A DNA stretch of 64,000 nt from Flagellimonas flava (GTDB taxonomy: Bacteria > Bacteroidota > Bacteroidia > Flavobacteriales > Flavobacteriaceae). The notes below the pieces were generated by a model, which saw only the letters and a list, made by a program, of their open reading frames with translations, was not told the origin of the DNA and searched no databases. Below, piece by piece: positions 1-64,000 of this stretch. Location: the NCBI RefSeq assembly GCF_900129665.1, contig NZ_FQWL01000004.1, positions 1-64,000 of the forward strand, given 5' to 3'. Within the stretch, counting starts at the first letter, position 1; every line of letters begins with the position of its first letter. The translations under genes were made by a program, and so were the position numbers.

Positions 1-2884
1 CGAGAGCGGCGGTTCGACGGCGACCTCGGAGAGTGGCACCACGGACGACTTCACGGTTGTGCTTGACAGCCAGCCTTTGACGAACGTTGTGCTTACGGTG
101 ACCTCCGGCGATACGGGGGAGGGTACCGTTGACGTTGCGACACTGACCTTTACCCCGGCGAACTTCGGCACGCCCCAGGCGGTGACGGTCACCGGTGTGG
201 ACGATGCACTTGTGGACGGCACCCAGAACTATGATATAACGGTCGGCGTCAACGATGCGCTAAGCGATGATGCCTTCGATGCGCTGGCGGACCAGGCGGT
301 ATCTGTGGACAATGCGGACGACGACGTTGCAACAGTGACTATCGCGAATGCCAGTGGAAACGAAGATGCTGGCAATATTCAAGTAACCGCCACACTGGAT
401 GTTTCCGTGACAGGTGGATTTACAGTGCAGGTTTTTTCTACAGATGGTTCGGCAACACTTGTGGATAACGATTATACAGGTTTACTTCAAACCTTAACTT
501 TTGCTGGTACTGCGGGCGAGCAGGAGAATTTTAACTTGGCACCGATTGCCGATGCCATAATTGAGGGAAATGAGACTTTGACTATTGGAATGCAAAATTT
601 GGGAAGTACTGCATTGCCAGTTACTATTACCGATACTGCAACCATTACGATTAACAATGATGATAATTGCAGTGCAGGCGTTACGGCTCCAATTTTAAAT
701 GCCTTGGCGATTACCGAATTTTGTGACGCCTTTGTGCAAGACTTGGATAATTATGTTACCAATGCGGCTCCGGCTGAATCTACACTGAGATGGAGTACAA
801 ATTCTAATACAGCAGTCACTGCGGATTTTCTCCCAACGAGCACCATAACTGCAGGGGGAACTTTTTTTGGGTTCTTTTATGACGCTCTAAATAATTGTGC
901 AAGTCCTACATTGATGGTCACGATTACGGCAAGTAACACACCTTCAGCCGGAACCACCACTAATGAATCAGCTTGTAGTAGTTCAAGTGAAGGTAACAGC
1001 CTTGTAGATTTGGATGATCAACTAACCGGGGCCGACGCTGGAACTTGGTCTTTGACCAGTGCACCGGGAGGAGCCTCTATTACCATTAATCCGAGTAACA
1101 TTGTAAATTTCAACGGGGAGCCGGAAGGTGATTATGAATTCACCTATACGACCACTGGAGCGGTAGCACCTTGTGTAAACCAAAATTCAGTGCTTACAAT
1201 AAGCGTAATTGATTGCTCAACACCTTGTGACGCAGGAACTACAGCACCTAGTTTGGATACCAACCAACCATTGGAGTTTTGTGATTTGGTTTCCGCGGAT
1301 TTGGATCTTTATGTGACCAATTCTGCACCTCCAGGAAGTGTACTGACATGGAGTACGAACCCCGACCCGCTTGAGGTAATTGCACATAGAAGTAGTAATG
1401 TAATTGCACCAGGTTCTTACTTTGGTTTTTTCTATGATGCTGCAAACTTATGCGCCAGCCCTACATTAACCGTTACCCTGGTCCTAAACACGACCCCTGA
1501 TATAGCTAGCACGACCCCAGATTCACGTTGCGGAGAAGGAACACTGACCCTAATGGCCACTTCCAGCGATGACACAGCAAATATTAACTGGTTCGACAGT
1601 GCAACGGGTGGTACCCTTCTAGGTACTGGCAATAGTTTTGAAACACCTAGTATAACAGGCACTACTTCCTTTTTTGTTGAGGCTTCTGCGAATGGCTGTA
1701 ATTCCGTAAGAACAGAGGTGGTAGCAACAATAAACCCAAGTCCATCAACAGGAACTCCTGTTAACACAATAGCTTGCAACGTTGCAGGAAATGGAGGCCC
1801 TACCACTATTGATTTGGATGATACTTTGACCGGTGAAGATACAGGTTCTTGGGCCATAATTACTGACCCATCTGCTGGCGCATTGTCCATAGGTTCTGGT
1901 AATACTGTGGATTTTGAGGGACTCCCGGATGGAGATTATGTTTTTGAGTTCACCACAACAGGAGCAGTTGCCCCTTGCGTGGATAGTTCGATTCAGATTA
2001 CGATACCCGTAAGTGATTGTTTTGTTGATTCGGATGGTGACGGACTTACGGATGGAGAGGAGCTTAGTTTAGGGACATCTCCAAATGATGCAGACACGGA
2101 TGACGACGGGCTTACAGATGGAGAGGAAGTACTAGTTGTAGACGATCCATCAACTGCTGCTATTCCGGAAAATGCTTCGGATCCATTGGATGATTGTGAT
2201 CCGTTCCTAACTCCGGCCTGTAACCCTGATCCAATAGATTTAGCCATCACCAAAGAAGTCAATAGGCTAACCCCTTTGGTTGATAGCGAAATTACGTTCA
2301 CCGTTACCCTGGAAAATACAACAATGGATAGGGTACTGGATGTTGTGGTGAACGAATTGGTTGGAGGGGATACTGGTTTCGAGTACGTATCCCATATTGC
2401 TTCCGCTGGTGACTATGATCCGGCAACGGGTATTTGGGATATCGCTGAAATGACATCGGAACAGGTGATTACCTTGGAATTGACAGTTCGCGTAATTGTG
2501 CCAGGGGCGCTGCAGAACACTGCGACCATAACAAGCTCTTTCCCCATAGATGGGGTGACTTCCAACAACTCGGCTTCAGTTTCCGTTCAGGTGAATGTAA
2601 GCCCTTGTGAGACTCCTGGAACCTTGTGCAACATTTTCTCTCCGAACAATGGGGATGGAATCAATGATACTTTGGTGCTTGTCAATCACCAAGATTTTCC
2701 GAATAACAACCTTCAGGTTTTTGATCGATATGGCAATAGCGTGTTTGAGATGCAGGGATATGATAGTTCTTGGGATGGAACAAGAAGTGGAGGAGATTTG
2801 CCAAAGGGCACATATTTTTACGTCTTGGACTTACGTGGGGACGGTTCGGAAATTATTAAAGGTTGGATTCAAATAATCAGATAG
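1..2884 (+). CDS. T9SS-exported giant adhesin, C-terminal part (type B sorting domain)
   Basis: The reading frame is open from base 2, so the true start lies outside the window and only about 960 C-terminal residues are visible. In order they show a Ser/Thr/Asp-rich repeat unit ending in Asp-Asp-Asp, a Calx-beta-like segment, two copies of a roughly 200-residue module that starts Cys-x-Ala-Gly and carries FGFFYDA (about 670-1220 and 1225-2020), two thrombospondin type-3-like Asp-rich repeats ([10 protein letters not shown]), a DUF11-type domain, and a last ~85 residues starting [12 protein letters not shown]. That end is the gliding-motility-associated (CHU_C, type B) sorting domain that sends proteins through the type IX secretion system. 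The following PorP/SprF gene fits, since such adhesins pair with SprF-like proteins. Role inferred: cell-surface adhesin or gliding-type filament. The first ~340 bases are far richer in G+C than the rest. Confidence 0.88.
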
Positions 2885-2889
2885 GTCAT

Positions 2890-3879
2890 ATGCCTCGAAA
2901 AATGGAATTACATCCATATAAGTTATTGGTTTTCATGTTCATCGGGATGGTTGGCATCTCATGGGCGCAGAAGGAACCTCAGTATACCCAATACATGTAT
3001 AACATAGGAAGTTTCAATCCAGCTTATGTGGGTACAGTGGAAGATCCTGATATTTCGGGATTGTACAGGGCCCAATGGGTAGATATTCCTGGTGCACCTA
3101 CCACTATGAGATTGGGGGTAAATGTTCCCTTGTCCAATGAACGTACAGGAATAGGATTCAATGTGGTCCTCGATGAACTTGGTCCGTCAAAGCAAACTTT
3201 TGCCAATGTATCCTATTCGTATCAGGTGAACCTCACCGATGCTACCAAACTGTCTTTTGGAATGGTTGCAGGAGGGTCCTTTTTGAATTTGGACTATTCT
3301 GAGGGGAGTTTTGTGGACCCCTCGGACCCTTCAATAGTTGGTGATAATTTTAGTAACTTTTATCCAACTGTGGGGGCAGGGCTTTTTATGTATGAGGAAG
3401 ATTGGTACTTGGGACTTTCGGTTCCCAATTTCCTAACCAACGGACTCTATAATGACGAGGTCGCCACGGTAGTTGAGGACAACTTGCAATTCAATTTCAT
3501 TGGCGGATACGTATTTCAATTAGCGGATAGAACCAAGTTCAAGCCCGCGCTTTTGATCAACTATTTGCAAGGCTCTCCCGTAAACGTGAATTTGTCTGCG
3601 AATTTTCAGTTTATCGATGCCTTAACGATAGGAGGGTCATATCGCTTTGACAATGCGGTGAGTGGTTTGGCCGGTATTCAAGTTTCCAATTCACTTTTTG
3701 TAGGTTATTCCTATGATTACAATACAAATGGATTGGGCGAGTTCAGTGGAGGTTCGCATGAGGCTATTTTGAAGTTTTATATTGGACGAGAAGGGTCCAA
3801 TAGAGGCTCTAGAGGCAGAAGTAAGGACAAGAAACTTAAGGGTAAACCAAAGCAAATAGATTCTCCTAGATTCTTCTAG
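2890..3879 (+). CDS. PorP/SprF family type IX secretion outer-membrane protein
   Basis: 329 residues. A signal peptide ends near residue 27 (...ISWAQ), followed by the family hallmark QYTQYMYN and FNPAYVG, then a run of short amphipathic strands typical of an outer-membrane beta-barrel. The tail is basic and probably disordered. PorP/SprF proteins are outer-membrane partners of the T9SS, and SprF-like members are needed for export of their own neighbouring large adhesin, so this one probably serves the gene just upstream. I chose ATG 2890, five bases after that gene's stop; ATG 2863 would overlap the stop and put extra residues before the signal peptide. It is followed after two bases by the OmpA-family gene. 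Family call is firm; the partnership is inferred from position. Confidence 0.9.
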   Translation: MPRKMELHPYKLLVFMFIGMVGISWAQKEPQYTQYMYNIGSFNPAYVGTVEDPDISGLYRAQWVDIPGAPTTMRLGVNVPLSNERTGIGFNVVLDELGPSKQTFANVSYSYQVNLTDATKLSFGMVAGGSFLNLDYSEGSFVDPSDPSIVGDNFSNFYPTVGAGLFMYEEDWYLGLSVPNFLTNGLYNDEVATVVEDNLQFNFIGGYVFQLADRTKFKPALLINYLQGSPVNVNLSANFQFIDALTIGGSYRFDNAVSGLAGIQVSNSLFVGYSYDYNTNGLGEFSGGSHEAILKFYIGREGSNRGSRGRSKDKKLKGKPKQIDSPRFF

Positions 3880-3881
3880 TT

Positions 3882-5825
3882 ATGGTGAAAAAACAGAACA
3901 TATTTATCTTATTGTTTGGCCTTGTATTTGTCTTTTCGGTAGGATATGGCCAAAGTAAGGCTTCCAAAGGTGACAATTACTTTTTTCAATACGAATACCA
4001 AAGAGCTATAGCTGCCTACGAGAAAGATTTGACCGAGGGAACCATTAGTTTAAAGCAATATTTAAACTTGGCCGATTCCTATTACAAGACCAATGATTTT
4101 GATAAAGCTTCAGAAGTATATTTCGAGCTTTATAAGAAGGACACACTGCTGGGAAACCATCATTTTAATAAAATGTTGCAGAGCTTTTCCAAGACCTCAA
4201 ATAGAGATCGTATGGAAGCTTTCTTAGCCACTAAATCTTCTAGTTTCGATCAGGAGTTTCTTGAGAATTTGCAGTTTAATTCAGAATTACTAGCCAATAG
4301 CAATAATGAAACTTTGGACTTCCAAATCTTTAATTTGGAAGCCAATAGCGGCCAATCGGACTTTTCACCCTCTTTTTACGAGGGCAACTTGCTTTTCTCC
4401 AGTGGTAGAACCCAAGATAAAAAGCGAAGATATGTTCCAACAGGAGAAGGATATCTAAATATTTTTAAAGGGACTCTGAAACCATCGGGACAAGTGGATG
4501 CTGTAAATGCATTTGAGGAAATCCCTAATTCTGACTATCATAAAGCCACTCCTTTTTATTCTCAAAAGCTACAAAGCATCTTTTACGTGTTGTCCAACAC
4601 GAATGGAGGGGATTTGGCGTTTAACGAAAATGGTAAAAATGCTCTTGCCATTGGAATGCAGGTCAAAGATGGCCCATTTCGGTTGCTTCTTAAGGACTTG
4701 AGCACTTCATTCTATTATCCTTTCTATGATGAGAAAAATGATAAATTGTATTTCTCTGCAAATTTTGAGGATGGGTACGGAGGAACAGACATTTACTATG
4801 TGCACACTAACCGCGGACAAATTATGTCAGCTCCAATTAATTTGGGACCACGTATCAACTCCCCTGGTAATGAGATAGCTCCATATGTATTTGAAAATAG
4901 TTTTTACTTCTCCTCAGATGTGTTTTATGGTTTGGGTGGGATGGATATCTATAAGTCCAATGTGGAAGGGGACTCTTTTAGTATTCCGGTAAACCTGGGT
5001 AACGGCATCAATTCCGATAAGGATGATTTTGGTTTTATTATGCGAAATGAAGGAGAAGGGCTTTTGGGTTATTTTTCCTCGAACAGAAATGGCGGTAAAG
5101 GAAGTGACGATATCTACGGCTTCAAAGTTGACAAAAAGCCCGGTTTAAGAACACTGACCCTTAAGGGCAAGGTAGTCAAGGGAAATTCTCCAAAGGATTT
5201 TGTGGATAAGGCCGAGATAAGATTGTTTGACGATGAGGGTAAACTGCTCGCCGAGTCCTATTCAGGAGCTGATGGTTCCTACAGAATAGAGATTCCATGG
5301 GTGAAAAGCCTTGTTTTGGAATCATCTAAGGAGCGGTACTCCAAACTGCACTTGGAACTTACAGAGCAGGAATTGGAGGATCTGGGGACCTCGGAATATA
5401 ATATTCCAATTTCTTCTTATGATGACTTGGTGGAGGAAAGGGAGAAACAGACTGTGGTGAAGTTAAAGAAGTTCTTTTTTGGACGAAGTAAAACCCAACT
5501 GACCCCCGACATAGAGGCGGAACTTGATAAAGTGGTATCGTTTGTGGAAAAATTTCCTTCGGTTCAATTACGGATAGAAACATATACGGATAGTCGAGGA
5601 GGTGGCAGTACTAACTTTACACTGACCCAAAGACGCTCGGATGCAATCAAAAAATACCTTATTAACAAGGGAGTTCCAAACACAAATATCTTGTATTCCG
5701 TTGGCTATGGAGAGGATAAGATCCTGAACAATTGTACCAATGGAGTGTTCTGTTTGGAGATGCTGCACCAGCAGAATCAACGGTCACTGATTGTAGTGCT
5801 CAACGACAATGTGCTTTTCGACTAA
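3882..5825 (+). CDS. PorE-like OmpA family protein (TPR, PD40 propeller, OmpA_C)
   Basis: 647 residues with a signal peptide to about residue 24. Next come TPR-like helices (about 25-140), a PD40/WD40-like beta-propeller (about 145-420, with repeated FSSxRxGGxGxxDIY-type blades), a carboxypeptidase-regulatory-like sandwich (about 425-500) and an OmpA C-terminal peptidoglycan-binding domain (about 528-647, with TDSRG near 569 and an Arg pair near 584). This order matches PorE (PG1058) of Porphyromonas gingivalis, which anchors the T9SS to peptidoglycan; similar proteins sit beside SprF/adhesin pairs in flavobacteria. Likely job: tying the PorP/adhesin complex to the cell wall. It starts two bases after the porP-like stop, so the three genes look like one operon. 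Whether it is the general PorE or a locus-specific relative cannot be told from sequence alone. Confidence 0.85.
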   Translation: MVKKQNIFILLFGLVFVFSVGYGQSKASKGDNYFFQYEYQRAIAAYEKDLTEGTISLKQYLNLADSYYKTNDFDKASEVYFELYKKDTLLGNHHFNKMLQSFSKTSNRDRMEAFLATKSSSFDQEFLENLQFNSELLANSNNETLDFQIFNLEANSGQSDFSPSFYEGNLLFSSGRTQDKKRRYVPTGEGYLNIFKGTLKPSGQVDAVNAFEEIPNSDYHKATPFYSQKLQSIFYVLSNTNGGDLAFNENGKNALAIGMQVKDGPFRLLLKDLSTSFYYPFYDEKNDKLYFSANFEDGYGGTDIYYVHTNRGQIMSAPINLGPRINSPGNEIAPYVFENSFYFSSDVFYGLGGMDIYKSNVEGDSFSIPVNLGNGINSDKDDFGFIMRNEGEGLLGYFSSNRNGGKGSDDIYGFKVDKKPGLRTLTLKGKVVKGNSPKDFVDKAEIRLFDDEGKLLAESYSGADGSYRIEIPWVKSLVLESSKERYSKLHLELTEQELEDLGTSEYNIPISSYDDLVEEREKQTVVKLKKFFFGRSKTQLTPDIEAELDKVVSFVEKFPSVQLRIETYTDSRGGGSTNFTLTQRRSDAIKKYLINKGVPNTNILYSVGYGEDKILNNCTNGVFCLEMLHQQNQRSLIVVLNDNVLFD

Positions 5826-5833
5826 GCTATTGG

Positions 5834-7087
5834 CTAGGAAATGACCATCCAGAAATAATACAGGGCAAACAAGGCCAGAAAGAGCATCCCCAAATAGGTA
5901 AGGAACTGCAATCCTTTTTTTGGTCGTAGCGCAGAGGGAACATCTTCTCCCATTACTGTTTTAAGGTTCATCCAGCCAATCAAAGGGGCCATTACAAAGG
6001 ACACAAAGGTTGCCAAAGCTACCAAACTGCCCATGTGTGCGCCAAAGCCCACAATTACGATCCAGTTTATAAGAGCCATGAGCACCACGGTAATTGCGAA
6101 CGAATGTTGACTGCTAAAAACCATTTTTTCGGGAAATAATTTTTGGAGCACGTCCAGACTCACCCTTGAAACGGCATCATGGGCGGTCATACATGTGCTG
6201 AACATAGTGGCAAAGGCAGCCACTGCGATTAAAAAATAGGCCCAGTTGCCAATATGTGTAGTGAACAGACTGACCACCTGATCTGCAAAAATTACAGCAT
6301 TGCCACTTAGTTCCGTTCCTGTTCCATAAAGTGTCATCCATCCAATTACCAAAAAGAATACGGCCAATAGGGCGGTCATAATATACCCTACATTAAATTC
6401 ATAAAGTGCTTCTTTTAAACTGGGTTTTTCCTTCATGGTCTTTTGGTTTTCCATGCTCCAGAGGCTTACCCATCCCGAAGCTTCCACAGCCGTCGGCATC
6501 CATCCCACAAGACTAATAAGGAATAAGATGCCAATTTCGTTGAAGATTTCTGGGCGTTGGTAGCTCTCTGATCCTGGAACAACTCCTTTATTAATGACCA
6601 TTACTGTTGTGATTAATAGTGCTACAAATAAAATGGATATGACCGCTTTCAGGGAGTTTTCAAGAAATTGGTATTTGCCAATAATCAGAATGGTCCCGAT
6701 GAAAACAAAAAGACAAAGAGCTACAATACCTTCACCAACCCCGGAAATTCCAAATAGGTTCATGAGAAGACCTGCCGTAACGATGTAAAGAGCTGCCAAT
6801 ATGGTAAAAGTGGAGACCACAGTGACACCCGCATAGATCCATAAATATTTTCGCCCAAGATTAAGATAGCCTTGGATGAGACTTTTATCGGTAACATTGG
6901 TATATCGGATTCCAAACTCGAAAAAAGGATACTTCAATATGTTGGCCAAGATTATTGGGATTGCCATCACCCATCCATACTGTGCACCTGCCTTAGTGGA
7001 CAGGACCAAATGTGATGTTCCGATTGCCATGCTTGCAAAGAGCAGACCTGGTCCAAGATTCTTTAAAAGCGTTTTAAGTTGAGACAT
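5834..7087 (-). CDS. Divergent Nramp-like membrane transporter
   Basis: 417 residues with about eleven hydrophobic helices and the Nramp-type opening LGPGLLFASMAIG. Canonical Nramp metal transporters carry Asp-Pro-Gly-Asn in helix 1 and Met-Pro-His in helix 6; here the first is Gly-Thr-Ser-His (residues 23-26) and the second Met-Pro-Thr (197-199). The Asp and Asn that hold Mn/Fe are therefore absent. It belongs to a divergent Nramp-related group usually annotated as divalent metal transporter, but the substrate should be treated as unknown. It is a single gene, convergent with the OmpA gene with eight bases between. A 24-base inverted repeat lies 20 bases upstream of its start (7107-7130). 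Confidence 0.75.
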   Translation of the reverse strand: MSQLKTLLKNLGPGLLFASMAIGTSHLVLSTKAGAQYGWVMAIPIILANILKYPFFEFGIRYTNVTDKSLIQGYLNLGRKYLWIYAGVTVVSTFTILAALYIVTAGLLMNLFGISGVGEGIVALCLFVFIGTILIIGKYQFLENSLKAVISILFVALLITTVMVINKGVVPGSESYQRPEIFNEIGILFLISLVGWMPTAVEASGWVSLWSMENQKTMKEKPSLKEALYEFNVGYIMTALLAVFFLVIGWMTLYGTGTELSGNAVIFADQVVSLFTTHIGNWAYFLIAVAAFATMFSTCMTAHDAVSRVSLDVLQKLFPEKMVFSSQHSFAITVVLMALINWIVIVGFGAHMGSLVALATFVSFVMAPLIGWMNLKTVMGEDVPSALRPKKGLQFLTYLGMLFLALFALYYFWMVIS

Positions 7088-7106
7088 AGACCTTGTTGAC
7101 TGTTGT

Positions 7107-7130
7107 TAACGAAAATAGGTTATTTCGTTA
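7107..7130. promoter_or_regulatory. Inverted repeat upstream of the Nramp-like gene, possible operator
   Basis: TAACGAAA and its exact reverse complement TTTCGTTA are separated by eight bases, starting 20 bases upstream of the transporter's start codon. The size and symmetry suit a dimeric repressor. No regulator gene lies beside it, so the binding protein is unknown. Confidence 0.35.
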
Positions 7131-7649
7131 GACTTCTAAAATAGGGTTGAATTGCAGCTGTGTAGAAAAGTAGAGTTCAAAAACCCTACGAACTCGGAAC
7201 TGATAAAAGTGTCCGTGCTGTTAAAGAGGGACAAGCCCCGATATACTCTTAAGTTGGGAGGGAATAAATGTGAAATTCCAAGAATCAGCGTAAAAAGTAA
7301 ACAACCAAGGTTTTACGTTTCATATTTGATTTACGCTGTGTAGTAATTTAAAACGATTTCGTTTATCCAGAGGTTGGTCTGGGGTGGTCAAATTGATCTT
7401 AACAAAATTTCACATCATTTTTTATATATTTATGAATAATTAACTTAAAAATATGCATTTATCGAACTTGGAAAGGTTGTTAAATGCACGACGCTAAAAC
7501 TATCTAACTCAAAACAATGATGACTATGACTCTTAGACCTTTACCGTCCTGATTTCACTTTGGAAGAATTCAGTATTGGGTTGTGTATACTATACCTGCC
7601 CATAAGACTGATGTAACAGAACCATCTTAAAGCTTTGCACAATTACGAT

Positions 7650-7675
7650 TCTTAGTGGAAAACAAGCCACTAAGA
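7650..7675 (+). promoter_or_regulatory. Hairpin upstream of the first ECF sigma gene
   Basis: TCTTAGTGG, an 8-base loop, then CCACTAAGA, about 87 bases before the sigma-factor start. It has no T-run after it, so it is not a standard terminator. It may be an operator or part of the leader. Confidence 0.3.
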
Positions 7676-7761
7676 CGGAATTAGCGTTCAAGACAAACCC
7701 TTTTTTGGGAGTTTATGTTCTTGTAGGAGGTCAACCCCTTTAGTGAAATCTAGTTCGGATT

Positions 7762-8361
7762 ATGGAGGATAATCAAAAAAAGGAAGAAATATACTTATGG
7801 AATGAATTAAGGAATGGAAATATCATTGCCTTGGGTAGGGTATATGACATTTTTGTTGACGACCTTTTTTCATATGGCGTGCAATTTACGGAAGACCGAA
7901 ATTGGGTGATGGATTGCATACACGATCTTTTCTTGGACTTATACAAGTACAAATCAAGACTTTCGGAAACGGACAACGTCAAATACTATTTGATGCGTTC
8001 CTTGAAGCGCAAGATTGTCTCAAAACGCAAGGGAGCATTACCCCAAATCGCAAACGAAACCTATGGGAAGGGCGTACAATTCAATTATGTTCCTTCACCT
8101 GAGGAGGTCATCATTGCTCAGGAACGAACCGCGTTAAAACTTAACAGCTTGCAAAAAGCATCCCAATTCCTCACCAAAAGACAGCAACGAGGTCTTACCC
8201 TACGGTTTAATGAAAAGAGATCTTATGAGGAAATTGCCGAAATAATGAATACTTCCGTTGAGACCTCAAGAACAATAATTTATCGTGCTATAAAATCCCT
8301 TCGGAAAAACATAGTCGTGCCATTGCTTATTGTTATGAAGCTGTTTGGGGGCTTATTTTAG
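7762..8361 (+). CDS. ECF-type RNA polymerase sigma factor (SusCD locus 1)
   Basis: 199 residues. Region 2 is visible around DCIHDLFLDLYKYK and region 4 around LTKRQQRGLTLRF ... YEEIAEIMNTSVETSRTIIYRAIKSLR, a helix-turn-helix that would read the -35 element. A short hydrophobic tail follows, common in Bacteroidota ECF factors that work with FecR-like anti-sigma proteins. It heads an ECF-FecR-SusC-SusD set. In such sets the STN domain of the SusC transporter senses substrate, FecR passes the signal across the inner membrane, and the sigma factor then drives the transporter genes. The protein closely resembles in length and layout the sigma factor at 25001. Confidence 0.92.
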   Translation: MEDNQKKEEIYLWNELRNGNIIALGRVYDIFVDDLFSYGVQFTEDRNWVMDCIHDLFLDLYKYKSRLSETDNVKYYLMRSLKRKIVSKRKGALPQIANETYGKGVQFNYVPSPEEVIIAQERTALKLNSLQKASQFLTKRQQRGLTLRFNEKRSYEEIAEIMNTSVETSRTIIYRAIKSLRKNIVVPLLIVMKLFGGLF

Positions 8362-8432
8362 TAAAATTATAACTTGTTGTTTTTCAAGGTTTTTTGACAA
8401 AATTCAACTAATCACCCCATGTTTTTTGCCAG

Positions 8433-8468
8433 TTTCTTAAAAAAAGTCTAAAAAAATTGTCTATAAAT
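8433..8468 (+). promoter_or_regulatory. Conserved A-rich promoter-like element before fecR (locus 1)
   Basis: The stretch TTTCTT-A7-GTCT-A7-TTGTC lies between the sigma and FecR genes and matches, with one base of length difference, the element at 25658-25688 in the same place in locus 2. Shared spacing relative to two different FecR genes suggests the target promoter of the ECF sigma factors. The role is inference. Confidence 0.5.
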
Positions 8469-8551
8469 CAGTTTTAGGTTGCTTATATATATGTAGGGCT
8501 TCTATACCTATTGGATAATTTATCCAAAACCAACTGGGGACAACCAACAAA

Positions 8552-9610
8552 ATGAACAAAGAAAAAACGTCCAAAGAACACACTTCCACTATTAATAGGG
8601 AAGAAAAGGAAAGGTTGCGGCAACGGATTACCAATTCCATATTTAGATACAACCGTAATAAAAAGCGGGTAAAATATGTGGTTGGGGCTGCTGCCTCCAT
8701 TACTTTTTTAGGGTCCCTCGGTTTCTACGGTTATACCAATGACTCATCCTCCATTGAAGACTATGTGAAAGCTACCGAGCATTTTGTAGACTCCCAAAAC
8801 TCGGAAGACGTCACCCTAATTCTTGATGGCGATACAAACATCAATATTGGTGAGGAGAATTCGGATATCAAATACTCTGATTCAGGAAGTCAGGTTACCA
8901 TCGGGTCTTCAAAGCAACTGGACCAAGCAGCGGAAAAAAATAACGTAGTTGTATACAATACCTTAATAGTACCCTATGGTAGACGTTCCCAGATTGAATT
9001 ATCTGATGGGAGTAAAGTATGGCTAAATTCGGGTTCGAAATTAGTTTACCCCGTAGTTTTTAAAGGAAAACACCGTGAGGTCTATCTTGAAGGAGAGGGT
9101 ATTTTTGATGTGACCCATAACAAAAAACAACCATTTGTTGTCAAATCCGATAACCATGAGATTGAGGTGTTGGGGACCGTCTTTAATGTCAGTAGCTATC
9201 CCGATGATGAAAGTATAAGTACTACGCTGAAAAGTGGAAGCGTCTCAGTTAGTTTCAAGGAAGATTCCTTTTTCGGCAGTACTAAGAAGTTGAAAATTAC
9301 ACCGGGTACCCAATCTGTTTATTTTAAGAATGGCAATGCCATCAAATCCAGAAAGGTGGATGTGACCAAGTATTTTTCTTGGCGGGAAGGTGTGTTTATT
9401 TTCAAGAGGGATGACCTCAAATATATCATGAAGAGATTATCCAGGTATTACAACGTTGATATCGTTATCAATGATGAGGTTTTGGAAGCACAGACATTTT
9501 CTGGCTATCTGGATCTAAAGGATGATGTAGAGAACGTTGTCAAAATAATTAAGGAAACCGCAAACTTTGAATATACCAAGCAAAATGACAATCAAATTAG
9601 TATTAACTAA
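8552..9610 (+). CDS. FecR family anti-sigma factor (SusCD locus 1)
   Basis: 352 residues. A short cytoplasmic part (about 1-40) is followed by one membrane helix (about 41-61), a periplasmic FecR domain (about 120-230; LSDGSKVWLNSGSKLVYP, then EVLGTVFNVSSY) and a C-terminal DUF4974 domain that contacts the STN domain of SusC. It inhibits or activates the upstream ECF factor depending on signal from the transporter. Odd point: the cytoplasmic sigma-binding part is only about half as long as in the FecR at 25727 (about 40 against 83 residues), and I see no better upstream start. It follows a conserved promoter-like element and is followed by the susC-like gene after a structured 128-base leader. 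Confidence 0.9.
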   Translation: MNKEKTSKEHTSTINREEKERLRQRITNSIFRYNRNKKRVKYVVGAAASITFLGSLGFYGYTNDSSSIEDYVKATEHFVDSQNSEDVTLILDGDTNINIGEENSDIKYSDSGSQVTIGSSKQLDQAAEKNNVVVYNTLIVPYGRRSQIELSDGSKVWLNSGSKLVYPVVFKGKHREVYLEGEGIFDVTHNKKQPFVVKSDNHEIEVLGTVFNVSSYPDDESISTTLKSGSVSVSFKEDSFFGSTKKLKITPGTQSVYFKNGNAIKSRKVDVTKYFSWREGVFIFKRDDLKYIMKRLSRYYNVDIVINDEVLEAQTFSGYLDLKDDVENVVKIIKETANFEYTKQNDNQISIN

Positions 9611-9647
9611 AGCACAAAACTATATGACGTGAAAAACCAAAAAAAAA

Positions 9648-9709
9648 CCAGAAGATGCGCCAACATCCTCTGGCAATAAGCAAACATCGCTGCAGTATTT
9701 CCGTGCAGC
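9648..9709 (+). promoter_or_regulatory. Two-hairpin leader before susC (locus 1)
   Basis: Hairpin 1: CCAGAAGATG (9648-9657) pairs with CATCCTCTGG (9664-9673), ten positions with one mismatch and a six-base loop. It is followed by CAATAAGC and hairpin 2: GCTGCA (9689-9694) with TGCAGC (9704-9709). The same plan with a similar linker occurs before the second susC gene. Neither has a T-run, so termination is unlikely; mRNA processing, stability or translation control is possible. Confidence 0.45.
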
Positions 9710-9738
9710 AACATTAACTAACATAAAAAAACTAAAAT

Positions 9739-12700
9739 ATGAATAAAATTGCTAACCTCAGTCCTTTAGGTACAATAAAGCCCTTGAGGTCTTATTTGTG
9801 GACAGTTATGAGAGTTCTTCTTTTATTGATCGGAATTGGTCTTGGTTCCGTATACGCGAATACATCTTACGCGCAGACCAAAATTGACATAGACGTAGAC
9901 GAGGTGGTTCTTGAAGATCTGTTTAAGGAAATTCAAGAAAAAACAGAGTACATTTTCTTTTATAAGGATGATGTAATTGATCAAAACAAAAAGATATCGT
10001 TGAAATTACGGAACGTAAAGTTGACCGATATCTTAAACCGGGCTTTTAGAAATACCGACTTAAGTTTTAAAATAGACGATAGGCAAGTTGTTATTGTAAA
10101 AAAGATTCCAGAGCCTAAATCCGATGATGAGAACCCAAAATTGGTGATGCAGACTACCATTACCGGGACTATTACAGATTCAAATGGACTTGCGCTTCCC
10201 GGAACCAATATTGTTGTGAAAGGAACTTCAAATGGTACCCAATCGGATTTTGATGGAAATTATACGATTTCTGCTGATCCGAACGCAACATTGGTCTTTA
10301 GTTATATTGGATTTGCAACGCAAGAAGTTGCAGTAAACGGACAAACAACAATCAATGTGAGTATGGCGGAAGATTCCAGCCAACTTTCTGAGGTGGTTGT
10401 TCTTGGATATGCTTCCCAAACTAGGGGGGATTTAACCGGTTCCGTTGCTTCTGTTGACATTTCTGAAGCTACCAAAGCACCGATCGTGAACGCTGCTGAA
10501 GCCCTGGAAGGTAGGGTTACAGGTGTTTCCGTGACCAACGCGGGTAGCCCTGGAGCTGCTCCCAAGATTACTATTCGTGGTTTTGGTACAAGTAATAATA
10601 CAAACCCATTGTACATTATAGATGGGGTACAAACAGAAAACCCAACGGTACTGAACAGTATCAATCCTGCTGACATTGATCAGATCAACGTTTTAAAAGA
10701 TGGTGCGGCAGCGATTTATGGGGCAAGGGCTTCCAATGGTGTAGTTATCGTAACAACCAAGGGTGGTGGTTACAATCAAGACAAGCCGGTGGTATCCTTT
10801 GATTTCTATACTGGTATTTCGAGAGCCGCAAATGTACCGGAGCTTTTAAATGCACAGCAACATGGCGATATGATATTCCAGAGTTTGGCAAACGATGGAG
10901 CAGAAGTTACCCACCCTCAATATGGTAGTGGTACTTCCGCCGTTGTCCCTGGTACTTTGCAAGGCTATACAAGAGTGGCCTCATACGATCCTATCGTCCG
11001 CGAACCGGTTAGTGCTACCGTAGCTCCTGGAGGTACGGATTGGTTTGATGTGATTACCCAAAATGGGCAAACACAGAACGCGTCGATTTCCATCCAAAAT
11101 GGTAACGAAACAGGAAAATACTTCTTGTCTGCCAATTATTTGAATAGAGAAGGGGTATTTATCAATACAGGATTTAAGCAGGGAACCACAAGATTAAATT
11201 CGGAATTTAAAATCGGAAACAAGGTGGTTATCGGTGAGCACTTGAGTGCTTCGTTCTCCAACACCAAAAGAGGTGTGTTTGGGGCTAGAACCAATACTGC
11301 AGGTAATATTGATGAATTTCCTGGAGCTTTTACACCTGTAAACCAAGCCTTGCGTAGTAGTCCATTGATTCCTGCTCGGGATGACAATGGGAACATTGCC
11401 GGTACTGGTGCTGGTGGTTTGGGTAACTCAAGAAGCCCATTGGCCACTTTGGAGCGAGCCAAAGATGATTTCAACAAAATTTTCAGGGTGTTCGGAGATG
11501 TGTATCTATCTGCGGAAATCTATGAAGGACTTACCTTTAAGACTACAATTAGTGGTAACATTGAAACTTTTGACAGCAGACGTTTCCAGGCGTTGGATCC
11601 AGAGCACGTAGAGCCTTTAAGTACCAATACTTTGGCGGTGCAAAAAGTAGAGAACTTTAACTGGACATGGAACAATACCTTGAATTATTCAAAAGCTTTT
11701 GGAGAGCATAATCTTAACGTTTTGCTTGGTGTGGAGGCCGTGGAGGATGGAAGTAAGGGACAACAAATTAGCCGTAATGGGTACATTTTCGAGTCACCAG
11801 ATTTCTATTTGATAAGCAATGGTACTGGAACACCAAATGTAGATAGCGCTTTTGATGCAGGAACCACTTTGTTCTCGTTATTCGGTACCGCGACCTATTC
11901 TTATGCTGGGAAGTACTTTGGAACGGCAACAGTTCGTCGTGATAAAACATCACGTTTCCTTGGAGATAACCAAAGTCAGACTTTTCCATCATTTAGTGCA
12001 GGTTGGTTAATTAGCAATGAGGACTTTTTCCCAAAAGATGGTATTGTTAGCCGTTTGAAGGTTATTGGTTCATGGGGTCAATTGGGTAACCAATCTTTAC
12101 CTATTGCCAATCCAACAATTAACAGTTCGTTCCTAAATGAAGGTTTGGCCAACTATGCCTTTAATGGTAGTACGATTTCCACAGGAGTTTTGTTTAGTCA
12201 AGTAGGAAACCCAGATTTGAAATGGGAAACCAGCCAGGCGACCAACTTTGGTGTTGAATTGGGCTTATTTGATAATGATTTGTCCGTCTCTTTTGAAGTC
12301 TATGACATCGATACTAAAGATTTGATTACAAGGGATAATAGTTTGATCAGTACTACTGCTATCGACGCTGCTGCCCCCTTGGTGAACCTTGGAGATGTTC
12401 AAAATACAGGTTTCGACCTTGCAATCGGGTATAACCGATCTACGGACTACGGACTTAATTATGGTATTCAAGCCAATATTTCTAGATATAAGAATGAAGT
12501 ACAAAGTCTGATCAGTGACTTCCAGGTAGGTAGGACCAACCTAAGGGGTGGTGCCGTTACCAGAACCGAAGTTGGTAGGGCAATTTCTTCTTTCTATGGT
12601 AGGGAAGTTACCGGATTTGATTCCAACGGACGTTTTACATATAGAGATGTAAACGGTGATGGTGCGATTGACGATGAAAACGACAGGACCTTTATTGGTT

Positions 12701-13206
12701 CTCCGCATCCAGATTTCACTTATGGTATTAACCTTAATGCGGACTATAAAGGCTTCGATGTTTCGTTGTTCTTCTCCGGTTCCCAAGGAAATGAAGTATA
12801 TAACTACGAAAAGATATTTACAGATTTCCCAACTTTCTTTAATGGTAATAGAAGTACCCGTGTATTGGATTCTTGGACGCCGTCCAACACCAACGCTACA
12901 CTACCTGCATTAAGCCAGACCATTACCAATGCGGAGACACAACCTAATTCCTATTTTGTTGAGGATGCTTCATTCTTGCGTTTGAAGAACTTGCAGGTAG
13001 GCTACACCTTCCCTGAGAACATCTCGGAATCATTGGGAATGGACATGCTTAGACTTTATGTTCAAGGCACGAACTTGTTTACCATAACTGGTTACGAAGG
13101 ATTTGATCCTGAAGTGATTTCAAATGATAACCTATCCTTGGGAATCGATTTCCAAACATTCCCTGTATCGCAGATTTTTACTATAGGTGTTAATACAAAA
13201 TTCTAA
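9739..13206 (+). CDS. SusC/RagA family TonB-dependent outer-membrane transporter with STN domain (locus 1)
   Basis: 1155 residues. The signal region ends near residue 46 (SYAQ). Then an STN signalling domain (about 47-120), a carboxypeptidase-regulatory-like domain (about 135-220, GTNIVVKGTSNGT), a TonB plug (about 225-340, with YIIDGV and the SusC signature GAAAIYGARASNGVVIVTTKGG-like block near 320) and a 22-strand barrel ending in an aromatic-type C-terminus. It forms the channel under the SusD-like lid encoded next. The STN domain matches control by the adjacent FecR/sigma pair. The substrate cannot be read from sequence: no glycosidase or other degradative enzyme lies next to it. Confidence 0.95.
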   Translation: MNKIANLSPLGTIKPLRSYLWTVMRVLLLLIGIGLGSVYANTSYAQTKIDIDVDEVVLEDLFKEIQEKTEYIFFYKDDVIDQNKKISLKLRNVKLTDILNRAFRNTDLSFKIDDRQVVIVKKIPEPKSDDENPKLVMQTTITGTITDSNGLALPGTNIVVKGTSNGTQSDFDGNYTISADPNATLVFSYIGFATQEVAVNGQTTINVSMAEDSSQLSEVVVLGYASQTRGDLTGSVASVDISEATKAPIVNAAEALEGRVTGVSVTNAGSPGAAPKITIRGFGTSNNTNPLYIIDGVQTENPTVLNSINPADIDQINVLKDGAAAIYGARASNGVVIVTTKGGGYNQDKPVVSFDFYTGISRAANVPELLNAQQHGDMIFQSLANDGAEVTHPQYGSGTSAVVPGTLQGYTRVASYDPIVREPVSATVAPGGTDWFDVITQNGQTQNASISIQNGNETGKYFLSANYLNREGVFINTGFKQGTTRLNSEFKIGNKVVIGEHLSASFSNTKRGVFGARTNTAGNIDEFPGAFTPVNQALRSSPLIPARDDNGNIAGTGAGGLGNSRSPLATLERAKDDFNKIFRVFGDVYLSAEIYEGLTFKTTISGNIETFDSRRFQALDPEHVEPLSTNTLAVQKVENFNWTWNNTLNYSKAFGEHNLNVLLGVEAVEDGSKGQQISRNGYIFESPDFYLISNGTGTPNVDSAFDAGTTLFSLFGTATYSYAGKYFGTATVRRDKTSRFLGDNQSQTFPSFSAGWLISNEDFFPKDGIVSRLKVIGSWGQLGNQSLPIANPTINSSFLNEGLANYAFNGSTISTGVLFSQVGNPDLKWETSQATNFGVELGLFDNDLSVSFEVYDIDTKDLITRDNSLISTTAIDAAAPLVNLGDVQNTGFDLAIGYNRSTDYGLNYGIQANISRYKNEVQSLISDFQVGRTNLRGGAVTRTEVGRAISSFYGREVTGFDSNGRFTYRDVNGDGAIDDENDRTFIGSPHPDFTYGINLNADYKGFDVSLFFSGSQGNEVYNYEKIFTDFPTFFNGNRSTRVLDSWTPSNTNATLPALSQTITNAETQPNSYFVEDASFLRLKNLQVGYTFPENISESLGMDMLRLYVQGTNLFTITGYEGFDPEVISNDNLSLGIDFQTFPVSQIFTIGVNTKF

Positions 13207-13210
13207 AAAA

Positions 13211-14908
13211 ATGAAAAAGAGATTGTTTTATTTTATGGCCCTTATAGCATTGGCATTGGGCTGTAGTGATAGTTTTACCGACGTGCCAGCGGTAGGGGCA
13301 TTAAGCGATGATGACCTCAAAAACTCACAGGGTGTTAGCTTATTGCTGGCCAGCGCCTATTCAACTTTGGATGGTATTCGTAACAACCAAGGTGCATCTG
13401 ATTGGACCGTTAGTGGAGATAACTGGTGGTTTGATGTTATCGCGGACGATGCCCATAAAGGAAGTACAGATGGTGACCAAGCGGACTTGTTCTTGCTGGA
13501 AACCTTTGATTGGACCAGTGCCAACCCTTATATTTTTGGGAAATGGAACGGTTTGTTCGCAGGGGTCAATAGATCCAATGCGGTAATATCCCTTATCAAT
13601 TCCATTGAAGGAGGAGATTTTAATTCACAGTTGGCGGAAGCACGTTTTCTAAGAGCTCATTTTAATTTTGAACTCCAGAAAATTTATGGAAATGTGCCGT
13701 ACATATCCGATGAGAATTTTGATGCCAAGGAGTTTAATCAACCCAATCCGGGCCCTATTTGGGAGCAGATTGAGGGAGATTTTCAGTTCGCTATAGATAA
13801 TCTTCCTGCTACGCAGGGCGATGTTGGTAGACCTACCTCTTGGGCGGCCAAAGCGTTTATGGGCAAGGCACATTTGTTTCAGTCCGATTTTGCTGCAGCA
13901 GGACCTTTGTTCGAGGATGTAATCGCTAACGGACCCTATTCATTGAATTCAGAGTTCTTGGATAACTTCAGTTTGGCAGGGGATAACGGTTCTGAATCCA
14001 TTTTTGCGATTCAGTTTACTACAGATTCGGGTCAATCCCTGAACGGGAACAGAGGTGGTACTTTGAACTTCCCTAACCCGGGACCATTTGGGTCGTGTTG
14101 TGGATTTTATCAGCCAACCCAAGATTTGGTGAATGCTTACCAAACTGATGGTACTGGACTTCCGCTTTTGGATACTTTTAACCAGACCGATGTGGAAAAT
14201 GACTACGGTGTAGAAAGTGAGGATGCGTTTACACCTCATACTGGCCCGCTAGACCCAAGATTGGACTATACGGTTGGACGTAGAGGAATAGACTATAATG
14301 GTTATGGACCTCATATTGGTAAAGACTGGATCAGAGCAAGTTTTGCCGATATTTCAGGACCTTATCTACCCAAGAAAAACGTATACCAAGCAGGAGAGAA
14401 CGGCAACGTAGGAACTGGTGCTTGGGGACAACAGCATTCAGGTATTAATTACCATATCATGCGTTATGCCGATTTATTGCTAATGGCTGCTGAGGTGGCC
14501 GTTGAAAACAACGATTTACCAAAAGCTTTGGATTATGTGAACCAAATACGGAATCGTGCAAAAGGTATGACCTATGTGAAAGAAGAAGTTTCTGATGGCG
14601 TATTCCAAGATGCCGCCAATTATGAAATAGAACCATATGTATCTTTTCCAGACCAAGCTTTTGCCAGAGCGGCAGTTCGGTTTGAAAGACGTTTGGAATT
14701 AGCTATGGAAGGACACCGTTTATTTGATCTAAGAAGATGGGGTGTGGCACCGGACGTAATCAATACCTATGTTACGAACGAAGCCCGAACCATTGAGAAT
14801 TTTGGCACCAAGGCAGGCAGTTATGCCCCAAATATGGATTTGATGCCAATCCCTATCAATGCTATAGATTTAAGTGGAGGAGTGCTCGAACAGAACGACG
14901 GATTTTAA
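13211..14908 (+). CDS. RagB/SusD family substrate-binding lipoprotein (locus 1)
   Basis: 565 residues. The lipoprotein signal ends at Cys18 (LALGC), so it is anchored in the outer membrane and faces outwards as the lid of the SusC channel. TPR-like helices typical of SusD fold are visible in the N-terminal half, and the C-terminal signature RRLELAMEGHRLFDLRRWG is present. Start ATG 13211 comes four bases after the susC stop; the earlier in-frame ATG at 13187 would overlap susC and spoil the signal peptide. A strong terminator follows at 14944-14976, closing the core operon. Confidence 0.94.
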   Translation: MKKRLFYFMALIALALGCSDSFTDVPAVGALSDDDLKNSQGVSLLLASAYSTLDGIRNNQGASDWTVSGDNWWFDVIADDAHKGSTDGDQADLFLLETFDWTSANPYIFGKWNGLFAGVNRSNAVISLINSIEGGDFNSQLAEARFLRAHFNFELQKIYGNVPYISDENFDAKEFNQPNPGPIWEQIEGDFQFAIDNLPATQGDVGRPTSWAAKAFMGKAHLFQSDFAAAGPLFEDVIANGPYSLNSEFLDNFSLAGDNGSESIFAIQFTTDSGQSLNGNRGGTLNFPNPGPFGSCCGFYQPTQDLVNAYQTDGTGLPLLDTFNQTDVENDYGVESEDAFTPHTGPLDPRLDYTVGRRGIDYNGYGPHIGKDWIRASFADISGPYLPKKNVYQAGENGNVGTGAWGQQHSGINYHIMRYADLLLMAAEVAVENNDLPKALDYVNQIRNRAKGMTYVKEEVSDGVFQDAANYEIEPYVSFPDQAFARAAVRFERRLELAMEGHRLFDLRRWGVAPDVINTYVTNEARTIENFGTKAGSYAPNMDLMPIPINAIDLSGGVLEQNDGF

Positions 14909-14943
14909 GTTAGGTTGAGTTTATTAGTTTAAGTTTAGCTGCT

Positions 14944-14976
14944 CAGGGCATTTTTCTTAAAATGCCCTGTTTTTTT
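14944..14976 (+). terminator. Rho-independent terminator after susD (locus 1)
   Basis: An 11-bp perfect stem (CAGGGCATTTT with AAAATGCCCTG, loop TCTT) is followed by a run of seven T. It separates the SusCD operon from the FG-GAP gene. Confidence 0.88.
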
Positions 14977-15023
14977 GTAGACATTTTTAGGTCTCAGTAT
15001 ATTGTTTGTACAAATTCATTACA

Positions 15024-18000
15024 ATGCGCATTATCCTAAGAAATAGCTTTTTTTTATTGGCCCCCCTATTTTTTATTACCTGTAAAAAAGGACCGGACCC
15101 GAATAGTGAGGTAGCTGAAAAGATTTTCACAAAGTTAGATCGTGCCAAAACCGGAATTACTTTTTCCAATAATCTTACTGAAAACGATTCCCTGAACTAT
15201 TTTACCTACGCCTATATCTATATGGGCGGTGGCGTGTCCGCAGGAGATATCAATAATGATGGATTGATAGACCTTTTCTTTACCGGGAATATGGTTTCCA
15301 ATAAACTCTATCTCAACAAAGGCAATATGCAGTTTGAGGATATCACGGAGCAGGCTGGAATTGCCGGCGATGATCGCTGGTATACCGGCACTACCATGGC
15401 CGATGTGAATAATGATGGGTATTTGGATATTTATTGTTCTGTGGGAGGTAAGTTCAAACCCAAGGAAAATCAGTTGTTTATAAACAATGGCGATAATACC
15501 TTTTCAGAGAAGGCCGCAGCATATGGTATTGACGATTCCAGTAACAGTGTACAGGCCACCTTCTTTGATTATGACCGGGACGGCGATCTGGATTTGTACG
15601 TGGCCAATTATCCACCAACACCCTTTAATGCTCCAAACTATTTTTATGCCTTCAAGCAAAAATTCCCAAAAGAGCGTGAAACGGATAGACTGTTTAAGTT
15701 TGAAGACGGGAAGTACATGGATGTAACTGAGGAAGCGGGATTGAAAACCTTCGGTCTGTCTTTAAGTGCCACAGTTGGCGACCTCAACCAGGATGGATGG
15801 CCCGATATTTACGTATCCAATGATTTCAGTACACCGGATTATCTTTTCATCAACAATAAAAACGGTACATTTTCGGAACAAGTAAAAAAAGTAACCAAAA
15901 ACACCTCCTTTTATGGCATGGGTGTTGATATTGCCGATTTTAACAACGATTTGCTGTTGGATATCCTTCAGGTGGATATGACCGCCCAAATTAACCGCAG
16001 GGCCAAAGCCAATATGGCAAGCATGAACCCAGATTTGTTTTGGAGTACGGTCAATACAGGGTTCCACTACCAATACATGCAGAACAGCCTTCAGATGAAC
16101 AATGGAAACCTGTTGGACTCCATCCCTGATTTCAGTAATGTTTCCCGTTTGGCTGGGGTATCTTCAACCGATTGGAGTTGGGGACCTTTGTTTGCCGATC
16201 TGGACAACGACGGATGGAAAGATATTTTTATTTCCAATGGTACCCGAAGGGAAATCAACAACCGGGATTTCTTTAAAAAAATTGAGAAAACAGGAGTGTC
16301 TTTGGATAGTTCATTGCAAAAAAGCCTTGCCATTCCATCCGAGAAAATAGACAATTTTGTCTTTAGGAATAAGGGTGATCTCACCTTTGAAAAGACAAAT
16401 GAAATATGGGGTATAGAGCATGAGGGTTTTTCCAATGGTGCTGTATATGTTGATTTGGATAATGACGGTGATTTGGAAATTGTTACCAACAATATTGATG
16501 ATCATGCCACCATTTTTGAAAACAAGAGTTCGCATAAGAACAATCACCTAACATTAAAATTCAAAGGCCCCGAACATAATACCTATGGAATTGGTGCCAA
16601 GACTGTGGTCTACGCCAATCAACTGCAACAATATCAAGAAATGACCTTGACCAGAGGTTTCCAATCTTCAATAGCACCGCAATTGCATTTTGGTCTTGGG
16701 AATGCACAAGTAGTGGACTCTATTAAAATTACATGGCCTAATGACCGCGTCCAAGTGATAAAACAACCAGAAATCAATGGGTTACTTATAGTGGATTACG
16801 CTGACGCTGCCGAATCTGGTTTAACCTCGGCGAATCTTTCAAAAACAGGGAACCTGTTTCGGCAGGTTGTCGATTCAAATCTTGTGGTGACCCACAGGCA
16901 TGTGGAGAATTTCTATAATGATTTTGATAAGGAGATTTTGCTCCCACATCAAACCTCCATGTTTGGACCCAATGTGGCTGTTGGTGATTTAAATGGCAAT
17001 GGATTGGATGACCTGGTGGTTGGTGGATCTGCCAATAGTGAGACTTCAGTGTTCTTTCAGACCAAAAAAGGTTTTGAAAAGGCAAAATTGGATGTCTTTT
17101 TGGAAGACAGACAGCACGAGGATATGGGCATCCATATTTTTGATGCCGACTCGGATGGAGACAATGATGTATATGTAGTTAGCGGAGGGAATGAATTTTC
17201 ACAGAATTCTCCTTTGTTGCAGGATCGACTTTATGTCAATATGGGTTCTGGAAAATTTGTAAAATCGGAAGATGCGCTCCCCGAAATGTTTACTAGTGGG
17301 TCAAGGGCCCACAGTTTTGACTTCGATAAAGATGGTGATTTGGACCTTTTTGTTGGAGGAAGACTGATTCCTGGGAATTATCCTTTACCGGTAAATAGCT
17401 ACCTATTGGAAAATATTGGTAAAAATGGAACCGTAAGATTTGTGGATGCAACACAAAAAATAGCTCCATCCCTCGAAAAAATTGGCATGGTCACTGATGC
17501 TGTATGGACAGATTTTGACAATGACGGATGGACAGACCTCATGATTACAGGGGAATGGATGCCCATAACCTTGCTTAAAAATGACCAAGGGTATTTCAAG
17601 GATGTTACCCAGTCCCATGGTTTGGAAGATACCAGAGGGTGGTGGTTTAGCGTACAACAAGGTGATTTTGATAAGGATGGCGATATGGATTATGTGGTAG
17701 GAAATTTAGGCCTGAACTACAAGTACAAAGCTACCGAGGATGAAACTTTCGATATCTATTTAAATGATTTTGATCAAAACAACACCAACGACATTGTATT
17801 GAGTTATTTCAACGAAGGGGAGAAGTTTCCGGTTCGGGGAAGGGAATGCTCCTCGCAACAAATACCGGGTATTAAGGATAAATTCAAGGATTATGAGTCC
17901 TTTTCCCAAGCTACGTTGACCGATGTGTATACCGAGGGCCAATTAAACAAATCCCTACATTATCAGGTTAAGTCTTTTGCCAGCATATATCTTGAAAACC

Positions 18001-18341
18001 GTAATGGGCAATTCATTTTGCACAAACTGCCCAACTTGGCCCAATTGTCTTCCATTAATCAGATTTTGGTTTCCGATTATACCAAAGATGGGAATTTGGA
18101 TATTTTAATAGCGGGCAATCTGCATAGTTCGGAAGTAGAGACGCCAAGGAATGATGCAGGAAACGGTTTGCTGCTCCAAGGAGACGGTAAGGGAGGTTTT
18201 CAAACTATTGCAGGTAAGGAAAGTGGCTTTTATGCCACAGGAGATGTAAAGGATATGGAAACTATGAAAATAGCTGGTCAGGAATTCATTGTGGTGGCTA
18301 AAAATTCAGATTATTTGCAGTTTATAAAAGTAAGCCCATAA
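15024..18341 (+). CDS. FG-GAP/VCBS repeat lipoprotein with ASPIC/UnbV domain
   Basis: 1105 residues. A signal peptide with Cys at residue 20 (FFITC) suggests a lipoprotein. The body is made of FG-GAP/VCBS blades with many DxNxDGxxD calcium-type loops (for example DINNDGLIDLFF, DFDKDGDLDLFV), broken near the middle by an ASPIC/UnbV domain (GIGAKTVVYA ... LHFGLGNAQVVDSIKITWPN). Such CRTAC1-like proteins are very common partners of SusCD loci in flavobacteria, but their biochemical role is not established; a beta-propeller that binds substrate or protein partners is plausible. ATG 15024 is preferred over the TTG at 15006. It has its own transcription unit after the terminator at 14944. Confidence 0.85.
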   Translation: MRIILRNSFFLLAPLFFITCKKGPDPNSEVAEKIFTKLDRAKTGITFSNNLTENDSLNYFTYAYIYMGGGVSAGDINNDGLIDLFFTGNMVSNKLYLNKGNMQFEDITEQAGIAGDDRWYTGTTMADVNNDGYLDIYCSVGGKFKPKENQLFINNGDNTFSEKAAAYGIDDSSNSVQATFFDYDRDGDLDLYVANYPPTPFNAPNYFYAFKQKFPKERETDRLFKFEDGKYMDVTEEAGLKTFGLSLSATVGDLNQDGWPDIYVSNDFSTPDYLFINNKNGTFSEQVKKVTKNTSFYGMGVDIADFNNDLLLDILQVDMTAQINRRAKANMASMNPDLFWSTVNTGFHYQYMQNSLQMNNGNLLDSIPDFSNVSRLAGVSSTDWSWGPLFADLDNDGWKDIFISNGTRREINNRDFFKKIEKTGVSLDSSLQKSLAIPSEKIDNFVFRNKGDLTFEKTNEIWGIEHEGFSNGAVYVDLDNDGDLEIVTNNIDDHATIFENKSSHKNNHLTLKFKGPEHNTYGIGAKTVVYANQLQQYQEMTLTRGFQSSIAPQLHFGLGNAQVVDSIKITWPNDRVQVIKQPEINGLLIVDYADAAESGLTSANLSKTGNLFRQVVDSNLVVTHRHVENFYNDFDKEILLPHQTSMFGPNVAVGDLNGNGLDDLVVGGSANSETSVFFQTKKGFEKAKLDVFLEDRQHEDMGIHIFDADSDGDNDVYVVSGGNEFSQNSPLLQDRLYVNMGSGKFVKSEDALPEMFTSGSRAHSFDFDKDGDLDLFVGGRLIPGNYPLPVNSYLLENIGKNGTVRFVDATQKIAPSLEKIGMVTDAVWTDFDNDGWTDLMITGEWMPITLLKNDQGYFKDVTQSHGLEDTRGWWFSVQQGDFDKDGDMDYVVGNLGLNYKYKATEDETFDIYLNDFDQNNTNDIVLSYFNEGEKFPVRGRECSSQQIPGIKDKFKDYESFSQATLTDVYTEGQLNKSLHYQVKSFASIYLENRNGQFILHKLPNLAQLSSINQILVSDYTKDGNLDILIAGNLHSSEVETPRNDAGNGLLLQGDGKGGFQTIAGKESGFYATGDVKDMETMKIAGQEFIVVAKNSDYLQFIKVSP

Positions 18342-18391
18342 CTTTATTTTTATTGTAACTTGAGACCATACTGAAACTGAAATACTCCCAA

Positions 18392-19441
18392 ATGAAAGTA
18401 CTTTTCAAGATTCTTAAGGGGCTTCTCCTGTTGTTTATTGTTTTGGGCCTGGTCTATTTTTTTGGCCCAAAAGTGGAAAAGCCAAATTTGGATATCACCT
18501 TGCCTGAAGTTAGCTCGGACCTTACCGCATTGGAAAAACGGGTGAATCAAAAAGAAGCGGTGTTGGATAATATTAAACCAAACAATGAGGCTAAGATTAT
18601 CTGGTATGATAGCATCCCGTCCAAAACGGATTACAGTATAGTCTACCTACATGGGTGGTCGGCTAGTAGGATGGAGGGGAGTCCAATTCATGAAACAATA
18701 GCCAGACGATACGGGTGCAACTTGTTTCTACCCAGATTGGCAGGTCATGGACTGCAGGAGCAAGAAGCCATGTTGAACCTTACGGCGGACCAGGTCTTGG
18801 AGTCCGCAAAGGAAGCTTTGGCCGTTGCCAAACAGTTGGGAAATAAAGTAATAGTAATGGCCACATCCACGGGGGGTACCTTGGCATTACATCTAGCAAA
18901 GGGAGACAAGGATATTGAAGGATTGGTATTGTATTCGCCAAATATTGAGATTTATGACCCAAATGCCAAATTACTGTCTGGGCCATGGGGCCTAGAAATG
19001 GCAAAATTGGTAAAGAAAAGCGACTATCAAGAGTATGAGGCGGAACCGGAAAAGAAAAAATACTGGACCACAAAGTATAGGCTGGAAGCCCTTACACACC
19101 TGCAGGCCTTGGTGGATAACACCATGTTGACCGAAACCTTTTCTGAAGTAAATCAAGCTGTTTTTTTGGGCTATTTTTATAAAAACGATTCCATACAGGA
19201 CAAGGTGGTCTCCGTGCCTGCAATGCTAAAAATGTTTGATGACTTGGGCACAAAAGCCGATTTAAAAAGAAAAGTGGCCTTTGAAAATGTAGGGGACCAT
19301 GTAATGACAAGCTATGTTACTTCCAAGGATTTGGAAGCCGTTCAGAAGGAAACTGAGCATTTTTTTGAAGAAATTCTTGGGCTTACACCTGTAAGGGAAA
19401 AGGATTCTTCGCAAATGGAACTGCAGCCTATGGCACCTTAG
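18392..19441 (+). CDS. Membrane-anchored alpha/beta hydrolase (lysophospholipase-like)
   Basis: 349 residues. One N-terminal hydrophobic helix (about 7-24) is followed by an alpha/beta hydrolase fold: oxyanion motif LHGWS (86-90), nucleophile Ser159 in ATSTGG, and a likely catalytic His303 in VGDHVM. The shape resembles carboxylesterases and monoacylglycerol lipases. The substrate is unknown. It starts 50 bases after the FG-GAP gene with no visible terminator, so it may be read with it; it also lies 63 bases before the tetR gene, so an ester-lipid link with the downstream export set is possible but unproven. Confidence 0.78.
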   Translation: MKVLFKILKGLLLLFIVLGLVYFFGPKVEKPNLDITLPEVSSDLTALEKRVNQKEAVLDNIKPNNEAKIIWYDSIPSKTDYSIVYLHGWSASRMEGSPIHETIARRYGCNLFLPRLAGHGLQEQEAMLNLTADQVLESAKEALAVAKQLGNKVIVMATSTGGTLALHLAKGDKDIEGLVLYSPNIEIYDPNAKLLSGPWGLEMAKLVKKSDYQEYEAEPEKKKYWTTKYRLEALTHLQALVDNTMLTETFSEVNQAVFLGYFYKNDSIQDKVVSVPAMLKMFDDLGTKADLKRKVAFENVGDHVMTSYVTSKDLEAVQKETEHFFEEILGLTPVREKDSSQMELQPMAP

Positions 19442-19465
19442 ACATGTTAAATTTTTCTAATTAAA

Positions 19466-19496
19466 TTTGAAACCTAGACGACTGGTCATATATTTG
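19466..19496 (+). promoter_or_regulatory. tetR promoter with overlapping operator
   Basis: TTTG (19466-19469), 19 bases, then TATATTTG (19489-19496) match the Bacteroidota -33/-7 pattern TTTG-N19-TAnnTTTG. The candidate operator TAGACGACTGGTCA (19475-19488) fills the space between them, as expected for repression. The start codon is only nine bases after the -7 element, so the transcript would have almost no leader. Confidence 0.6.
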
Positions 19497-19504
19497 GCAT
19501 TGCA

Positions 19505-20104
19505 ATGGAAATGAAAACTATCAAAGGAGAGCAAAAGTGCAGCGAGCTTTTGGAAAAGGGCATGGAAATCATGTGGTCCAAAGGGTATAATGCCACAAGC
19601 GTGAACGATATCGTTCAGGCTGCGGGCGTGCCAAAGGGTTCGTTCTACTTTTATTTTGATAGTAAGGAGGATTTTGCGGTAAAGGCTCTGGATGTTTATT
19701 TTCAACAGAACTATACTCCGGCAAAACAAATTCTTCAGGACAAGTCCAAGTCCCCCAAACAACGCCTGTTGGAATTTTACGAGTTCCGATGTGCTATTTT
19801 GAAGGAGGAGTTAGATTGTAAAATGGGCTGCTTGGCTTGTAACCTTGGTTCAGAAATGGCCGAGCATAGCGAAAAAATTCGTACCGCAATTGTAACCAAG
19901 GAGAATGTCATTCAGAATGAAATAGCCGAAGTGGTGAAGGAAGCTCAAAAGTGCGGAGAGATAGATGGGAATATGGATGCAATAAATGTTGTTGCATTTT
20001 TTGAGGATGCTGGCAAAGGAGCTATGACCTCCATGAAAGAATTAAAAAGTGCTTCTCCTATAGATAATTTTATGGACATGTTGAGAAGATTCATGTTCAG
20101 TTAA
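19505..20104 (+). CDS. TetR/AcrR family transcriptional repressor
   Basis: 199 residues. The N-terminal helix-turn-helix spans about residues 15-60 (YNATSVNDIVQAAGVPKGSF, then YFDSKEDF), the classic TetR recognition helix. The C-terminal ligand-binding part is helical and holds a Cys-rich patch (CKMGCLAC) that could respond to thiol-reactive or oxidising compounds; that is only a suggestion. Near-identical operator-like sites lie in its own promoter and in the 187-base gap before the RND gene, so it probably represses both itself and the export genes downstream. Start ATG 19505 or ATG 19511 are both possible. Confidence 0.9.
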   Translation: MEMKTIKGEQKCSELLEKGMEIMWSKGYNATSVNDIVQAAGVPKGSFYFYFDSKEDFAVKALDVYFQQNYTPAKQILQDKSKSPKQRLLEFYEFRCAILKEELDCKMGCLACNLGSEMAEHSEKIRTAIVTKENVIQNEIAEVVKEAQKCGEIDGNMDAINVVAFFEDAGKGAMTSMKELKSASPIDNFMDMLRRFMFS

Positions 20105-20114
20105 TTTTTTTTTT

Positions 20115-20206
20115 TGACCATTTAATAGATGACTGGTCAATTAATGTAATAATGATTAATCAATAAATCTCAAGTACTTGTATCAAATTAAAAGTTGACC
20201 GGACAA
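20115..20206 (+). promoter_or_regulatory. Operator cluster before the RND export genes
   Basis: TAGATGACTGGTCA (20126-20139) differs in one base from the site in the tetR promoter. It is paired with an inverted TGACCA at 20115-20120. A second near-palindrome, TTGACCGGACAA, lies at 20195-20206. The core TGAC-N2-GTCA is palindromic as TetR sites usually are. Binding by the adjacent TetR protein is inferred. Confidence 0.6.
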
Positions 20207-20291
20207 TTATTAACAAAGTTTTTACATTAAAACTGTCCAATTAAACCGAAACAATCCGTCTAGAACTAAACATCATAATAAACCTTAATAA

Positions 20292-22670
20292 ATGAACGCA
20301 ATCCAGAAAACCAAAAATGCAGCAAATGCGTTTGCGAAAAATTGGGCAAATTTTGTAATCAAGTACAAATGGCCTGTTTTACTATTGACCATACTTTTAG
20401 CTTTGGGACTCGGCTCTCAGGGAAAAATGGAATTTGATGGAGATTACCATGTTTTTTTCAGTGAATCTAACCCAGAACTGGAGGCTTTTGATGCCCTTCA
20501 GGAAAAATACACCAAGGATGACAATATCATTGTAGTATTGGCACCTAAAAATGGGGACGTATTCACCAGGAAAAACCTAACGGCCATTGAAGAGTTGACT
20601 GCCGAAGCCTGGAACACGCCCTATTCGTCGCGTGTTGATGCAGTAACTAATTTTCAACATACAAGTGCACAAGGTGATGATCTCTATGTAGATGACCTCT
20701 CGTATGATTCGGCCAATAAAACGGACGATGAAATCAAGGAGATTAGAGAAAAGGCCTTGAAAGAACCCCTATTGGTGCACCGAATCATTAACACCGAAGG
20801 AAGTGTTACCGCTATCAATATTACGGTTCGGTTGCCCGGTGAGAACAGTGCTGCTGAAATCCCTGAGGTAACAATTGCCACTAGGGAAATGATTGCCAAG
20901 TTTCAGGAAAAACACCCTGAATTTGATGTGTATACTACAGGTTTGGTCCCGTTGAATACGGCATTTTTTGAATCCTCGCAAAAGGACCTTATGCTCACAA
21001 TGGCCATGCTGCTGATAGTGCTCATTGTAACCCTGGTACTTACCCGAAACTTTTTTGCCACATTGGCCACCTTGGTCGTAGTGATTTTTTCGATTATCAG
21101 TGCAGTAGGTTTCGTGGGCCTTAACGGAATTAAATTAACACCGCCTTCAGCAGTTTTTCCCACCATGATTTTGACTTTGGCTGTGGCCGATAGTATTCAT
21201 ATCCTGATCACTTATTTACAGAAAGTGAGAAAAGATGGATTGGATAAAAAAGCAGCTTTGGTTGAGTCCATGCGACTGAATTTTATGCCGGTTTTCATTA
21301 CAAGTTTGACCACCGTAATAGGGTTTTTAACCCTAAATTATGGAGACGTTCCCCCATTCTGGGACCTCGGTAATATTGTGGCATTTGGGATGTCAATGGC
21401 TTTTTTGTTCTCCACGACAACACTGCCTGCCCTTATGGCCATTTTCCCCATTTGGAAATCCAAAAAGGCTCAAAAAGAGTCAGCTCCAAAACCTGGAATG
21501 TATACCAAACTGGGCGAGTTTGTAATTCGTCAACCTGTAAAGCTTACTGTAATCTCATTGGCTATTATCGGTATGCTTACCTACTTGGCCAGCAAGAATG
21601 TCTTTAACGACGAGTTTGTAGAGTATTTTGATACTACCGTACAGTTCAGACAAGATTCTGACTTTATCAATGAAAACCTCACTGGCTTCTACAACGTTGA
21701 ATTCTCTATAGGCAGTGGTGAAAGTGGGGGGATTAATAATCCGGAATACCTGCAAAAGTTAAATGCCTTTGAGGATTGGCTGGAAGAACAGCCCGAAGTA
21801 GTGCATGTAAACGCCTTTAGTGAGGTGGCCAGAAGGGTGAATCGATCCATGCATGGTGACGATCAAAGTTTTTACAAAGTCCCGCAAAATAGGGAGGAAG
21901 CGGCCCAGTATTTATTGCTTTATGAGCTTTCCCTGCCGTTCGGCCTCGATTTGAACAACCAAATCAATGTGGATAAATCAGAATCAAGGGTTACAGTCAC
22001 CTTGAAGAACAACTCAAGCGCTGAAATGATAGCCTTTTCGGAGCGTTCGGAACAATGGCTCAAGGATAATGCACCGGCTTCCATGCATTCCTTGGGGGTA
22101 AGTCCAACCTTAATGTTCTCTAAACTGGGCTTCCGCCAGGCAGAAAGTATGTTCAAAGGAAATATCATTGCCTTAATCCTTATTTCATTGGTACTTATGA
22201 TCGCATTGCGTAATGTAAAGCTTGGATTTTTAAGCATCATTCCAAATGTAACTCCGGTATTGGTTGGTTTTGGACTTTGGTTCTTGCTTAAGGGAACCAT
22301 TAATACAGGTATGGTCATCGTTTTCGGGATGACATTGGGAATCATTGTGGATGATACCGTCCACTTCATGAGTAAATTTTTAAGGGCAAGAAGAGAATTG
22401 GGCTACGATGCCAAAGATGCCATTATCTATGCCTTTGAGACGGTTGGAAAGGCCTTAGTGACAACCACGGCCGTGCTTTTGGCCGGATTCATTGTATTGT
22501 CCACCTCTTCCTTCGCGCTAAACAGTTATATGGCCCGAATTACGGTAATCATCATTTTGGCGGCCTTGATCATCGACTTTATTCTCTTGCCATCACTATT
22601 GATTTTGGTGAGTAAGAAAGAAGAGGAAACAGTGAATGCACCCGAAATGCAAATGCAATTGGATAAGTAA
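20292..22670 (+). CDS. MMPL/HAE3-type RND family exporter
   Basis: 792 residues in two homologous halves, each with one helix, a large periplasmic domain and five further helices. The fourth-helix motifs ADSIH (first half) and VDDTVH (second half) carry the Asp and His used in proton coupling in this group. The length is shorter than AcrB-type pumps (about 1040) and matches MMPL/HAE3 exporters, which move lipids and other hydrophobic molecules. No membrane-fusion protein or TolC gene is adjacent; instead a LolA-like carrier and an outer-membrane barrel follow, suggesting a lipid route across the envelope. Start ATG 20292. Probably repressed by the upstream TetR. Confidence 0.88.
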   Translation: MNAIQKTKNAANAFAKNWANFVIKYKWPVLLLTILLALGLGSQGKMEFDGDYHVFFSESNPELEAFDALQEKYTKDDNIIVVLAPKNGDVFTRKNLTAIEELTAEAWNTPYSSRVDAVTNFQHTSAQGDDLYVDDLSYDSANKTDDEIKEIREKALKEPLLVHRIINTEGSVTAINITVRLPGENSAAEIPEVTIATREMIAKFQEKHPEFDVYTTGLVPLNTAFFESSQKDLMLTMAMLLIVLIVTLVLTRNFFATLATLVVVIFSIISAVGFVGLNGIKLTPPSAVFPTMILTLAVADSIHILITYLQKVRKDGLDKKAALVESMRLNFMPVFITSLTTVIGFLTLNYGDVPPFWDLGNIVAFGMSMAFLFSTTTLPALMAIFPIWKSKKAQKESAPKPGMYTKLGEFVIRQPVKLTVISLAIIGMLTYLASKNVFNDEFVEYFDTTVQFRQDSDFINENLTGFYNVEFSIGSGESGGINNPEYLQKLNAFEDWLEEQPEVVHVNAFSEVARRVNRSMHGDDQSFYKVPQNREEAAQYLLLYELSLPFGLDLNNQINVDKSESRVTVTLKNNSSAEMIAFSERSEQWLKDNAPASMHSLGVSPTLMFSKLGFRQAESMFKGNIIALILISLVLMIALRNVKLGFLSIIPNVTPVLVGFGLWFLLKGTINTGMVIVFGMTLGIIVDDTVHFMSKFLRARRELGYDAKDAIIYAFETVGKALVTTTAVLLAGFIVLSTSSFALNSYMARITVIIILAALIIDFILLPSLLILVSKKEEETVNAPEMQMQLDK

Positions 22671-22699
22671 ATCAAATCATTAACATAAATAAGCACAAG

Positions 22700-23482
22700 A
22701 TGAAAAGAAATAAATCATTAATGACAATGCTGGCGGCGGCTTTTGTTGGTACAGCGGTCTATGCACAATCAGCGGAAGAAAAAGGATTGCAAATTGCTAA
22801 AGCGGCCGAAAAGGCAGATGAGGGATTTGGAAGCTCTATAGTAGAGTTAAAAATGACCTTGAAAAACAAGAACGGACAGACCAGTGAGCGGTTTTTAACA
22901 ACACGTACGCTGGAATTAACCGAGGATGGTGATAAATCACTGATTGTTTTCGAAAGCCCAAAGGATGTAAAAGGGACAGCTACGCTTACCTATACCCATA
23001 AAGTGGGTGCAGATGATCAGTGGCTTTACCTTCCCTCTATCAAAAGGGTAAAGCGGATTTCCTCAAATAACAAGTCAGGACCATTTGTGGGAAGTGAGTT
23101 TGCCTATGAAGATCTTTCTTCCCAGGAGGTGGAGAAATATGCCTATAAGTTTTTAAAGGAAGAAGGAGATTTGTTGGTCGTTGAGCAGGATCCCGTAGAT
23201 CCAAAATCAGGATATACCCGAAGAGTTGTTACCTACAACAAGGGTAAAGGGTATAGGTTGGAGAAAATCGAATTTTACGACCGCAAGAATGCACTTTTAA
23301 AAACCCTGACCTACAACGATTATAAACTGTATAAAAATAAGTTTTGGAGGGCCTTGACCTTTAATATGGTCAATCACCAGAGCAATAAGGAAACCTTGTT
23401 GAAATTTAGCGATTACAATTTTGGGGCGGAATTGGCAGAGGAAGACTTTACCGAAGTTGCCTTGAAAAGAGCAGGGAGCTAG
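22700..23482 (+). CDS. LolA-like outer-membrane lipoprotein-sorting family protein
   Basis: 260 residues with a signal peptide cut near residue 22 (VYAQ). The mature part is predicted as a single curved beta-sheet of the LolA/LolB type (the DUF1329-like/pfam17131 group): KGTATLTY, DDQWLYLPSIKRVKRIS and GSEFAYEDLS are the typical strand motifs. Proteins of this group sit next to MMPL-type RND pumps and probably carry a hydrophobic molecule through the periplasm. It starts 29 bases after the RND gene, so they are co-transcribed. It is not the general LolA: the gene context and the longer length argue against that. Confidence 0.83.
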   Translation: MKRNKSLMTMLAAAFVGTAVYAQSAEEKGLQIAKAAEKADEGFGSSIVELKMTLKNKNGQTSERFLTTRTLELTEDGDKSLIVFESPKDVKGTATLTYTHKVGADDQWLYLPSIKRVKRISSNNKSGPFVGSEFAYEDLSSQEVEKYAYKFLKEEGDLLVVEQDPVDPKSGYTRRVVTYNKGKGYRLEKIEFYDRKNALLKTLTYNDYKLYKNKFWRALTFNMVNHQSNKETLLKFSDYNFGAELAEEDFTEVALKRAGS

Positions 23483-23613
23483 TCTCTGTTCCATTTTTGT
23501 CTGATTGAATGTCGAAGTCAAGGTATAGTTCGTCTACGGGCTTTAGTGTGATTGTGATGGGTAAGTCTGTACATACCTTGGCTTTGACTTTTTTAAAATA
23601 AGAAATTTAGGAT

Positions 23614-24834
23614 ATGACCAATAACAATCGGCTATCGGTATGGGTAGTTGTTTTTTTTACCGGCCTTTCCTTGGGCTGGACGCAGGATGCTAAAAGGGAA
23701 AAACGAAAGGTAAATCATGAATTTGAAATGGAACTGGAGGCCGAGTATCGCTATTTCTGGGATGATGCCCAATTCCCAGGACAAGAAGACCATTATCCCT
23801 CCTTGGCCATTCGTCCTGATTATTCAATGGAATGGAACGATGGTTATGAAAGTATCAATTTTACGGGTTTTTTTAGATGGGATAGGGATGATGAACGTAC
23901 CCATTGGGACATTCGGGAGCTCTATTACCAAAAGGCCAAGGGAAAATGGGAATTGAGTTTAGGACTGAAAAAAATCTATTGGGGCGTAACGGAAAGTAAT
24001 CATCTGGTGGATGTTATTAACCAAACCGATGCTGTGGAAACCTTTGATGGCGAGGAAAAACTCGGGCAACCTATGGCGCAGTTCAGCTATATCACGGATA
24101 AATGGGGAACTTTTGATTTTTTCTATCTACCCTACCACAGAAAGCGCACGTTTCCAGGAGATGAAGGCCGTTTGCGATTTGGAACCGTGATAAATCAGGA
24201 TGATTTGGGCTATGAAAGTGGCGCTGAAGAGTGGCGGCAGGATGTGGCATTGCGTTGGAAACACTATTTCGGGATTTTTGATATAGGACTTTCCCATTTT
24301 TACGGTACTGGAAGAGAACCACTTTTTGTCTTTGATACTTTCGGGAACATCAATGCTTTTTATCCCGTAATTCATCAGACCGGACTGGATCTACAGATTA
24401 CGCATGATGCCTTTTTGTGGAAGTTGGAGTCCATTTATAGAAATGCCGACGCCCAAGATTTCGTTGCCGTGGTAGCCGGATTGGAATATACCTTCAGTAA
24501 TATTGATGGGAATGGCCTGGATATAGGACTGCTTGGGGAGTACCTATACGATGAACGGGACGACCTTTCTTTAAATGCACTTCAAAACGATGTGTTTTTT
24601 GGGAGCAGGTTGGCTTTCAATGATGTTCAGGACACTTCAATTTTAATTGGAGGTATTGCAGATCTTGAATCCAGCAGCAAGATTTTCAGCCTCGAAGCTT
24701 CCAGAAGATTTGGTTCCAACTGGAGGGCCGAAGTGGAGGCGAGGATTTTTAGCAGTATTGAAGATACAGAGTTGATACTATCCAATTTTAGACAGGATAG
24801 CTTTTTAAGATTTACAATTTCAAGATTTTTTTGA
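23614..24834 (+). CDS. Outer-membrane beta-barrel protein of the RND export set
   Basis: 406 residues. A signal peptide ends near residue 24 (LGWTQ); the rest alternates polar and aromatic residues in many strands and ends in ...FTISRFF, the aromatic C-terminus read by the BAM complex. It resembles DUF1302-type barrels that accompany MMPL/LolA-like pairs in other bacteria. The gene begins 131 bases after the LolA-like gene with no terminator between, and ends at a strong terminator, so the three genes form one unit. Likely role: outer-membrane exit or insertion point for the exported compound (inference). Confidence 0.75.
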   Translation: MTNNNRLSVWVVVFFTGLSLGWTQDAKREKRKVNHEFEMELEAEYRYFWDDAQFPGQEDHYPSLAIRPDYSMEWNDGYESINFTGFFRWDRDDERTHWDIRELYYQKAKGKWELSLGLKKIYWGVTESNHLVDVINQTDAVETFDGEEKLGQPMAQFSYITDKWGTFDFFYLPYHRKRTFPGDEGRLRFGTVINQDDLGYESGAEEWRQDVALRWKHYFGIFDIGLSHFYGTGREPLFVFDTFGNINAFYPVIHQTGLDLQITHDAFLWKLESIYRNADAQDFVAVVAGLEYTFSNIDGNGLDIGLLGEYLYDERDDLSLNALQNDVFFGSRLAFNDVQDTSILIGGIADLESSSKIFSLEASRRFGSNWRAEVEARIFSSIEDTELILSNFRQDSFLRFTISRFF

Positions 24835-24863
24835 TTGCAATCGCAATACTCTAGGAGATGCTA

Positions 24864-24895
24864 AAAAGGCCCCGACAATTCTGTCGGGGCCTTTT
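24864..24895 (+). terminator. Rho-independent terminator after the export operon
   Basis: A 14-bp perfect stem (AAAAGGCCCCGACA with its complement, loop ATTC) has its T-run built into the 3' arm. It closes the RND set. Confidence 0.9.
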
Positions 24896-24949
24896 CCATT
24901 GCAATCTTTTAGACCGATTCTGTGTCCAACCAAGGTAAAAATAATTTTA

Positions 24950-24957
24950 TATGTTTG
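24950..24957 (+). promoter_or_regulatory. -7 promoter element of the second ECF sigma gene
   Basis: TATGTTTG matches the Bacteroidota TAnnTTTG element 43 bases before the start codon; no clear -33 TTTG is seen. A 6-bp hairpin GTGCAT/ATGCAC (24967-24983) lies in the leader. Confidence 0.4.
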
Positions 24958-25000
24958 TTAGGACCAGTGCATTCTTGATGCACGGCAATAGGTTTGCAGG

Positions 25001-25600
25001 ATGGAACGGATGGATCAGAATAAAATTTGGTCAAAATTTAAGACTGGGGATAAAAAGGCTTTTGAGTCGGTGTACAAACTCTGTATTGATGACATGTATG
25101 CCTATGGCCTCAAGCTAAATCCAAATAAAGAACTGGTCAAAGATTGCATTCAACAGGTTTTTGTGGATGTGTATGAGCACAGAAATGGAATCTCTGACCC
25201 GAAAAACATAAAATTCTATATTCTAAAGGCGTTAAAACATGCCATTTATAAGCGTCAAAAGCGGGAAAATAAAAAATCCCACCTCGAAGAACTCTCGGAA
25301 TTGGAGTTCAGAACTGCCTATAATTTTGAGGATAAAAGAATCATCTCGGAAATAGATGAGCAAAAGCAGTTATTGGTAAAGAAAGCTTTGGGCTCCCTAT
25401 CCTCAAAACAACGGGAAATCATGTACCTGAGATTTACCTTAGGCTTGGACTATAATGAGATTTCCGATATGGCGGGCATTGATCACAGCTCCGTTAGAAA
25501 ACAGGTGTATCGCTCCATAAAAAAGTTGAGAAGCAGCGAGGTTTTTGATGATTACAAGAGTATTATACTGTTCTATTCCACACTTCCATTCTTTAATTGA
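25001..25600 (+). CDS. ECF-type RNA polymerase sigma factor (SusCD locus 2)
   Basis: 199 residues. Region 2 is seen at VKDCIQQVFVDVYEHR and region 4 at LSSKQREIMYLRF ... YNEISDMAGIDHSSVRKQVYRSIKKLR. A short hydrophobic tail follows, as in the sigma factor at 7762. It heads the second ECF-FecR-SusC-SusD set and should turn on the downstream scavenging genes when SusC engages its substrate. A second possible start is ATG 25010. Confidence 0.92.
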   Translation: MERMDQNKIWSKFKTGDKKAFESVYKLCIDDMYAYGLKLNPNKELVKDCIQQVFVDVYEHRNGISDPKNIKFYILKALKHAIYKRQKRENKKSHLEELSELEFRTAYNFEDKRIISEIDEQKQLLVKKALGSLSSKQREIMYLRFTLGLDYNEISDMAGIDHSSVRKQVYRSIKKLRSSEVFDDYKSIILFYSTLPFFN

Positions 25601-25657
25601 TTCAGTTAACTGGTTTTTTTGAATTTAAATAATTGAAAATCAGATAATTGAAAACTA

Positions 25658-25688
25658 TTTCTTAAAAAAGTCTAAAAAAAGTGTCCAC
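25658..25688 (+). promoter_or_regulatory. Conserved A-rich promoter-like element before fecR (locus 2)
   Basis: TTTCTT-A6-GTCT-A7-GTGTC, matching the element at 8433-8468 between the equivalent genes of locus 1. It begins 69 bases before the FecR start. It is the best candidate for the ECF-dependent promoter of fecR-susC-susD and what follows. Confidence 0.5.
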
Positions 25689-25726
25689 AAAAGGGCGTTT
25701 GGGTTCCCTATTATATAAAGGATACC

Positions 25727-26941
25727 ATGCTAAAAGGCTTTTCAAAATATCTCGATGACCCTAAGTTTGTGGATTGGATTGCGCATCCAACCCCTGAAAA
25801 GAACACTTATTGGGAACGCTATATCTCTGAAAATCCTAAGGAAAGGGAAAAAATACATGTCCTAAAAGAATGCTTATCCATGCTCCGAACCAAGGATGAG
25901 GTTCTTTCAAGGGATGAGAAAGAGGAAATTCTGGATTTAATATATCAGAAGGTAACGGTTGAACAGCCTAAACCAAGGCTAATCTATTTAAGTATACTAA
26001 AGTATGCTGCGATTGCTGTGATTCTTGTGGGTCTTGGTCTGTACATGAATACAGAGTCTACTTCCAAAAAAGCAATGGAAATAGATGAGCTGCTTCAAGT
26101 TGGAGTGGATTCCATTTCCACAACCAAATTAGTGCTTGCTGACGCTAAGGAAATTCATATCGAGGATAAAAAGTCAGATGTGAACTACAGCACTTCCGCC
26201 AATTTGGTGATCAATCAAAAAGATACTATTGCCATCACAAATACCACCAAGGACAAGAAGCCGGAAATGAATCAGCTTATAGTTCCCTTCGGTAAGCACA
26301 GTAAACTGACCTTGAGTGATGGATCTATAGTCCATTTGAACTCGGGCTCCAGGCTCATTTTTCCAGCAAAATTTACAGAGGCCATTCGTGAGGTCTACCT
26401 TGGAGGGGAAGCCTTTTTTGAGGTGGAGTCGGACAAAGAACGCCCCTTTGTTGTAAAATTGGTCAAAGACGAGACCTTTTCGGTAGAGGCTGTGGGAACC
26501 AAGTTTAATGTGAACTCCTATGACAGGCATAACTCGGTGACCACCGTGTTGACCGAAGGTGAAGTACATCTAAAGGACAATTCGAAAAATTCCTTTTTTA
26601 GTTCAAGCAAAAAAACAATAATGAAACCGGGCGAATTGGCCGAGTGGAATGTAACATCCCAAACCGTGGTTGCCCAGAAAAGGGTCAATACAGACTATTA
26701 TACCTCCTGGATAGATGGCATTCTTATATTCAATAGCGAAACCCTTAACGAGATAACTAGTAGAATATCGGCATTTTACAATGTAGATATACGGCTATCC
26801 GAGGAAGTTGATGGAGCGTTTAAGCTAACAGGAAAACTTGATTTGAACGAATCCTTGGAGACTACTTTGAAAAACTTGGCCATAACGGCTTCAATAACAT
26901 ATGAAAAAACTGAAAGCAATGGAATATTGATTTTCAAATAA
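25727..26941 (+). CDS. FecR family anti-sigma factor (SusCD locus 2)
   Basis: 404 residues. The cytoplasmic sigma-binding part is about 83 residues (FSKYLDDPKFVDWI near the start), followed by one membrane helix (about 84-106), a FecR domain (LSDGSIVHLNSGSRLIFP, EAVGTKFNVNSY) and a C-terminal DUF4974 domain. It links the STN domain of the next-encoded SusC to the upstream sigma factor. The full-length N-terminal part contrasts with the short one in the FecR at 8552. Confidence 0.92.
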   Translation: MLKGFSKYLDDPKFVDWIAHPTPEKNTYWERYISENPKEREKIHVLKECLSMLRTKDEVLSRDEKEEILDLIYQKVTVEQPKPRLIYLSILKYAAIAVILVGLGLYMNTESTSKKAMEIDELLQVGVDSISTTKLVLADAKEIHIEDKKSDVNYSTSANLVINQKDTIAITNTTKDKKPEMNQLIVPFGKHSKLTLSDGSIVHLNSGSRLIFPAKFTEAIREVYLGGEAFFEVESDKERPFVVKLVKDETFSVEAVGTKFNVNSYDRHNSVTTVLTEGEVHLKDNSKNSFFSSSKKTIMKPGELAEWNVTSQTVVAQKRVNTDYYTSWIDGILIFNSETLNEITSRISAFYNVDIRLSEEVDGAFKLTGKLDLNESLETTLKNLAITASITYEKTESNGILIFK

Positions 26942-26945
26942 AAAA

Positions 26946-26994
26946 CCAAGGCATGTTCGCACCATGCCTTGGCAGAAAGCCTGTATAAATACAG
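26946..26994 (+). promoter_or_regulatory. Two-hairpin leader before susC (locus 2)
   Basis: Hairpin 1 is a perfect 10-bp stem, CCAAGGCATG (26946-26955) with CATGCCTTGG (26963-26972). It is followed by CAGAAAGC and hairpin 2, CTGTAT/ATACAG (26981-26994). Plan and linker parallel the leader of susC in locus 1 although the stems differ in sequence, with compensating changes. Confidence 0.5.
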
Positions 26995-27024
26995 GGATTG
27001 TTTAACAAACAACTAACTAAAATT

Positions 27025-30000
27025 ATGGAAAAAAACCTATTTCCATATGATCACCTTCGTGATTTTATGGATAAAACTAAACAGGTGATGAAGTACCTAA
27101 CGCTATTTTTGCTCCTCTTCACGCTTTACTCTTACACCGATTCCTATTCGCAGAATACCAAACTTAGGCTGAATTTAAAAGACGCCACCTTGTTGGACAT
27201 GATTAGGAACATTGAAAGTCAAAGCGAGTTTGTCTTTATGTACGGGGATGATCTTTTACCGGTGCTGAGCAATGAAAGATTGGATTTCAAGGTTAGAAAT
27301 TTGACCATAGAGAACACCTTGGACCGATATTTTAAAGGTAGGGAAATTGCTTATTTCCTAAGTGGCAGACAGGTGGTACTAAGAAAAAATGAGACAGTCC
27401 AAAAATTCTCAGAATTACCGGATGTGCAGTATACGGTTTCGGGAATCGTAAGTGATGAGGCAGGACCACTGCCCGGTGCAAGTATTGTAATAAAGGGCAC
27501 AACTACGGGAACTACAACAGATTTTGATGGGAATTATTCCATTGAGGTGCCGAGTTCGGATGCCGTTCTGGTTGTAAGTTACATTGGGTACACCACTTCG
27601 GAAGTGCCTGTAAATGGGCAGACCGCGGTTAATGTTGTGCTTAAGGAAGACGCCCAGGCTTTGGAAGAAGTCGTGGTTACCGCCCTAGGTTTTGAGGTGA
27701 GAACCGATAAACTGGGAAGTGCGGTTTCGAGTGTAAGACCAGACGCGCTGGTACGTTCCGGGGAGACTTCCGTTGCCAACGCCATACAAGGAAAAATGGC
27801 CGGGGTAAATATTACCCGTAGTACGGGAGATCCAGGATCGGGTTCCAATATTAGAATTAGAGGAGCCAACACTATTTTCGGAAGCACCCAACCTCTTATC
27901 ATTGTCGATGGTATTCCGATCAATAATAACAATACCAGCGGAGGAGGAAGTAGCGCCACAGGAAATGGTACCTCCCAACAATCCCGTTTAAATGACATCA
28001 ACCCGAATGATATTGAGACGCTACAGGTGCTAAAAGGAGCATCTGCCGCTGCCCTTTGGGGCTCTAGGGCCTCTAACGGTGTGGTGGTCATAACCACTAA
28101 ATCAGGAAGGAAAGGATTCCGCATTTCGCTGAAAAGTACAGTGGCGATCGACAAAGTCAACGCCACACAGAAATTGCAGTCCACCTTTGGTCAAGGAAGG
28201 GGAGGTCTATATCGCAGTGGAACTGAGATCCGGTCTTGGGGTGACGAAATTGCCGCCAGAGCAGGTGGTGAGGATGCATTCGATACAAGCGGGGCATTTT
28301 TCATCGGGGACCAAACAGGGAGAACCTATTATCCCGTGGCTAACGGTACAGCTGATAATCCCAGCGGAGGAAAGAACTCCAGAGAGACATTCAATGACAA
28401 AAACTTTGATCAGGTATTTCAAGAGGGAATTCTCTTAGAACAGTCATTAAGCCTAAGTGCGGGAGATGACCAAAGCTCTCTCTTTTTTAGTTTAGGCAAT
28501 ACCGACCAAGATGGGGTAATCCGCAATAACGATTATAAAAGGCATACGGTCAATATTAGTGCCTCCAGAAAATTCAATGATTACTTAAGCCTGAAGTTGA
28601 AGGGTAAATATTCCAGAATAAGTGCAAATAGAATCCAGCAAAATTCTAATGTCGCGGGGATACTACTGGGCTTGTATAGAACCCCTGCTGACTTTGACAA
28701 CCAAGACTTTACGGGAACTTTTGTGGACGACACCGGAGCTGAGACACCAGGTCGCCATAGGGCCTATAGAAATGGAATTGGGCAAAGCAACCGTCCACGG
28801 TATAACAACCCACAATGGACTACGGATCGTCAGAAAGCACCAAATATTGTCAATCGACATATTTATTCCGCCGACTTGGATATTTTTCCGGTCGAAGGTA
28901 TGAACATTAAGCTCAGAGGTGGTGTGGATACTTACAATGACCGTAGATCATATCTGTATCCAATTGGCTCGGCACGAACGTCAACTCCTCCGGTGAGCAG
29001 GATAGATGGTAGTTTGGTGTTCGATAATATCGCGGAAACGGAGTTGAATTTTGACGCCATTATTAAGTACGACACTGATATAACAGAAGATATTACTTCG
29101 TCTTTTATCTTGGGATGGAACATCAATGATAGGAAGTTCAATAGGGAAACTTCCTATGGCAATGAGTTTATTGCGGACAGGGAACTGTTCAACCTATCCA
29201 ATTCTAGAGTAATCGGCTCGGAAAATTTCCGTTCCCATATTCGCTCAAACAGAGGTTACTCCACAGCTAATTTTGGGTTATTCGATCAGTTGTACATCGA
29301 TTTGTCCGGTACTGTGGAAGCTGCTTCCACCATTTCGGACCCTTTCTTTTACCCATCTGCTTCGGCAGCCTGGCAGTTCACAAATTCCGGATTGATCTCT
29401 GAAGATAGTTTCATGAGCTTCGGAAAAGTGAGGTTGAGCTGGGGTAAAGTGGGTATCCAACCAAGAGCTTATGGGAACTCTACCAATTTTGAAGGTGATT
29501 TCACCTATAACTCCGGTGTTGCGGGAGGCTTGAACTCGGTCTCCAATGGGGGTGGATTGCGACTCAATAACCTATTGGGTAATCCAACCCTAAAACCTGA
29601 AATAAAAACGGAAATCGAAGGTGGTTTGGAGCTGCGATTTTTCGACAATTTACTTTCCACCAGTTTTACCTATTATACCAACGAGGTGAAGGATATCCTC
29701 TTGGAAATAGATACGGCGCCAAGTTTCGGATTTCAGCGATTTTATACCAATGGGGCTACCATAGAAAACCGTGGATTCGAATTTGAATTCAATGCCAATT
29801 GGCTGCAATCCAGTGAGGATTGGACTTTCTCCACCTATGGGAACTTTGCCAGAAATAGAAATGAAGTAACCAGTCTTTTGGGAGCCGAAGTGCAACAATT
29901 AACTGGATTTGGTACAGGTGATTCCGTTGCAGCCGAAGGCTTCCAAATGGGGGCCATTTTTGGAGGAAAACTACCTAGGGATGATAACGGAAACATCATT

Positions 30001-30627
30001 TTGGACGATAATGGTTTCCCAGAGGGTGAGCCCGAATATGATGTTATCGGTGACCCCAATCCGGAATGGACCGCAGGACTTGGATTTAATGTAGGTTACA
30101 AGAACCTTGCTATGAATGTCTTGTTTGAACATTCGCAAGGAGGTGACTTCTATGACATTACCCGACAAATTAATGCCAGGTACGGAAGAGCTGAGGTAAC
30201 CGGGAACATCGTTACCATTCCTACGGATGGAATAGTCGATTTTGATGGAAATTCCTATAGTGCCGGAGACCGTGTGCGTGGTAATCTCTATGATTTTGGA
30301 GGCGGCAATGTCTTACTGAATGAACCATGGTATGATGGCAACGGAGCTGATAATAGAGGATTTAGCGAACTATGGCTTCAAGATGCCACCTGGACACGAC
30401 TCAGGGAACTGTCCTTGACCTATTCGTTTGGTGAGAAGTTTTTGGAAAAGATCAAACTCTCCTCTGCAAGCATCGGAGTAACGGGAAGAAATTTATTCTT
30501 ATGGACAGATGTTATCGGAAATGACCCGGATAAGAACTTTGCAGGTGTTGGAAATTCCAGAGGACTGGATTATTACACCAACCCGTCCACAAAGTCGTAC
30601 CTGTTCAATCTTAACTTAACATTTTAA
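27025..30627 (+). CDS. SusC/RagA family TonB-dependent transporter with STN domain (locus 2)
   Basis: 1200 residues. A signal anchor region near residues 20-42 ends SYSQ. Then an STN domain (about 43-120), a carboxypeptidase-regulatory-like domain (GASIVIKGTTTGTTTDFDGNY near 155), a TonB plug (IIVDGIPI, then LKGASAAALWGSRASNGVVVITTKSG-type signature split by my limit) and the barrel. ATG 27025 is chosen; the TTG at 26998 would run through the leader. With the SusD-like lipoprotein that follows it forms an energy-driven outer-membrane importer. The enzymes downstream suggest that its cargo is peptide-like, as for the related RagAB of P. gingivalis. Confidence 0.94.
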   Translation: MEKNLFPYDHLRDFMDKTKQVMKYLTLFLLLFTLYSYTDSYSQNTKLRLNLKDATLLDMIRNIESQSEFVFMYGDDLLPVLSNERLDFKVRNLTIENTLDRYFKGREIAYFLSGRQVVLRKNETVQKFSELPDVQYTVSGIVSDEAGPLPGASIVIKGTTTGTTTDFDGNYSIEVPSSDAVLVVSYIGYTTSEVPVNGQTAVNVVLKEDAQALEEVVVTALGFEVRTDKLGSAVSSVRPDALVRSGETSVANAIQGKMAGVNITRSTGDPGSGSNIRIRGANTIFGSTQPLIIVDGIPINNNNTSGGGSSATGNGTSQQSRLNDINPNDIETLQVLKGASAAALWGSRASNGVVVITTKSGRKGFRISLKSTVAIDKVNATQKLQSTFGQGRGGLYRSGTEIRSWGDEIAARAGGEDAFDTSGAFFIGDQTGRTYYPVANGTADNPSGGKNSRETFNDKNFDQVFQEGILLEQSLSLSAGDDQSSLFFSLGNTDQDGVIRNNDYKRHTVNISASRKFNDYLSLKLKGKYSRISANRIQQNSNVAGILLGLYRTPADFDNQDFTGTFVDDTGAETPGRHRAYRNGIGQSNRPRYNNPQWTTDRQKAPNIVNRHIYSADLDIFPVEGMNIKLRGGVDTYNDRRSYLYPIGSARTSTPPVSRIDGSLVFDNIAETELNFDAIIKYDTDITEDITSSFILGWNINDRKFNRETSYGNEFIADRELFNLSNSRVIGSENFRSHIRSNRGYSTANFGLFDQLYIDLSGTVEAASTISDPFFYPSASAAWQFTNSGLISEDSFMSFGKVRLSWGKVGIQPRAYGNSTNFEGDFTYNSGVAGGLNSVSNGGGLRLNNLLGNPTLKPEIKTEIEGGLELRFFDNLLSTSFTYYTNEVKDILLEIDTAPSFGFQRFYTNGATIENRGFEFEFNANWLQSSEDWTFSTYGNFARNRNEVTSLLGAEVQQLTGFGTGDSVAAEGFQMGAIFGGKLPRDDNGNIILDDNGFPEGEPEYDVIGDPNPEWTAGLGFNVGYKNLAMNVLFEHSQGGDFYDITRQINARYGRAEVTGNIVTIPTDGIVDFDGNSYSAGDRVRGNLYDFGGGNVLLNEPWYDGNGADNRGFSELWLQDATWTRLRELSLTYSFGEKFLEKIKLSSASIGVTGRNLFLWTDVIGNDPDKNFAGVGNSRGLDYYTNPSTKSYLFNLNLTF

Positions 30628-30641
30628 ACCACTTGAGAGTC

Positions 30642-32033
30642 ATGAAAGTATATAAAATGGTTTTAATCGCGGTCTTGTTGTTGGTTTCTTGCCAGAGCGC
30701 CGTGGACGATATAAATGAGAACCCAAACCAAATTGGGGATGTTGATGGCAGTGCCATATTTACCGGTATTCAACTGGCTGATGTGTCGGCGCAAATGGGA
30801 TTCCTTAATTGGGCCGGGGGTGTTGTGGCCGGATACTTTGTGGGTGATGGCCGACTTAGTACCATCCAAGACTATGGATATAATAATACCGATTCCGATA
30901 CGCCTTGGTCCAATATCTATATTGGAGTTGTGAATCAGGCGCGCAAGATCAGAAGCGGAATTGATGTGACCAATAGGGATTTCTTCTTTGGAGCGTCAAA
31001 GGTTATGGAAGCCCATGCTTTGGGCACTGCGACCAATGTTTTTGGAGATATTCCCTTTACGGAGGCTGGCAATGAGGATATTCCAAATCCGACCTACGAT
31101 GGTCAGGTTGCGGTTTATGGGGAACTTCAGGCGCTGTTGGATAGTGCCATTTCAGATTTACAAGCTTCTGGTGTTTCCGGAGGAATTGCAGAGGATTTGT
31201 TGTATGGCGGTAGTTCAGCAGATTGGATAAAAGCGGCCTATACCTTAAAGGCAAGGTTCTATTTGGATGTTGGGGATTATGCAAGTGCAATTTCCGCCGC
31301 GCAAAGTGGTATAGCGAATGCATCTGAAACTATGCAGTATATCCCAGCAACTCCTGGAGTAGGAGGGGGCAACAATTTTTTAAATGAATTGTTGAACAGT
31401 TCCACATTTGGTGGAGATATCAGTGCTGAAGGAACTTTCCTGATCGAATTGATAGGTACAGGAGCTGAAAGTCGAAACAATGCAAAAACAGATGAGGTAG
31501 ATCGTTTTGCGTATTACTATGATGGAACGGCAATCAATTTAGCTGGAATAGCGGCCCCGGATGAACCCATGAAGCAAATTTCTTTGGAAGAAAATACCCT
31601 AATATGGGCCGAAGCTTTGGCCCGAGGCGGGGCAGGAAGCTTTGATGCTGCTTTGGCCAAACTAAACGAGCACCGAGCCAATCTTAGGGCAGGGGAATTT
31701 TTCACAATTACAACAGGAATCTATGAGGATTATGTTTCTGCCGATTTTGAAAATGGGGGAATCGAAAACTTGGATGGATCTTTATCGCGTGAAGATGCTT
31801 TGCTACGGGAGGTAATTGAAGAACGTTATGTCACTTTCTTCAATCAGATTTTGGGCTTCAACGATTTAAGAAGAACCAAAAAAGACCCAGCTGCCCTACA
31901 AGTACCAGTACCATTTAACTCTGGGGCCCAACATCCAGAACGGTTTTTATATCCGTTTTCAGAGGAAAACACCAATGGAGCCAATGTTCCTCAAATCGCG
32001 GACATTTTTGTAAAGACCCCCATAAATCAATAA
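30642..32033 (+). CDS. SusD-like substrate-binding lipoprotein (SusD-like_2 type, locus 2)
   Basis: 463 residues. Lipoprotein signal with Cys17 (LLVSC). NENPN near the mature N-terminus, ADVSAQMGFLNWAGGV, and the C-terminal EERYVTFFNQILGFNDLRR motif fit the shorter SusD-like_2 group rather than the classical RagB/SusD group at 13211. It caps the SusC channel and holds substrate. ATG 30642 is used; the TTG at 30633 adds three residues. It is followed by a 28-base perfect palindrome, then the M14 peptidase gene. Confidence 0.88.
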   Translation: MKVYKMVLIAVLLLVSCQSAVDDINENPNQIGDVDGSAIFTGIQLADVSAQMGFLNWAGGVVAGYFVGDGRLSTIQDYGYNNTDSDTPWSNIYIGVVNQARKIRSGIDVTNRDFFFGASKVMEAHALGTATNVFGDIPFTEAGNEDIPNPTYDGQVAVYGELQALLDSAISDLQASGVSGGIAEDLLYGGSSADWIKAAYTLKARFYLDVGDYASAISAAQSGIANASETMQYIPATPGVGGGNNFLNELLNSSTFGGDISAEGTFLIELIGTGAESRNNAKTDEVDRFAYYYDGTAINLAGIAAPDEPMKQISLEENTLIWAEALARGGAGSFDAALAKLNEHRANLRAGEFFTITTGIYEDYVSADFENGGIENLDGSLSREDALLREVIEERYVTFFNQILGFNDLRRTKKDPAALQVPVPFNSGAQHPERFLYPFSEENTNGANVPQIADIFVKTPINQ

Positions 32034-32087
32034 TAGGAATTTGAATTAGTTTGAGTTTGTAGTTCTTATGTCTCGCTTTTTACAGCA

Positions 32088-32115
32088 GACCGTTCCAAGT
32101 TAACTTGGAACGGTC
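32088..32115. terminator. 28-base perfect palindrome after susD (locus 2)
   Basis: GACCGTTCCAAGTT is followed directly by its exact reverse complement. As RNA it would make a strong hairpin, but there is no T-run on the + strand, so it may be a partial terminator that lowers expression of the downstream enzymes, a processing site, or an operator. Confidence 0.5.
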
Positions 32116-32215
32116 GGCATGGGGGCTAAGATTCATTCGGTGCCAATGGTTTGGTAGTGGGAAACAGTCCAATCTTTTTGGTATTCAATAATTCTAAGCA
32201 CAATAACCACCGTAA

Positions 32216-33379
32216 ATGTCAGTCCAACATCTAATTATATCAATGGTATGCGTCTTTATTTGCCTATCATGTCAGGAAAGGGATCAGGTTTATTTCGATG
32301 CCTCTTTTGATGGTGCGCGTTTAGGTGCGGTTAAAAAGATGGGCGTAGATAGATATGAGGCCCAAGTGCGACCTGCGTTTGAACCGGTTAACCCGAGTCC
32401 ATGGTATGCTTTCACGGTTCAATCGGAAAAACTACATACAATTCAATTGAAGTTGAAATATGGAAAATACCAACATCGGTATATTCCAAAGATAAGTTCA
32501 GATGGTAACCATTGGCAACCCTTAGATACCTCTTTGGTAAGGGTAGACACCATAGGTCATTCGGCTACCTTGACGCTTAAAGTGGGACCAGAAAAACATT
32601 TTGTGGCTGCCCAAGAAATTGAAAGTGCTGAGGATACCTTCTTTTGGGCCAAGCAAAAAGCGAAAGAAAATCCGAACTCCCAATTGGAAATTGCAGGAAA
32701 CACTGTGAAAGGAAATCCCAATTACGTTTTAATTCATGAACAAGAGAAACCTAAGGATTTTATTGTCCTAGTGGCGCGTCAACACCCACCTGAAATACCA
32801 GGTGGAACCATTGGTTTTAAAAGTTTCTACGAAACCCTTTTGTCCGAAACCACCACGGCAAAGGAATTTCGAAAGCATTTCAACATTTATGCTTTTCCAC
32901 TGTTAAACCCGGATGGGGCGGATAGTGGAAACTGGCGACATAATGCTAATGGGATAGATTTAAACAGGGATTGGGTGGCATTTTCACAACCAGAAACGCA
33001 AACGGTCAGGGACTTTGTGGATCATAAAATTGCAGAAGGACAAAAAATCCGCTTTGCTCTGGATTTTCACACCTCTCATAGCGGGCCCTATGTTTTGGTC
33101 CTCGACTCTATAAATGAGGTGAAAACAAAAAAAATAATCCCCAACTGGATTAAAAATATTGAATCAACCACCTCTTTGAAGGTTGAGGTTAGACGAAGAA
33201 GCCAAGAACTTCCCTATTGCTATAACTTTTTTTACAATACCTATCAGGCAGAAGCGGTTACCTATGAAGATGGAGATGAAGATAATCGTGATACCATAAA
33301 AGAAAGAGGTCGCATCTATGCCACTCAACTCATGGAAGTCCTTTTGGAAAAATCGGCAAAAAATGAATTCTATGAATAA
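32216..33379 (+). CDS. M14 family zinc carboxypeptidase lipoprotein (first copy)
   Basis: 387 residues. A lipoprotein-like signal ends at Cys19. An N-terminal beta domain (about 25-130) precedes the M14 catalytic domain: zinc ligands His190 and Glu193 in RQHPPE and His285 in LDFHTSH, RHNANGIDLNRDW with the substrate-binding Arg/Asn region (241-253), and catalytic Glu351 in VTYEDGDED. This is the cytosolic-carboxypeptidase-like M14 layout (N-domain plus peptidase) but with an export signal. It should remove C-terminal residues from peptides in the periplasm or at the surface. It overlaps the next gene by eight bases and is paralogous to the gene at 37851. Confidence 0.9.
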   Translation: MSVQHLIISMVCVFICLSCQERDQVYFDASFDGARLGAVKKMGVDRYEAQVRPAFEPVNPSPWYAFTVQSEKLHTIQLKLKYGKYQHRYIPKISSDGNHWQPLDTSLVRVDTIGHSATLTLKVGPEKHFVAAQEIESAEDTFFWAKQKAKENPNSQLEIAGNTVKGNPNYVLIHEQEKPKDFIVLVARQHPPEIPGGTIGFKSFYETLLSETTTAKEFRKHFNIYAFPLLNPDGADSGNWRHNANGIDLNRDWVAFSQPETQTVRDFVDHKIAEGQKIRFALDFHTSHSGPYVLVLDSINEVKTKKIIPNWIKNIESTTSLKVEVRRRSQELPYCYNFFYNTYQAEAVTYEDGDEDNRDTIKERGRIYATQLMEVLLEKSAKNEFYE

Positions 33380-34940
33380 AAGGCTTTTGTTTCTTGGTAC
33401 ATTTTTTTTGACTATGGTCTCCTGTTCAAAGCCTATTATTGAGGCTGATATCCTCATACGTAACGGAAGGGTATACAATGGATTTGAGGATGGGGAAACG
33501 AATGATGTGATTGTCGTCAAAGGAGATAAGATCCTTTTTATAGGTGGAGAGAAGGATGTCAGTATTAAAGCCAAAAAGATCATTGATGCCACAGGTCTTA
33601 TTGTTTCTCCTGGCTTTATTGACCCACATACCCATGCCGATCGGGATTTAAACAAACCCAAGACCTCCCACAACCTGCCCTTTATAATGCAAGGTGTTAC
33701 CACTGTGGTAGCGGGTAATGATGGAGATAGTTTTTTTCCGGCTAGGACTTATGTGGACAAATACGAAAAACAGGGTATTGGCACCAACGCTATTTTATTG
33801 ATAGGCCATGAAACCATGAGGAAAGAAGTTATTGGTTTGAGCGATCGAGTGGCAACAGACAACGAAATCACCGAAATGAAAAAACTCCTCAAAAAAGAAA
33901 TGAACGATGCCGGTAATTTTGGAATGTCAACAGGCTTGTTCTATGCTCCCGGAAGTTATTCCGAAACCAAAGAAGTAATTGAACTGGCAAAGACCTGTGC
34001 CGAAAATGGTGGGATATATGATACCCACTTAAGGGACGAAAGCTCCTATACCGTTGGTTTAATTGCCGCAGTGGAAGAAGCCCTAGAAATTGGCAGGCAG
34101 GCTAAATTGCCCATTCATATTTCACACATTAAATGTTTGGGAGTCGATGTTTGGGGCCAAAGCGATACAATCATTTCAATGGTGGAAAAGGCACGGAAAA
34201 ATGGCGTGGAAATTACCGCAAACCAGTACCCATATGAAGCCTCTGCTACAGGACTTAGAGCTGCCACAACACCAAAATGGGCTCAAAGCGGTGGAACGGA
34301 TTCACTATTGATTCGATTTGACGATCCAAAACTTAAACAACGAATTTTAAAAGAGACCAAAAACAATATTAGACGCAGAGGCGGGCCGGAATCTTTGTTG
34401 GTTGTTGTTACCGCAAACCCAAACTATCGTAACAAAACACTACTTCAAATTGCACAAGAGTTAAACTTGTCCCCGGAAGAAGCTGTATATAAAGTGTTGC
34501 GAACAAAAGGAATTGCAAGGGTGGCTTCATTTAATATGTCCAACTATGATATTCAGCAGTTCATGAAAATGGATTGGGTAACAACGGGCTCCGATGGAAA
34601 TACTGGACACCCCAGAAAGTACGGCTCGTTTCCTAGAAAATATAACAAGTATGTAAAAGAGGACCGGATTTTGGATTTGCCCAATTTTATCAAAAATAGT
34701 TCGTCCAAAACCGCCGAAATCTTCAAGATCCCAAATAGGGGAAAACTTAAGGAAGGATATTTTGCAGACATTATTTTGTTCAATCCGCAAACTTTTAGAG
34801 ATCGAGCTGATTATAAAAATGCTTTTCACTATGCAGAGGGACTGGAGTATTCCATTATTAATGGAAAACTCGCAGTTGAAAAAGGAGAGTATACCGATGG
34901 CCTATTCGGGAGGGTTTTAAGAAAAAACAATGCAAACTAG
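33372..34940 (+). CDS. N-acyl-D-amino-acid deacylase (D-aminoacylase) lipoprotein
   Basis: 522 residues. A lipoprotein signal ends at Cys18 (MVSC). The amidohydrolase domain carries His86-x-His88 (GFIDPHTHAD), His219 (THLRDE), His249 (PIHISH) and catalytic Asp408 (TTGSDGNTGHPRKYGSFPR), the D-aminoacylase pattern, including the YAPGSY stretch. It hydrolyses N-acyl-D-amino acids to D-amino acid plus acid. The usual metal-bridging Cys in GNCG is Asp117 (GNDG) here, so the metal site is altered, which may change metal or substrate. ATG 33372 is chosen because it gives a clean lipoprotein signal and overlaps the preceding stop (ATGAATAAA); ATG 33363 is an alternative. Same operon as the racemase that follows 18 bases later. 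Confidence 0.88.
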   Translation: MNKRLLFLGTFFLTMVSCSKPIIEADILIRNGRVYNGFEDGETNDVIVVKGDKILFIGGEKDVSIKAKKIIDATGLIVSPGFIDPHTHADRDLNKPKTSHNLPFIMQGVTTVVAGNDGDSFFPARTYVDKYEKQGIGTNAILLIGHETMRKEVIGLSDRVATDNEITEMKKLLKKEMNDAGNFGMSTGLFYAPGSYSETKEVIELAKTCAENGGIYDTHLRDESSYTVGLIAAVEEALEIGRQAKLPIHISHIKCLGVDVWGQSDTIISMVEKARKNGVEITANQYPYEASATGLRAATTPKWAQSGGTDSLLIRFDDPKLKQRILKETKNNIRRRGGPESLLVVVTANPNYRNKTLLQIAQELNLSPEEAVYKVLRTKGIARVASFNMSNYDIQQFMKMDWVTTGSDGNTGHPRKYGSFPRKYNKYVKEDRILDLPNFIKNSSSKTAEIFKIPNRGKLKEGYFADIILFNPQTFRDRADYKNAFHYAEGLEYSIINGKLAVEKGEYTDGLFGRVLRKNNAN

Positions 34941-34958
34941 ATCAAAAGATAAAACAGA

Positions 34959-36500
34959 ATGGAAAAGCTGAAAAGATACTTTCTATTTGTCCTGGGCACT
35001 ATACTTGTAGCAGGCTGCAAGGAGGAACCCAAAAGGGAAATAGTGATTCACGGTGAAACCAAAACGGACATTGTCACCACGATTATTCAGGAAGAGGATA
35101 ATTTTTACCATATAGACTTTGAAAACTACCCGAGTTCGAACAAATCCTTACCAATTGGAGTTTTCGATTCTGGAACAGGAGGATTGACCGTGCTAAAGGC
35201 CATTATTAACTATGACGAGAATCACAATGGGTCACATGAAAAAGGAGGGGATGGTGAACTCGATTTTAAGAAAGAAGCCTTTATCTACCTAGGAGACCAG
35301 GCCAATATGCCCTACGGAAATTATTCCAGCGTGGGAAAGGTAGACCTGCTTAAGGAGCATATTATTAAGGATGCACAATTTCTCTTGGGAAACAAATACT
35401 ATTCAAACCGTTTGGACCGGTCACCAAACATGGATAAAAAACCAGTCAAAGCTTTGGTCATCGCGTGCAATACGGCAACGGCCTATGGTAAGAACTATAT
35501 TGAAGAATTTTTGCAAAAAGCGAATCTTGATATCAAGGTCATTGGAGTTATAGACGCGGGTGTAAGGGGAACTTTGGATGGAATAGGTAAGAACGAGGAT
35601 GCCATAGTGGGTGTACTGGCCACAGCAGGGACGGTGGCTTCAAAGGGATATCGTAATACCTTGTTGGAACTTAAGGATAAAATGGGCTACACTGGAAAAA
35701 TTGAGGTGTTTTCCCAAGGCGGAGTTGGAATCGCAGAGGCCGTCGACGAAGACCCTGATTACTTTGACAAAAATCTAAGAAAACCACGAGATGCCTACAA
35801 AGGACCAAGCTTGAAGGGGGAACTCAAAATTGAACGTACCCTGTTTGATATCTATAACTTCGATTTCGATGACAGCAAAATGCTTTGTGACAGTGAAAAG
35901 AGTGATGATTGTTCCATCCTTCAAATAAACGATGCGGAAAATTATGTGCGCTACCATCTGGTTACCCTTATGGAACAGATTCGGCAATCCAATACCACAA
36001 ACCAATTGAAATCCTTGATTTTGGGCTGCACACACTACCCTTATATGACCAAGGAAATTGAGAAGGTACTTGGCGAGCTCTATAACTATAAATCAAAAGA
36101 TGGGAACTATTTATATCGACCTTATATGGTTGAGAAAATTGCCTTGGTAGATCCGGCCGTGGATACAGCCAAGGAGCTTTTTGCCCACCTAAAGGAGCAG
36201 TCCCTTTTTAATACCAATGGCAAGATGGAGGAGAGCGAGTTTTTTATCAGCGTGACCAATAGGGACAACAAGGCAAATATTATAGATAGCTTGGGCCGTT
36301 TTCCTTACGACTTTAAATATGGAAGAAATGCTGGGGAGATCCAGCAATATGTAAAGATGGTTCCCTTTAGTCGAGATAATGTTTCCGATGCTATTTTAGA
36401 CCGGTTTCAAAAGCAGATACCTCGGGTGTATAAACTGATGGAGGCGTTCAATGCGTCCAATGAAAAGTGCACGGAACTTCACGAGAGCGATAAGATCTAA
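34959..36500 (+). CDS. Glutamate racemase family lipoprotein (extracytoplasmic MurI-like)
   Basis: 513 residues. A lipoprotein signal ends at Cys20 (LVAGC). The rest is a cofactor-free MurI-type racemase: GVFDSGTGGLTVL with Asp70 and Ser71, GDQANMPYG with Tyr119, first catalytic Cys170 in IACNTAT, second catalytic Cys357 in LGCTHYP. All key residues are kept, so it should be active as D/L-glutamate racemase. It is nearly twice the usual 260-290 residues, because of insertions at about 84-107 and 262-347 and a long C-terminus. MurI is normally cytoplasmic and makes D-glutamate for cell wall; a lipoprotein form cannot do that. Between a D-aminoacylase and a glutamate symporter its likely role is turning scavenged D-glutamate into L-glutamate. 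Confidence 0.88.
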   Translation: MEKLKRYFLFVLGTILVAGCKEEPKREIVIHGETKTDIVTTIIQEEDNFYHIDFENYPSSNKSLPIGVFDSGTGGLTVLKAIINYDENHNGSHEKGGDGELDFKKEAFIYLGDQANMPYGNYSSVGKVDLLKEHIIKDAQFLLGNKYYSNRLDRSPNMDKKPVKALVIACNTATAYGKNYIEEFLQKANLDIKVIGVIDAGVRGTLDGIGKNEDAIVGVLATAGTVASKGYRNTLLELKDKMGYTGKIEVFSQGGVGIAEAVDEDPDYFDKNLRKPRDAYKGPSLKGELKIERTLFDIYNFDFDDSKMLCDSEKSDDCSILQINDAENYVRYHLVTLMEQIRQSNTTNQLKSLILGCTHYPYMTKEIEKVLGELYNYKSKDGNYLYRPYMVEKIALVDPAVDTAKELFAHLKEQSLFNTNGKMEESEFFISVTNRDNKANIIDSLGRFPYDFKYGRNAGEIQQYVKMVPFSRDNVSDAILDRFQKQIPRVYKLMEAFNASNEKCTELHESDKI

Positions 36501-36520
36501 TATTTCAAAAAATCTGAGCC

Positions 36521-37828
36521 ATGAAATTAAAACTTGCACTGCACTGGAAAATTTTGATTGGGATGGGGTTGGGTGTGGCCTTGGGTCTTCTAATGTCCAC
36601 GTTCGAAGGTGGGAAAGAAATAGTTCAGGATTGGATAAAACCTTTTGGGAAAATCTTTATCAATGCCCTTAAATTGATTGCCATTCCCTTGATATTGGCA
36701 GCCTTGATAAAAGGAGTTTCAGATTTGAAGGATATCAGCAAACTCTCAAAAATGGGTGGTAGAACAATCGGCATTTATCTGACCACTACGGTTATTGCGG
36801 TGAGTATAGGTTTGTTTTTAGTTAATTTGATACAACCCGGAACCTCCATAACCGAGTCCACACGAACCGAAATGGTTTCGAATTATACCGAAAGTACCCA
36901 AGCCTACAAGGAAACAGCAAAATCCAGACAACAAGAGGGGCCTTTGAAACCTTTGGAAGATTTGGTGACCGATAACATCTTCGCCTCCGCAACAAGCAAT
37001 AGGAATATGTTACAAGTAATTTTCTTTGCCATATTTTTTGGGATTGGGTTGATTTTGATTCCGCAGGAAATGGGTAGTACGGTAAAGCATTTTTTCGATG
37101 GTTTTAATGAGGTCATCCTAAAAATGGTAGATCTTATAATGCTAACTGCGCCCTATGGGGTATTTGCTTTACTCGCTGCAATCGTTGTGGAAGCACCTAG
37201 CGTTGACTTGTTTAAAGCTTTGGCATGGTATTCCACAACGGTTATTATTGGCCTTGGGATTATGATAGGGATATATACCGTATTGGTTTTTGTCTTCACA
37301 AAACGAAGTCCGAAGTTTTTCATCAATGGCATTTCACCAGCTCAATTGTTGGCTTTTTCTACAAGTTCCAGCGCGGCAACTTTACCGGTTACCATGGAGC
37401 GGGTCACGGAACATTTGGGGGTAGAAGAAGAGGCCGCCAGTTTTGTATTGCCCATAGGAGCTACTATAAACATGGATGGTACGAGTTTGTACCAAGCGGT
37501 AGCAGCGGTTTTTATAGCACAAGCCTTTGGGATGGATCTTGATTTTTCCACCCAATTGGGCATTATTGCCACTGCCACATTGGCCTCAATAGGGTCAGCA
37601 GCAGTTCCGGGGGCCGGGATGGTAATGTTGGTTGGGGTGATGGGATATGCGGGGATTCCTGAAGCGGGGCTTGCCCTGATTTTTGCAGTAGATAGACCAT
37701 TGGATATGCTCAGGACATCTGTCAATGTTACTGGGGATGGTGCAGTATCGATGCTTGTGGCCAAATCCGTTGGGAAACTAGGTGCTCCGAAAGTGAAAAA
37801 TTGGGATGACAATTATCCATCCGTATAA
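36521..37828 (+). CDS. Dicarboxylate/amino acid:cation symporter, glutamate/aspartate type
   Basis: 435 residues with eight helices and two re-entrant loops. The hairpin-1 serine motif SSSAATLP, the helix-7 motif NMDGT and the helix-8 block DRPLDMLRTSVNVTGD (391-406) are intact. Aligned to the archaeal GltPh, Asp395, Arg398, Thr399, Asn402 and Asp406 fall on Asp394, Arg397, Thr398, Asn401 and Asp405; Arg at that site binds the side-chain carboxylate of glutamate or aspartate. It therefore most likely imports acidic amino acids with sodium or protons across the inner membrane. It starts 20 bases after the racemase gene, making it the natural uptake step for the product of that enzyme. Confidence 0.92.
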   Translation: MKLKLALHWKILIGMGLGVALGLLMSTFEGGKEIVQDWIKPFGKIFINALKLIAIPLILAALIKGVSDLKDISKLSKMGGRTIGIYLTTTVIAVSIGLFLVNLIQPGTSITESTRTEMVSNYTESTQAYKETAKSRQQEGPLKPLEDLVTDNIFASATSNRNMLQVIFFAIFFGIGLILIPQEMGSTVKHFFDGFNEVILKMVDLIMLTAPYGVFALLAAIVVEAPSVDLFKALAWYSTTVIIGLGIMIGIYTVLVFVFTKRSPKFFINGISPAQLLAFSTSSSAATLPVTMERVTEHLGVEEEAASFVLPIGATINMDGTSLYQAVAAVFIAQAFGMDLDFSTQLGIIATATLASIGSAAVPGAGMVMLVGVMGYAGIPEAGLALIFAVDRPLDMLRTSVNVTGDGAVSMLVAKSVGKLGAPKVKNWDDNYPSV

Positions 37829-37850
37829 CATAAACTAAATACTCCCTTCC

Positions 37851-39101
37851 ATGAAAAGAATGAAAACTTTAAACGTAATATGTCGCAGAGGGCTTTTTGG
37901 CTTGCTGGGAATTCTATTCCTGGTGCAATGTTCTGGACCAAAAAAGGTTCGTTTTGAAATACCTGTTGACACTAGGGACAAGCCAATTTCGCTTCAAACG
38001 AAACGGAAGTACGAGTTTAAGGAGATGGGGGTTTGGGTTGGAAATGAGTTTGACGGAGCGCGTCTAAATGGTGCTTTTCCACTAAATGATTCGACCATTG
38101 CACTGCGATTTGATCCGGAAAATACCCCCATTAATAAAAGTCCTTATTATGCTTTTGAGACTGGGTCAGACACCTCAAAAACCATTTATTTCAAATTTGA
38201 GTATCCGGATGGTTTCGAACATCGCTATGAACCAAAGAGGAAACAGGGTGGCAAATGGAGTATAATTGATTCTGTCAATGTGCTAAGTGCAGATGAGGGC
38301 ATTTTTCTCAAATTGAAGCTAGGTTCTGAACCCCAGATAGTGGCAGCTCAAGAAATCAACACTTCCACGGATGTGGAGCAGTGGTATATGAACCGCATCG
38401 TAGAACCTCATGACTTTGTGAAATTAAAAAGTGCGGGGCAATCTACCATGGGAAGAAACCTGCCGGTATTGGAACTATCGTTTGGAGAAGTGGAAGACAA
38501 GCCAATCGTTGTTCTGCTGACCAGGCAACATCCTCCAGAAGTAACCGGATTTTTCGCATTTCAACATTTTTTGGAAGCCTTGGTGGGTCAAGGTACTTTG
38601 ACGCAAGAGTTTTTGAAAAAGTATAGGGTCTTGGCGTTTCCAATTATGAACCCAGATGGGGTTGACCTGGGACATTGGAGGCATAATGCCAATGGGGTCG
38701 ATTTAAATCGCGATTGGTCCAAATACCACCAACAAGAAATCAAAAATGTGGTGTCTTACGTTACGGCGGCTTCAAAAATGGGTGGCAGTATTGTCTTGGG
38801 ATTGGATTTTCATTCAACCTATGAGGATGTCTTCTACACCAATGTTACTCGGGAGGGTACCAGTTTGCCCAATTTTATTTCAGATTGGTTCGAGGTTTTG
38901 GAAAGGGATATTCCAAGCTATGTGGTGAATGAAAAACCATCTAATAGTACACGTCCGGTGTCAAAGGGATGGTTTTTATATGGGCAAAATGCCACAGGCA
39001 TTACTTATGAAATTGGTGATCATACCCCAAAAGAAAGAATAGCCGAAATTGGGACCCAATCGGCCATAGCCATGATGGAAATCCTGTTAAAGGGAAAGTA
39101 A
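37851..39101 (+). CDS. M14 family zinc carboxypeptidase lipoprotein (second copy)
   Basis: 416 residues. A lipoprotein signal ends at Cys27 (FLVQC). Same layout as the gene at 32216: an N-terminal beta domain then M14 peptidase with RQHPPE zinc ligands, RHNANGVDLNRDW, LDFHSTYED with the third zinc His, and the catalytic Glu in GITYEIGDH. The shared motifs mark the two as paralogs that bracket the D-aminoacylase, racemase and symporter genes. They may differ in the residue removed. It is the last gene of the operon, 22 bases after the symporter, and is followed by a hairpin. Confidence 0.9.
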   Translation: MKRMKTLNVICRRGLFGLLGILFLVQCSGPKKVRFEIPVDTRDKPISLQTKRKYEFKEMGVWVGNEFDGARLNGAFPLNDSTIALRFDPENTPINKSPYYAFETGSDTSKTIYFKFEYPDGFEHRYEPKRKQGGKWSIIDSVNVLSADEGIFLKLKLGSEPQIVAAQEINTSTDVEQWYMNRIVEPHDFVKLKSAGQSTMGRNLPVLELSFGEVEDKPIVVLLTRQHPPEVTGFFAFQHFLEALVGQGTLTQEFLKKYRVLAFPIMNPDGVDLGHWRHNANGVDLNRDWSKYHQQEIKNVVSYVTAASKMGGSIVLGLDFHSTYEDVFYTNVTREGTSLPNFISDWFEVLERDIPSYVVNEKPSNSTRPVSKGWFLYGQNATGITYEIGDHTPKERIAEIGTQSAIAMMEILLKGK

Positions 39102-39128
39102 TGCCCTGTCCCAATTAGGACAAGGCAT
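39101..39128. terminator. Hairpin at the end of the scavenging operon
   Basis: ATGCCCTGTCC pairs with GGACAAGGCAT with one mismatch and a six-base loop. It lies between convergent operons; the T-run is weak (TAAAATTATTT). Confidence 0.5.
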
Positions 39129-39186
39129 AAAATTATTTCAATGCCAAGTGAAACTCCTTGAATGGTTTCAGGACCTGTAGCAAATA

Positions 39187-39624
39187 CTAGGCAGATTCGC
39201 CTTTTGATACAAAAAGATTATCTATTTCCAGATACTTATCCTTGAGCAAGTTTAGGGCAAAAGCCGCAGCTGAGGCAGTAAATACGGAATAGTCAAAGGA
39301 ACCTTTAATGTTGGATGAGAAGGTAATCGCCAACGCAAACATCAACAATAGATAACCTGAAAGTTTGGCGAAAAACTCCGTTTTAAACCCAATGAGCAGA
39401 AATAGGGCAAATAGTACCTCCAATACTGTGGCAACAAAAGCAACTGCCGGAATTATAGACTCTGGAAACCAAGGGTTCATGGCTTGGGTACTTTGGACAA
39501 ACACCTCCCAATTTCCCCAAGAATATAGGCCCTCGGGCCAAAAACCAAGTCGGTCGGCCACAGCTGATAAAAAGGCAGTTCCCAGGGAAACGCGCAAAAA
39601 TAACTTTACAAATTTTGAATTCAT
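39187..39624 (-). CDS. DoxX family membrane protein
   Basis: 145 residues with four hydrophobic helices and the DoxX pattern (FLRVSLGTAFLSAVADRLGFW near the start, then PAVAFVATVLEVLFALFLLIG). DoxX-like proteins are small inner-membrane proteins linked in different bacteria to quinone, thiosulfate or redox-stress functions; a precise role is not assigned here. ATG 39624 is used instead of the TTG at 39645. It lies directly downstream of the Crp/Fnr gene in the same direction, and an 18-base FNR/CRP-like palindrome sits in the gap. Confidence 0.8.
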   Translation of the reverse strand: MNSKFVKLFLRVSLGTAFLSAVADRLGFWPEGLYSWGNWEVFVQSTQAMNPWFPESIIPAVAFVATVLEVLFALFLLIGFKTEFFAKLSGYLLLMFALAITFSSNIKGSFDYSVFTASAAAFALNLLKDKYLEIDNLFVSKGESA

Positions 39625-39670
39625 AGGTTTAGGATTTTGAAGCAAAATTAGGGAGCTAAAGTCCGTTGGC

Positions 39671-39688
39671 TTTTGACAATTGTCAAAA
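39671..39688. promoter_or_regulatory. CRP/FNR-type palindrome before doxX
   Basis: TTTTGACAATTGTCAAAA is a perfect 18-base palindrome. TTGAC-N4-GTCAA closely follows the FNR/CRP family site TTGAT-N4-ATCAA. It lies in the 66-base gap between the Crp/Fnr-family gene and doxX, so the regulator probably controls doxX directly. Confidence 0.6.
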
Positions 39689-39690
39689 AA

Positions 39691-40242
39691 TCAAATGGAT
39701 TTCCTAATGCGGCTTAATGTCTCTTGGGTCATGCCCAAATAGGAGGCGATATGGCCCAAATTGACACGCTGGATAATCTGGGGACGCGTGCGCACTAGGT
39801 TTTCATAGCGTTCTTTTGCCGAAAAGAAAAGAAATTCTTCAATTCTGTCCGCACCTTCGGTGTACATACGTTCAAGTACCAAACGAACGTATTTCTCGTA
39901 TTCTGGATGTTGCGATAACAGCTCTTGCAATGTTTTATAGGAAATGGAGAATACCGTGCTATCTTCCAGCAATTCTACGTGGTAACGGCTTTTCTTCAGA
40001 CTTATGATACTGTCCACAGCGGTAATAACCTCGCCTTCTGATGCCAAATGGACCGTGATATCCTTACCGTCCTTATAAAAGAATGTTCTGGCCAGCCCCT
40101 CCTGAATGAGGAAGATCTCCTTACAAACCGCACCTTGTTCATGTAATAGCTGGTTCTTGGGAAAGTTACGTTGCTCCATCAGTTCAAAAATCTTGGTAAC
40201 AAGATCAAAGGGAACAATACCATCCAAATGATTGAAATTCAT
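39691..40242 (-). CDS. Crp/Fnr family transcriptional regulator
   Basis: 183 residues. The N-terminal cyclic-nucleotide-binding-type beta-roll covers about 1-120 (NQLLHEQGAVCKEIFLIQEGLARTF split over strands), followed by the dimer helix and a C-terminal winged helix ending LGHIASYLGMTQETLSRIRK. The protein lacks an obvious Cys cluster for an FNR iron-sulfur centre and the usual cAMP-binding RS/T pair is not evident, so the ligand is unknown. A matching palindrome follows its stop codon in front of doxX. Confidence 0.88.
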   Translation of the reverse strand: MNFNHLDGIVPFDLVTKIFELMEQRNFPKNQLLHEQGAVCKEIFLIQEGLARTFFYKDGKDITVHLASEGEVITAVDSIISLKKSRYHVELLEDSTVFSISYKTLQELLSQHPEYEKYVRLVLERMYTEGADRIEEFLFFSAKERYENLVRTRPQIIQRVNLGHIASYLGMTQETLSRIRKSI

Positions 40243-40295
40243 GGTGGTTGTGTAAGTTTTTTGATGATGTACTGCAAATTTAGGCGAAAGCGCAT

Positions 40296-40324
40296 AGAAA
40301 AAGCCAAGGTTTTAACTTGGCTTT
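40296..40324 (-). terminator. Rho-independent terminator after the EthD gene
   Basis: AAGCCAAG/CTTGGCTT, an 8- to 9-bp stem. Read on the minus strand it is followed by five T. It separates the EthD gene from the Crp/Fnr gene. Confidence 0.75.
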
Positions 40325-40384
40325 AAACTCTTTAACTGAACATAACCCAGCTGACAGCTGATTGGGTTTGGAATAACTTAAATG

Positions 40385-40795
40385 TTATTCAAGTACCTCA
40401 CTGATTTGGATTATCGGTTGGGTGTTGGTATAGTTTGGAATATCACCTACAATTTGTTGGGCATGGGGTCCGAAAGAATTCTGATAAGCCGAAAGCTGAT
40501 CGAAATATAAATAGCCGATGGCTAAATAAGGCATTGGATCATCTGGGGTTCGACCACCCATACCTTTATCAATTTCCAGCAGTTTTAAGGAATCACCCAG
40601 CAAGTCAGCTACCATGGGCATGTGTTTGTTGGAATAATAATCCATATCGAAGTTCTTTCCATCCCCATTGGGATACATGATGGTTACCTTCACCATGCCT
40701 TTTTTACTTTTTGGGTTCTCGTTGGATACGGACACTTGACAACTGGCTAGATATAATAGGCCACCGATAAGGGCTAATATAAATTTGGTTTTCAT
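40385..40795 (-). CDS. EthD domain lipoprotein
   Basis: 136 residues. A lipoprotein signal ends at Cys19 (YLASC). The mature part is an EthD-type dimeric alpha/beta-barrel of the ferredoxin-like kind: VKVTIMYPNGDGKNFDMDYY, NKHMPMVADLLGD, then FDQLSAYQNSFGPHAQQIVGDIPNYT. EthD proteins occur beside ring-degrading or redox enzymes and their chemistry is uncertain. A secreted version is uncommon. No partner enzyme is next to it. Confidence 0.8.
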   Translation of the reverse strand: MKTKFILALIGGLLYLASCQVSVSNENPKSKKGMVKVTIMYPNGDGKNFDMDYYSNKHMPMVADLLGDSLKLLEIDKGMGGRTPDDPMPYLAIGYLYFDQLSAYQNSFGPHAQQIVGDIPNYTNTQPIIQISEVLE

Positions 40796-40909
40796 TGTAT
40801 TATGGTTTGATGATGTGTATAAGTTAATACATTTCTTGCGGGATTGAACGAATGCTTTGGGTGAAACTTAAGTCTTGCACAAAAACATTGGATATCGTGA
40901 TATAAAACA

Positions 40910-40943
40910 AAAACCCAGAAAATCAATTGATTTTCTGGGTTTT
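40910..40943 (-). terminator. Terminator after tRNA-Leu
   Basis: A 34-base perfect palindrome (arm AAAACCCAGAAAATCAA) immediately downstream of tRNA-Leu on the minus strand, with T-rich sequence after it. Confidence 0.85.
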
Positions 40944-40946
40944 GTG

Positions 40947-41031
40947 TACTCGAGGCGGGACTTGAACCCGCACGGCCACAATGGCCATTGGATTTTAAGT
41001 CCAACGTGTCTACCAATTCCACCACTCGAGC
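40947..41031 (-). tRNA. tRNA-Leu (anticodon TAA)
   Basis: 85 bases. Acceptor arms GCTCGAG/CTCGAGT (first pair G-U), class II long variable arm (ATGGCCATTGTGGCCGT region), anticodon stem TTGGA/TCCAA with loop CTTAAAA, giving anticodon TAA, and T-arm GCGGGTTCAAGTCCCGC. Discriminator A; CCA is not encoded. It reads UUA/UUG leucine codons. Confidence 0.95.
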
Positions 41032-41043
41032 CGGACCTAAACA

Positions 41044-41069
41044 AAAAAACGCTGCAAGCAGCGTTTTTT
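41044..41069. terminator. Hairpin between the two tRNA genes
   Basis: AAAAAACGCTG pairs perfectly with CAGCGTTTTTT around the loop CAAG. It can end transcription in either direction and touches the 3' end of tRNA-Gly. Confidence 0.7.
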
Positions 41070-41144
41070 GGAGCGAAAAACGGGATTCGAACCCGCGACC
41101 TCCACCTTGGCAAGGTGATGCTCTACCAACTGAGCTATTTTCGC
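41069..41144 (-). tRNA. tRNA-Gly (anticodon GCC)
   Basis: 76 bases including an encoded CCA. Acceptor arms GCGAAAA/TTTTCGC, D-arm AGCTCAGTTGGTAGAGC, anticodon stem CACCT/AGGTG around TTGCCAA, anticodon GCC, T-arm CGGGTTCGAATCCCG. Discriminator T as usual for bacterial glycine tRNA. Confidence 0.95.
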
Positions 41145-41149
41145 ATTTT

Positions 41150-41176
41150 AAAGAACAAAGCACTTTTTTCAAGTGC
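41150..41176 (-). terminator. Hairpin between mutS and tRNA-Gly
   Basis: GCACTT/AAGTGC with a five-base loop, followed on the minus strand by TTTGTTCTTT. It could end mutS transcription. A TAAATTTG -7-like element for the tRNA lies just upstream on the minus strand (41182-41189). Confidence 0.55.
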
Positions 41177-41218
41177 GGATGCAAATTTAATATATTTCTC
41201 CAAAATAGAAAGAATTTT

Positions 41219-43840
41219 TTAGGACGAAGCAGTTTTCTTTTTACTTAATAGCCGTTTGATCTCATTTAACTTCATCAAAGCTTCCACTGGGGTAAGGGTA
41301 TCTATGTCCAAATGCAAAATTTCATCCTTGATCTCTTCCAAAAGCGGGTCATCAAGGTTGAAAAAACTTAGCTGCATCTCATTTTGAACCCCTTGCAGTT
41401 TGTCCGTCATCTCTTCGCTGGAGTGTGATTTTTCCAACTTTTTCAGAATTTTGTTGGCCTTTTGGATAACCTGTTGTGGCATTCCGGCCATTTTGGCAAC
41501 GTGAATTCCAAAGCTGTGTTCACTACCTCCTGGGATTAGTTTTCTGAGGAAAAGTACATTGTCCTTGAGTTCCTTTACCGAGACATTGTAATTTTTGATG
41601 CGGCCAAAGGTAGACGTCATCTCATTGAGTTCATGGTAATGAGTCGCAAAGAGGGTTTTGGCCCGCGAAGGATGCTCATGCAAATATTCCGAAATGGCCC
41701 AGGCAATGGAAATACCATCATAGGTGCTGGTTCCCCTACCAATTTCATCCAGAAGCACCAAACTCCGTTCCGAAAGGTTGTTTAGGATGGATGCCGTCTC
41801 GTTCATTTCTACCATAAAGGTGGATTCACCCATGGAAATGTTATCACTGGCACCGACCCGCGTGAAGATTTTGTCCACCATGCCAATGTTAGCCTCCGAG
41901 GCGGGAACAAAACTTCCCATTTGTGCTAGGAGCACAATAAGCGCGGTTTGGCGAAGAATGGCAGATTTACCACTCATATTTGGCCCGGTAATCATAATGA
42001 TCTGTTGTTCCTCGCGGTTGAGGATCACATCATTGGTAACATAGGTTTCTCCCAAGGGTAATTGCCTTTCAATGACCGGATGCCTTCCATCTTTGATGTG
42101 CAGTGCTGTTGAATCGTTCATTTGGGGTTGTACATAATGATGTTCCTTGGCAAGCTGGGAAAAACCGCAGAGGCAATCCAGTTGGGCAATTAATTGTGCA
42201 TTTTGCTGCACCGGGACAATATATTCCTGCATCCATACCAACAATTGCTCAAAAAGCTGTTGTTCCAGTTGATAAATGCGTTCCTCTGCACCAAGAATTT
42301 TAGCCTCGTATTCTTTTAATTCCTCTGTGATATAGCGCTCTGCATTCACTAAGGTCTGTTTCCGAATCCAACTTTCGGGAACCTTGTCCTTGTGGGTATT
42401 CCGTACTTCGATATAATACCCGAAGACATTGTTGGAAGCAATTTTAAGCGAGGTGATACCAGTTTGTTCGGTCTCTCGTTCCAGCATTTTATCCAGGTAA
42501 TCCTTGCTCGAAAATGCTAGGTTCCGAAGTTCGTCCAGTTCCTCAGAGTAGCCGGTGGCTATGGTTTGTCCTTTCAATAGATTCACTGGTGCTTCTTCAT
42601 GGAGCACCTCTTTTATCTTGTGTCGCAGCGACTCGCAAGCATCCAACTGCTGTCCTATAAGATTCAAGGACCCGTTTGGACTTTCCAAAGCAAGCTGTTT
42701 AATGGGAACCACCGCTTCTAAGGAGTTTTTAAGTTGGATGACCTCCTTAGGGTTGATTTTGCCTGTAGCCAGTTTGGAAATCAACCGTTCCAAATCCCCG
42801 ATTTGTTTGATCCAGTGCTGTGTTTTTTCCAGGAGTGTCTCTTCTTCGGAAAGATGGGCCACAACCTGATGCCGCTGCTGGATTTGTCCAAGATTTTTTA
42901 AGGGTAATGCCAACCAGCGTTTCAGCAGACGTCCTCCCATTGGGGATATTGTCTTATCGATGATATCCAAAAGCGTTATGGCATTGAGGTTGGTGGAATG
43001 GTAGAGTTCCAAATTCCGAATGGTGAACCGATCCATCCAAACATATTGCTCTTCGGCGATCCGATGTATTTTGGTAATATGCTGCAGCTGCTTGTGCTGG
43101 GTCTCCGACAAGTAGTGCAATACAGCTCCCGAAGCCACAATTCCATGGGAGAGCTGGTCTATTCCAAAACCTTGAAGAGTTTTGGTTTTAAAATGGTTGG
43201 TAAGGCTCTCATGTGCATAATCATCCTGAAAAATCCAATCTTCCAGAAAAAAACTATGGAACTGCGTTCCGAAGACCTCAATAAATTCCTTCTTATGATT
43301 TTTGGATACCAATACCTCATTGGGACCAAAATTTTGCAACAGTTTGTCTACCTGTTCGGCCGAACCTTCAGAGGTAAGAAATTCCCCAGTGGAAATGTCC
43401 AAAAAGGACACTCCAAATTTGTTTCGTCCAAAATGGACCGCACATAGAAAATTGTTGTTTTTGGCGGATAGGATATCGTCATTGAGTGCAACTCCAGGTG
43501 TTACCAACTCGGTAACCCCTCTTTTTACTATGCTTTTGGTGAGTTTAGGATCTTCCAGTTGATCACAAATGGCCACACGTTGGCCCGCTTTGACCAATTT
43601 TGGCAAATACGTGTTGAGCGAATGGTGAGGAAAACCTGCCAATTCGGTCTTATCTCCCCCATTGTTTCTATGGGTGAGGATGATTCCGAGAATTTTGGAG
43701 GCCTTGACCGCGTCTTCACCAAAGGTTTCATAGAAATCCCCAACCCGAAACAGCAATAATGCATCAGGATGTTTGATCTTGATGGTATTGTATTGCTGCA
43801 TTAAAGGAGTAACCTTCTTGGGTTTTGATGAAGCGGCCAC
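41219..43840 (-). CDS. mutS: DNA mismatch repair protein MutS
   Basis: 873 residues, the normal length. The N-terminal mismatch-binding domain has Phe36-Tyr-Glu38 in GDFYETF at the same numbering as E. coli. The connector, core and clamp domains follow, then the ATPase with Walker A GPNMSGKS (about 610), the [14 protein letters not shown] Walker B/signature region and the ATHYHEL switch. It recognises mismatches and recruits MutL. The start codon appears to be GTG at 43840: no in-frame ATG lies close upstream, and the next Met (residue 14) would cut into the conserved TPLMQQY stretch. It is transcribed divergently from the SpoU methyltransferase gene. Confidence 0.97.
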
Positions 43841-43912
43841 AGTAGATGTTTTATTTCGTGAACGATTTGAACGAATGTACCGTTTTCCACCTATCCCAAA
43901 AATTTTTGTTGA

Positions 43913-43920
43913 TATTTTTG
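43913..43920 (+). promoter_or_regulatory. -7 promoter element before the SpoU methyltransferase gene
   Basis: TATTTTTG matches TAnnTTTG 19 bases before the start codon in the mutS divergent gap. The -33 element is not clear. Confidence 0.4.
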
Positions 43921-43938
43921 CAGTTATAGTTGAAAAAT

Positions 43939-44472
43939 ATGAGCCGGAAACTAGAGAACAGTGAGTTGAATCGATTGGATGTTGAATCTTACAAGACAGC
44001 TAAAAAAACACCGATCATTCTTATTCTCGATAACATCAGAAGTTTGAACAATATCGGTTCTGTTTTTAGAACAGCGGATGCCTTCCTGATCCAGAAGATT
44101 TATTTATGTGGAATTACTGCCACGCCCCCGCACAAGGATATCCGAAAAACTGCTTTGGGTGCTACGGAAAGCGTGGATTGGGAATACCGGGAAAGCACCT
44201 TGGATTTGGTACGGGAACTTAGACAACAGGGTGTGAGGACCATCGCTATTGAACAGGCTGAAAATGCGACCATGCTGAATACGTTTTTACCAGGGTCAGA
44301 TACCTCCCTGGCCCTTATTTTTGGTAATGAGGTAAAAGGGGTTTCGCAGGAAGTGGTGACAGCGAGCGATGAAGTTCTGGAAATCCCACAATTTGGCACA
44401 AAACACTCCTTGAATATCTCCGTAAGTGCAGGGGTAGTGGTGTGGGATATTTGGTCTAAACTCAATGTTTAA
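43939..44472 (+). CDS. TrmH/SpoU family RNA methyltransferase
   Basis: 177 residues. The three SPOUT motifs are present: [25 protein letters not shown] and [17 protein letters not shown]. These form the knotted S-adenosylmethionine site of 2'-O-ribose methyltransferases. The protein lacks the extra N-terminal domain of rRNA enzymes such as RlmB and is close in size to a minimal SpoU enzyme, so a tRNA target is plausible, but the exact nucleotide cannot be read. ATG 43939 is preferred over TTG 43930. Confidence 0.9.
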
Positions 44473-44502
44473 AAAAGAAAAAAGCCCTGATATTTCAGGG
44501 CT
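44471..44502 (-). terminator. Terminator after folK-dNK
   Basis: AGCCCTGA/TCAGGGCT stem with loop TATT. On the minus strand it is followed by TTTTTTCTTTTTT, so it serves the minus-strand folK fusion gene; it also lies after the plus-strand methyltransferase. Confidence 0.8.
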
Positions 44503-44594
44503 AAACATATAGTTTGAGTTAGTTAGTTTCTCGATTAGAGAGGTCTAATAAAATAAAACCATTCGTTATATCCAAACATTTTCCAAAAATTCTC

Positions 44595-45740
44595 TTAAAT
44601 GTTAAAGGATAGGATGTTGTGCTCCAAGGCCTCTAAAACGCTTTCATAATCGGCCGGATTGTGCACAAAATCTTGATTGCTCATGTCCAAAATAAGACTA
44701 TTCTGATTAGGGTGCCCCTTGATAAAATCCATATAGCCTTGGTTAATTTTTTCCAAATAGGAAGGACTTATATTCTGCTCGTAATCCCTACCTCTTTTTT
44801 TGATATTCTCCAAAAGTCGCTCTGTGTTTTGATACAGATATAAATAGATTTCGGGCTTTTTTACTTCCTTGTACATAAAGTTGAAAACCTTTCGGTACAA
44901 ATTGAATTCTTCCTCTTGAAGCGTGATTTTAGCGAAAATCAAAGACTTAAAAATATCGTAATCGCTGACCATAAAACTTTTGAAGAGGTCAAACTGCGAA
45001 GTGTCATCCGTAAATTGTTGATAGCGGTCCGCTAGAAAAGACATTTCCAAAGGAAATGCATATCGTGCTTGGTCATTATAAAATTTAGGAAGAAAAGGAT
45101 TGTCCGCAAAACGCTCCAAAACAAGTTTCGCATTAAAGTCCTTGGCAATCATCTTGGTCATAGTGGTTTTCCCGGCTCCTATATTACCTTCAATGGCAAT
45201 AAACTGCAGTTGCCCAAATAGTTCTTCCCGATTTCTGAACAATTTGTGATTTGTTTTCTCAAGGTTGTTCCGATCTTTACACTGCTGCAATAAATTGCGA
45301 ATGTCTTTTTGGAGAATGGGATGGTAGAATTGCGGAGCAATATCCGCCAATGGTTTTAAAACAAAGTTTCGCTCATGCATACTGGGATGCGGAATGCTGA
45401 GGGTTTCGTTTCTAATGATTTCATTAGTATAAAAGATAATGTCCAAATCCAAGGTCCTGGAACTATAACCTTTTGTGGATGACCTTTCCCGCCCAAAATC
45501 TTTTTCGATTTGAAGCAAAATTCCCAAAAGCTGCTCAGGTGGGTTCTGGGTATCTATGGCAATACAGGCATTGAGAAAATCCTCCCCTTCAAAACCCATG
45601 GCCGGACTCTTATAAATTGAAGATACCTTCACGACCCGGCCAGCTTTCCGATGAATGGATAATACAGCTTTTTGAAGCACCAAAGCCCTATTCCCCATAT
45701 TACTGCCCAGTGAAAGGTATGCCCGTTGTTTTTCGCCCAT
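44595..45740 (-). CDS. folK: Fusion of HPPK (FolK) and deoxynucleoside kinase
   Basis: 381 residues with two enzymes. Residues 1-~140 are 6-hydroxymethyl-7,8-dihydropterin pyrophosphokinase: SLGSNMGNR, SSIYKSPAMGF, and RTLDLDIIFY with the Mg-binding Asp pair. Residues ~175-381 are a deoxynucleoside kinase: P-loop GNIGAGKT (185-192), LERFADNPFLPKFY, FLADRYQQF and the RGRDYEQ lid. The first makes a folate precursor; the second phosphorylates deoxyadenosine or deoxyguanosine type nucleosides. The join is a known arrangement in flavobacteria. ATG 45740 begins MGEKQRAYLS; the longer frame upstream is not needed. Divergent from sppA. Confidence 0.92.
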   Translation of the reverse strand: MGEKQRAYLSLGSNMGNRALVLQKAVLSIHRKAGRVVKVSSIYKSPAMGFEGEDFLNACIAIDTQNPPEQLLGILLQIEKDFGRERSSTKGYSSRTLDLDIIFYTNEIIRNETLSIPHPSMHERNFVLKPLADIAPQFYHPILQKDIRNLLQQCKDRNNLEKTNHKLFRNREELFGQLQFIAIEGNIGAGKTTMTKMIAKDFNAKLVLERFADNPFLPKFYNDQARYAFPLEMSFLADRYQQFTDDTSQFDLFKSFMVSDYDIFKSLIFAKITLQEEEFNLYRKVFNFMYKEVKKPEIYLYLYQNTERLLENIKKRGRDYEQNISPSYLEKINQGYMDFIKGHPNQNSLILDMSNQDFVHNPADYESVLEALEHNILSFNI

Positions 45741-45808
45741 AATCAAGAAGACAAAATAACAAAACAATCCACAATGGTTATCTTTGATCCTGAATAAAAT
45801 TTAGTTGC

Positions 45809-47569
45809 ATGAACTTTTTGAGAAATTTATTGGCAGCAATTTTGGGATGTCTAGTGGCATTCGGAATCCTGATGGCCATGTTTTTCATTTTTTTGACCCT
45901 AATGGCAAGTGCAGATGAGGGAGTAGTGGTAAAAGAGAATTCCGTTCTGGAACTTAGTTTTACTCAACCCATTAGAGATTATGTAGGTAAAGATGCCTCG
46001 GATCCATTCGGGGGACTTTGGGAAAATGAATTGGGATTGGATGACATTTTACACGGCATTAAAGTAGCGTCAACAGACGATAGAATAAAGGGGATTAGTT
46101 TGACCACTAGTTTTCTGCAAGCTGGTTTGGCGCAGGCCCAGGAGATAAGAAGGGCGTTGCAAGACTTTAAAGCCAGCGGCAAGTTCGTTTATGCCCATTC
46201 CGACTTTTTCACCCAAAAAGATTACTACCTGACCAGTGTCGCAGATGAGGTGTATTTAAACCCAGTTGGTGGAATGGAGTTCAAGGGTTTGGCAACGGAA
46301 GTTCTCTATTATAAGGATTTGCAGGAAAAGGCCGGGATTAAAATGGAGGTCATACGGCATGGAAAATACAAAAGTGCGGTTGAGCCCTATCTATCCGATA
46401 CGATGAGCCCTGAGAACAGGGAGCAGATAACGACCTTGATTACCTCACTTTGGGATGAAATGCTGGGTGAAATTGGTAGTTCTAGGGAGATTAACGAGGA
46501 AACATTAAATATCATCGCTGATACCCTAGGGGCCAGGACCCCAGAATACGCCGTAGCCTCTGGATTGATTGACGGCACAATGCATTTTGACCAATATGAA
46601 ACCCTTCTCAAAGAACGAATGGAATGGGATGAAGAAGAGGAGCTTAACTATGTGGAATTTGAAGAATACCTGTTGGAAGCAAGCGGTAGACGCCTTCAGA
46701 TCGGTAAGGATAAGGTAGCCGTTATCTACGCGCAAGGGGAGATTTTTTATGGTGAAGGAGGTAAGGAGTTTATTGGGCAGGGTATGATGTCCAGGGCTTT
46801 ACAAAAAGCTACAAAAAGTGAGAATGTCAAAGCAATCGTGTTACGAGTGGATTCTCCAGGCGGTAGTGCTTTGGTTTCTGACATTATTTGGAGGGAAATG
46901 GAGCTGGCTAAAAAAGAGAAACCGGTAGTGGTTTCCTTCGGAAACGTTGCAGCTTCTGGGGGTTATTATATCGGTGTGGCAGGGGACAAAATTTTTGCCG
47001 AGCCTACAACGATAACAGGTTCCATAGGCGTCTTCGGGACCATTCCCAATGCCCATGAACTGGCCGGCAAGATAGGTATCAACGCAGAACAGGTGGGGAC
47101 CAACAAGAACTCGGTGGACTATTCCCTGTTTGAACCGATGAGCGATTCGTTCCGCGATGTGGTGCAACAAGGTATTGAAGATACCTACGAGACCTTTTTG
47201 TCCAGAGTTTCTGAAAGTAGAAATATGAGTATGGCAGAGGTGGATTCCTTGGCCCAAGGTAGGGTTTGGAGTGGAGTTGATGCCAAGGCCAATGGATTGG
47301 TGGATGAATTGGGGAGTTTGGACGATGCTATTGCGGCAGCGGCAGAAATGGCAGAGCTGGGAGATTATGGAATTCGCAAGTACCCCAAATATAAATCCAA
47401 CTTTCAGAAGCTAATGGAAGACTTGGGAAGTGCCAAAACTAAAATTGGGACCGCTTTGATTAAGGAGGAACTTGGTTCAGAAACCTATCAAATCCTGAAG
47501 GAATTCAAAAATATGACCGACCAAAAAGGAATCCAGGCCAAAATGCCGTTTAGCTTAAACATCAAATAA
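45809..47569 (+). CDS. sppA: Signal peptide peptidase SppA (67K type)
   Basis: 586 residues. One N-terminal membrane helix (about 8-32) is followed by two tandem ClpP/crotonase-fold S49 domains. Catalytic Lys188 lies in YKSAVEP of the first domain, and Ser382 in AASGGYY of the second, matching Lys209 and Ser409 of E. coli. It degrades left-over signal peptides in the inner membrane from the periplasmic side. Four bases before the next gene, with which it is co-transcribed. Confidence 0.95.
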   Translation: MNFLRNLLAAILGCLVAFGILMAMFFIFLTLMASADEGVVVKENSVLELSFTQPIRDYVGKDASDPFGGLWENELGLDDILHGIKVASTDDRIKGISLTTSFLQAGLAQAQEIRRALQDFKASGKFVYAHSDFFTQKDYYLTSVADEVYLNPVGGMEFKGLATEVLYYKDLQEKAGIKMEVIRHGKYKSAVEPYLSDTMSPENREQITTLITSLWDEMLGEIGSSREINEETLNIIADTLGARTPEYAVASGLIDGTMHFDQYETLLKERMEWDEEEELNYVEFEEYLLEASGRRLQIGKDKVAVIYAQGEIFYGEGGKEFIGQGMMSRALQKATKSENVKAIVLRVDSPGGSALVSDIIWREMELAKKEKPVVVSFGNVAASGGYYIGVAGDKIFAEPTTITGSIGVFGTIPNAHELAGKIGINAEQVGTNKNSVDYSLFEPMSDSFRDVVQQGIEDTYETFLSRVSESRNMSMAEVDSLAQGRVWSGVDAKANGLVDELGSLDDAIAAAAEMAELGDYGIRKYPKYKSNFQKLMEDLGSAKTKIGTALIKEELGSETYQILKEFKNMTDQKGIQAKMPFSLNIK

Positions 47570-47573
47570 GGGA

Positions 47574-48281
47574 ATGACCCAGAGGGATAAAAAGGCCGCA
47601 TTCTCCATCTATCTCTATTTAGGGGCTTTGTTCATCACCTCCCTGGTGGTGTCCAATCTTATATTTCAAAAGTTTTTCTATTGGAATCCGTTTGGGGACA
47701 TCAAGGTGTTTGGAGCCCCACTTTTTGAAATTTCCGTGGGAATTCTTCCCTATCCAATTACCTTTTTGATCACCGATTTGATTTCGGAAATCTTTGGGAA
47801 GAAAAAGGCCAACCAAGTGGTTATTGCGGGTATTTTTGCTTCTTTTTTCTCCCTTCTGATCGTTACCACGGCAAATATTGCTCCAGCCACGGAATGGTCC
47901 CCAGTGAGTGATGGAATGTTCAGGTCTGTCTTTGGCAATACCATTGTTGCTGTGTTCGCCTCAATGATGGCCTACCTTTTGGCCCAGTTTATCGATATAC
48001 AGCTTTACCATTTTTGGAAACGAATCACTAAGGGCAGGTATCTCTGGCTGCGAAACAACTTTTCTACCTTTTCCTCGCAATTTATAGACACCTTTACCGT
48101 GGTGCTGCTACTCTGCACTTTTGGTGAAATTCCATGGGAATTATTCTATGGTTTGGTGATCAGCGGCTTTCTTTTCAAAGTATTTATTGCGCTGTTGGAC
48201 ACCCCTTTGCTCTATTTCTTCGTATATCTATTGCGGAAAAGATTTAACTTAAAAATAGGGGAAGAGATTAACCTGGATTAA
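47574..48281 (+). CDS. Queuosine precursor transporter (YhhQ/VUT family)
   Basis: 235 residues with six hydrophobic helices. Family motifs: LVVSNLIFQK, LPYPITFLITDLISEIFGKKKA (two parts), and FSSQFIDTFTVVLLL. YhhQ of E. coli imports the queuosine precursors preQ0/preQ1 for tRNA modification. The role in this operon with sppA and an AsmA gene seems to be chance neighbourhood. Confidence 0.9.
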   Translation: MTQRDKKAAFSIYLYLGALFITSLVVSNLIFQKFFYWNPFGDIKVFGAPLFEISVGILPYPITFLITDLISEIFGKKKANQVVIAGIFASFFSLLIVTTANIAPATEWSPVSDGMFRSVFGNTIVAVFASMMAYLLAQFIDIQLYHFWKRITKGRYLWLRNNFSTFSSQFIDTFTVVLLLCTFGEIPWELFYGLVISGFLFKVFIALLDTPLLYFFVYLLRKRFNLKIGEEINLD

Positions 48282-48319
48282 TCGCTTCTTGCTTACTTTG
48301 TTGGACAAAATCCCAAATT

Positions 48320-50998
48320 ATGAAACGAAAGCTGCTAAAGATTGCTGGAATCGTCCTGCTTATACTTGTCGGACTCCTTGTTGCACTGCCCCTTTTTCTT
48401 GAGGGAAAGATTGCGGAAATCATTAAAAATAAGGTCAATAACAACATCAACGCCACATTGGATTTTGATGGAGCCAGTCTGAGTTTACTCAAAAATTTTC
48501 CCAATGCCCATGTGGAGTTAAAAGGTATTTCTTTGGTAAACAAAGCTCCTTTTGAAGGGGACACTTTGTTTGCATCAGACCAAATAGAGCTTCAGATGGG
48601 AATTTCGGAGCTGTTCAAATCGGCAGAAGAGCCCATAGCCATCAAGAGTCTGATTATTGATAGGGCCAAACTTAATATTTTGGTTGATGAGGAGGAACGG
48701 GCTAACTACGATATCGGAAAAAATGAGGATTCCAACAGTGAAACTTCAACCCAGGAAACTGAAAATTTCACCCTTGCCTTGAATTCCTATGAAATTAAGG
48801 ACACTGACATTGTCTATCACGATTTGACGACCGGTATGCGCCTGTCCTTGTCGGAGATGAATCATTCTGGCACTGGCGACCTTTCATTGGATAATTCTGA
48901 GCTTAAAACCTTGACAGATGCCCGCGTATCTTTTGAAATGGACAGCACGAAGTATCTGAACAATCACAAAGTTTTCTTAGATGCGCTGATTGGCATCGAT
49001 CTAAAAGAAAATAAATACACCTTTATGGAAAACAAGGCCATGGTAAATCAGCTGGCTTTGGTGTTTGATGGTTTTATTCAGGTAAACGAAGCGGACCAGT
49101 TGGTGGATGTCACTTTTAAAACACCCTCTTCCGATTTCAAGAACTTTTTGGCCGTTATTCCTGAAGCCTATGCAAAAAATATTGAAGAGGTGCAGACCAC
49201 CGGGAATTTTGAAGTAGCGGGACAGTTTAAGGGGATTGTGGACGAGGAGCATATTCCCGCTTTTGAGATTCGTATCAATTCCGAAAACGCGTCCTTTAAA
49301 TACCCAGAGCTACCAAGATCGGTTAAAAATGTGCATATAGACACTGAAATTGCCAACACGACCGGCTTGGCGGAAGACACTTATGTGAACATTGACAGAC
49401 TTTCTTTTAGCATAGATCAAGATCGGTTCAACCTAAATGCCAAACTCAGGGATGTTACTGAAAACACCAAAGTAAACGCGCATATTGATGGGAAGATTAA
49501 TCTTGCCCATTTATCCCAGGCCTATCCCATGCCTGAAGATTACGGACTAAAAGGTATTTTAACTGCGGATGCCACTACTGCTTTCGATATGGCGTCGCTG
49601 GACAATAAACAGTATGGCAATACAAAGACGGAGGGGAATCTTGCACTACAAGGGTTCGAATATAAGTCAGAAGAATTGAAGCATCCAGTGGCTATCAACT
49701 CAGCGTCCGTTGATTTCACACCAGATAAGGTGGTGCTGAAGACTTTTGAGGCCCAGACCGGGGAAACAGATTTTAAGGCCTATGGAACGCTTACAAATCT
49801 ATTGGGGTTTTTATTCAACAATGAAAATGTGGAAGGAAGCTTTGTCCTAAACTCCAATACTTTTGGGTTAAATGATTTTATGGTGGAAGAAACTGCAGAG
49901 GACGTCTCTGGTGAGGAAACTTCCACAACTATGGAAGAACAAATAAGAATACCTTCCTTTTTGGATTGTACCATAGACGCCACCGCAAACACTGTTGTAT
50001 ATGATAATATCAACCTTAGAAATGTAAAAGGCAGGTTGATTATCAAAGATGAAACTGCAAAGGTTGTCGGCTTGCAGTCCGACTTGTTTGGAGGTGTCCT
50101 CGGGGTGAATGGTTCGGTGTCCACCAAGGAAGATGTGGCCACTTTTGACATGGATTTGGGCATGCAAAATTTTAATATCGGGGATTCATTTGCATCTTTG
50201 GAATTGTTCAAGGCCTTGGCACCTTTGGCAAGTGCCTTACAGGGTAAATTAAATTCCGACGTTAAGATTTCTGGAAATTTGAAAGAGGATTTTACCCCAA
50301 ATCTATCCACAATTTCTGGGGATTTATTGGCGGAGTTGCTCTCCACTAAAGTGGATGCCCAAAAAGCACCATTGATGTCCAAATTGACTGGAGAACTTGG
50401 CTTTTTGAAAACTAACGATTTGGATCTAAGCGGCCTAAAGACCGCATTAAGTTTTGATAATGGTGCGGTAAAGGTGAAGCCCTTCTCCTTAAATTTCAAG
50501 GATATCGCAATTAACGTAGATGGGAGTCATACGTTTGACCAACAACTACAGTACAACGCCACCTTGGATGTTCCTGCAAAATATCTAGGTAGCGAAGTAA
50601 ACAGTCTTATTGCAAAATTGGATGACAGCGATTTGGAAAATCTTACCATTCCAGTAACAGCAAATATTGGAGGGAACTATACCAACCCAACCGTTAAAAC
50701 CGACTTGAGTTCCGGGGTGTCCAAACTGACCAATCAATTGGTGGAAATTCAGAAGCAGAAGTTGGTAAATCAAGGCAAGGATAAGGCCAAAGATTTGATT
50801 GGCGAGGTTTTAAAATCGAATGAAAAGGATTCTATTGAAACCCAATCTGGAGGAATCCAGGAAACCTTGGGTGGTCTGTTAGGAGGTAAAGAGGATACCA
50901 AGGATAGTACAAAAACGGAGGAGGATGCGGTAAAAAGCGCTACCAAATCCATCTTGGGAGGACTTTTGGGCAAAAAGAAAAAGGATTCTGTGAAATAG
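48320..50998 (+). CDS. AsmA family protein
   Basis: 892 residues. One N-terminal helix (about 7-27) anchors a long periplasmic beta-rich part with the AsmA N-terminal pattern (LSLLKNFPNAHVELKGISLVNKAPF in two halves, DTLFASDQIELQMG) and an AsmA_2-type C-terminal domain. A Ser/Lys-rich tail ends GGLLGKKKKDS. AsmA-like proteins (YhdP, TamB relatives) form bridges that move phospholipid between inner and outer membranes. It lies 38 bases after the yhhQ-like gene. Confidence 0.88.
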   Translation: MKRKLLKIAGIVLLILVGLLVALPLFLEGKIAEIIKNKVNNNINATLDFDGASLSLLKNFPNAHVELKGISLVNKAPFEGDTLFASDQIELQMGISELFKSAEEPIAIKSLIIDRAKLNILVDEEERANYDIGKNEDSNSETSTQETENFTLALNSYEIKDTDIVYHDLTTGMRLSLSEMNHSGTGDLSLDNSELKTLTDARVSFEMDSTKYLNNHKVFLDALIGIDLKENKYTFMENKAMVNQLALVFDGFIQVNEADQLVDVTFKTPSSDFKNFLAVIPEAYAKNIEEVQTTGNFEVAGQFKGIVDEEHIPAFEIRINSENASFKYPELPRSVKNVHIDTEIANTTGLAEDTYVNIDRLSFSIDQDRFNLNAKLRDVTENTKVNAHIDGKINLAHLSQAYPMPEDYGLKGILTADATTAFDMASLDNKQYGNTKTEGNLALQGFEYKSEELKHPVAINSASVDFTPDKVVLKTFEAQTGETDFKAYGTLTNLLGFLFNNENVEGSFVLNSNTFGLNDFMVEETAEDVSGEETSTTMEEQIRIPSFLDCTIDATANTVVYDNINLRNVKGRLIIKDETAKVVGLQSDLFGGVLGVNGSVSTKEDVATFDMDLGMQNFNIGDSFASLELFKALAPLASALQGKLNSDVKISGNLKEDFTPNLSTISGDLLAELLSTKVDAQKAPLMSKLTGELGFLKTNDLDLSGLKTALSFDNGAVKVKPFSLNFKDIAINVDGSHTFDQQLQYNATLDVPAKYLGSEVNSLIAKLDDSDLENLTIPVTANIGGNYTNPTVKTDLSSGVSKLTNQLVEIQKQKLVNQGKDKAKDLIGEVLKSNEKDSIETQSGGIQETLGGLLGGKEDTKDSTKTEEDAVKSATKSILGGLLGKKKKDSVK

Positions 50999-51013
50999 TT
51001 TTAGAAATTTCTG

Positions 51014-51919
51014 CTACTTTCTGTATTTCTCCAAGATTTCGGCAAAATCGGCGATATAGATATTGGTGACACCACTTTTTAAACTATCACTACTAGTAAA
51101 ATATATCATGTTTGATTCCTCTTCGATATGGGCGTAGAGATCACTGCCTGAAGTATTGAGTTCGATGATATTTTGTGGAACCGTCCATGAGTTTTCTTTT
51201 TTAAAACTTATATAAAGATCACCGTAAGACGAGACGTTTTGTTTGCGTTGGGAGGCTTCAAAAATCAAAATATTACCGTCATTACTGATTTCTAAATTCC
51301 ATTCTCCAGTGACACTGTTTATGGTGTTCCCAAGATTGGTCGGTGGCGTTAGTGCACCATTTTCCATTTTGGCCATATATAGGTCTCCCTGACCGAGACC
51401 GCCAGGTCTTGTTGACGCAAAGTAAAGATTGCCTCTCGCATCGGTTGTTGGACTGTATTCACTTTGATCGGAATTAATAGGGTTGGATAAGCGAAATGGC
51501 TGCCCCCAAGAGCCAGATTCGGTCTTCGCTACCATCCAGATATCGGCGGATATCGTTTTTGCCGAGGAAGGCCGCTTTGAAATGAAAAATAATCTTTTGC
51601 CATCGTTGGTAAGGTGCGGGTCACTATCATCATATACTCCGGAAAAGGAAACCACTTCAGGCTCGGACCAGCTGTTTTCCAAAAGACGGGAGTGGTAGAT
51701 GGTGCTTTTCATTTCCCCTTTCCCCCATTGCTGTTGGCTTCGGGCAAAGTACACCTCTTTTACGTCACTGGAAAGGGAAGCTGCGTACTCTACCATTTCG
51801 GTGGAAACAATGCCTGGGGCCAAAGGCAACTTAACTAGTGCGGAGCTTTCTTGGGCCTGCAAATAGGTGTTTACGAGAAATGTAGCAAGTAGTAAATATT
51901 TAATGCCAATATTTCCCAT
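51014..51919 (-). CDS. Secreted PD40 beta-propeller protein
   Basis: 301 residues with a signal peptide ending near residue 23 (YLQAQ). The mature part is a WD40-like/PD40 propeller with blades such as DPHLTNDGKRLFFISKRP, YSPTTDARGNLYFASTRPGG and LEISNDGNILIFEAS. Propellers of this type are found alone or fused to OmpA domains, as in the protein at 3882, and usually bind peptides or partner proteins. It lies 19 bases downstream of the DUF2797 gene and is probably co-transcribed. Confidence 0.8.
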   Translation of the reverse strand: MGNIGIKYLLLATFLVNTYLQAQESSALVKLPLAPGIVSTEMVEYAASLSSDVKEVYFARSQQQWGKGEMKSTIYHSRLLENSWSEPEVVSFSGVYDDSDPHLTNDGKRLFFISKRPSSAKTISADIWMVAKTESGSWGQPFRLSNPINSDQSEYSPTTDARGNLYFASTRPGGLGQGDLYMAKMENGALTPPTNLGNTINSVTGEWNLEISNDGNILIFEASQRKQNVSSYGDLYISFKKENSWTVPQNIIELNTSGSDLYAHIEEESNMIYFTSSDSLKSGVTNIYIADFAEILEKYRK

Positions 51920-51938
51920 GTTTACGATAGTTTAGGAA

Positions 51939-52733
51939 TTAACTCAAACCAATGCCAACATAATTACCCTCGTTTCCACGTATGTTAAACACGGTCTGAT
52001 CTTCGAAAATGAGATATTGGCCCTTAATACCCTTAAGTACACCTTTATAGCTTGGTGTTTTGGCCAAATTAAGGCTTTTTACCTTTTCTGGGTACTGTAA
52101 TACGGGGAATTCCAAATGGGTTTCAGCGTTGGTATCAATAAAATAATCCATGACCTCGTCCGGAACGTGGGGTTTGAGTTTACCACGCCATTCAACCAAG
52201 TCAACATCCTCAATATCGTTTTTCAGCATTTTCTGCCAACTGGTTTTGTCACTCACATAGGATTTAAGGGCCACCTCGGTAATCCCTGCCAAATATCGGT
52301 TAGGAACCTCTACAATTTCTATGGCCTCATGCGCACCTTGGTCTATCCATCTTGTAGGTACTTGGGACTTTCGGGTAACCCCAACTTTTACATTGCTGGA
52401 GTTCGCCAAATATACGATATGGGGTTGCAGTTGTGCTTTCTTTTCGTAGTCCAAATCCCGATCGGCTTTACCTAGGTGGGCCGTGCTGAGCTCGGGTTTC
52501 ATGATCCAATCTCCAGCCGCTGGGCTATCATAAAAACAGGACTTGCAGAACCCTTGTCTATAAATAGGTCTTTCCCTGCCACAATTAAGACACTGGTATT
52601 TGATAAAATCTAGTTGTATTTCTTTGTCCAGCAATTGATTCATATGGATGAAATCGTTCTCAAAGACCAAAAAATATTGAATCGGACTTCCATACTCTGT
52701 CTGCATTTTTCGGAGGACACCTTGATAAAGCAT
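51939..52733 (-). CDS. DUF2797 protein with a zinc-ribbon
   Basis: 264 residues. A four-Cys zinc-ribbon (Cys48, Cys51, Cys63, Cys66) is followed by a region with VYLANSSNVKVGVTRKSQVPTRWIDQGA, which resembles a GIY-YIG-type fold start (given in two overlapping pieces: VYLANSSNVKVGVTR and PTRWIDQGA). Function is unknown for the family. It is divergent from the GH3 gene. Confidence 0.85.
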   Translation of the reverse strand: MLYQGVLRKMQTEYGSPIQYFLVFENDFIHMNQLLDKEIQLDFIKYQCLNCGRERPIYRQGFCKSCFYDSPAAGDWIMKPELSTAHLGKADRDLDYEKKAQLQPHIVYLANSSNVKVGVTRKSQVPTRWIDQGAHEAIEIVEVPNRYLAGITEVALKSYVSDKTSWQKMLKNDIEDVDLVEWRGKLKPHVPDEVMDYFIDTNAETHLEFPVLQYPEKVKSLNLAKTPSYKGVLKGIKGQYLIFEDQTVFNIRGNEGNYVGIGLS

Positions 52734-52830
52734 AGTGAACGGGCTGTTTTAAGCTGATTTGAAAATGATGCTGAGATAGGTTATTTTAGCTAATACGCCT
52801 AACCCCAAACTTGGTTAAAGATACCCAAAA

Positions 52831-54351
52831 ATGGCAATACCTTTATTTAATTCCATAGCATCTTGGTTGCTGAAAAAGCGCTATCATCAAATAGAGCTTT
52901 TTTTAAAGTATCCCCATGATGTTCAAGAGGAAGTTCTTCATCAGTTGATTGATTTTTCCAAGGATACCCAAGTGGGAAAGCTCCATGGTTTTGGCGATAT
53001 GGGAGGGTATAAAGAATTTGCAGAGCGGGTTCCCATTGTCACTTATGAAGAAGTTGCGGGACTTATAGAGCGTTCCAGACAGGGGGAACAGAATCTTTTT
53101 TGGCCAACGACAATTAAATGGTTTGCCAAAAGCAGTGGAACCACCAACGCGAAGAGCAAATTTATTCCCGTAAGCGCTGAAGCCTTGGAAGATTGTCATT
53201 ACAAGTCCAGTAAGGATTTATTGTGCCTCTATCTAAACAATAATGAGAACTCCCAACTGTTTACGGGTAAGAGCCTTAGATTGGGAGGGAGCAAGGAACT
53301 CTATGAGGATAACGGAACCTTTTTTGGAGACCTTTCCGCCATTCTTATTGATAATATGCCCTTATGGGCCGAGTATAGCAGTACCCCAAGTAGTAAGGTA
53401 TCTTTGATGAGTGAATGGGAGTCCAAATTGGAGGCGATCATCGAAGAAAGTATCCAGGAAAATGTTACCAGCTTGGCTGGAGTGCCTTCTTGGATGTTGG
53501 TGTTGCTGAACGATGTGCTTCAGCGTACTGGAAAAAACCATCTTTTCGAGATTTGGGAGAACTTGGAGGTTTACTTTCATGGCGGGGTGAGTTTCGCGCC
53601 CTATCGTGACCAGTATAAAAAGCTCTTGCCGAGAAAGAACTTCAATTATTATGAAACCTATAATGCCTCTGAGGGATTTTTTGGGATTCAGGACCGTAAC
53701 AATGCCGATGATCTTTTGCTGATGCTGGATTATGGTATTTTTTATGAGTTCATCCCTATGGATGGCCAAGAAAAGGAGGAAAAGGCGATTCCTTTATGGG
53801 AAGTGGAAACAGGTGTCAACTATGCCATGGTCATTACCACCAATGCCGGACTCTGGCGCTACAAAATTGGGGACACGGTACGCTTTACTTCCAAAAATCC
53901 ATTCCGAATTCGAATTACTGGGCGAACAAAACACCATATCAACGCCTTTGGGGAGGAACTCATTATAGAAAATGCAGAGGAGGCCCTCCAACAAATTTGT
54001 CAAAAGACCGAGGCTGAGATTATGGATTATACGGCAGCCCCAATTTTTATGAATGGAAATGAAAAGGGAGCCCATGAGTGGATTATCGAATTTAGAAAGC
54101 CTCCTAAAGATGTGGCTTATTTTACCGAGTTTTTGGATAATGCCCTCAAATCCCTTAATTCTGACTATGAAGCAAAGCGATACAATAACATTACCTTAAA
54201 AATGCCCCAGGTCCATGTGGCACGTCCCAATCTTTTTCACGATTGGCTTAAATCCAAGAATAAACTCGGTGGTCAGCATAAGATTCCACGCTTGTCCAAT
54301 GAGCGGGGCTATGTGGAAGAACTCCTTGAAATGAATCTTCATACCTCTTAG
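52831..54351 (+). CDS. GH3 family acyl-amido synthetase-like protein
   Basis: 506 residues. The ATP-grasping SSGTTN motif lies at 101-106 and a second GH3 motif ETYNASEGFFG near 275. The C-terminal part holds the expected ATP/acyl-adenylate loop RFTSKNPFRIRITGR. Plant GH3 enzymes join amino acids to acids such as auxin through an acyl-adenylate; bacterial members are widespread in Bacteroidota and have no settled substrate. It begins 98 bases from the divergent DUF2797 gene and is followed by a gap holding a LacI-type palindrome. Confidence 0.9.
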   Translation: MAIPLFNSIASWLLKKRYHQIELFLKYPHDVQEEVLHQLIDFSKDTQVGKLHGFGDMGGYKEFAERVPIVTYEEVAGLIERSRQGEQNLFWPTTIKWFAKSSGTTNAKSKFIPVSAEALEDCHYKSSKDLLCLYLNNNENSQLFTGKSLRLGGSKELYEDNGTFFGDLSAILIDNMPLWAEYSSTPSSKVSLMSEWESKLEAIIEESIQENVTSLAGVPSWMLVLLNDVLQRTGKNHLFEIWENLEVYFHGGVSFAPYRDQYKKLLPRKNFNYYETYNASEGFFGIQDRNNADDLLLMLDYGIFYEFIPMDGQEKEEKAIPLWEVETGVNYAMVITTNAGLWRYKIGDTVRFTSKNPFRIRITGRTKHHINAFGEELIIENAEEALQQICQKTEAEIMDYTAAPIFMNGNEKGAHEWIIEFRKPPKDVAYFTEFLDNALKSLNSDYEAKRYNNITLKMPQVHVARPNLFHDWLKSKNKLGGQHKIPRLSNERGYVEELLEMNLHTS

Positions 54352-54368
54352 TTTACCCCTATCTTTCC

Positions 54369-54390
54369 TTTACGAAAACGTTTTCGTAAA
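54369..54390. promoter_or_regulatory. 22-base perfect palindrome of LacI-operator type
   Basis: Half-site TTTACGAAAAC is followed directly by its reverse complement. The core GAAAACGTTTTC with a central CG is typical of LacI-family operators. It lies 127 bases upstream of the small hydrolase gene. No LacI gene is in the window. Confidence 0.5.
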
Positions 54391-54516
54391 ATCATTCCAT
54401 TTATCGAACAATCCCTTCTTTTGGACAAATAAATATGGAATTTTGTCGTTTATAGGTGAAGTTTGAGACAGATAATAGTTCCCTCATCTTTATAAACTAA
54501 ACTTTAAAAAACTGGT

Positions 54517-55056
54517 ATGGCTGAAAAACTCGTTGTAATCTCGGATATGTGGGGGGTAAAGAAAGGACTCTGGATTACCTCTTATTTTGGATATCTTCAA
54601 CAATATTATAATATTGAATTCTACGATTGCCAACAACTGGCAGATATTAACGTTGCCGTTTCCACGGAAGAAAATATTCATAAGGCCTTTGTTGACGGAG
54701 GCATTGAGACTGCCGTTGCACATTTGTTGAAAAAAGAATCTGAACCCAGTCATTATTTAGCTTTTAGTACCGGAGGTACCATAGCTTGGAAAGCAGCCTT
54801 GAGAGGTTTGCCCATCAAATCTTTGACAGCAATATCACCTACCCGGATTCGTTACGAAGAGGAAGCTCCCAACATTCCAATGAATTTAATTTTTGGTGAA
54901 TGCGATACGTTTAAACCGGAAATGAAGTGGGCCAAAAAAGTTGGTGTGGAACTCAATGTTGTCCCAAGCTTTGGTCATCAATTGTATTCCGATGAAAAAA
55001 TAATCTCCGAAGTTTGTCTTGAACTTTTGGAAAAGGTTACCAAAAAAGCAATCTAG
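54517..55056 (+). CDS. Small alpha/beta hydrolase-like protein
   Basis: 179 residues, short for an alpha/beta hydrolase. The nucleophile elbow is FSTGGT (Ser near residue 83) and a terminal catalytic-type His lies in PSFGHQLY (near 151); the acid is likely the Asp of FGECDTFK. There is no clear oxyanion HG motif: the first strand reads VISDMWG. A minimal esterase or a non-catalytic relative are both possible. Its stop overlaps the stop of clpX by four bases on the other strand. A LacI-type palindrome lies upstream. Confidence 0.7.
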
Positions 55057-56288
55057 GAAACAGCTTTTAACTTCTTAATTGTTTCGTAGGAGAGCTTTTC
55101 TTCTGCGTATGCTTTGGTTACTTTAAATTCCTTTTCATCCGTGCTTGGCATCTCAAACATGGCATCCGTAAACACAGCTTCGCACAGCGAACGCAGGCCT
55201 CTGGCACCTAGTTTGTATTCTACCGCCTTATCCACTATGTAGGTAAGTGCCTGTTCGGTAATACTAAAGCTGATTCCGTCCATGCCGAACAGTTTTTCGT
55301 ATTGTTTGATGATGGCATTTTTAGGCTCGGTGAGAATGGCCCGCAAGGTTTTGGAATCCAAAGGATTCATATGGGTCAGAACAGGAAGTCTACCAATAAT
55401 CTCTGGGATTAAACCAAATTCCTTTAAATCTTTTGGAATGATGTATTGTAAAATATTCTCATTGTCCAGACGGTCTTCAGCTTTGGAGGCGCTATACCCT
55501 ACCGCCTGCATGTTCAGCCGTTTGGTAATGATACGTTCGATACCGTCAAAAGCACCACCGGCAACAAAAAGAATGTTTTCGGTGTTTACTTCAATAAATT
55601 TTTGATCTGGATGTTTTCGCCCTCCTTTTGGCGGCACATTAACAACGGTACCTTCAAGTAATTTCAACAAACCTTGTTGTACACCTTCTCCGGAAACATC
55701 CCTAGTTATGGACGGATTATCACTTTTACGCGCGATCTTATCAATCTCATCGATAAAGACAATGCCTCGTTCCGCCTTTTCCAAGTTATAATCCGCGGCT
55801 TGGAGTAATCGGGTCAAAATGCTTTCCACATCTTCACCAACATAACCGGCCTCGGTAAGCACAGTGGCGTCAACAATGGCCAAGGGAACATTGAGCATTC
55901 TAGCTATGGTTTTGGCAATCAAGGTTTTACCCGTTCCTGTTTGCCCTACCATGACAATATTACTCTTTTGAATCTCTACATCTTCTTCCTTGCCTTTTGG
56001 CTGAAGCAATCTTTTGTAATGATTGTATACAGCAACGGACATTACCTTTTTGGTACGCTCCTGTCCAATAACAAAGGTGTCCAGAAAGTCTCTTATTTCC
56101 ATTGGTTTTTTTAGCACCAATTCGGATGTAAGGTCCTGATTTTTGGATTGTTTGGACTCCTCTGCAACAATACTATGGGCCTGTTCGATACATCGATCAC
56201 AGATGTGGGCATCCAGACCGGCGATCAATAAATTGGTCTCTGGTTTCTTTCTACCACAAAATGAACATTCCAAGTTTTCCTTTGCCAT
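55053..56288 (-). CDS. clpX: ATP-dependent Clp protease ATP-binding subunit ClpX
   Basis: 411 residues. An N-terminal zinc-binding domain uses Cys8, Cys11, Cys30 and Cys33. The AAA+ core has Walker A GQTGTGKT (115-122), Walker [12 protein letters not shown] and the pore loop GYVGED. It unfolds substrates and feeds them into ClpP. At the place of the IGF loop that docks on ClpP the sequence reads Val-Gly-Tyr (QAVGYSAS), a conservative change. Lies downstream of clpP in the same direction with 94 bases between. Confidence 0.97.
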
Positions 56289-56382
56289 ATCAATCTAACA
56301 CATAAAGTTCAACCACTAATAACGGAAAAAAACTCGGTTTGGTTTACGCCAACCCTCTGTTTTTTAACTGTTTTGTTCGGAT

Positions 56383-57063
56383 TTACGACGTTTCCCTTAC
56401 CAAAATCTCGTCGATCATACCATATTTTTTGGCTTCATCCGCCTTCATCCAGTAGTCACGGTCGCTATCCTCACTAACCTTGTCGAACTTCTGGCCAGAA
56501 TGCTTGGCGATAACGTGATAAAGCTCTTCTTTGAGTTTTAGAATCTCACGAGCTGTAATTTCAATATCACTGGCCTGGCCTTGGGCACCGCCCATAGGTT
56601 GATGGATCATTACGCGTGAATGGGTTAATCCACTACGTTTGCCAGCATGCCCGGCGCAGAGCAAAACTGCAGCCATTGAGGCGGCAATTCCAGTACAAAT
56701 TGTCGCAACATCGGGCTTTATGAATTGCATGGTATCATAGATTCCCAAACCAGCATAAACACTGCCGCCTGGAGAATTAATATAAATTTGAATGTCCTTG
56801 GAGGCATCAGCACTTTCAAGAAAAAGCAACTGGGCCTGCACAATATTGGCCACTTGATCATTGATTCCCGTACCCAAAAAGATGATACGATCCATCATTA
56901 ACCTTGAAAATACATCCATGGCAATTGCATTCAACTGCCTTTCCTCAATAATGTTGGGTGTCATGCCAACAGGGTGCATGCTACTCACGATTTTATCGTA
57001 ATACATGCTATTTATTCCGTGATGTTGGGTGGCGTATTTTTTGAATTCTTTTCCGTAATCCAT
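56383..57063 (-). CDS. clpP: ATP-dependent Clp protease proteolytic subunit ClpP
   Basis: 226 residues. Catalytic Ser129 (GIAASMAAVLL), His154 (VMIHQP) and an Asp near 203 form the triad; the GSVYAGLGIYDTMQ and GGAQGQASDIEI stretches are typical. The N-terminus is about 20-30 residues longer than in E. coli mature ClpP, consistent with a removable propeptide. It partners with the ClpX encoded next. A strong terminator-like hairpin lies just upstream, between tig and clpP. Confidence 0.97.
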   Translation of the reverse strand: MDYGKEFKKYATQHHGINSMYYDKIVSSMHPVGMTPNIIEERQLNAIAMDVFSRLMMDRIIFLGTGINDQVANIVQAQLLFLESADASKDIQIYINSPGGSVYAGLGIYDTMQFIKPDVATICTGIAASMAAVLLCAGHAGKRSGLTHSRVMIHQPMGGAQGQASDIEITAREILKLKEELYHVIAKHSGQKFDKVSEDSDRDYWMKADEAKKYGMIDEILVRETS

Positions 57064-57085
57064 AGGATTTCTTTCGATTTTGCTT

Positions 57086-57121
57086 AAAAAAAAGGTGCCG
57101 AAAATTCAACTTTCCGGCACC
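57086..57121 (-). terminator. Terminator between tig and clpP
   Basis: GGTGCCG (57094-57100) pairs with CGGCACC (57115-57121). On the minus strand the hairpin is followed by eight T. It lies between the tig stop and the clpP start. Confidence 0.8.
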
Positions 57122-57152
57122 GTAAAGATACTTATTTTTCTTTTAGCCTAAC

Positions 57153-58475
57153 CTAGCTATAGGCTTCCTTAACAAAGTTATCGTAAGTAACCTCCTTTAC
57201 CTTAAGGTTGGCTTTTTCCTTATAAAAATCCAATAATTTTTGGCTCATCAACTGTTCGGACAATCTTTTTACCTCATCCTGGTTACCCATTACCCGGTTG
57301 GCCACATTTTCCAGTTCCTCTTCTTTTGGGTCTAAATGTCCATATTGTGCCATTTGGGATTTAATGAAACCTTTGGCAAATTCCTTCAACTCGTCAAATT
57401 GAACTTGCAGGTCATTTTCCTTGATGATTTTACCTTCTATCAGTTGATAGCGAAGCCCTTTTTCGGATTTTTCAAATTCTTCCTTGGCCTCATCCTCGCT
57501 TAGCGGATTTTCCCCACTTACCTGAATCCATTTTTGTAAAAACTCTGCGGGAAGATCAAACTTGGTATCTTCAATGAGCTTTTCGGTGATGTCATTCAGT
57601 AGTTTTTGGTCAGACTGCTGCTCAAATTGCTTTTCGGAATCCTCTTTGATTTTATCCTTAAGCTCTTTTTCCGACTTTACATTGTCCTTTCCAAAAAGCT
57701 TATCGAACAATTCTTGATCCAAAGCAGCCGCTTGGCGTTCATTGATTTCATCTATGGTGAACGTTACTTCAACGTTCAGTTTTTCAGCCTTTTCTCGATC
57801 AATGCCCAACGCACTGGATAGCAAATAATCTTCCTTGAACAATCCTTTGGTCTTGATGGTAACAGATTCGCCGGCTTTTTTGCCTACAAACGCTTCCAGG
57901 GCTTTTTTGCTTTTTATTTTGTCCAGCTCAATGGTGGTCTTGTGCTCAATTTCTTCGGCCTCATTGACAAAAGTACCGGTTAGTTCATCCTGCTTGCCAA
58001 CTTCAGTCTTGGAAACGAGTTTACCGTATTGTTTTTGAATACGTTCCACCTGCTCTTCAATCATTTTCTTGTCCGCTACAATTTTGTATTGGGTCACGGC
58101 CTTCTTGGTCTTTACATTGACATCAAAATTAGGTGCTAGTCCCAATTCGAATTCAAAGTCCAAGTTTTCATTGTCCCAGTCAAAATTCTCTTGTTGTTTG
58201 GGCAATGGGTTCCCAAGTACGTCCAATTTTTCCTCAGTCAGATATTTGTTAAGGTTGTCTTGCAACAGTTTGTTGACTTCGTCCACCAAAACAGCTTTTC
58301 CATATTGCTTTTTGATAAGTCCCATAGGGACCTGTCCTTTGCGAAAACCAGGAATGTTGGCCTGCTTTCTATAATCCTTTAGGATTTTATCAACCTTGTC
58401 CTGATAATCATCCTTGCTGATGGCAACCTTCACCACTGCATTTAGCTCGTCAATCTGCTCTTTTGTGATATTCAT
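57153..58475 (-). CDS. tig: Trigger factor, ribosome-bound chaperone
   Basis: 440 residues, near the family length. The ribosome-binding N-terminal domain contains the GFRKGQVP signature (near 44-51), followed by a degenerate FKBP-type prolyl isomerase region (about 150-240) and a long helical C-terminal chaperone part. It meets nascent chains at the ribosome exit. The order tig-clpP-clpX is conserved in many bacteria, linking folding with degradation. Confidence 0.96.
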   Translation of the reverse strand: MNITKEQIDELNAVVKVAISKDDYQDKVDKILKDYRKQANIPGFRKGQVPMGLIKKQYGKAVLVDEVNKLLQDNLNKYLTEEKLDVLGNPLPKQQENFDWDNENLDFEFELGLAPNFDVNVKTKKAVTQYKIVADKKMIEEQVERIQKQYGKLVSKTEVGKQDELTGTFVNEAEEIEHKTTIELDKIKSKKALEAFVGKKAGESVTIKTKGLFKEDYLLSSALGIDREKAEKLNVEVTFTIDEINERQAAALDQELFDKLFGKDNVKSEKELKDKIKEDSEKQFEQQSDQKLLNDITEKLIEDTKFDLPAEFLQKWIQVSGENPLSEDEAKEEFEKSEKGLRYQLIEGKIIKENDLQVQFDELKEFAKGFIKSQMAQYGHLDPKEEELENVANRVMGNQDEVKRLSEQLMSQKLLDFYKEKANLKVKEVTYDNFVKEAYS

Positions 58476-58569
58476 CTCCTACCTTAATTTGCTATTCAAA
58501 AATGGGTGGCAAAAGTAATGCATTTTTGGAATCGGGGCAACTTTTTAAAGTGTTGATTGCCAAACAAAA

Positions 58570-58920
58570 TCATTTCTTTTTGTCTTCCTTTAATATGGAG
58601 TGAAGTATGGATTGCAAAAAAGATAACAAGAGGCTAAAAATCAAAGCCCACCAAATGGTTGACACCTCAAAACCGGGAATGAAATGAGCTGCAATAAGAA
58701 TGATTAACGCATTGATAATAAGAAGAAAAAGACCTAAGGTCAGAATGGTTATTGGTAAAGTCAAAATGATGAGAATTGGTTTTACCAAAAAGTTTAGGAT
58801 GCTCAGCACAATGGCAACTAAGATGGCCGTGGTCATGGAGTCCACACCCACACCTGGAAGAACATAACTAAGAATCACTACGGCCAAAGCGTTAAGAAGA
58901 AGTCTAAGAATAAGTTTCAT
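58570..58920 (-). CDS. Small four-helix membrane protein (PF04020, phage-holin-like/YvlD)
   Basis: 116 residues that are almost all hydrophobic, with four helices and the family pattern LPGVGVDSMTTAILVAIVLSILN (two pieces) and FLVKPILIILTLPITILTLG, ending in a basic tail KEDKKK. Despite the name holin-like, the family is chromosomal and of unknown function; YvlD of Bacillus is part of an envelope-stress locus. No phage genes are nearby. Confidence 0.85.
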   Translation of the reverse strand: MKLILRLLLNALAVVILSYVLPGVGVDSMTTAILVAIVLSILNFLVKPILIILTLPITILTLGLFLLIINALIILIAAHFIPGFEVSTIWWALIFSLLLSFLQSILHSILKEDKKK

Positions 58921-58944
58921 AGGGTTATGATTTTTTAAATAAAA

Positions 58945-58968
58945 AAAGCACCGTGAAAACGGTGCTTT
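58945..58968 (-). terminator. Terminator after the SGNH lipoprotein gene
   Basis: AAAGCACCGT/ACGGTGCTTT stem with loop GAAA; on the minus strand followed by a T-run (TTTTTTTATTT). It lies 24 bases after the stop codon of the SGNH gene. Confidence 0.88.
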
Positions 58969-58991
58969 AATATAATGAAATTAACTGTAGA

Positions 58992-60605
58992 TCAATCGAT
59001 ATAAAGACCGGTATAATCCAAAGGATTTACACCTGGTAAATTGGAGCCATATTTTTCATTGATGGCGGCAACAAATGCATTGGCCAATATAGCGTAGCCC
59101 CTAGGCGCTGGATGCACACCGTCCAAAGAGAATCCGCCACCGGTTCCAAATGTGCTGGTCACCACACTTCCATCTGTTTGTGTAAAGCCATTCGCTCTAA
59201 GCTCGCCTAGCAAAGCGTTGGCATCAACCAAGGCCAGATCATATTGGGTTGCCAATGCCGAAATTGTGGCATTATAAGCTGTCAAGGCATCATCTATGGC
59301 GGTTTGTTCCTGAGGTGTCAAAACCCATTTGTCCTCTAATGGATACGTTATACCATTTACGGCCAGTTGGCCAGCGGTTTCTGGAGGAACTCCCAATCCC
59401 TCCGTAAGCATGGTGAAAGCTTCCTCGTTCAATGTGGCAATGGCCGTTCTTGATGTTAAAACCAACAAGTCATCCTCATTTGCCTGTCTAGCCTGCCCAT
59501 ATAGGAGACCGGTTAGGGCGGCCGTAGAGGCATCCACACCGTTCATCATTAGAGCCCCAGTTATGGCGGCTGACAAATCTGGAAGATCTTCGTCCCTTAT
59601 AATAACAGGACTGGCACCAGTTTCGGAAAAAACAATCTGTCTTTCTGGAACCATCAGGGCTTGGAAGACCAAGTTCAATCCTGCAAACTGAGCATTCAAA
59701 ACGGGTATTTGTGGCCCAAAATCTGGATTGGTGGGGTCCAGCGGCGCATAAGGTACTGTTGTGAAAAATGGGATATCCTTTACATCCGGGATATTAGCAA
59801 TAATTCCATCAGCTTCGCCTGCCGTCATCGTGGCCAAAATGCCATTTAGGGCATTGGCAAATACATTGGGATCTGTAATATCGTTTCTTTCGTATGTGGT
59901 TGGATCTATGTTGCCTGTCTGATCGGTTCCAGAACCTCCATTTGTTGCGTATAGCAAAATATCATTTGAGCCTACCCATGCAGAAAAGAAAGTGGCTCCC
60001 TGTGCAGCGGCATCACCAATCACAGTAGCATCTTCAGCCGAAGAGATTCTAACGTAGTAAGGATTGGCTGCTCCAACTGCCAAACCTGCTAGACTTCCAT
60101 AACCAGGCGCCAATAGTTCGTAGCTTTTTGCACCTGGAATCCCCATATTGTTAAAGGTTCCAGAGAGTTTTGAAGTTATCTCTGTGGTACCTTGCCCCTC
60201 CTTTGGGGTTGGCGTTGGGCCATCTGCGGTAAATTGAAGAATCAATCTGTTTCCTATGTCGGGCGAACCGTCCATATTTGCGTCTGTTTCCCCACCTATA
60301 GTGGCTCCACCTAGGTTATCCGCCATAAAGGGTATGTTGAAGGCCCCTCCACCGGCCAAAGCAAAGTTGGAGGCCAGCATATTGGGAAAAGATGCTTCTT
60401 GTCCAGCAATAAATAGGGCATTATCTGAAAAACCTGCGGTCAACGAGTTGCCAACAGCTACATAATTGGCAAAATTGGCCGTTCCGGAGGTGTAGACTAT
60501 GGGGTCTGGGTCCGGATCTGGAGTTGCCGAGGTCTCATCATCATTCTCGCATGCAATCAAAAACAACCCTAATAGGGGGAGAAGTAGGGCATAAAACTTT
60601 TTCAT
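58992..60605 (-). CDS. SGNH/GDSL-type hydrolase lipoprotein
   Basis: 537 residues. A lipoprotein signal ends at Cys19 (FLIAC), followed by an Asp-Pro-rich linker (DPDPDP). SGNH blocks: VGNSLTAGF with the nucleophile Ser54 (GNSL in place of GDSL), GSNDIL as block III, and DGVHPAPRGY with the Asp/His pair near the C-terminus. The domain is larger than usual, with insertions between blocks. Such enzymes are esterases or acetylhydrolases at the outer membrane; the substrate is unknown. Single gene with its own terminator. Confidence 0.88.
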   Translation of the reverse strand: MKKFYALLLPLLGLFLIACENDDETSATPDPDPDPIVYTSGTANFANYVAVGNSLTAGFSDNALFIAGQEASFPNMLASNFALAGGGAFNIPFMADNLGGATIGGETDANMDGSPDIGNRLILQFTADGPTPTPKEGQGTTEITSKLSGTFNNMGIPGAKSYELLAPGYGSLAGLAVGAANPYYVRISSAEDATVIGDAAAQGATFFSAWVGSNDILLYATNGGSGTDQTGNIDPTTYERNDITDPNVFANALNGILATMTAGEADGIIANIPDVKDIPFFTTVPYAPLDPTNPDFGPQIPVLNAQFAGLNLVFQALMVPERQIVFSETGASPVIIRDEDLPDLSAAITGALMMNGVDASTAALTGLLYGQARQANEDDLLVLTSRTAIATLNEEAFTMLTEGLGVPPETAGQLAVNGITYPLEDKWVLTPQEQTAIDDALTAYNATISALATQYDLALVDANALLGELRANGFTQTDGSVVTSTFGTGGGFSLDGVHPAPRGYAILANAFVAAINEKYGSNLPGVNPLDYTGLYID

Positions 60606-60737
60606 ATTAAATGTCTGTTAGAGTTAGTCTATGTTAATTAGTGGTTAAACCAATATTACCAAAACTAGGTCAAAATTGTTATCCAGACAATTAAATGGGC
60701 AAAAAAATTATGCATGCATAATAAAAAGAGGAGAATT

Positions 60738-61508
60738 TTATGAATTTAGAAATTCAGTGGACTTTTCAAAAAACTGTTTGGGGTTTTCTGCGTGTAGCCA
60801 ATGACCGGCATTGTTTACTGTTTCAATGATAGCGTTTGGAAAGTGTCTTTTGATGCCGGAATAGTCACTGGGCAAAATATATTCTGACCGATCTCCCCTT
60901 AAGAACAAACTAGGTCCCGAATAGGTGGCAGTGGCATCAATTGAATCCCCAATTTCTTCCATTCTGTCCCGTAATACCTCAAAATTGAAACGTAGCCCCA
61001 GTTTTCCCGGTTCCACCCAATGCAGGTTTTTTAGAAGAAATTGTCGAATCCCAAATTCGGATAGATGCTGGGCAAGAACTTCATCCGCTTCCTTTCTGGA
61101 GGAGATTTGGTCAAAATCCAAGTGACCTAATGCATCAATGATATATTGATGATGCGGGGGGTAGTACTTGGGAGCTATATCCGCTACAAGAAGTTTCTCT
61201 ACGTATTGAGGCTGCGACGAAGCGATTTGCATGGCAGTCTTGCCTCCCATGGAATGTCCAATTATAGCCGCTTGGGCAAGTTGCCAACGTTCCATATAGT
61301 AGAGAACATCAGAGGCCAAAGTATCATAGTCAAATTGGTTGGCATGAAAGCTTTTTCCATGATTTCGTTGATCTACCAGGTGTACCTGAAAACCTTGCTT
61401 GGCATATTGATTTCCCAGGGTCTTCCAATTGTCCGACATACCCAAAAAGCCATGAAGTATTAACAACGGCTTTCCCTCACCTATAATTTTTGAATGTAAT
61501 AATTCCAT
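60738..61508 (-). CDS. Alpha/beta hydrolase (YbfF-like esterase)
   Basis: 256 residues. LILHGFLG oxyanion region, VDQRNHGKS, nucleophile Ser86 in GHSMGGK, and a catalytic His in NAGHWLHAE near the C-terminus. This is the YbfF-type esterase pattern with no signal peptide, so it is cytoplasmic. Its start codon shares bases with the pdxJ stop (TAATG), so the two are translationally coupled. The gap upstream of the SGNH gene (60606-60737) holds a 16-base palindrome ATTATGCATGCATAAT at 60707-60722. Confidence 0.88.
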   Translation of the reverse strand: MELLHSKIIGEGKPLLILHGFLGMSDNWKTLGNQYAKQGFQVHLVDQRNHGKSFHANQFDYDTLASDVLYYMERWQLAQAAIIGHSMGGKTAMQIASSQPQYVEKLLVADIAPKYYPPHHQYIIDALGHLDFDQISSRKEADEVLAQHLSEFGIRQFLLKNLHWVEPGKLGLRFNFEVLRDRMEEIGDSIDATATYSGPSLFLRGDRSEYILPSDYSGIKRHFPNAIIETVNNAGHWLHAENPKQFFEKSTEFLNS

Positions 61509-62224
61509 TACTTCAGACGGTGCAAATACATATTAACAACATTTTCCAGCCCAAGATAAATTGATTCGCAGATCAACGCATGTCCAATGGATACTTCCAG
61601 CAGATTTGGGATATGTTTCTTGAAGAACTTAACGTTTTCCAGACTAAGGTCATGGCCGGCATTGATGCCAAGCCCAACTTCATTGGCCACTTTTGCTGCC
61701 TGGGCGAAGGGGTAAATGCCTTCATCCTGCTTCCCTACAGAAAATGCTTTTGCATAGCTTTCGGTATACAGTTCTATTCTGTCTGTGCCTGTTTCAACTG
61801 CACCTTTTACCATCTCCTCATTGGGGTCCACAAAAATAGAGGTACGGATACCATGGCTCTTAAAGGTGGAGATGACCTCCTTTAAAAAATCCTTGTTCTT
61901 TATGGTGTCCCATCCCGCATTGGAGGTAATCGCATCCTCCGCATCGGGAACCAAAGTAACCTGCGTGGGTTTTACGTCGAGTACAAGATCTATAAATTTT
62001 GGAATAGGATTACCTTCTATATTGAATTCCGTTTGCACAACAGATTTAAGTTCATGTGCATCTTGGTATCGAATATGTCTTTCATCTGGCCTGGGGTGTA
62101 TGGTTATCCCTTGGGCCCCAAAGGATTCAATGTCCTTGGCGGAATTGACTAAATTGGGAACATTCCCGCCCCTTGAATTTCTTAGGGTGGCCAACTTATT
62201 GATGTTCACGCTCAGTTTGGTCAT
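61508..62224 (-). CDS. pdxJ: Pyridoxine 5'-phosphate synthase PdxJ
   Basis: 238 residues, matching the family. LSVNINKLATLRNSRGG opens the TIM-barrel; GITIHPRPDERHIR holds phosphate- and substrate-binding residues; GINAGHDLS and SIGHALI mark the C-terminal phosphate site. It joins 1-deoxyxylulose 5-phosphate with 3-amino-2-oxopropyl phosphate to give pyridoxine 5'-phosphate (vitamin B6). ATG 62224 is chosen over the longer in-frame start at 62248. Divergent from the CBS gene. Confidence 0.96.
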   Translation of the reverse strand: MTKLSVNINKLATLRNSRGGNVPNLVNSAKDIESFGAQGITIHPRPDERHIRYQDAHELKSVVQTEFNIEGNPIPKFIDLVLDVKPTQVTLVPDAEDAITSNAGWDTIKNKDFLKEVISTFKSHGIRTSIFVDPNEEMVKGAVETGTDRIELYTESYAKAFSVGKQDEGIYPFAQAAKVANEVGLGINAGHDLSLENVKFFKKHIPNLLEVSIGHALICESIYLGLENVVNMYLHRLK

Positions 62225-62311
62225 AAGAGTGCTGTTTTGGAAGGGCAAAAATAAGAATTAGGCACGCCTTTTGCGATTTAAAATTAGTATTTTGCGCTCA
62301 ATAGAATTGTT

Positions 62312-62968
62312 ATGCAAATCCAGAACAATATTATCACAACGGTTCCTGTTTTTGAGGTTTCGGAAACCTTGGCGGAAGTCATTAGTTTTTTTGAGGCGAC
62401 CATTTTTTCCCATGTGGCGGTCACCGAGGATGGGATATATATTGGTGCTCTGTCTGAAAATGATCTGGCCTGTTTTGAACCGGATAAGAAAATCGAGGAA
62501 TTTAGGGTGGAACTGGAATCCTTTTTTGTGACAAAGGAAACTTCTTGGTTGGACGTTCTGGAGACCTTCTCCAGAAATGAGGCCAATGTACTTCCCGTTT
62601 TGGACGAAAATCATGTGGTCCAGGGTTATTATGACCTTCAAGATGTGGTGGCCTTTTTTATAGACACCCCATTCTTTAAGGAGCCAGGGGGAATTCTTGT
62701 TGTGGGAACCGGGATGAAAGATTATTCGTTTAGTGAAATTGCTCAGATAGTAGAAAGTAACAATGCCCGCTTATTGGGGGCTTTCATTACAGATTCGCAG
62801 AATGACGTGGTGCAAATCACCCTCAAAATAGGGACTTTGAACCTTAACGAGGTGGCCCAAACATTTAGAAGATATAACTACACCATTATTTTTGGCAATA
62901 GCGATGATCAGTTCTTGGAGGACTTGAAGCAGCGCTCTGACTACCTGGAAAAATACCTTAACGTTTAG
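62312..62968 (+). CDS. CBS domain protein
   Basis: 218 residues. Two CBS motifs cover about 1-135 (FSHVAVTEDGIYIGALSEND and ANVLPVLDENHVVQGYYDLQDV, each under the limit), followed by a C-terminal ACT-like segment (about 140-205). CBS pairs bind adenine nucleotides and act as energy sensors; the target here is unknown. It stops one base before nadK begins, which hints at adenylate or NAD control but does not prove it. This pairing with nadK is common in flavobacteria. Confidence 0.85.
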   Translation: MQIQNNIITTVPVFEVSETLAEVISFFEATIFSHVAVTEDGIYIGALSENDLACFEPDKKIEEFRVELESFFVTKETSWLDVLETFSRNEANVLPVLDENHVVQGYYDLQDVVAFFIDTPFFKEPGGILVVGTGMKDYSFSEIAQIVESNNARLLGAFITDSQNDVVQITLKIGTLNLNEVAQTFRRYNYTIIFGNSDDQFLEDLKQRSDYLEKYLNV

Positions 62969-62969
62969 C

Positions 62970-63851
62970 ATGAAAGTCGCAATTTACGGTCAGACTTTTC
63001 AGGAACAGGATAAAACCTTTGTTCTGGAACTCTTGGAAGAACTCCAAGGGATAAACGCTTCGGTTTGTATTGAAGAAGGCTTTTGCGAACGGATCGATGG
63101 ATGCCTTTCCGGTTTCAGTTATGGTACTTTTACGCAGACCTCCGGTTTAGATGGGTCGTTTGATATGTTTGTCAGTTTTGGCGGGGATGGAACCATGCTA
63201 CGAGCCGTGACCTATGTCAAGGATTTGGGTATTCCCATTGTAGGCGTGAACACGGGAAGACTGGGCTTTTTGTCCACTTTTAAGAAGGAGGATGTGCGAA
63301 AAGTGGTAACCGAATTTGTTGCCGGACAACACACGATTGTGGAGAGAAGTCTTGTGGAAGTAGCTTTAAACTCCGATTTAGAGGAATTTGGAGAACTGAA
63401 CTTCGCTTTGAACGAGATTACGGTTAGCCGAAAGGATACCACCTCTATGATTACGGTAGAGACCTATTTAAACGATGAGTATCTGACTTCCTATTGGGCA
63501 GACGGTCTTATTGTGTCAACGCCAACAGGTTCAACGGGATATTCACTTAGCTGCGGAGGCCCCGTGATTTCACCTACGGCAAAATCGTTGGTGCTGACCC
63601 CGATTGCCCCTCATAACCTTAATGCAAGGCCCTTGGTCATCTCTGATGATACTGAAATACGGTTGAAAGTTTCTGGAAGGGAGGAAAACCATTTGGTGTC
63701 CTTGGATTCCAGAATTGCAAGCATTCCCAATGGCAAGGAAATTCGAATACAAAAAGCGGACTTCAGCATAAAAATGATAGAATACAAATCCGAAAGTTTT
63801 CTTAAGACCCTTCGCAATAAACTTCTTTGGGGCCAAGATAAACGCAATTGA
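62970..63851 (+). CDS. nadK: NAD kinase
   Basis: 293 residues. The GGDGT motif (71-75) with catalytic Asp73, NTGRLGFLS, ALNEITVSR and the SPTGSTGYSLSCGGP region are all present, as in PpnK/NadK. It phosphorylates NAD to NADP and controls the NADPH pool. It follows the CBS gene by one base and precedes another gene after about 110 bases. Confidence 0.97.
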   Translation: MKVAIYGQTFQEQDKTFVLELLEELQGINASVCIEEGFCERIDGCLSGFSYGTFTQTSGLDGSFDMFVSFGGDGTMLRAVTYVKDLGIPIVGVNTGRLGFLSTFKKEDVRKVVTEFVAGQHTIVERSLVEVALNSDLEEFGELNFALNEITVSRKDTTSMITVETYLNDEYLTSYWADGLIVSTPTGSTGYSLSCGGPVISPTAKSLVLTPIAPHNLNARPLVISDDTEIRLKVSGREENHLVSLDSRIASIPNGKEIRIQKADFSIKMIEYKSESFLKTLRNKLLWGQDKRN

Positions 63852-63963
63852 GCCTTTTGAAACAATAAAAGAAGCTAAAAACTGTTTAACAAAGGAGAAC
63901 ATTTTTAACCCGATATCTTATTGACCTTCCTCTACTCTTTATTAGTTTAATTTTTTGGATAGT

Positions 63964-64000
63964 ATGCGAATAGTTCTGGCTATTTTATTATTTGGTATGC
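63964..64000 (+). CDS. Start of a secreted protein gene cut by the window end
   Basis: ATG 63964 opens MRIVLAILLFGM, which looks like the beginning of a signal peptide. In related genomes nadK is usually followed by a DUF6089 outer-membrane barrel gene, so that is the best guess from position. Only 12 codons are visible. Confidence 0.45.
   Translation, partial: MRIVLAILLFGM

Follow-up and report, generated by a model that had tools for sequence, protein, structure and literature searches.

Glutamate racemase (MurI) is a cytosolic enzyme that serves cell-wall synthesis. A different route for D-acidic amino acids involves DgcA, in which intracellular N-acetylation precedes racemisation by that enzyme. 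In the Bacteroidota, AmpG-based recycling of peptidoglycan has been described for Tannerella forsythia, with an ampG cluster that includes MurT, MurK and MurQ (available text of PMC7670621). A literature search on extracytoplasmic, periplasmic, secreted or extracellular glutamate racemases returned nothing on the subject, as judged partly by title.

The locus considered here lies within a 64,000-nucleotide stretch of Flagellimonas flava contig NZ_FQWL01000004.1 (the window) and comprises nine co-directional genes (Table 1). A sequence-only reading had delineated this block, and its nine open reading frames were all found where it placed them, on the + strand, with the spacings it gave: the D-aminoacylase gene, for which ATG 33372 is the likeliest start (an alternative in-frame ATG lies upstream at 33318), overlaps the M14a gene by 8 bases and is followed by gaps of 18, 20 and 22 bases, giving tight spacing among the last five genes. 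Its lipoprotein assignments also held; lipobox-type N-termini were recognized by eye, without a predictor, in M14a, the D-aminoacylase, the MurI-like protein (MurIp), M14b and SusD, and were likewise seen by eye in the proteins of relatives. Pfam cut-offs were exceeded for Sigma70_r4, FecR, the SusC plug and carboxypeptidase-regulatory domains, SusD-like, M14 (twice), Amidohydro_3 and SDF, and NCBIfam cut-offs by SusC and the ECF sigma factor; a possible N-terminal STN signalling domain in SusC gave a weak match (E 0.0084, 16.3 bits; cut-off 28.4). With its adjacent susC and susD genes, the block constitutes a SusCD locus. The gene content and its order were encountered again in further genomes, and a chance neighbourhood was therefore rejected.

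Table 1. Features of the block, with positions in the window and supporting matches.
Feature	Position	Strand	Support
ECF-type sigma factor	25001..25600	+	Pfam Sigma70_r4_2 E 1.3e-10; NCBIfam TIGR02937 78.2 bits (cut-off 42.9)
FecR-type anti-sigma factor	25727..26941	+	Pfam FecR, FecR_C above cut-off
SusC-family TonB-dependent outer-membrane transporter	26998..30627	+	TIGR04056 610.8 bits (cut-off 368.25)
SusD-like lipoprotein	30633..32033	+	PF12771 E 1.6e-21; PF12741 E 7.2e-17
Perfect 28-base palindrome between SusD and enzyme genes	32088..32115	.	Single copy in window
M14a, M14 peptidase lipoprotein, putatively of the bacterial-CCP type	32216..33379	+	PF00246 E 1.3e-14
D-aminoacylase-family lipoprotein	33372..34940	+	PDB matches incl. 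3gip E 7.8e-45; invariant active-site residues
MurIp, glutamate-racemase-like lipoprotein	34959..36500	+	TIGR00067 E 4e-29 (below cut-off); PDB 1b73 E 3.9e-16
DAACS (SDF/GltP-type) acidic amino acid symporter	36521..37828	+	PF00375 411.5 bits
M14b, another M14 peptidase lipoprotein, putatively of the CCP type	37851..39101	+	PF00246 E 6.1e-19

The gap of 182 bases between SusD and M14a holds the palindrome, and for this reason a single transcript spanning all nine genes is only putative. The 24-base core of the palindrome occurs at one place in the genome, the predicted RNA fold of the intergenic region has a z of -5.5, and the element was absent from the terminator-like sites called in the window; it is possibly an attenuator, a processing site or an operator. 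Neither the count of terminator-like sites in the window (20 vs 15.7, sd 5.1, in shuffles) nor that of promoters, restricted to the sigma-70 type (14 vs 30.2 in shuffles), was informative.

Taken together, the evidence set out below suggests that the locus probably functions in the uptake and processing of D-Glu-containing peptides, most likely stem peptides or fragments of peptidoglycan, including the conversion of D-Glu to L-Glu in the envelope. Central to this proposal is MurIp, a protein some 250 residues longer than MurI that scored below the cut-offs of both the MurI equivalog model TIGR00067 (101.8 bits; cut-off 146.65) and PF01177 (29 bits; cut-off 31). In an alignment of 34 distinct genes, that of the window included, residues D70, S71, C170, N171, T172, C357, T358 and H359 were invariant in 35/35 rows (the L049/L069 gene was entered twice, L015 was left out, and L010 and L012, 92.6% identical, were both counted); both catalytic Cys residues and the DSGxGG, CNT and GCTHYP motifs of MurI are thereby kept. 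The same motif columns were kept in at least 34 of 35 distinct genes in a second alignment. By alignment and eye, the lipobox Cys was present in 33 of the 34 genes, the exception being a record broken by N. A separate MurI scoring above cut-off was identified in 31 of 32 carrier genomes, the test covering 32 of the 37 known carriers (G448, G468, G611, G1169 and G1201 were left out). A quick tree resolved MurIp as one clade of lipoproteins (SH-aLRT 100; branch length 3.28), separate from 30 MurI sequences taken from carrier genomes; one MurI row in this tree, L162, sits alone on a very long branch. That MurIp is simply an ordinary MurI was rejected, given both this clade and the above-cut-off MurI encoded in the same genome (G000:C13:69628-70320). 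Hence, MurIp departs from the cytosolic MurI in its lipobox Cys, from which its location is predicted, and in its coexistence with a separate MurI.

MurIp carries the residues for two-base racemisation, and racemase activity is predicted on this basis. A Foldseek search with its structural model (pLDDT 77.7; weak stretches include residues 115-118 beside conserved positions) returned only glutamate racemases at ranks 1-41 (TM by target 0.60-0.76), led by 2gzm (E 2.9e-15). It is improbable that MurIp has lost racemase activity or adopted another substrate, in which case its extra residues and sub-cut-off score would denote a new enzyme: the score with TIGR00067, the length of the branch and the weak stretches of the model are consistent with such a change, but the checked racemisation residues did not vary in any of the 34 distinct sequences and glutamate racemases outranked aspartate racemases in the Foldseek search.

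The D-aminoacylase scored 183 bits with PRK09061, below the cut-off of 340, and its PDB matches included D-aminoacylases and the N-acyl-D-glutamate deacylase 3gip. PpOngB was also among the matches; the reading that it raised, of a GlcNAc1A deacetylase (OngB-like), was set aside because the block encodes enzymes for amino acids and lacks a chitin gene. Residues H86, H88, D117, H219, H252, K254, D408 and R415 were invariant in 26/26 sequences. Of the features of subtype V amidohydrolases, the HxH, the substrate Lys and Arg and the catalytic Asp are kept (H86, H88, K254, D408 and R415), but the Cys/His/His metal site is not, with Asp117 replacing the metal-binding Cys in all 26. A Lys or Arg occupies position 302 in 25/26, a possible counterpart of Arg295, described as the basic residue for the gamma-carboxylate in the Bordetella N-acyl-D-glutamate deacylase (PMC12017989, available text). 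On sequence grounds, the window enzyme is presumed to be an N-acyl- or aminoacyl-D-Glu hydrolase.

Conservation of the gene set was assessed in 34 MurIp loci other than that of the window (L034 is listed as L070 and L049 as L069), excluding the fragments L035/L036 and L050 (the latter also with two stops), the unrelated L024 and duplicate copies (e.g. L026 = L005); near contig ends, the counts are lower bounds. The D-aminoacylase gene was directly upstream of MurIp in 23 loci; 25 had it on the same strand at a distance of up to 9 kb. By our own tally, 21 loci had a SusC or SusD homologue on the same strand no more than 9 kb away, and 19 had at least one M14 gene nearby. The symporter was near MurIp in only 10/34, a gamma-glutamyltranspeptidase homologue was present in 7/34, and the complete order susC-susD-M14a-DAA-MurIp-DAACS-M14b was found in three (L005, from a Muricauda myxillae strain, L009 and L017). 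Co-conservation had been chosen beforehand as one point on which the sequence-only reading might fail; it was upheld in part, most often for the D-aminoacylase upstream of MurIp and less often for the symporter or the full seven-gene order. A lipoprotein family that accompanies MurIp in 11/34 loci, c7, combines fn3 with an unknown domain; its structural model is poor (pLDDT 47.2), and a BLAST comparison with the N-formylglutamate-amidohydrolase-like protein of L069 yielded E 0.53.

Within the genus, MurIp is patchy (11/71 genomes) and D-aminoacylase homologues are widespread (59/71), for which reason an exclusive pairing of the two was rejected. Among D-aminoacylase regions of at least 54% identity that do not neighbour MurIp, 20 of 24 were examined (G450, G461, G445 and G449 were left out; genome G431 contributed two of the 20, and the genome of L121 has MurIp elsewhere): MurIp was absent from all 20, with a SusC homologue in 19 and a c7 homologue in 16. 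These MurIp-less regions with SusC, together with the deacetylation of N-acetyl-D-amino acids described for characterised D-aminoacylases (PMC12017989, available text), would suit a locus for free or N-acylated D-amino acids, not peptides, with SusCD importing N-acyl-D-amino acids or lipopeptide-like compounds. Such a function appears rather unlikely, as the block has two M14 peptidases and distant MurIp homologues have muropeptide-type neighbours.

The distant homologues near which recycling-type genes were seen are 47-53% identical. In a distant family of the same phylum (f31), 8/10 MurIp loci lie near genes for an AmpG-family permease, for a GH3 of NagZ type with a beta-lactamase-type domain and/or for a BadF/NagK-like kinase; in five of them such genes directly adjoin MurIp. 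None of the AmpG, NagZ, kinase or epimerase matches reaches its NCBIfam cut-off, and the recycling-type genes of L133-L137 were named solely by BLAST to those of L066. AmpG, NagZ or kinase neighbours were not found at L063, L065 and L067. The best NCBIfam matches of a gene at L020 were N-acetyl-D-Glu racemase and L-Ala-D/L-Glu epimerase, and L073 has GH3/NagZ-like, GH18 and NagB-PIG-L genes. The D-aminoacylase is absent from the regions of the distant homologues, as far as these were read. In the window, the Pfam scan of the nine genes gave no AmpG, NagZ, glycosidase, amidase or MurNAc/GlcNAc kinase, which sets the block apart from a peptidoglycan-recycling locus.

The M14 peptidases and symporter bear on the nature of the substrate. 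The nearest PDB sequences to M14a are CCP-type bacterial M14 enzymes and CCP5, with MpaA weak, and its HPPE, NAxGxDLNRDW, DFH and YE residues are invariant in 15 sequences; those nearest to M14b are bacterial M14 enzymes and CCP5. Given the invariant zinc-ligand and catalytic Glu motifs and the proximity to CCP-type structures by sequence, assignment to the CCP type, which also has an N-terminal beta domain, is tentative. The symporter scored 253 bits with the GltP model (cut-off 638); its nearest PDB sequence is an aspartate transporter (E 9.2e-89), with NMDGT and DMxRTxVNVTGD kept. Its SDF family, NMDGT motif and Arg in TM8, which we take to be the acidic-substrate residue, identify it as a DAACS symporter. 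The CCP family includes deglutamylases, of which CCP6 is described as one (PMC9867282, available text), and a bacterial member has been proposed to act on polyglutamate (PMC3940198, available text). The substrate could accordingly be poly-gamma-glutamate, a D-Glu capsule or slime, trimmed by the CCP-like M14 enzymes and, in the relatives that have it, by gamma-glutamyltranspeptidase before MurIp converts the D-Glu. We regard this as unlikely: it leaves the AmpG/NagZ/kinase neighbours in f31 and the epimerase-like gene of L020 unexplained, and a gamma-linked homopolymer would need no D-aminoacylase. Rather than poly-gamma-glutamate, those f31 neighbours suggest peptidoglycan peptides. Hence, of the substrates named in the sequence-only reading (muropeptides, poly-gamma-glutamate and N-acyl-D-amino acids), the first is favoured and the other two look less likely.

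In the proposed pathway for peptidoglycan peptides, the ECF sigma factor and FecR would sense uptake via SusC, and SusCD would carry peptides over the outer membrane, as other members of the family suggest. The two envelope M14 peptidases may then trim the C-terminal side of D-Glu, and the D-aminoacylase lipoprotein, judging from its family, would cleave the N-side amide (e.g. of L-Ala-D-Glu or N-acyl-D-Glu) to release free D-Glu. MurIp, acting in the periplasm or on the surface of the cell, would turn this into L-Glu, which the GltP-type symporter would import. With racemisation outside the cytoplasm, the cell would need neither an importer for D-Glu nor enzymes to catabolise it, and scavenged D-Glu would stay out of the pool from which the cell builds its own wall. 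Racemases are reversible, and periplasmic broad-spectrum racemases offer a model for MurIp running from L to D, with extracellular D-Glu made for cell-wall editing or signalling; the lipoprotein signals would suit this too, but MurIp has an importer and proteins of uptake and degradation as its neighbours, and this direction is highly improbable.

The D-Glu reading is thus strengthened by the kept racemase residues of MurIp and the muropeptide-type genes near its distant homologues, with substrate, direction and induction remaining predictions. The earlier assertion that every step is represented is unsupported as worded: the steps are ones that we infer, the symporter is missing in most relatives and the metal site of the D-aminoacylase is non-standard. 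Confidence is further reduced because MurIp falls below the TIGR00067 cut-off and the D-aminoacylase has Asp for the metal Cys, because the nine genes of the block lack glycosidase, amidase and AmpG and recycling genes were seen only near distant homologues, and because, besides the infrequent symporter, gamma-glutamyltranspeptidase and the CCP-type M14 also suit polyglutamate. On balance, it seems somewhat favoured that MurIp represents a new branch of glutamate racemases, envelope lipoproteins in catabolism that convert D-Glu to L-Glu before the cytoplasm and that are coupled in the Bacteroidota to two distinct uptake systems for peptidoglycan fragments, SusCD and D-aminoacylase (Flavobacteriaceae) or AmpG and NagZ-beta-lactamase (the distant family). 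If so, MurI-type racemisation would extend beyond the cytosol and wall synthesis, the Bacteroidota would possess a SusCD route devoted to the peptide portion of peptidoglycan, and MurIp would serve as a marker gene for envelope D-glutamate turnover by a pathway of few proteins.

Compared with MurI (TIGR00067), MurIp shares the fold, both catalytic Cys residues and the three motifs, but it is a lipoprotein of about twice the length, encoded in an uptake locus and in a clade of its own, with a normal MurI also present. The likeness to the DgcA pathway would be that D-acidic amino acids are racemised along an irreversible route; the block differs in its MurI-type lipoprotein, predicted to act in the envelope. 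SusC, SusD, ECF sigma/FecR and lipoprotein hydrolases are common to SusCD polysaccharide utilisation loci and the block; in place of carbohydrate-active enzymes, its nine genes encode enzymes for peptides and amino acids. With the subtype V D-aminoacylases and N-acyl-D-glutamate deacylase, as presented in the available text of PMC12017989, the window enzyme has in common the HxH, two metal His, Lys, catalytic Asp and carboxylate-binding Arg, and it differs in the Asp for the metal-binding Cys and in its lipoprotein signal. Finally, the T. forsythia ampG cluster, in the available text of PMC7670621, resembles the f31 MurIp loci in its AmpG-family permease and sugar-kinase-family gene, whereas the window block, without AmpG, NagZ or kinase, is distinguished by SusCD and the GltP-type symporter.

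The nine genes that a sequence-only reading had described as one co-directional block, encoding an ECF sigma factor, FecR, SusC, SusD, an M14 peptidase lipoprotein (M14a), a D-aminoacylase lipoprotein, a MurI-like lipoprotein (MurIp), an acidic amino acid symporter and a second M14 lipoprotein (M14b), were all found on the + strand at the coordinates claimed, and the domains ascribed to them were seen in Pfam and NCBIfam scans. The close spacing proposed from M14a onward (an 8-base overlap, then gaps of 18, 20 and 22 bases) holds provided that the D-aminoacylase starts at 33372, and the lipoprotein signals were borne out, as judged by eye, by lipobox-type N-termini in the two M14 proteins, the D-aminoacylase and MurIp. 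The next listed genes beyond the block lie on the opposite strand. SusD and M14a are separated by 182 bases holding a perfect 28-base palindrome, which occurs once in the window; the genome has a single site with its 24-base core. The intergenic RNA gives a much better fold than shuffled sequences do (z -5.5), and the palindrome is absent from the terminator-like sites listed in the terminator scan.

Coordinates of the block and of individual features
Feature	Sequence	Coordinates	Strand
Nine-gene block	window	25001-39101	+
28-base palindrome	window	32088-32115	
M14a	window	32216-33379	+
D-aminoacylase	window	33372-34940	+
MurIp (513 aa)	window	34959-36500	+
M14b	window	37851-39101	+
c7 lipoprotein	L008	11563-12867	
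2,4-diaminopentanoate-dehydrogenase-like gene	L014	6233-7228	

The residues for two-base glutamate racemisation are invariant in 35 aligned rows of MurIp (34 distinct genes, window included), and the lipobox Cys is present in all aligned copies but that of L070, a record broken by N. With the AlphaFold model (pLDDT 77.7; weak at 1-34, 115-118, 255-269 and 286-291), Foldseek placed glutamate racemases at ranks 1-41 of the PDB, ahead of aspartate racemase. In a quick tree, MurIp formed a single clade against 30 MurI from carrier genomes (SH-aLRT 100, branch 3.28), and MurIp itself scores below the TIGR00067 equivalog cut-off for MurI. On these grounds MurIp looks like a working glutamate racemase, yet one not classed as MurI; its direction of racemisation, substrates and location, and the induction of the locus, are what we infer. 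The carriers tested were 32 of the 37 known, and 31 of them have a separate MurI above the cut-off; genome G1062 (locus L062), unique among the 32, gave no separate match at E 1e-10, MurIp being the sole one. A literature search, with most subscription journals outside its reach, found no published record of an envelope glutamate racemase.

Counting the window's own genome in each sample, MurIp was found in 11/71 genomes of the genus (in G448 as two fragments), 15/397 of the family (in G468 as a broken fragment), 1/395 of the order (single-protein query) and 8/395 of the phylum (profile query), the last three counts being lower bounds with mostly three candidates scored per genome. A contig scan returned 19 relatives (L005-L023; 66-77% identity), titled mostly as Flavobacteriaceae genera with a few MAGs labelled Flavobacteriales, Bacteroidetes or Saprospiraceae, plus one unrelated locus. 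The genus sample overlaps these loci; G416, for example, is L005 (Muricauda myxillae) at identical coordinates.

Neighbourhoods were compared at 34 loci outside the window, these 19 and 15 fetched separately. At 23 of them a D-aminoacylase gene lies directly upstream of MurIp in the same orientation, and at 25 such a gene is found on that strand no more than 9 kb away; as tallied from the locus listing, the same distance takes in a SusC or SusD homologue at 21 loci and one or more M14 genes at 19. Gamma-glutamyltranspeptidase was present at seven loci and the companion lipoprotein c7 at 11. That the gene set is conserved together was thus upheld in part: the seven-gene order from susC to M14b recurs in L005, L009 and L017, but the symporter occurs in only 10 of the 34. 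Since SusC/SusD identity (down to 24-26%) is far more variable, in the loci for which identities were compared, than that of the enzymes (53% or more), the uptake pair appears to have been swapped for different ligands. Four clusters (L014, L015, L016 and L072) include a 2,4-diaminopentanoate-dehydrogenase-like gene, which hints at an extra amino acid step. The c7 proteins, which adjoin MurIp or D-aminoacylase, are lipoproteins with an fn3 domain and a second, unassigned domain in which Cys and His are conserved.

The D-aminoacylase is not confined to MurIp loci; homologues occur in 59/71 genus genomes, and of 20 MurIp-free regions read in the genus (L108-L127), 19 have a SusC homologue and 16 have c7. 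From this distribution, MurIp appears to have been added to a broader module. The same regions hold a 386-aa-type lipoprotein (16/20; no Pfam match in the single copy scanned) and a MocR-like regulator, named from sequence (11/20). By the residue roles given in PMC12017989, the D-aminoacylase retains the HxH pair, two metal His and the catalytic Asp, together with the Lys and Arg that bind the carboxylate; the metal Cys is replaced by Asp in 26/26 sequences. Position 302, basic in 25/26, may be the counterpart of the Arg that serves the gamma-carboxylate in the Bordetella enzyme, the alignment register being uncertain. The structures nearest to the M14a and M14b sequences were bacterial M14 and CCP5, with MpaA matched weakly; some CCP enzymes are deglutamylases. 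The symporter sequence matched an aspartate transporter most closely.

Distant MurIp homologues (47-53% identical) were found in 10/79 genomes of another family of the phylum (f31), with no D-aminoacylase in the regions as read. At eight of the 10 loci MurIp has close to it a permease of the AmpG family, a NagZ-type GH3 joined to a beta-lactamase-type domain, a BadF/NagK-like kinase, or more than one of these: the permease directly upstream in L064, L133, L134 and L135 and the GH3 fusion in that position in L068, whereas in L066, L136 and L137 a few genes intervene. Domain scans covered L064 and L066; NCBIfam covered L066 and, in the case of the permease, L064 and L068 as well, the remaining copies being named by likeness; the NCBIfam matches were strong by E-value yet below cut-offs. 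Belonging to one family, these loci may stem from one event. In other lineages, one gene of L020 comes closest in NCBIfam to N-acetyl-D-Glu racemase and L-Ala-D/L-Glu epimerase, L073 has GH3, GH18 and NagB-like genes, and L062 and L069 have beta-lactamase-type hydrolases near MurIp. L069 is an extended cluster of gamma-glutamyltranspeptidase, N-formylglutamate-amidohydrolase-like protein, penicillin amidase, two such hydrolases, MurIp, D-aminoacylase, S9 peptidase and symporter. No peptidoglycan-type neighbours were seen in the regions read of L063, L065 and L067. Taken as gene context, the neighbours in f31, L020, L073, L062 and L069 point to peptidoglycan fragments as substrate. The f31 loci resemble, in their AmpG and kinase genes, a cluster of Tannerella forsythia that PMC7670621 describes as serving peptidoglycan recycling.
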